This document shows, piece after piece, positions 1-11,751 of a DNA stretch of 11,751 nt (positions within the stretch are counted from its first letter, which is position 1; each line of letters opens with the position of its first letter). Position numbers and translations under genes: made by a program. Below the pieces are notes generated by a model. The model did not search any database, was not told the origin of the DNA, and saw only the letters and a list, made by a program, of their open reading frames with translations. The stretch is taken from assembly GCA_934133155.1 (NCBI GenBank), contig CAKPAT010000032.1, positions 1 through 11,751 of the forward strand, read 5' to 3'. The stretch is from an uncultured Bacilli bacterium. GTDB lineage: Bacteria > Bacillota_I > Bacilli_A > RF39 > UBA660.

Positions 1-6
1 TCTAAA

Positions 7-128
7 CACTGCCATCAGGACTCGAACCTGCACCTACAGCACCCTATGCATTACAAAAAAATTGCTGTAAATATCTAATACTAGATATATATTGTATATG
101 TCGTGCTAACCTGTTACACCATAGCGGT
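7..128 (-). tRNA. tRNA-like gene with internal insertion (anticodon unresolved)
   Basis: On the minus strand the ends fit a tRNA: acceptor ACCGCTA against TGGCAGT (one C-A mismatch), discriminator G, D arm GTGT/GCAC with a loop containing GG, and a T arm with loop TTCGAGT (4 of 5 stem pairs). The body is 122 nt instead of about 73. The extra sequence lies between the D arm and the 3' anticodon strand and holds a perfect 7-bp hairpin (ATATCTA, loop GTAT, TAGATAT) followed by TTAC..GTAA enclosing the decamer ACAGCAATTT. Joining the sequence after GACA to GCATAGG would give a perfect anticodon stem ACAGC/GCTGT with loop ATAGGGT, but the decamer itself can also supply CAGCA to pair with TGCTG, so junctions and anticodon are ambiguous. 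The D arm (GGTGTAAC..GGTTAGCAC) and G73 resemble Gln-type tRNAs. CCA is not encoded. It could be an intron-bearing tRNA or a decayed one. Confidence 0.55.
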
Positions 129-140
129 GATATTATTTTC

Positions 141-253
141 TCTTACATGAACCTCACATGCAAGAATGTAGTTCCCTCTTTTTCTAACTACTTCCACAGC
201 TTTCGCCAATACGATAAAATTTTAATTTTAAGTTCCTTTGGACAAATGTCCAA
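141..253 (-). other. Hairpin-rich spacer between tRNA genes
   Basis: No protein gene or tRNA was recognised here. On the minus strand it starts 1-2 nt after the discriminator base of the CAU tRNA with TTGGACA..TGTCCAA (238-253), then has TAAAAT/ATTTTA, GTAGTT/AACTAC, and finally a 9-bp stem with a 7-nt loop at 141-165 (TCTTGCATG against CATGTAAGA, one G-U pair). None is followed by a U run, so none looks like a terminator. The arrangement resembles the other structured spacers in this array and may guide precursor processing or be a separate RNA. Confidence 0.35.
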
Positions 254-254
254 G

Positions 255-329
255 TGGGTCATATTGGGACTCGAACCCAAGACCGTCCGGTTATGAGCCG
301 GATGCTCTAACCAACTGAGCTAATGACCC
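255..329 (-). tRNA. tRNA with anticodon CAU (Ile2- or Met-type)
   Basis: Cloverleaf on the minus strand: acceptor GGGTCAT/ATGACCC, D arm GCTC AGTTGGTTA GAGC, anticodon stem TCCGG/CCGGA with loop CTCATAA (anticodon at 293-295), T arm TTGGG TTCGAGT CCCAA, discriminator A. One additional T lies between the T stem and the acceptor. The loop CTCATAA and the D-arm sequence resemble bacterial tRNA-Ile(CAU), which needs lysidine modification at C34 by TilS, but elongator tRNA-Met is not excluded. The 60 nt at 264-323 are identical to 1193-1252 in the second CAU tRNA; only the acceptor stems differ. CCA is not encoded. Confidence 0.9.
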
Positions 330-335
330 TGGTTG

Positions 336-480
336 CACCATAAAGCGAAGCCATGCACGACCTCCAATGGATTAGCCTTTCACGATACCTTTTTGCTACT
401 TTTAATTACACAAAACATACGATTCTTGTGGTGCAATATTCTTTCATTTCCAACTAAACAAAGTTGCATACTTCATGGTG
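336..480 (-). ncRNA. Structured RNA, copy 1 (conserved ends, variable interior)
   Basis: The 145-nt minus-strand segment begins CACCATGAAG and ends CTTTATGGTG, which pair over 10 bp including one G-U. Just inside, ATGCA pairs with TGCAT, leaving GGCTTCG unpaired on the 3' side. The second copy at 1021-1182 has the same 3' segment GAGGTCGTGCATGGCTTCG and inner 5' segment AAGTATGCAA, but its closing helix is CACTATAAAG/CTTTATAGTG, so two positions differ with pairing kept. The interiors are unrelated. It lies 4 nt downstream of the 131-nt tRNA-like gene and 6 nt before the CAU tRNA. It recalls the small stable RNAs of unknown function in the phage T4 tRNA cluster; no known family is assigned. 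Confidence 0.6.
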
Positions 481-484
481 CTAA

Positions 485-615
485 CGGATAAGGCAGGATT
501 CGAACCTGCAAAACACGGCTGCCTACTTTTTTCTACTTAAATAAATTGCTGTATGTATAACTAAATATACGTGTATAAAAAAGCCGTTGCGTATGCCATT
601 TTTCGCCACTTACCC
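485..615 (-). tRNA. Leu-like tRNA gene with ~56-nt insertion in the anticodon loop
   Basis: Minus strand: acceptor GGGTAAG/CTTATCC (7 bp, one G-U), D arm of Leu type (GCGA..GGCATA..CGC), anticodon stem ACGGC/GCCGT extendable by T-A, T arm GCAGG TTCGAAT CCTGC, discriminator G. The anticodon loop is 63 nt instead of 7 (520-582). The insertion has a T6/A6 closing run, a small TATA CACG TATA hairpin, and TAC..GTA around the decamer ACAGCAATTT. If TT is joined to TAGGC, the loop becomes TTTAGGC with anticodon UAG (Leu) and G37; this is one of several possible joins. The variable region is only about 5 nt, although Leu tRNAs normally have a long variable arm. Candidate intron-containing tRNA. Confidence 0.6.
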
Positions 616-621
616 ATTTTA

Positions 622-756
622 ATTGGTGGAATTGTGGGAACGCACGGAATCGAACCGTGGCTATAAAGTTTTCAAGACTCCATTACTTAAAATTGCTGTA
701 AGCACTCTCCACCCGATATGCATTTTTTAGCACTACCAAGTCATTCCCATATTTAA
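622..756. repeat. 135-bp exact direct repeat, copy 1
   Basis: Bases 622-756 are identical, base for base by eye, to 1261-1395 (offset 639). The unit contains a whole Ser-like tRNA gene with its insertion plus about 13 flanking bases on the 3' side and 8 on the 5' side. The lack of any difference suggests a recent duplication or ongoing gene conversion. Confidence 0.95.
635..748 (-). tRNA. Ser-like tRNA (anticodon UGA) with D-region insertion, copy 1
   Basis: Minus strand: acceptor GGGAATG/CGTTCCC (7 bp with one G-U), discriminator A, T arm CACGG TTCGATT CCGTG, anticodon stem GGAGT/ACTTT with loop CTTGAAA, anticodon UGA at 672-674, a typical Ser loop. The variable region is about 5 nt, not the long arm expected of tRNA-Ser. 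The D region is abnormal: after a short ACTTGGTAGT comes extra sequence ending in TTAC..GTAA around ACAGCAATTT, so the gene is 114 nt. U8 is missing. A second possible closing helix, GGTGGAG with TTCCACC (625-631), crosses the normal acceptor pairing. Could be an intron-bearing, remodelled or degenerate tRNA. Confidence 0.55.
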
Positions 757-757
757 C

Positions 758-849
758 AAGATGCTATTGATAGAATTGAAGATTTAGTAAGCCACCAAAA
801 GCTTTACATCAACCAAATTAACCAAAATTAAAATTGCTGTAAGCATCTT
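758..849 (-). other. tRNA-sized element carrying the ACAGCAATTT decamer
   Basis: Minus strand ends AAGATGCT and AGCATCTT pair over 8 bp and enclose 92 nt, with G as the next base, similar in size and ends to a tRNA. Inside are TTACAGCAATTTTAA, matching the Ser-like insertion, and a facing TGTAAAGC. No recognisable T arm or anticodon arm is present, so I do not call it a tRNA. It may be a decayed tRNA or another structured spacer. Confidence 0.35.
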
Positions 850-859
850 ATTATTTTTT

Positions 860-941
860 TCACCGTGAAATACTTTTTAGTATGTATAACTGTTAGTATG
901 TATAAAAATGTCATGGAGATATATATGGACATTCACGGTGA
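860..941 (-). ncRNA. Long hairpin RNA directly after tRNA-Gln
   Basis: Minus strand TCACCGTGAA and TTCACGGTGA form a perfect 10-bp closing helix around an 82-nt segment that begins 2 nt after the tRNA-Gln discriminator. The interior has a 13-nt direct repeat TTATACATACTAA in two copies 3 nt apart, and ATGTC/GACAT. The 11-mer GTTATACATAC also occurs in the insertion of the Leu-like tRNA (485-615). The 3' flank is an A run on the RNA strand, so this is not an intrinsic terminator. Its end sequence resembles the CAC(C/T) ends of the two larger RNAs in the array. Confidence 0.45.
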
Positions 942-943
942 TA

Positions 944-1015
944 CTGGGCTAGTTGGATTCGAACCAACGAATACAGCAGTCAAAGTGCTGTGCCTTACCA
1001 CTTGGCGATAGCCCA
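944..1015 (-). tRNA. tRNA-Gln (anticodon UUG)
   Basis: A complete 72-nt cloverleaf on the minus strand: acceptor TGGGCTA/TAGCCCA, D arm GCC AAGTGGTAA GGC, anticodon stem CAGCA/TGCTG with loop CTTTGAC (anticodon at 981-983), variable TATTC, T arm GTTGG TTCGAAT CCAAC, discriminator G. It is the best-preserved tRNA in the array and the reference for the Gln-like gene at 1508-1578. CCA is not encoded. Its anticodon strand ACAGCACTTT is one base away from the ACAGCAATTT decamer found in the abnormal units. Confidence 0.95.
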
Positions 1016-1020
1016 ATGTA

Positions 1021-1182
1021 CACTATAAAGCGAAGCCATGCACGACCTCTATTCTTAAATGAGTTTGGTAATATTTTCTCATATTTGTATTTGTAGTATT
1101 TTACTTCCAAGTGCTAGCATTATCTCAGAAGATGATATTTTTTTACTTCTCAAAAAATAAGAATATTGCATACTTTATAGTG
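1021..1182 (-). ncRNA. Structured RNA, copy 2 (conserved ends, variable interior)
   Basis: The 162-nt minus-strand segment begins CACTATAAAG and ends CTTTATAGTG, a perfect 10-bp closing helix, followed inward by ATGCA/TGCAT and an unpaired GGCTTCG. Further in, TATTCTTA pairs perfectly with TAAGAATA. It shares its 5' and 3' segments with copy 1 (336-480), while the middle is different in sequence and 17 nt longer in total. It starts 2 nt after the discriminator of the second CAU tRNA and ends 5 nt before tRNA-Gln. Function unknown. Confidence 0.6.
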
Positions 1183-1184
1183 AA

Positions 1185-1258
1185 TGGAGCTTTTGGGACT
1201 CGAACCCAAGACCGTCCGGTTATGAGCCGGATGCTCTAACCAACTGAGCTAAAGCTCC
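1185..1258 (-). tRNA. tRNA with anticodon CAU, second copy
   Basis: Perfect cloverleaf of 74 nt on the minus strand: acceptor GGAGCTT/AAGCTCC, D arm GCTC AGTTGGTTA GAGC, anticodon stem TCCGG/CCGGA, loop CTCATAA (anticodon 1222-1224), T arm TTGGG TTCGAGT CCCAA, discriminator A. The inner 60 nt are identical to the tRNA at 255-329, but the acceptor stem is different and here has no extra base. Either Ile2 (lysidine-dependent) or Met; the different acceptors could give the two copies different identities. Confidence 0.93.
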
Positions 1259-1260
1259 TG

Positions 1261-1395
1261 ATTGGTGGAATTGTGGGAACGCACGGAATCGAACCGTGGC
1301 TATAAAGTTTTCAAGACTCCATTACTTAAAATTGCTGTAAGCACTCTCCACCCGATATGCATTTTTTAGCACTACCAAGTCATTCCCATATTTAA
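1261..1395. repeat. 135-bp exact direct repeat, copy 2
   Basis: Identical to 622-756. The repeat borders do not match simple target duplications or terminal inverted repeats, so it is better explained as a segmental duplication of the array than as a mobile element. Confidence 0.95.
1274..1387 (-). tRNA. Ser-like tRNA (anticodon UGA) with D-region insertion, copy 2
   Basis: Same sequence as the gene at 635-748, including the 7-bp acceptor, the CTTGAAA anticodon loop, the short variable region and the insertion with ACAGCAATTT. It lies 15 nt upstream, in the transcribed direction, of the second CAU tRNA. Perfect conservation of the odd insertion in both copies is compatible with recent duplication and does not prove function. 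Confidence 0.55.
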
Positions 1396-1399
1396 TTAT

Positions 1400-1453
1400 A
1401 AAAGGCACTGATATAATATCATCTCAGAAAATTTATTTTTACCAGCACCTTTT
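1400..1453 (-). ncRNA. Stem-loop with G-U pairs specific to the minus strand
   Basis: On the minus strand AAAAGGTGCTG pairs with CAGTGCCTTTT over 11 bp using two G-U pairs; read on the plus strand those positions would be A-C mismatches, so the structure fits a minus-strand RNA. The loop is about 32 nt and can form a small inner stem. UUUU followed by AUAAUU lies at the 3' side, so a weak terminator is possible, though the four Us are themselves paired in this fold. It sits between the UUA-anticodon tRNA-like gene and a Ser-like tRNA. Confidence 0.35.
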
Positions 1454-1507
1454 TTTACTGTAATTATCGTTTTAGAATGACTATATTTTTATAATAATTA
1501 CAATAGA

Positions 1508-1578
1508 CAACCCAAATTGAATTTGAACCAATGCATCCAAAAGTTAAATTGCTGTGTTTACCTCTTGGCTATTGGGTT
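1508..1578 (-). tRNA. Gln-like tRNA with anticodon UUA (possible ochre suppressor or pseudogene)
   Basis: Minus strand: perfect acceptor AACCCAA/TTGGGTT, discriminator G, U8-A9, D loop AAGAGGTAA, T arm ATTGG TTCAAAT TCAAT with one G-U. Aligned with the tRNA-Gln at 944-1015, the anticodon loop is ATTTAAC and the anticodon (1545-1547) is UUA, complementary to the stop codon UAA. Problems: one base is missing after the D loop so the D stem GCC has no proper partner, and the anticodon stem CAGCA/TTTTG has a C-T mismatch and a G-U. G73 favours glutamine charging if it is functional. It could be an ochre suppressor or a decaying gene. It is the first RNA of the array in the transcribed direction. 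Confidence 0.5.
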
Positions 1579-1634
1579 ATATAAGATGGTTTTTATTTTT
1601 TATAAATCTCCATCTATTATATATATTCTCTTTT

Positions 1635-1883
1635 TTAGCTTACTAAAACTGAAATATATTCACAGGCATCGTCATTTAATGTCGGTACAACCAAAAAAAT
1701 TTCTTCTATATAATATAATTCTCTGTTTTGTTGAGTTATATCATTTGTTTTATTAATTGCAATTGGCATATTTTTTATTTTCATATAATCCAACATTTTT
1801 ATCGTTTTATCATAATCTTTAATTACACCGACAGATAATACCGAGATTTTATCTTTTTCTTTCTTTAAGAATTTTATATGCAT
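1635..1883 (-). CDS. Hypothetical 82-aa phage protein
   Basis: I do not recognise this protein. It has a basic, lysine-rich N-terminus (MHIKFLKKEKDK) and alternating hydrophobic stretches (SVLSVGV, YYIEEIFLVV) that could make a small alpha/beta domain; there is no signal peptide, membrane segment or cysteine cluster. The start is supported by AGGATAG about 5 nt before the ATG. It is the last protein gene before the tRNA array and is read in the same direction, so it may share a transcript with it. A plus-strand ORF overlaps it, but the operon direction and spacing favour this strand. Confidence 0.5.
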   Translation of the reverse strand: MHIKFLKKEKDKISVLSVGVIKDYDKTIKMLDYMKIKNMPIAINKTNDITQQNRELYYIEEIFLVVPTLNDDACEYISVLVS

Positions 1884-1939
1884 TTTTACTATCCTATATA
1901 TTAATTCTCCGTTAGATTTAAAAAAGAAACATTTTTACT

Positions 1940-2200
1940 TTATGCCTCATCATCCTTCCTTTTAAAATTTTCACATTTAACATCTAATAAACAAAAATAT
2001 CTGTCTTTCTGTTTAAAAGCATCGTAAAAAGAATATCCATTTTTACATACACTACATGCTTCACTGCATTTCCTTTTTGCTGATTTTGACTCTTCTAATT
2101 CTTTCTTTAACTGAGCATTATGTTGCGCTAAAAACGCTTTTTCTTCTTTTAAAGAGTCAATTTCTTCTTCTAATTCTAAAATCCTTTTTGATTTCCACAT
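1940..2200 (-). CDS. Small coiled-coil protein with cysteine cluster
   Basis: An 86-aa protein with a strong Shine-Dalgarno sequence (AGGAGG, 8 nt before the ATG). Residues about 1-42 are a heptad-rich, charged coiled coil (ILELEEEIDSLKEEKAFL). The C-terminal half has four cysteines in SEACSVCKNG and FCLLDVKCENF, a spacing that could bind a metal ion. Many phages carry short coiled-coil/Cys proteins of this kind, but no function is known to me. Its ribosome binding site overlaps the stop of the preceding small gene, so the two are probably translated from one message. Confidence 0.75.
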   Translation of the reverse strand: MWKSKRILELEEEIDSLKEEKAFLAQHNAQLKKELEESKSAKRKCSEACSVCKNGYSFYDAFKQKDRYFCLLDVKCENFKRKDDEA

Positions 2201-2212
2201 TATAAAATCCTC

Positions 2213-2416
2213 CTAAAATGCGTTTTTTATTGTTGGCACATTACTAGTTTGTCTTAATTGGTTAAAATAAGGAATAGCTGAACTTTTCTGTTGTCCATCT
2301 TAATATCCAGATTCATATACTTCTTCTAATATTTCTTTCAATTTTTCTTTATCAATAACTATGCAATTTCCGTCATTTTCATATTTCTGAAAATCAAAAT
2401 ATACAAGTGGTTTCAT
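2213..2416 (-). pseudogene. Small phage gene interrupted by an in-frame TAA (67 codons if read through)
   Basis: An ATG at 2416 preceded by AAAGGAG opens a 38-residue protein beginning MKPLVYFDFQKYENDG and ending KEILEEVYESGY, then a TAA at 2300-2302. The same frame continues without another stop for 28 residues (DGQQKSSAIPYF.., ending VPTIKNAF) to a TAG at 2213, immediately before the next gene's ribosome binding site. Small phage proteins often have a GY-x-DG motif, with E, K or Q at x; here that position is UAA. It may be a nonsense mutation, a real 38-aa protein, or a readthrough site. A tRNA-like gene with anticodon UUA lies about 720 nt downstream. Confidence 0.55.
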
Positions 2417-2434
2417 ATATTAATTCTCCTTTTC

Positions 2435-3217
2435 TCATAAAATTGGTTCAATATCATGCCATTTTTTATGTTTATTCCAAATTTTCCATTGGATTCTTCC
2501 ATCAAAAATTCTTGTCTCAATATCTTCCACGTCGTCTTGTGCTAATATCCATTTTCTATATTGTTGTACTTCATCATCCGTCTTACCATATACGTTCTTC
2601 CATCTTAGTAGATTTTTATCAATTTGCTCAACAGACCATTCATAATCGGTTAAATTAGATTGACGTATAAATTCTTCAATGTTTTCGTCTACTTCCTTTT
2701 TAGCTTCTTTATATGTACGATAAAGTTTGTGACATAATATAGTTTGATATTCTGGTTTTTTAGTTATAGAAAAAGGATATCTTACAGCTAAACGCCATCC
2801 TTCTTTTGTGATTTCTGTTTCAATCTGTCCTAAGAAAATTTTACTTCTTTCAACAAGGAAACCTTTGTTATATGCTTCTTTTATATTGTCAGGATTTGCG
2901 ATATCGAACATAAAATTCTTTTCTTCATCTGTAAACTCATCATATTTAATTTGATACAATTCTGTGTTATATGTCCATCCTTTAGGCAATTTATGAAATC
3001 TTTCCTCTGTTTGAAATTCATTAATTGAAACACCATTAATATAGTCAGAATAAACTCTTCTACGTTCTCTTGGCTCTAAATAATCAATATACACATAATC
3101 GTTATATTGTTCATCCACCATTCCATAATGAACAGAGTATTCACACCCTCTTTGATGACACCAATATACAATTTCACCTTTTTCAAATCTTTTATTCTGT
3201 GGTGGTTTATTTGCCAT
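2435..3217 (-). CDS. Hypothetical 260-aa phage protein
   Basis: No enzyme family is recognised. Residues about 10-75 (FEKGEIVYWCHQRGCEYSV and following) read like a small beta-barrel domain common in phage hypothetical proteins: a KG-x-x-VYWC strand, then VHYGMV and IDYLEPRERRRV. The rest is rich in charged and aromatic residues and predicted helices, with an IDKNLLRW region and a Trp-rich C-terminus (IQWKIWNKHKKWHDIEP). No membrane segment or signal. The start is supported by GGAG 11 nt upstream. It is followed 18 nt later by the interrupted small gene, whose ribosome binding site lies just after this stop. Confidence 0.7.
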   Translation of the reverse strand: MANKPPQNKRFEKGEIVYWCHQRGCEYSVHYGMVDEQYNDYVYIDYLEPRERRRVYSDYINGVSINEFQTEERFHKLPKGWTYNTELYQIKYDEFTDEEKNFMFDIANPDNIKEAYNKGFLVERSKIFLGQIETEITKEGWRLAVRYPFSITKKPEYQTILCHKLYRTYKEAKKEVDENIEEFIRQSNLTDYEWSVEQIDKNLLRWKNVYGKTDDEVQQYRKWILAQDDVEDIETRIFDGRIQWKIWNKHKKWHDIEPIL

Positions 3218-3238
3218 ATTTAATATTTCTCCGTTTTT

Positions 3239-3490
3239 TTATTTTACCAGGTCGATACCTTCCATAACAGCTCTAGCTTCAAGAACAGCGATATAATCCG
3301 TCATAGCTTTAATCTGCATATTATACGTGCTGCGTGGACAAGTTGGTTCAAAAGTTAATGTACCATTATCCCATTTATCAAGCATTGATTTTAATCCTTT
3401 ATATCTGGTAACTAACTGCCAGTATTCGCCTTTAAAACGTTCTTTATAATCATTACTTAACATCATATTCACTGTTTGTTCTAATTTCAT
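3239..3490 (-). CDS. Small phage protein, crossover/DUF-type hypothetical
   Basis: An 83-aa protein with a good ribosome binding site (AAGGAG, 8-9 nt before ATG). The pattern YKERFKGEYWQLVTRYKGL, MLDKWDNGTLTFEPTCPRS and YIAVLEARAVMEGIDL matches a short helical protein I associate with many Firmicutes phages, where it is annotated only as hypothetical. Two helices flank a short conserved linker; there are no catalytic motifs. It could be a small DNA- or protein-binding factor, but that is a guess from size and composition alone. Confidence 0.75.
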   Translation of the reverse strand: MKLEQTVNMMLSNDYKERFKGEYWQLVTRYKGLKSMLDKWDNGTLTFEPTCPRSTYNMQIKAMTDYIAVLEARAVMEGIDLVK

Positions 3491-3502
3491 ATTCTTCTCT
3501 CC

Positions 3503-3787
3503 TTACTCATTCGTGTAACATGTATTAGTCAGTTTTTTATAAACATCTTCATACATTTCTTGCTTATCTCCGTTATAGGTGTATTCTGCATAGATACCAT
3601 CTCCATTAATTGTAGTCGATACTAAGCATTTGTAATTCTGCAAAGTTTTACACGACCACACAACAAATACATTTGACAAGTCGATAGGTGGCGTTACTGG
3701 TGTATCTGTAAGACCGTTCTTGTTATACCACTCTACCATCTTTTTCTTACATACACTCTGAAAGTGTTCCATTCCTGTAATAATCAT
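3503..3787 (-). CDS. DUF6275-like phage protein
   Basis: A 94-aa protein. The core VFVVWSCKTLQNYKCLVST and the following AEYTYNGDKQEMYEDVYKKLTN match, from memory, the DUF6275 family of short phage proteins of unknown function, normally about 80-90 aa, so it is full length. No metal, nucleotide or membrane motif stands out. The start at 3787 is chosen because AAGGA lies about 10-12 nt upstream; a second Met five codons later (MEHFQS) is possible. Stop and next ribosome binding site overlap closely, as is usual for this operon. Confidence 0.75.
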   Translation of the reverse strand: MIITGMEHFQSVCKKKMVEWYNKNGLTDTPVTPPIDLSNVFVVWSCKTLQNYKCLVSTTINGDGIYAEYTYNGDKQEMYEDVYKKLTNTCYTNE

Positions 3788-3804
3788 AATTATTCATTCC
3801 TTTC

Positions 3805-4200
3805 TTATTTCATCATTTGAAAATAGAAAATTTCTTCACATTTATCACATTTAACGCATCCGCAAACTCCTAAATGTGTTTTTCCAAATCTATAGATATA
3901 ATCAATTTTTCTACTTCCATTATGTTTTTGTTTTAAATGTTGTACGAACCATTCGTCAATCTTCTTTTCTTCCTCTTTTGAAATTGGAAAACCACGATTA
4001 AGGTCTTTCTCCATAGATTCTATTTTTTGTTGTAATCTTTGAATTTCTTCATCTTTATAATGTTCACTTTTTAATTCTTCATTTTGTTCCGTTAATGCTT
4101 TTATTGTAAGCATATCTTCATCATGCGCATTTTTTAATTTACTTAGGCAATCTTCAAAAACTAAATTCTTAAATCTAGTTTCAAATTCAATTTTATTCAT
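3805..4200 (-). CDS. Coiled-coil protein with C-terminal zinc-binding-type cysteines
   Basis: A 131-aa hypothetical protein. Residues about 20-70 are a charged coiled coil (KALTEQNEELKSEH and EIQRLQQKIESMEKDL). The C-terminus has CGCVKCDKCEEIFYF, four cysteines in a tight knuckle-like spacing that could hold zinc. The layout (coiled coil then Cys knuckle) parallels the 86-aa protein at 1940-2200, though the sequences are not obviously homologous. Ribosome binding site GGAGAT 6 nt upstream; the gene starts 10 nt after the preceding stop. Function unknown. Confidence 0.7.
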   Translation of the reverse strand: MNKIEFETRFKNLVFEDCLSKLKNAHDEDMLTIKALTEQNEELKSEHYKDEEIQRLQQKIESMEKDLNRGFPISKEEEKKIDEWFVQHLKQKHNGSRKIDYIYRFGKTHLGVCGCVKCDKCEEIFYFQMMK

Positions 4201-4210
4201 TTTTTATCTC

Positions 4211-4966
4211 CTACTCCAACCATTTATTATCTGCATAATAAAATATAAAAACTATTCCACCAGTAAAAATAATCCAGGATGTCCAAAATAGAATTTGTAA
4301 CCATGTTTCTTTATGCTCTAAATTCTTTACAGTTTCTTCAATGTTCATATCTTTATAAAAACGAGTATTATCTGAAATTGTTTTATTTCTTAAATCTGTA
4401 AAAATAGTACCTGTGTATTTTGTCGCAACTCCGTAATACTTGTATCTTACATGACTTGATACTTTAATAGTTTTTATGAAGTCTGTATTAGGAATTTTTA
4501 TTTTGTTACTATCAAATACAATATTACAAAAGGATATCTGTTTACATTTTTTATTTTCACTTCCGGCATAATCCCAAGTCCAATATGTCTCTGTAGTGTA
4601 ATATGTACGATTACCATTCTTATGTTTTACTTTTTTTGTATGTTTAGTATACTTCTCTTTAATTTTCTCAACATACATATATTTTCCATCAATCTCAGGA
4701 TATGTCACTGTATCAACAGCTTTTAAATCGCCATGAACAAATGCAGTTCCTACATTAGTGTCCATGCCATACTGGAATATGTCTTGATTTTCTATTTTTA
4801 CAGCTTTATCATATTTTTCATTTTTATCTAATTGGCTTTCTGAAATTTTAGAAGAAAACAAAAAGCCAATTAAAATCATTACTGCAATAATAGATACACT
4901 TGCCAAGATTTCACGATATGTAATTTCAAAGTCATCATACTGAAAACCTTTTTTATTACTATACAT
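4211..4966 (-). CDS. Membrane protein with large exposed domain, partner of LemA-like gene
   Basis: A 251-aa protein with a hydrophobic segment near residues 22-42 (ILASVSIIAVMILIGFLF) and another near 224-245 (ILFWTSWIIFTGGIVFIFYY), so both ends are anchored and about 180 residues lie on one side. The middle contains TAFVHGDLKAVDTVTYPEIDGKYMYVEKIKEKYT, a Y/T/W-rich stretch, and SSHVRYKYYG. The GDL-x-x-x-x-x-VTYPEI pattern suggests the TMEM43 / E3-ligase-like (GIDE) membrane families that accompany LemA in some bacteria; this is a recollection and weak. It starts 2 nt after the LemA-like stop with GAGGAC as ribosome binding site, so the two are almost certainly co-translated. Confidence 0.7.
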   Translation of the reverse strand: MYSNKKGFQYDDFEITYREILASVSIIAVMILIGFLFSSKISESQLDKNEKYDKAVKIENQDIFQYGMDTNVGTAFVHGDLKAVDTVTYPEIDGKYMYVEKIKEKYTKHTKKVKHKNGNRTYYTTETYWTWDYAGSENKKCKQISFCNIVFDSNKIKIPNTDFIKTIKVSSHVRYKYYGVATKYTGTIFTDLRNKTISDNTRFYKDMNIEETVKNLEHKETWLQILFWTSWIIFTGGIVFIFYYADNKWLE

Positions 4967-4968
4967 AG

Positions 4969-5520
4969 TTAGTCCTCTTTAAATAGATTTTGAGGAGCAT
5001 CAGATGGTGCACTATAATCTAAATATTCATACTCTTGCTTCTCGTACCCTAAAGTATTTAAAAATAATTTTGTAGGGAATTTTCTTACATATCTTTTATA
5101 TGATTTCACTCGTTTATTATAATTACTTCGGTATTCTGCAAGAAGATTTTCCGTAATAGACAACTCATTCATTAATGTTTTATAGTTTTCATTTGATTTT
5201 AATTCAGGATATGATTCTGCAACTGCGGAAATTGCTGTTGTAACATTTTCAATATTATTTTTTGAATTGCGTCCATCTACAATCGTTTTCAACGTTTCAG
5301 CTTCATGTTTATCATATTGTTTTACACAATCTACTAAGTTATATACTAAATCGACTCTTCGTTTTTCCTGCACTTTAATATCAGAATTTGCAGTATTCAC
5401 GCTTTCTTCTAATGCAATAGCTTTGTTTTGAGAACTTTGGACTCCAAAAATAATCATTAAAATAACCGCAATTATACCCACTCCAATAATAATTGGGATT
5501 TTCCATTTTGTTGTTTTCAT
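4969..5520 (-). CDS. LemA family membrane protein
   Basis: A 183-aa protein with one N-terminal membrane helix (about residues 9-27, IPIIIGVGIIAVILMIIFG) and a helical domain matching LemA: KRRVDLVYNLVDCVKQYDKHE, then ENLLAEYRSNYNKRVKSYKRY, FPTKLFLNTLGY and the closing Y-x-YLDYSAPSDAPQ. Length fits the family (about 180-200 aa). LemA is a widespread bacterial envelope protein of uncertain function, with most of the protein outside the cytoplasm. In a phage it may act late on the host envelope or be a host-derived passenger. Ribosome binding site GAGG, 8 nt before ATG. Followed directly by a second membrane protein, suggesting a two-gene module. Confidence 0.88.
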   Translation of the reverse strand: MKTTKWKIPIIIGVGIIAVILMIIFGVQSSQNKAIALEESVNTANSDIKVQEKRRVDLVYNLVDCVKQYDKHEAETLKTIVDGRNSKNNIENVTTAISAVAESYPELKSNENYKTLMNELSITENLLAEYRSNYNKRVKSYKRYVRKFPTKLFLNTLGYEKQEYEYLDYSAPSDAPQNLFKED

Positions 5521-5525
5521 TTTTA

Positions 5526-5600
5526 TTACCTCTTTTTTAGCTTGAAATTATGGGTGATATACCCTAGAAATTTGATTTGATTTTGTTTTATATTTTTCAT
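5526..5600 (-). CDS. Possible 24-aa peptide ORF in the gap before the LemA-like gene
   Basis: The stop of the radical SAM gene overlaps an ATG as TAATG, and the frame runs 24 lysine-rich codons (MKNIKQNQIKFLGY..) to a TAA just before the LemA-like start. The overlap is typical of translational coupling, but there is no independent ribosome binding site and no recognisable similarity. It may be only a 79-nt leader. Confidence 0.2.
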   Translation of the reverse strand: MKNIKQNQIKFLGYITHNFKLKKR

Positions 5601-6130
5601 TAAACTTTTCTAAAAATAGAATCATTTGCTGGAACAAACTCTTTTTTCCATTCTCTTTGTATTACAGTAAATCCATCCACTTCTTCATCAAACAGATTAT
5701 CAAAGACATATAAACGGTTACTCGGAAGTTTTGTAATTCTTTTGTCTGTTGCTATATAACTCTTAAACACAAAAGCATCTACTTTGTTTTTTATTGATAC
5801 ACTTACACCATCTATATATTCTAAATGTTTCCCTCTAAGAATATACTCCTCTAATTCAATAGCATTAGTATAGACATATACATTTTTAATGTTGGAATAT
5901 TTTGTTCTATAATAACGGGCAATCTCATTTGGATTCGAAAACTTAAATGGTTCACCGCCAGTGATACATAAAGTGTCTGCGTTTTTAAGTTCTTCATCAG
6001 TCACATAAGGAATTTTATTCAAGTCATATTGTTTATTACAACAATCTGGACACCCTCTATTGCAAAGACTTGTCACCATTAGATGAATAATCTTCTTTGT
6101 ATTTTCATTCTTATCGTTTAATTTAACCAT
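5600..6130 (-). CDS. Small radical SAM protein
   Basis: A 176-aa protein with the radical SAM cluster motif C23-x3-C27-x2-C30 (LCNRGCPDCC), which binds a [4Fe-4S] cluster and S-adenosylmethionine, and the usual GGE motif (CITGGEPF) about 35 residues later. It is short, near the size of anaerobic ribonucleotide reductase activase (NrdG) or a minimal QueE-like enzyme, but I see no reductase partner or queuosine genes nearby, so the substrate is unknown. Ribosome binding site AGGAG, 7 nt upstream. It lies just after another, longer radical SAM gene, and both are read with the FETNSSS paralogues. Confidence 0.8.
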   Translation of the reverse strand: MVKLNDKNENTKKIIHLMVTSLCNRGCPDCCNKQYDLNKIPYVTDEELKNADTLCITGGEPFKFSNPNEIARYYRTKYSNIKNVYVYTNAIELEEYILRGKHLEYIDGVSVSIKNKVDAFVFKSYIATDKRITKLPSNRLYVFDNLFDEEVDGFTVIQREWKKEFVPANDSIFRKV

Positions 6131-6142
6131 AATTTCTCCTGT

Positions 6143-7042
6143 TTAATTTTTCTTTCTAATTCGTTTAAACATCTTATCAACCGAATCCAATAATTCATAT
6201 CTTTCATCCATTGGAGCTGTTGAGTTTTTTGCAAATTTTCTTTCTACCATGTCGATATAATAAGTAAATTCTGCATCATCACCCATGTAGAACTCATCCC
6301 ATTCATCTTCCGGCAACAATCTCTTTACTTTTAATTGTTCAATTGCAAGATTATCAAAACTTAAAACAAGGAATTTATGCTTACTAATAATATCTGAAAG
6401 ATTATCATATAGCCATTTTTGATTATTTTCAATTTCAATTTGTCTATTACAAAAATAATCATTACCTCTTCTCAAATGTTTATACCCTAAAATCAGCATC
6501 TTTAAATTATTATTTTCTAATGCAGCAACATCTTCCGGTTTTAAAACTCCATTAATTACATGAATTACAGCGTTTGGATATTGTTTAATTAATGTAATAA
6601 ATTCTTCTGTTGGATTTACCAGTGAAACGCCAAGACCGAAGATAAGTTTTCCTTCGACTAATTGTTTAATAAGTTTTTGTTTCTTTATGAAATGAATTTG
6701 ATTAACAGTAATATTTGCAATAATTTTTCTTTCCTTTAATTTTCGCAAGAAAGGAATTAAATCTGGATGACTAGTTACATCACCTCCACCAATTGCAACC
6801 TCTTGATATGGGTGCAAGGTATTGATGAATTTCTCATTTAAAATATCGCCATGTTTGCCATTAATTGTGCTATTTTCATGACAAAACAGACACCCCATAT
6901 CGCATTGATTGGTAATTTTAATATCCATAGATTCTGCAAAATTTGGAATAAAATCATCTTCTTGAGTTTCTCTAATTTTAGTGCCATTAGAAAACAATGT
7001 TGTAGTAAAATTACCATTTCTGTACATACCTAATAATTTCAT
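6143..7042 (-). CDS. Radical SAM protein
   Basis: A 299-aa protein with C47-x3-C51-x2-C54 (CDMGCLFCHE) and, some 40 residues on, an AIGGGDVTSHPDL glycine motif, both typical of radical SAM enzymes. An ORF starts five codons earlier (ATG at 7057), but that ATG overlaps the previous stop and lacks a proper ribosome binding site, whereas GAGGG sits 8 nt before the ATG at 7042, so I use the latter. The C-terminal third (from about residue 200) is not recognisable and has no clear extra cluster-binding cysteines, so a SPASM domain is unlikely. Substrate unknown; neighbours are FETNSSS proteins upstream and a second radical SAM downstream. Confidence 0.82.
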   Translation of the reverse strand: MKLLGMYRNGNFTTTLFSNGTKIRETQEDDFIPNFAESMDIKITNQCDMGCLFCHENSTINGKHGDILNEKFINTLHPYQEVAIGGGDVTSHPDLIPFLRKLKERKIIANITVNQIHFIKKQKLIKQLVEGKLIFGLGVSLVNPTEEFITLIKQYPNAVIHVINGVLKPEDVAALENNNLKMLILGYKHLRRGNDYFCNRQIEIENNQKWLYDNLSDIISKHKFLVLSFDNLAIEQLKVKRLLPEDEWDEFYMGDDAEFTYYIDMVERKFAKNSTAPMDERYELLDSVDKMFKRIRKKN

Positions 7043-7056
7043 CTTATTTACCCTCA

Positions 7057-7377
7057 TTAACCATCATAACCATAATATCCAAATGATACGACTTTCTCTC
7101 CATTTGGTGTAGTCATACCTGTTTCAAAAGTTTCATATCTATTGCATTCATAATCGAAAAAATCGTCATAAGTAAAATAGTTACCCGAACAATCGTCTAA
7201 ACTACTTTCAATTTCTTCTCTTATTTCATCTGTGATAGGAATTAATTCATCACTCCATCGGTCAAATACCATTTCTCCATTTTTCCACTTCTCATAATCA
7301 GATTCCATGCACATGCAAAGTGAATGTACACTTGATGAATTTGTCTCAAATACTCCACATCTAACTTGTCTTTTCAT
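7057..7377 (-). CDS. FETNSSS-motif phage protein, short paralogue
   Basis: A 106-aa protein starting MKRQVRCGVFETNSSSVHSL, nearly the same 20 residues as the next gene upstream (7390-8070). The N-terminal motif VFETNSSSVHSLC is widely conserved in phage hypothetical proteins that otherwise diverge. The remainder is acidic (E/D-rich, including ITDEIREEIESSLDDC) and ends VVSFGYYGYDG. Ribosome binding site GAGGAG 5 nt upstream. Twenty-four nt of the 5' coding region (7321-7344) are identical to 8014-8037, so the pair arose by duplication. Function unknown. Confidence 0.8.
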   Translation of the reverse strand: MKRQVRCGVFETNSSSVHSLCMCMESDYEKWKNGEMVFDRWSDELIPITDEIREEIESSLDDCSGNYFTYDDFFDYECNRYETFETGMTTPNGEKVVSFGYYGYDG

Positions 7378-7389
7378 GTTTTCTCCTCT

Positions 7390-8070
7390 CTACTTCCTTT
7401 TTGGATATTCATAATCAATAGCATCTTTATTAATTAATCCTGTATTTTTCATATCTTTCCAATAACAATATTCATCACCATCTTGAATAATCACGTATTT
7501 TTTATTTGTAAGAAACTCTTCTAAAGTTATTTTTGTTTCTTCAAGAAAATCACCTAAGAAATAATCATCTGAATATCCGGTGTATGGACAATCAAAGACA
7601 AAATTATTATCCTCATCTTTCCAGTATTCAATTTCGCCAATTTCCCATTCTTTTTCTTTTCTTTCTATATATGTTTCAAAATCTTTTGTAGACATTCTAT
7701 CGCAGTAAGTATGATTATCATCTCCTGCATCATAAATACGTCTTCTCTGTGTTGGTAACTCAATTTTCTTTAAGTTTGGAATATATTTCAATGCTAATGC
7801 GAGTAATTCTTTGTATATATCATCGTTATAATCTCTTACTAATGAAGCACATGCATATTTCCATTTACCACCAAAAGTTCCAATTGCTCGAAATGGACTT
7901 CTTTCAAAATATAAATCTTCACTATCAATTTTCCAAACTCCATCTTTTTTAATATAAATATCATCTAAAATTTCTGATGACAGATATGTATCATCTCTTT
8001 TCATAATACATAATGAATGTACACTTGATGAATTTGTTTCAAATACATTTCTTCTAATTTGTCTTTTCAT
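7390..8070 (-). CDS. FETNSSS-motif phage protein, long paralogue
   Basis: A 226-aa protein beginning MKRQIRRNVFETNSSSVHSL, the same N-terminus as the 106-aa protein downstream, but with a body unlike it: a central mixed region (IPNLKKIELPTQRRRIYDAG) and an acidic, aromatic C-terminus (EIEYWKDEDNNF, DDYFLGDFLEE). No known catalytic signature. The start ATG overlaps the stop of the preceding fragment as TAATG, with AGGTG about 9 nt upstream, so translation is probably coupled. The strict conservation of only the first 20 residues suggests they are a shared recognition or structural segment. Confidence 0.78.
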   Translation of the reverse strand: MKRQIRRNVFETNSSSVHSLCIMKRDDTYLSSEILDDIYIKKDGVWKIDSEDLYFERSPFRAIGTFGGKWKYACASLVRDYNDDIYKELLALALKYIPNLKKIELPTQRRRIYDAGDDNHTYCDRMSTKDFETYIERKEKEWEIGEIEYWKDEDNNFVFDCPYTGYSDDYFLGDFLEETKITLEEFLTNKKYVIIQDGDEYCYWKDMKNTGLINKDAIDYEYPKRK

Positions 8071-8360
8071 TAGATTTCACCTTTCACGATTCTTTCATTT
8101 ACACTTGCTAAAAACTCATTGATATGTTTATAATCAGGATTGTCTGGTAAATCTGTATGTTCTTTTGCATATTCAAAACGAGTTTGATATTTTTCTAAAA
8201 TGTTATAAAATTCTATAGTCGGTAATCCATCTTCATATAAATATTCTCCATTACGAATTGATAGTAAAAGATTACGTTCGTCAGCATATCTGTATGTGAC
8301 AATTTGTTGTTTTTCAAGGATATCAATACTCATCATATATAAACGAACAGTATGCATCAT
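8070..8360 (-). pseudogene. C-terminal fragment of nucleotidyltransferase
   Basis: This 96-aa frame begins MMHTVRLYMMSIDILEKQQI and continues with TYRYADERNLLLSIRNGEY and PDYKHINEFLASVNERI. From memory this is the C-terminal region of the large (about 350 aa) phage and bacterial nucleotidyltransferases of the COG3541 type, where a similar 'HLIRLYLM-IDILEK' helix follows a long middle domain. It overlaps the N-terminal piece (8323-8850) and is shifted by one base. The open frame extends a little upstream of the ATG (about NLLINQVVVKIAKY, to about 8400), consistent with a former continuous gene. It has no good ribosome binding site. Confidence 0.7.
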
Positions 8361-8850
8361 GTATTTCGCTATTTTTACTACGACTTGATTGATTAATAAA
8401 TTCTAAAGATTCTATTTCTGCATTTTTCAATTGACTTAATGCATATCCTTGAAATGTAAGAATGCATTTTTTAGAAAGAAATAATCGTTTATTATTTAAA
8501 AGTTCTCTTCCAATATCTGATATGTACAAATAATGTTCTGGTAACAATCCAAATAATTCTAATACGTTTGGATTATTTGAAGTCAAAAACTGAATAATTT
8601 TATTAAAAGAATATAAAATTGTATCTGTAGATGCATCTGTTACATGCATGGAAGTATCACTTAATAAGATTTCCATTTTGTTGTTTAAAAAACACCCTCT
8701 AATGTCTATATCCGATGTTTCAATATTTATACCATAAGCATAAGAGCCACCTAATCCTAGCAAAATAATATTGTTTCCTAAAAGTGAATTAGTTCTAAGA
8801 AAGTCGTATTCTGGTGATTTCAATTTTTCTTTGATTTCTTCAATTTTCAT
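8323..8850 (-). pseudogene. N-terminal fragment of nucleotidyltransferase
   Basis: A 175-aa frame with the nucleotidyltransferase signature G35-S36 and D47-x-D49 (LGGSYAYGINIETSDIDIRG), the nucleotide- and metal-binding residues of the polymerase-beta superfamily. Family members of COG3541 type run to about 250-350 aa; here the homology stops near ALSQLKNAE and the frame ends in a TGA, while the C-terminal part lies in another frame just downstream. The central domain seems deleted. Ribosome binding site AAGGATG is good, so a truncated catalytic domain could still be made. The ATG overlaps the previous gene's TGA (ATGA). Substrate unknown. Confidence 0.72.
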
Positions 8851-9089
8851 AAATTACATCCTTTTAATATTAATTTACATTTTTGCACATGAGACATGCG
8901 AAACAAACATGATATGCACTGATTTGTTTCATCTGTTAAAAAATAATACTTCCAGGGATAAAATAAACTAGGATTATTTCTAAACATTTTATCTCTAGTC
9001 TTTCTTAAAATTCCTGTATATGTTGTATCGTCAAACAATATTACTTCAACTTTCTTACCTAACATCTGTTCTAATTGTTCTCTTTTCAT
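8847..9089 (-). CDS. Small Sm-like (SH3-barrel) protein
   Basis: An 80-aa protein from the ATG at 9089, chosen over an earlier ATG at 9152 because the earlier one lies well inside the upstream gene; a purine-rich AAGAGAAAAGA precedes the chosen start. The sequence GKKVEVILFDDTTYTGILRKT is the beta-strand pattern of Sm/LSm folds (V-x-V-x-L-D-x-x-x-Y-x-G-x-L), and the C-terminal HVQKCKLIL fits a closing strand. Similar small proteins in phages are uncharacterised. It could bind RNA, but no Hfq-specific KH motif is visible. It overlaps the PAPS-reductase-like stop by 35 nt and the nucleotidyltransferase start by 4 nt. Confidence 0.6.
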   Translation of the reverse strand: MKREQLEQMLGKKVEVILFDDTTYTGILRKTRDKMFRNNPSLFYPWKYYFLTDETNQCISCLFRMSHVQKCKLILKGCNL

Positions 9090-10107
9090 TCTTTTCTCTT
9101 CTTTCCTCACAGAACTGTTTATACATTCTTGTATATTTATATGAGTCTGCAAAAATATGAGTCGCAGCTTTATACAACTGAGGTTCGTATTGCTTTAATA
9201 TTGTTAATTCATATTCAAAATCTCTACCAAAAGGACATCCTGCACATCCAGTTCTCTTCAATCCATACTCTGTATAGCATTTACTATTTTTTATGTTGTA
9301 AGCTTTATTGTAGTCTGTCTTATCTTGATTCTTATACCAGAATAAAGGTCTGTATTCGTCACTGCCTTTTAATTTTTCACTAAAGCAGTTCTTAAAAGCT
9401 GTTGACCTTGTTCCACCTTCAGCTTTTCTTACTCCTACGATACTTAAATCACAATTATGTTTTTTAATGTAATCATGTGCTAATTCTTTTTTAGCATACT
9501 TACAACATTTATTGGAAATAAGAAACCACGGTGGATTTTTAATCATAAACTCTTTCAACCATTTATTTCTGGATATGTTAAAACTACTATTTTCACCTTT
9601 TAGATTACACCACCATAGTAATGCAGCTTTGCATTTAGGGTATTTTTCATACAATATTTCAAAGTCTTTATTGCCATCATTAGCAAAATCAAAATTATGT
9701 TTCTGCAATCTTTCAATATATTCACTTGCCTGTTTACTGATGAATGGTTGTCCATATTGTTTGCAGGATAAAGGAACTGGTTTAATAGCTTTTTCTCTAT
9801 GAATTGTAATATTGTATTTCTTTTCTAAATAGAGAAGATGTTCTTTTGTTTTCTGATACTCAATTCCTGTATCAAACCAAACGTAAGTTATTTTATTATC
9901 TTTATCACATCTCCATACAATATCTAACATTATGTCACTATCTGAGCCACCGGATATACTACATAAGATATTTTTATACTTATCATCATTAATTTTTGAC
10001 CAAGCGACAATTAAATTATTAGGGATAATAAGATTTATTGGACAAGTTTTTAATAATTCTTCAATAGTTTCAGGTTTTTTAAGAAGTAAATTATTTCTTT
10101 CATAGAT
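9055..10107 (-). CDS. PAPS reductase / PP-loop family protein, start codon not visible
   Basis: The frame runs from a stop at 10108-10110 to a TAA at 9055, 350 codons. Near the N-terminus is the PP-loop SISGGSDSD (residues about 50-58 of the open frame), which binds ATP or an adenylylated substrate; later come VWFDTG, LWWCNLKG, IVGVRKAEGGTR and a cysteine motif GCAGCPFG with CCKYAKK upstream, suggesting a metal or Fe-S site. The first internal ATG (9930) falls after the PP-loop, so it cannot be the true start. Upstream codons (for example KKPETIEELLKTCPINL) look like genuine family sequence, yet no ATG, GTG or TTG precedes them in frame. An ATG at 10103 is in the wrong frame by one base. Either a frameshift, a non-standard start, or interruption by the upstream RNA is involved. 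Such phage proteins are often linked to nucleic acid modification. Confidence 0.75.
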   Translation of the reverse strand: MYERNNLLLKKPETIEELLKTCPINLIIPNNLIVAWSKINDDKYKNILCSISGGSDSDIMLDIVWRCDKDNKITYVWFDTGIEYQKTKEHLLYLEKKYNITIHREKAIKPVPLSCKQYGQPFISKQASEYIERLQKHNFDFANDGNKDFEILYEKYPKCKAALLWWCNLKGENSSFNISRNKWLKEFMIKNPPWFLISNKCCKYAKKELAHDYIKKHNCDLSIVGVRKAEGGTRSTAFKNCFSEKLKGSDEYRPLFWYKNQDKTDYNKAYNIKNSKCYTEYGLKRTGCAGCPFGRDFEYELTILKQYEPQLYKAATHIFADSYKYTRMYKQFCEERREKNEKRTIRTDVR

Positions 10108-10183
10108 TTAGATAAAAAAATATCTATTCCTATAAAAGAAATAACATTATATAGAAAGGATATACAAATAATCCTAGGTAAAT

Positions 10184-10197
10184 GGGTTGCGCAACCC
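10184..10197. repeat. Perfect 14-bp palindrome
   Basis: GGGTTGCGCAACCC reads the same on both strands in an otherwise very A/T-rich stretch. No T run follows on either strand, so it is not an intrinsic terminator. It lies between the pseudoknotted RNA and the PP-loop gene and could be an RNA hairpin, a protein-binding site, or an end hairpin of a lost element. Confidence 0.6.
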
Positions 10198-10258
10198 CTG
10201 TAAATAACTAATTAAATGGAAACACATGAAAGAAATATTTCATACGTTATTTTTTAGT

Positions 10259-10471
10259 CAGGACGTTCATTTTCGCCCTGTAGGAACGCTTTTCTCTCAC
10301 AGCTTTACCTGTTTAGGTATGCGGTGTCATTTAATGTCAATAGCACTTTCTAAATCGTTATATTCTCAAATATGAGGTTCAGATTTTGCGTTCTCCGGCT
10401 GACTATACTTTTGAATACAGCCTTCACCTGCCCTACTTCCCATCTCAGGTTTTCAGTTTAATTTACCGCAT
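10259..10471 (-). ncRNA. Large pseudoknotted structured RNA candidate
   Basis: A gene-free stretch (10110-10478) contains this GC-richer segment (75 G/C in the 180 bases 10261-10440, counted by eye). Helices on the minus strand: ATGCGGT/ACCGCAT (10465-10471 with 10319-10325), ACCTG/CAGGT (10446-10450, 10426-10430), GGCTG/CAGCC (10418-10422, 10397-10401), CTCA/TGAG (10365-10376), TACCT/AGGTA (10306-10319) and CAGGGCG/CGTCCTG (10274-10280, 10259-10265, one G-U). GAACGC/GCGTTC (10388-10393 with 10284-10289) crosses the first helix, forming a pseudoknot. A group I or II core, T-box or other named riboswitch was not recognised. It could be a leader or regulatory RNA, an omega-RNA-like relic, or an intervening sequence. 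An AT-rich tail (10108-10258) with a 6-bp hairpin at 10226-10243 and a possible TATAAT (10146-10151) follows. Confidence 0.55.
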
Positions 10472-10478
10472 TTATTAT

Positions 10479-10838
10479 TTAACTTTCAATAGTGATGTAA
10501 GTTTTCTCACCCTCATACCATTGAAGTGAAATCTTATTTATTGAGTCGGTGTTTTGTTTTATTCCGTCGTGAATTACAATAGGTTCACCTCTATATGGAA
10601 TAATAATAACAGCTTCGTATTCTGATGATTCGGCAAAATTGTTAGCAATAACATTATCCATCTTTTTATTTAGACTATATTGTTTTTGTAACAAGTTTTC
10701 CATTCTCGTTTCAATCAATTTAATATCAGTCAAAAGTTTTTCGATTGCTATTCTTGTTGCATCATTTTTTTTTTGCAAAACATCATCTAAATGATTATTG
10801 TTTTTTGTCAAAAATTCTTCTATCTTTTTTGTAAACAT
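10479..10838 (-). CDS. Coiled-coil phage protein
   Basis: A 119-aa hypothetical protein. Residues about 1-65 form a charged, leucine-rich coiled coil (KKIEEFLTKNNNHLDDVL through LIETRMENLLQKQYSL). The C-terminal half is a short beta-rich segment (EYEAVIIIPYRGEPIVIHDG, then ISLQWYEGEKTYITI). No membrane segment or metal motif. The ATG abuts the stop of the DHH gene with no spacer, and GGAGGAG sits just upstream, so the genes are translationally coupled. It could be a partner or structural adaptor; no function can be assigned. Confidence 0.72.
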   Translation of the reverse strand: MFTKKIEEFLTKNNNHLDDVLQKKNDATRIAIEKLLTDIKLIETRMENLLQKQYSLNKKMDNVIANNFAESSEYEAVIIIPYRGEPIVIHDGIKQNTDSINKISLQWYEGEKTYITIES

Positions 10839-11751
10839 TTATTCTCCTCCAAAAATCATTTTAGCAATTTTAAGTCCTGTGTCTTTATCAATTTGAGAAC
10901 CGGCAGCTTTAGGATGTCCACCACCGCCAAAATATTTTGCAATTTCTCCCACATTAATTTCATCTTTTATAGCTCTATATGATACTGCATTTTTGCTAAT
11001 GTCAATAATAATAACTAAATCAATCCAAGAATGATTTTTACAAAGGGTATTGCCTAATTCACTGATAAATCTATCTGCAAATACAATACCGCATGTATAT
11101 CCGTATATTTCAGCAATAGTCATTGTTCCAGATTTTTGCTTAATATAATCATCTTTTTCTTTTTGGAGCATATCCAGAACTATCTTTTCTTCTTTTTCAA
11201 TAACACAGGAATCAAAATAATGACAATTAGAAAGTTTATTTGTAGCCCAATCAATAAACTTATCTCTTCCATAAATATAAAATAAATCATTAATTTGCCT
11301 ACAAATAATTCCAGTCTCTCCCATCGTTGACCAACGCCAAGTGTCCCAATCTCTTACAACATTAGTAAAATACAGTAAATTTAAAATTTCGTAACGGTAA
11401 CCCAAAAAATAAGAATGTGTAAGTAACCAATTATAAAACAATTCTGTGCCACTTGTTTTAATAGTTGGTGTAAGCTCAATCATTACGCTACACCAAAAAT
11501 ATTTGTTTAATCCCAAAGCTGTAGCATGGTGGTCTAATAATACAAAACAATCTTTCATATTGCTTTTATCAATTCTTTCTGCAACTTTCTCAGATACGCT
11601 GATATCTGTAATGAAAATCAAATCACCAGCTTTAATGTCATGATTATTTAAAAAATCTGTGACTTGTCTGTCTACATCATCATAATTACAATAAGAGATG
11701 TCGATATCCTCTCCAAACACTACTTTTGCTAATATTGCACAGCCTACTCCA
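10839..11751 (-). CDS. DHH-family phosphoesterase, 5' end outside the window
   Basis: The frame is open to the right-hand edge; the first visible residues GVGCAILAKVVFGEDI fit the segment just after the N-terminal D-x-D metal motif of DHH proteins, so only about 20-30 residues should be missing. Visible motifs are ITDIS (metal-site aspartate), the signature DHH in VLLDHHATA, and a C-terminal DHHA1 motif GGGGHPKAAGS. DHH/DHHA1 proteins are manganese-dependent phosphoesterases such as the NrnA nanoRNase, cyclic-dinucleotide phosphodiesterases and RecJ. The size (about 300 visible aa) suits an NrnA- or GdpP-like catalytic core, so degradation of short RNAs or cyclic dinucleotides, including host anti-phage signals, is possible but not shown. 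Confidence 0.85.
   Translation of the reverse strand, partial: GVGCAILAKVVFGEDIDISYCNYDDVDRQVTDFLNNHDIKAGDLIFITDISVSEKVAERIDKSNMKDCFVLLDHHATALGLNKYFWCSVMIELTPTIKTSGTELFYNWLLTHSYFLGYRYEILNLLYFTNVVRDWDTWRWSTMGETGIICRQINDLFYIYGRDKFIDWATNKLSNCHYFDSCVIEKEEKIVLDMLQKEKDDYIKQKSGTMTIAEIYGYTCGIVFADRFISELGNTLCKNHSWIDLVIIIDISKNAVSYRAIKDEINVGEIAKYFGGGGHPKAAGSQIDKDTGLKIAKMIFGGE

Follow-up and report, generated by a model that had tools for sequence, protein, structure and literature searches.

tRNA splicing and tRNA permutation have been reported from eukaryotes and archaea, and group I introns in tRNA genes are above about 200 nt in size. The closest described systems comprise (i) the bacterial Y RNA YrlA and its partner Rsr, a Ro60 orthologue (RF02553), for which excerpts of two accounts describe a basal stem formed from the ends of the RNA, a tRNA-like domain with the permuted order T arm, closed acceptor, D arm, and a gene adjoining those for RNA repair and for a Ro60-type protein (PMC8394870, PMC7790460); (ii) the algal and archaeal permuted tRNA genes, counted as 34 genes from six algae and one archaeon in the relevant part of a 2014 review, where they depend on the BHB motif and a splicing endonuclease of eukaryal/archaeal type (PMC3978253); (iii) the Lak megaphage tRNA introns, short phage tRNA inserts called "enigmatic" by their authors in the extract used here (PMC6784885); and (iv) the ROT/TROVE proteins of jumbo phages, which together with RNA ligases are presented, in the excerpted text, as repair sets with a Ro60-type platform (PMC7824862). 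Neither phage permuted tRNA genes nor a module with the core ACAGCAA was found in print within the open-licence literature, and PMC6409571 leaves introns, permuted or split tRNAs unmentioned.

The window, the whole stretch of 11,751 nt analysed here, carries ACAGCAATTT seven times and on the minus strand only, at positions 59, 543, 690, 831, 1329, 1546, and 5229, compared with a chance expectation of 0.07 and a count of seven attained in 0 of 200 shuffles; the decamer is a genuine signal, not chance. The first-pass annotation had placed these copies correctly and had noted one further copy in coding sequence, that at 5229, which lies within a LemA-type gene. The copies are nonetheless not all independent, because those at 690 and 1329 lie inside an exact 135-bp duplication (622-756 = 1261-1395), so that five independent non-coding copies are left. 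Likewise, the copy at 831 sits where it was reported, near the tRNA units, but belongs to a complete stand-alone module (757-849) instead of a tRNA, and the (U)UAC..GUA(A) hairpin once thought to frame the decamer turns out not to be general, the conserved elements being ACAGCAA and a covarying stem 5' of this core.

The module layout comprises a 7-bp stem, WAGACNN/NNGUCUW-G, followed by two bases, ACAGCAA, and a payload. In viral and genome contigs, scanning yielded 102 distinct open modules, each with a 7-bp stem, counted after repeated contexts had been removed and a WAG plus G filter had discarded 30 of the 132 registered stems; the set includes homologues from related contigs (such as L074/L079, L061/L075, L062/L076, and L085/L103) and probably a few chance matches. 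The N positions of the stem were left free in one search pattern; among its 41 matches, counted with repeated contexts removed, 36 pair at both of them, all by Watson-Crick pairs, against a mean of 9.0 and a maximum of 19 under 10,000 permutations. In a 53-row alignment, whose rows were partly picked for pairing, 99.7% of the stem cells are paired and 66 cells are altered on both sides, a degree of pairing equalled in 0 of 500 shuffles. DNA terminal inverted repeats were rejected as a description on account of this stem covariation.

All features of the window discussed here lie on the minus strand. The stand-alone module (757-849) comprises AAGAUGC (843-849), UU, ACAGCAA (834-840), a 69-nt payload, GCAUCUU (758-764), and G, and is recovered by cmsearch with 49 bits (E 1.1e-10), using a model trained on stand-alone modules from outside the window and from which the window is absent. 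The tRNA-like units display the acceptor stems and T arms described in the first-pass annotation. Unit 1 (8-128) is a tRNA-Pro(AGG), positions 1-72, interrupted at 29/30 on the 5' side of its anticodon stem, with its exons at 99-128 (exon 1) and 8-49 (exon 2) and a 49-nt insert (50-98) between them; the insert pairs AUAUCUA (82-88) with UAGAUAU (71-77), a stem seen both by reading and in the minimum-energy fold, followed by UU ACAGCAA (62-70), and ARAGORN calls tRNA-Pro(agg) after joining. The minimum-energy fold of the whole unit 8-128 is no better than that of shuffles (z -0.05). Unit 2 (486-615) carries an anticodon-loop insert with a weak 5-bp stem and is called by ARAGORN as Lys(ttt) with an intron; enumeration of excisions within 486-615 gives many possible anticodons and no convincing one. 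A Ser(UGA)-like tRNA (636-748), with an exact copy at 1275-1387, has its insert between the acceptor stem and the anticodon arm, UUACAGCAAUUUUAA following immediately after a D-arm-like hairpin. Finally, a degenerate Gln-like tRNA (1509-1578; Rfam tRNA 26.9 bits, under the cut-off) carries the decamer at the anticodon-stem region with no clear module, a placement that may be coincidence. The module model scores these tRNA-borne copies weakly, with 18.2 bits (E 0.0098) for unit 1, 16.9 bits (E 0.02) for the Ser(UGA)-like units, 13.7 bits (E 0.14) for the Gln-like tRNA, and 11.1 bits (E 0.65) for unit 2.

Outside the window, the module is found in several arrangements, including (i) modules interrupting tRNAs, (ii) modules enclosing whole tRNAs, (iii) modules closing circularly permuted tRNA genes, and (iv) modules with an anticodon arm only. 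Homologous inserts are present in the tRNA genes of related phages, in different tRNAs and on several viral contigs; their insertion sites within the tRNA differ, and both closed and open versions of the module occur. The closed inserts are about 44-57 nt long, and group I introns were rejected, there being no Rfam group I match in the window and ten relatives. Among 32 long payloads, three of them from outside the WAG plus G filter and added by hand, 17 are permuted tRNAs and four are tRNAs in normal order. The acceptor strands of the 17 permuted tRNAs pair at 6 or 7 of 7 positions (swaps, 14/272), UA (positions 8-9) comes next in 12/17, and NCCA is encoded in 7/17. Exon junctions were chosen by hand, with 17 genes joined and ten further units left unjoined. 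ARAGORN calls a tRNA in all 17 joined genes, against 16 of 110 with swapped exons; the permuted genes go from 0/11 as encoded to 11/11 after joining by hand, and excision of the insert gives an ARAGORN tRNA for the Pro AGG unit of the window and for five closed inserts elsewhere. Anticodon stems that span the junction are perfect in eight of nine cases (0/72 when swapped), and U33 together with a purine at position 37 occurs in 13 of the 17 joined anticodon loops. The first-pass proposal of short tRNA introns is partly supported, in that computed excision gives tRNAs and related phages carry homologous inserts, but it is too narrow, since the module also stands alone, encloses, and permutes tRNAs.

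A protein with a DUF2828 domain is encoded in 18 of the 21 records that carry modules and in none of 15 others, kinship among the phages being ignored in these counts; the Fisher value of 1.3e-6 refers to 18/21 versus 1/16, with Lak-A2 counted as a module record and G039 as one of the others. G039 was classed as module-free when DUF2828 turned up in it, and later yielded two modules (E 3.5e-6 and 9.9e-6). G015 shows no match with the module model and is counted as a module record from other module scans, and in most large records, in which 147 candidates were scored each, the module counts are lower bounds. The PF11443 match lies on the same strand as a module in 18/18 records, at ≤300 bp from one in 9/18 and ≤4 kb in 14/18. 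The predicted fold of the DUF2828 protein is Ro60-like, TROVE/Ro60 structures taking ranks 1-6 in Foldseek and ranks 1-9 in VIA; a partner of the Pfam TROVE family was rejected (PF05731 in 0/17 records), as was RtcB as the ligase (0/17). T4-type RNA ligases (PF09414 or PF09511) are encoded in 12 of 16 module records, the control set having had no PF09511 search, and the corresponding Fisher value was set aside because G041 served as a control although module-bearing. One record (G012) encodes Rnl1, a kinase, and Rnl2 near DUF2828. In the window, DUF2828 is absent from the ten proteins searched against Pfam, and the RNA-repair-associated nucleotidyltransferase RlaP (8323-8850, minus strand; PF10127, E 3e-10) possibly belongs to the module pathway. 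The 260-aa protein of the window has no confirmed relatives in viral contigs, the radical-SAM relatives L001-L005 carry no tRNAs in the stretches examined, and the module model found none in records L001, L003, L004, and L005.

The occurrence of the module alone, around whole tRNAs, and in permuted genes, together with its linkage to a Ro60-like protein, points to a ribonucleoprotein handle. The best explanation, which we regard as evenly poised between right and wrong, is that the module serves a Ro60-like particle as a Y-RNA-like handle and, where it lies within a tRNA, would be a short intron sealed by RNA repair enzymes. It draws on the stem covariation, the payload classes, the complementarity of the exons, the DUF2828 linkage, and the predicted Ro60-like fold, all of them observed, and proposes the steps of binding, cleavage, and ligation. 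ACAGCAAUUU would be the core of an RNA module of phages with the layout of a bacterial Y RNA, comprising a basal stem P flanked by the conserved strand UUACAGCAAUUU, with a tRNA or tRNA-piece payload at the opposite end; we infer that a phage Ro60-like protein (DUF2828/DUF7788) holds P and UUACAGCAAUUU. Within a tRNA, the module would act as a short intron located on the 5' side of the anticodon stem (28/29 to 30/31), at 31/32, or at 33/34. In normal-order genes, P would be a closed hairpin, with free tRNA ends, whereas in permuted genes the two ends of the transcript would form P and a short linker would close the acceptor end, a linker that RNase P together with 3' processing would presumably open. 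The module would then be excised and the tRNA sealed by phage polynucleotide kinase and T4-type ligases, while arm-only copies would probably have a place in that Ro60-like particle as decoys or docking RNAs. The fuller scheme of phage-run tRNA splicing, in which the short module would assemble interrupted and permuted tRNAs, with a Ro60-like ribonucleoprotein recognising it and T4-type ligases closing it, and would display stand-alone arms as decoys, is put forward more tentatively, at somewhat less than even confidence; the interrupted or permuted state perhaps shields tRNAs from host anticodon nucleases until they are needed.

A possible but less probable reading is a Y-RNA-like particle that does no splicing, the Ro60-like protein holding the module and the payload remaining attached, so that anticodon arms and tRNA bodies are displayed to host anticodon nucleases as decoys or competitive inhibitors, or offer repair enzymes a docking site. 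It is favoured by the short payloads, 27 of 73 of which display a canonical anticodon arm without a tRNA body (shuffles, 3.9), most commonly with the anticodon Lys UUU, and by YrlA, whose tRNA-like domain is unspliced and for which a role as competitive inhibitor of an anticodon nuclease is suggested in the part of the account considered (PMC7790460); the DUF2828 linkage and the Ro60-like fold fit it equally well. On the other hand, the encoded NCCA of permuted genes and the exact 7-nt anticodon loops, which arise only on exon joining, would serve no evident purpose in a decoy, and closed inserts disrupt the tRNAs in which they sit. An improbable alternative, in which the module is either a mobile RNA element entering tRNAs or a small RNA that splices or cleaves itself, with the protein incidental, would account for the compact conserved core, the covarying stem, the closed and open forms, and the several tRNA sites, but the modules match no Rfam ribozyme family, their linkers vary, and the strong DUF2828 linkage would need a separate reason. 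Still less likely is a cis-acting regulator of the DUF2828 operon and adjoining tRNA transcripts, suggested by the module lying upstream of the DUF2828 match, on the same strand and within 300 bp, in 9/18 records; against it, many modules per genome are distant from the gene, within tRNAs, or equipped with a -10-like motif of their own (14/102 versus 5 in a control stretch). Decaying tRNA pseudogenes with a repeated fragment spread by recombination, a family considered in the first-pass annotation, would suit the poor quality of unit 2, of the Ser(UGA)-like unit 3 (636-748), and of the Gln-like tRNA in the window, and the existence of exact duplications, but are very improbable given the compensatory stem changes and the canonical arms and acceptor stems retained across many phages.

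If the predicted splicing by the Ro60-like particle and T4-type ligases holds true, it would represent a tRNA-making route not known from bacteria or their viruses, where neither protein-guided tRNA splicing nor permuted tRNA genes would have a precedent, and a noncoding RNA family that unites three so far separate fields of study, namely Y RNA-Ro60 particles, tRNA splicing and permutation, and phage defence against anticodon nucleases. The module would account for phage tRNA genes overlooked by annotation, such as the unjoined permuted genes missed by ARAGORN, and provides a short sequence signature usable for finding further modules.

Compared to the Lak introns, three of which were examined, the module has a different core: the Lak inserts have a hairpin and AAAUUAAACU as well as a nested tRNA-like part, with the ACAGCAA core absent, and a Lak-type intron was rejected on this ground; some of the enigmatic inserts in huge-phage tRNAs may nevertheless be part of a wider class. 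Lak genomes seemingly carry stand-alone variant modules near tRNA clusters, under the threshold of the module model. The jumbo phage ROT/TROVE sets share with the module system RNA repair, a Ro60-type platform, and, in cells, a tRNA-like partner, whereas a phage RNA partner, the ACAGCAA module, and permuted tRNAs are absent from the excerpted account (PMC7824862); to the Ro60 of Thermus phage phiLo (PDB 9L5Y, so named by its title), the DUF2828 protein shows 13% identity over aligned residues. The permuted phage genes resemble those of algae and the archaeon in that the 3' half precedes the 5' half, the two giving a complete tRNA in the 11 of 11 genes joined by hand, and in variable junction sites, and the circular intermediate, which according to the review extract RNase P and tRNase Z open (PMC3978253), can be likened to the scheme proposed for phages; they differ in their location on viral contigs, in the motif, and in the T4-type ligases. 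YrlA proper was rejected, the two Rfam matches to RF02553 (37.4 and 31.3 bits) being under the gathering score of 69. The stem and core sequence differ from those of YrlA, the partner is DUF2828 and not Pfam TROVE, the payload can be as small as an anticodon arm or as large as a full tRNA and retains the anticodon arm, and a closed-hairpin form occurs in tRNA genes. The module nonetheless displays the YrlA-like architecture: (i) a basal stem of the presumed two ends of the RNA, evident from the 7-bp stems and their covariation; (ii) a tRNA-like domain, although not in every module; and (iii) a Ro60-family neighbour, by way of DUF2828 and its Ro60-like predicted fold.

The window contains seven copies of the decamer ACAGCAATTT, all on its minus strand (expected, 0.07): six within the tRNA region and one inside a LemA-type gene. 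The first-pass annotation had described it as shared among tRNA-like units, an observation that stands, with five independent non-coding copies. Units 3 (636-748) and 4 (1275-1387), both on the minus strand and encoding an interrupted Ser-like tRNA, constitute a single exact 135-bp duplication (622-756 and 1261-1395); the two tRNA-Met genes of the window are likewise near duplicates. In this region the ARAGORN calls are limited to Met, Gln and Met tRNAs plus one poor 'Stop' tRNA, with unit 2 (486-615) added when an intron is permitted. Two inter-tRNA spacers on the minus strand, 330-484 and 1017-1184, possibly represent another structured RNA: they display common ends able to pair (CACYAURAAGUAUGCA .. 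GGUCGUGCAUGGCUUCGCUUUAURGUG) and folding z values of -1.7 and -2.3, and an Rfam search of both returned nothing at gathering score.

When viral contigs were scanned for GCTTACAGCAATTTTAA, ten stretches emerged, three of which (contigs L037, L043 and L044) carry the motif within tRNA clusters; no tRNA was seen in the remaining seven. Reading of the three clusters discloses a constant layout, the module, comprising a stem P, two bases, ACAGCAA and a payload, and two more scans enlarged the set. A downstream stem of at least 7 bp at a fixed offset from ACAGCAA is found at 133 of 255 distinct sites, compared with 346 of 3035 when some 40 permuted 7-mers are used instead; one of these overlaps the ACAGCAA motif itself. 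Among the 102 modules kept from 132 registered stems by a filter for WAG plus G after P, pair 2 is A-U in all and pair 3 is G-C in 101, with pairs 1 and 4-7 varying by compensation. A -10-like motif lies immediately upstream in 14 of the 102, versus 5 in a control stretch.

Stem P acts at the RNA level. The clean test of covariation used the pattern AAGAC NN TTACAGCAA .. GTCTTG across genome and viral contigs, where the two inner pairs played no part in selection: both N positions pair, Watson-Crick throughout, in 36 of 41 distinct matches, whereas permutations of these matches gave a mean of 9.0 and never more than 19 in 10,000. The five unpaired matches comprise one viral contig and four genome contigs of other phyla (Shewanella, Acidobacteria, Calditrichaeota and an actinobacterium). 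An alignment of 53 short modules has 99.7% of its cells paired and scores 0.498 for covariation (shuffles, 0.124), but its rows were partly picked for pairing and the 41-match test is taken as the evidence instead. The covariance model built from these 53 modules, the window left out, matches window 757-849 at E 1.1e-10. Viral contigs bear no host name; among 15 genome-collection stretches with the strict pattern the stem is paired in 11, titled as Firmicutes groups in ten cases (including Ruminococcus, Clostridia, Bacilli, Erysipelotrichaceae and Clostridium) and Gastranaerophilales in one, and we infer a prophage or phage-contig origin for these.

Closed inserts, in which the module forms a hairpin inside a tRNA gene, occur in normal-order genes for (i) Pro(AGG), window unit 1 (8-128, minus strand); (ii) Pro(GGG), Asn(GUU) and a GAA tRNA on viral contig L050; (iii) a GAA tRNA on L073; and (iv) Asn on L119, assigned by reading. 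The site is the 5' strand of the anticodon stem in all, the exon pieces giving a perfect 5-bp stem. Permuted tRNA genes account for 17 of 32 long-payload modules, in which 0-11 nt separate the acceptor 3' strand from a matching 5' strand downstream; as two pairs among them recur almost identically on different contigs, the count drops to about 15. Their acceptors form 6 or 7 of 7 pairs, as against 14 of 272 swapped combinations; UA continues 12 of the 17 and NCCA is encoded in seven. The other long payloads comprise four normal-order tRNAs, two with a T arm but no matched acceptor strand, and nine in which the search found no usable T arm. Of 73 short payloads, 27 contain a hairpin with a 5-bp stem, a 7-nt loop, U33 and purine 37 (shuffles, 3.9, and at most 10 in 300), Lys UUU being the most frequent arm, followed by Pro, Asn and Ser; this strict test finds none in the other 46. 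Payloads at L117:1679, L098:3107 and L112:5347 consist of tRNA fragments lacking a D arm, or of a lone T arm. A ROOL RNA (L062 1581-2169; RF03087, 303 bits) shares a tRNA cluster with several modules, and a sub-threshold HDV-like ribozyme match (L074 5365-5430; 35.3 bits vs 44) has modules nearby.

The joining test shows that exon joining makes sense, in vivo joining remaining putative. In nine permuted genes whose junction falls at the anticodon loop or within it, positions 27-31 pair perfectly with 39-43 in eight and in 4/5 pairs in one, versus 0 of 72 perfect stems for swapped exons. ARAGORN calls a tRNA for all 17 genes joined by hand (6 closed, 11 permuted), compared with 16 of 110 swapped-exon controls and none of the 11 permuted genes in encoded order; this set omits ten interrupted units (window units 2 and 3; L037:404, L037:1583, L043:10087, L050:4718, L074:9257, L079:6481, L085:951 and L103:6734). 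The identities are Pro and Asn (three each), Phe and Gly (two each), Val, Lys, Ile, Arg, Leu, a His anticodon and Tyr, and the U33 or purine-37 rule is broken in four of the 17. Joined L037:1204 (Gly GCC) and L075:1847 (Asn AUU) place C at position 33, reflecting either imperfect junctions or unusual loops. In permuted L075:10759 (Val), L104:3564 (Arg) and L115:1326 (Ile), the linker before the anticodon loop copies 5'-exon positions 27-30 (AUAC, AUAA, AUUC), which enables the 3' part to fold a short anticodon arm of its own prior to joining.

A DUF2828/DUF7788 protein adjoins modules in genome records G012 and G007, and its model PF11443 matches 15 of 18 module records searched, plus G036 and G041, also with modules, and G039, first filed as module-free, in which the covariance model gives two modules (E 3.5e-6 and 9.9e-6). 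DUF2828 is thus present in 18 of 21 module records versus 0 of 15 others, these being mostly shorter, with partial matches in G009 and G033 treated as chance and the megaphage record Lak-A2 excluded from both counts, its variant modules being assigned by reading with no model match at E 0.001; the three module records in which it was not found are G006, G015 and G026 (53, 137 and 44 kb). Lak-A2 has a weak DUF2828 match, distant from its variant modules. The distance from PF11443 to the nearest model match is 60 (E 1.7e-4; a strong match lies at 136 bp), 70, 92, 104, 213, 213, 228, 274 and 292 bp (a weak match, E 3.2e-4) in nine records, 0.7, 1.5, 1.8, 2.1 and 3.8 kb in five, and 6, 7, 13 and 22 kb in four, both sharing a strand in 18 of 18.

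RNA repair enzymes accompany many modules: of 16 module records, 11 have PF09414 ligases and four have PF09511, with 12 having one or the other; a 17th searched record, G003, lacks both, and RtcB was found in none of the 17. PF09414 also occurs in 3 of 19 other records: G004 (no module), G041 (a module record) and Lak-A2. In G012 the DUF2828 gene has ligases of the Rnl1 and Rnl2 types and a polynucleotide kinase as neighbours, at distances of up to about 8 kb; in G029 the two ligase types adjoin each other, and the window encodes RlaP. Since such enzymes are common in large phages, their co-occurrence with modules counts as supportive only.

We propose that a phage Ro60-like protein would grip the module, and that module-bearing tRNAs may be precursors that are cut at exon boundaries and resealed by phage ligases; permuted tRNAs would proceed via a circular form, opened at its acceptor, and anticodon-arm copies might serve as decoys or docking RNAs. 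The strongest rival retains the same Ro60-like particle and dispenses with splicing, the payloads being displayed; the short modules favour it, whereas the encoded NCCA, the loops of exactly 7 nt and the complementarity of the exons speak for splicing.

In Lak megaphages there seem to be stand-alone modules of a variant kind near tRNA clusters, at L026 2194-2321, L031 near 2492 and 2571, and L027 near 9702 (minus strand); their stems are UGAGAGUC/GACUCUUG and UGGGAGGC/GCCUCCUG, one has a Lys-type anticodon loop by reading, and model scores are weak. The Lak tRNA inserts (L026 1735-1894, L027 7337-7523 and L033 15484-15648) are a second family, different from the module, with a common hairpin, AAAUUAAACU and a nested tRNA-like part lacking an anticodon arm. 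Lak tRNA introns are on record and termed enigmatic in PMC6784885, and permuted tRNA genes were known from six algae and one archaeon as of a 2014 review (PMC3978253). Jumbo-phage Ro60-type proteins are already known (PMC7824862), and the structure of one from phage phiLo has been solved, going by the title of PDB entry 9L5Y.

Searches of open-licence literature yielded no report of the module, of phage permuted tRNA genes or of DUF2828 as a Ro60 relative. Given this and the known precedents, we call the module with DUF2828 a variant of the Ro60-Y RNA particle, itself a known type of system, possibly containing a new tRNA splicing system. As portrayed in PMC8394870, PMC7790460 and PMC7824862, Y RNA resembles the module in its paired ends as a protein-binding stem, its tRNA-like body opposite and a gene near Ro60-type and RNA repair genes, whereas the novelty of the module lies in the variety of bodies that it carries.
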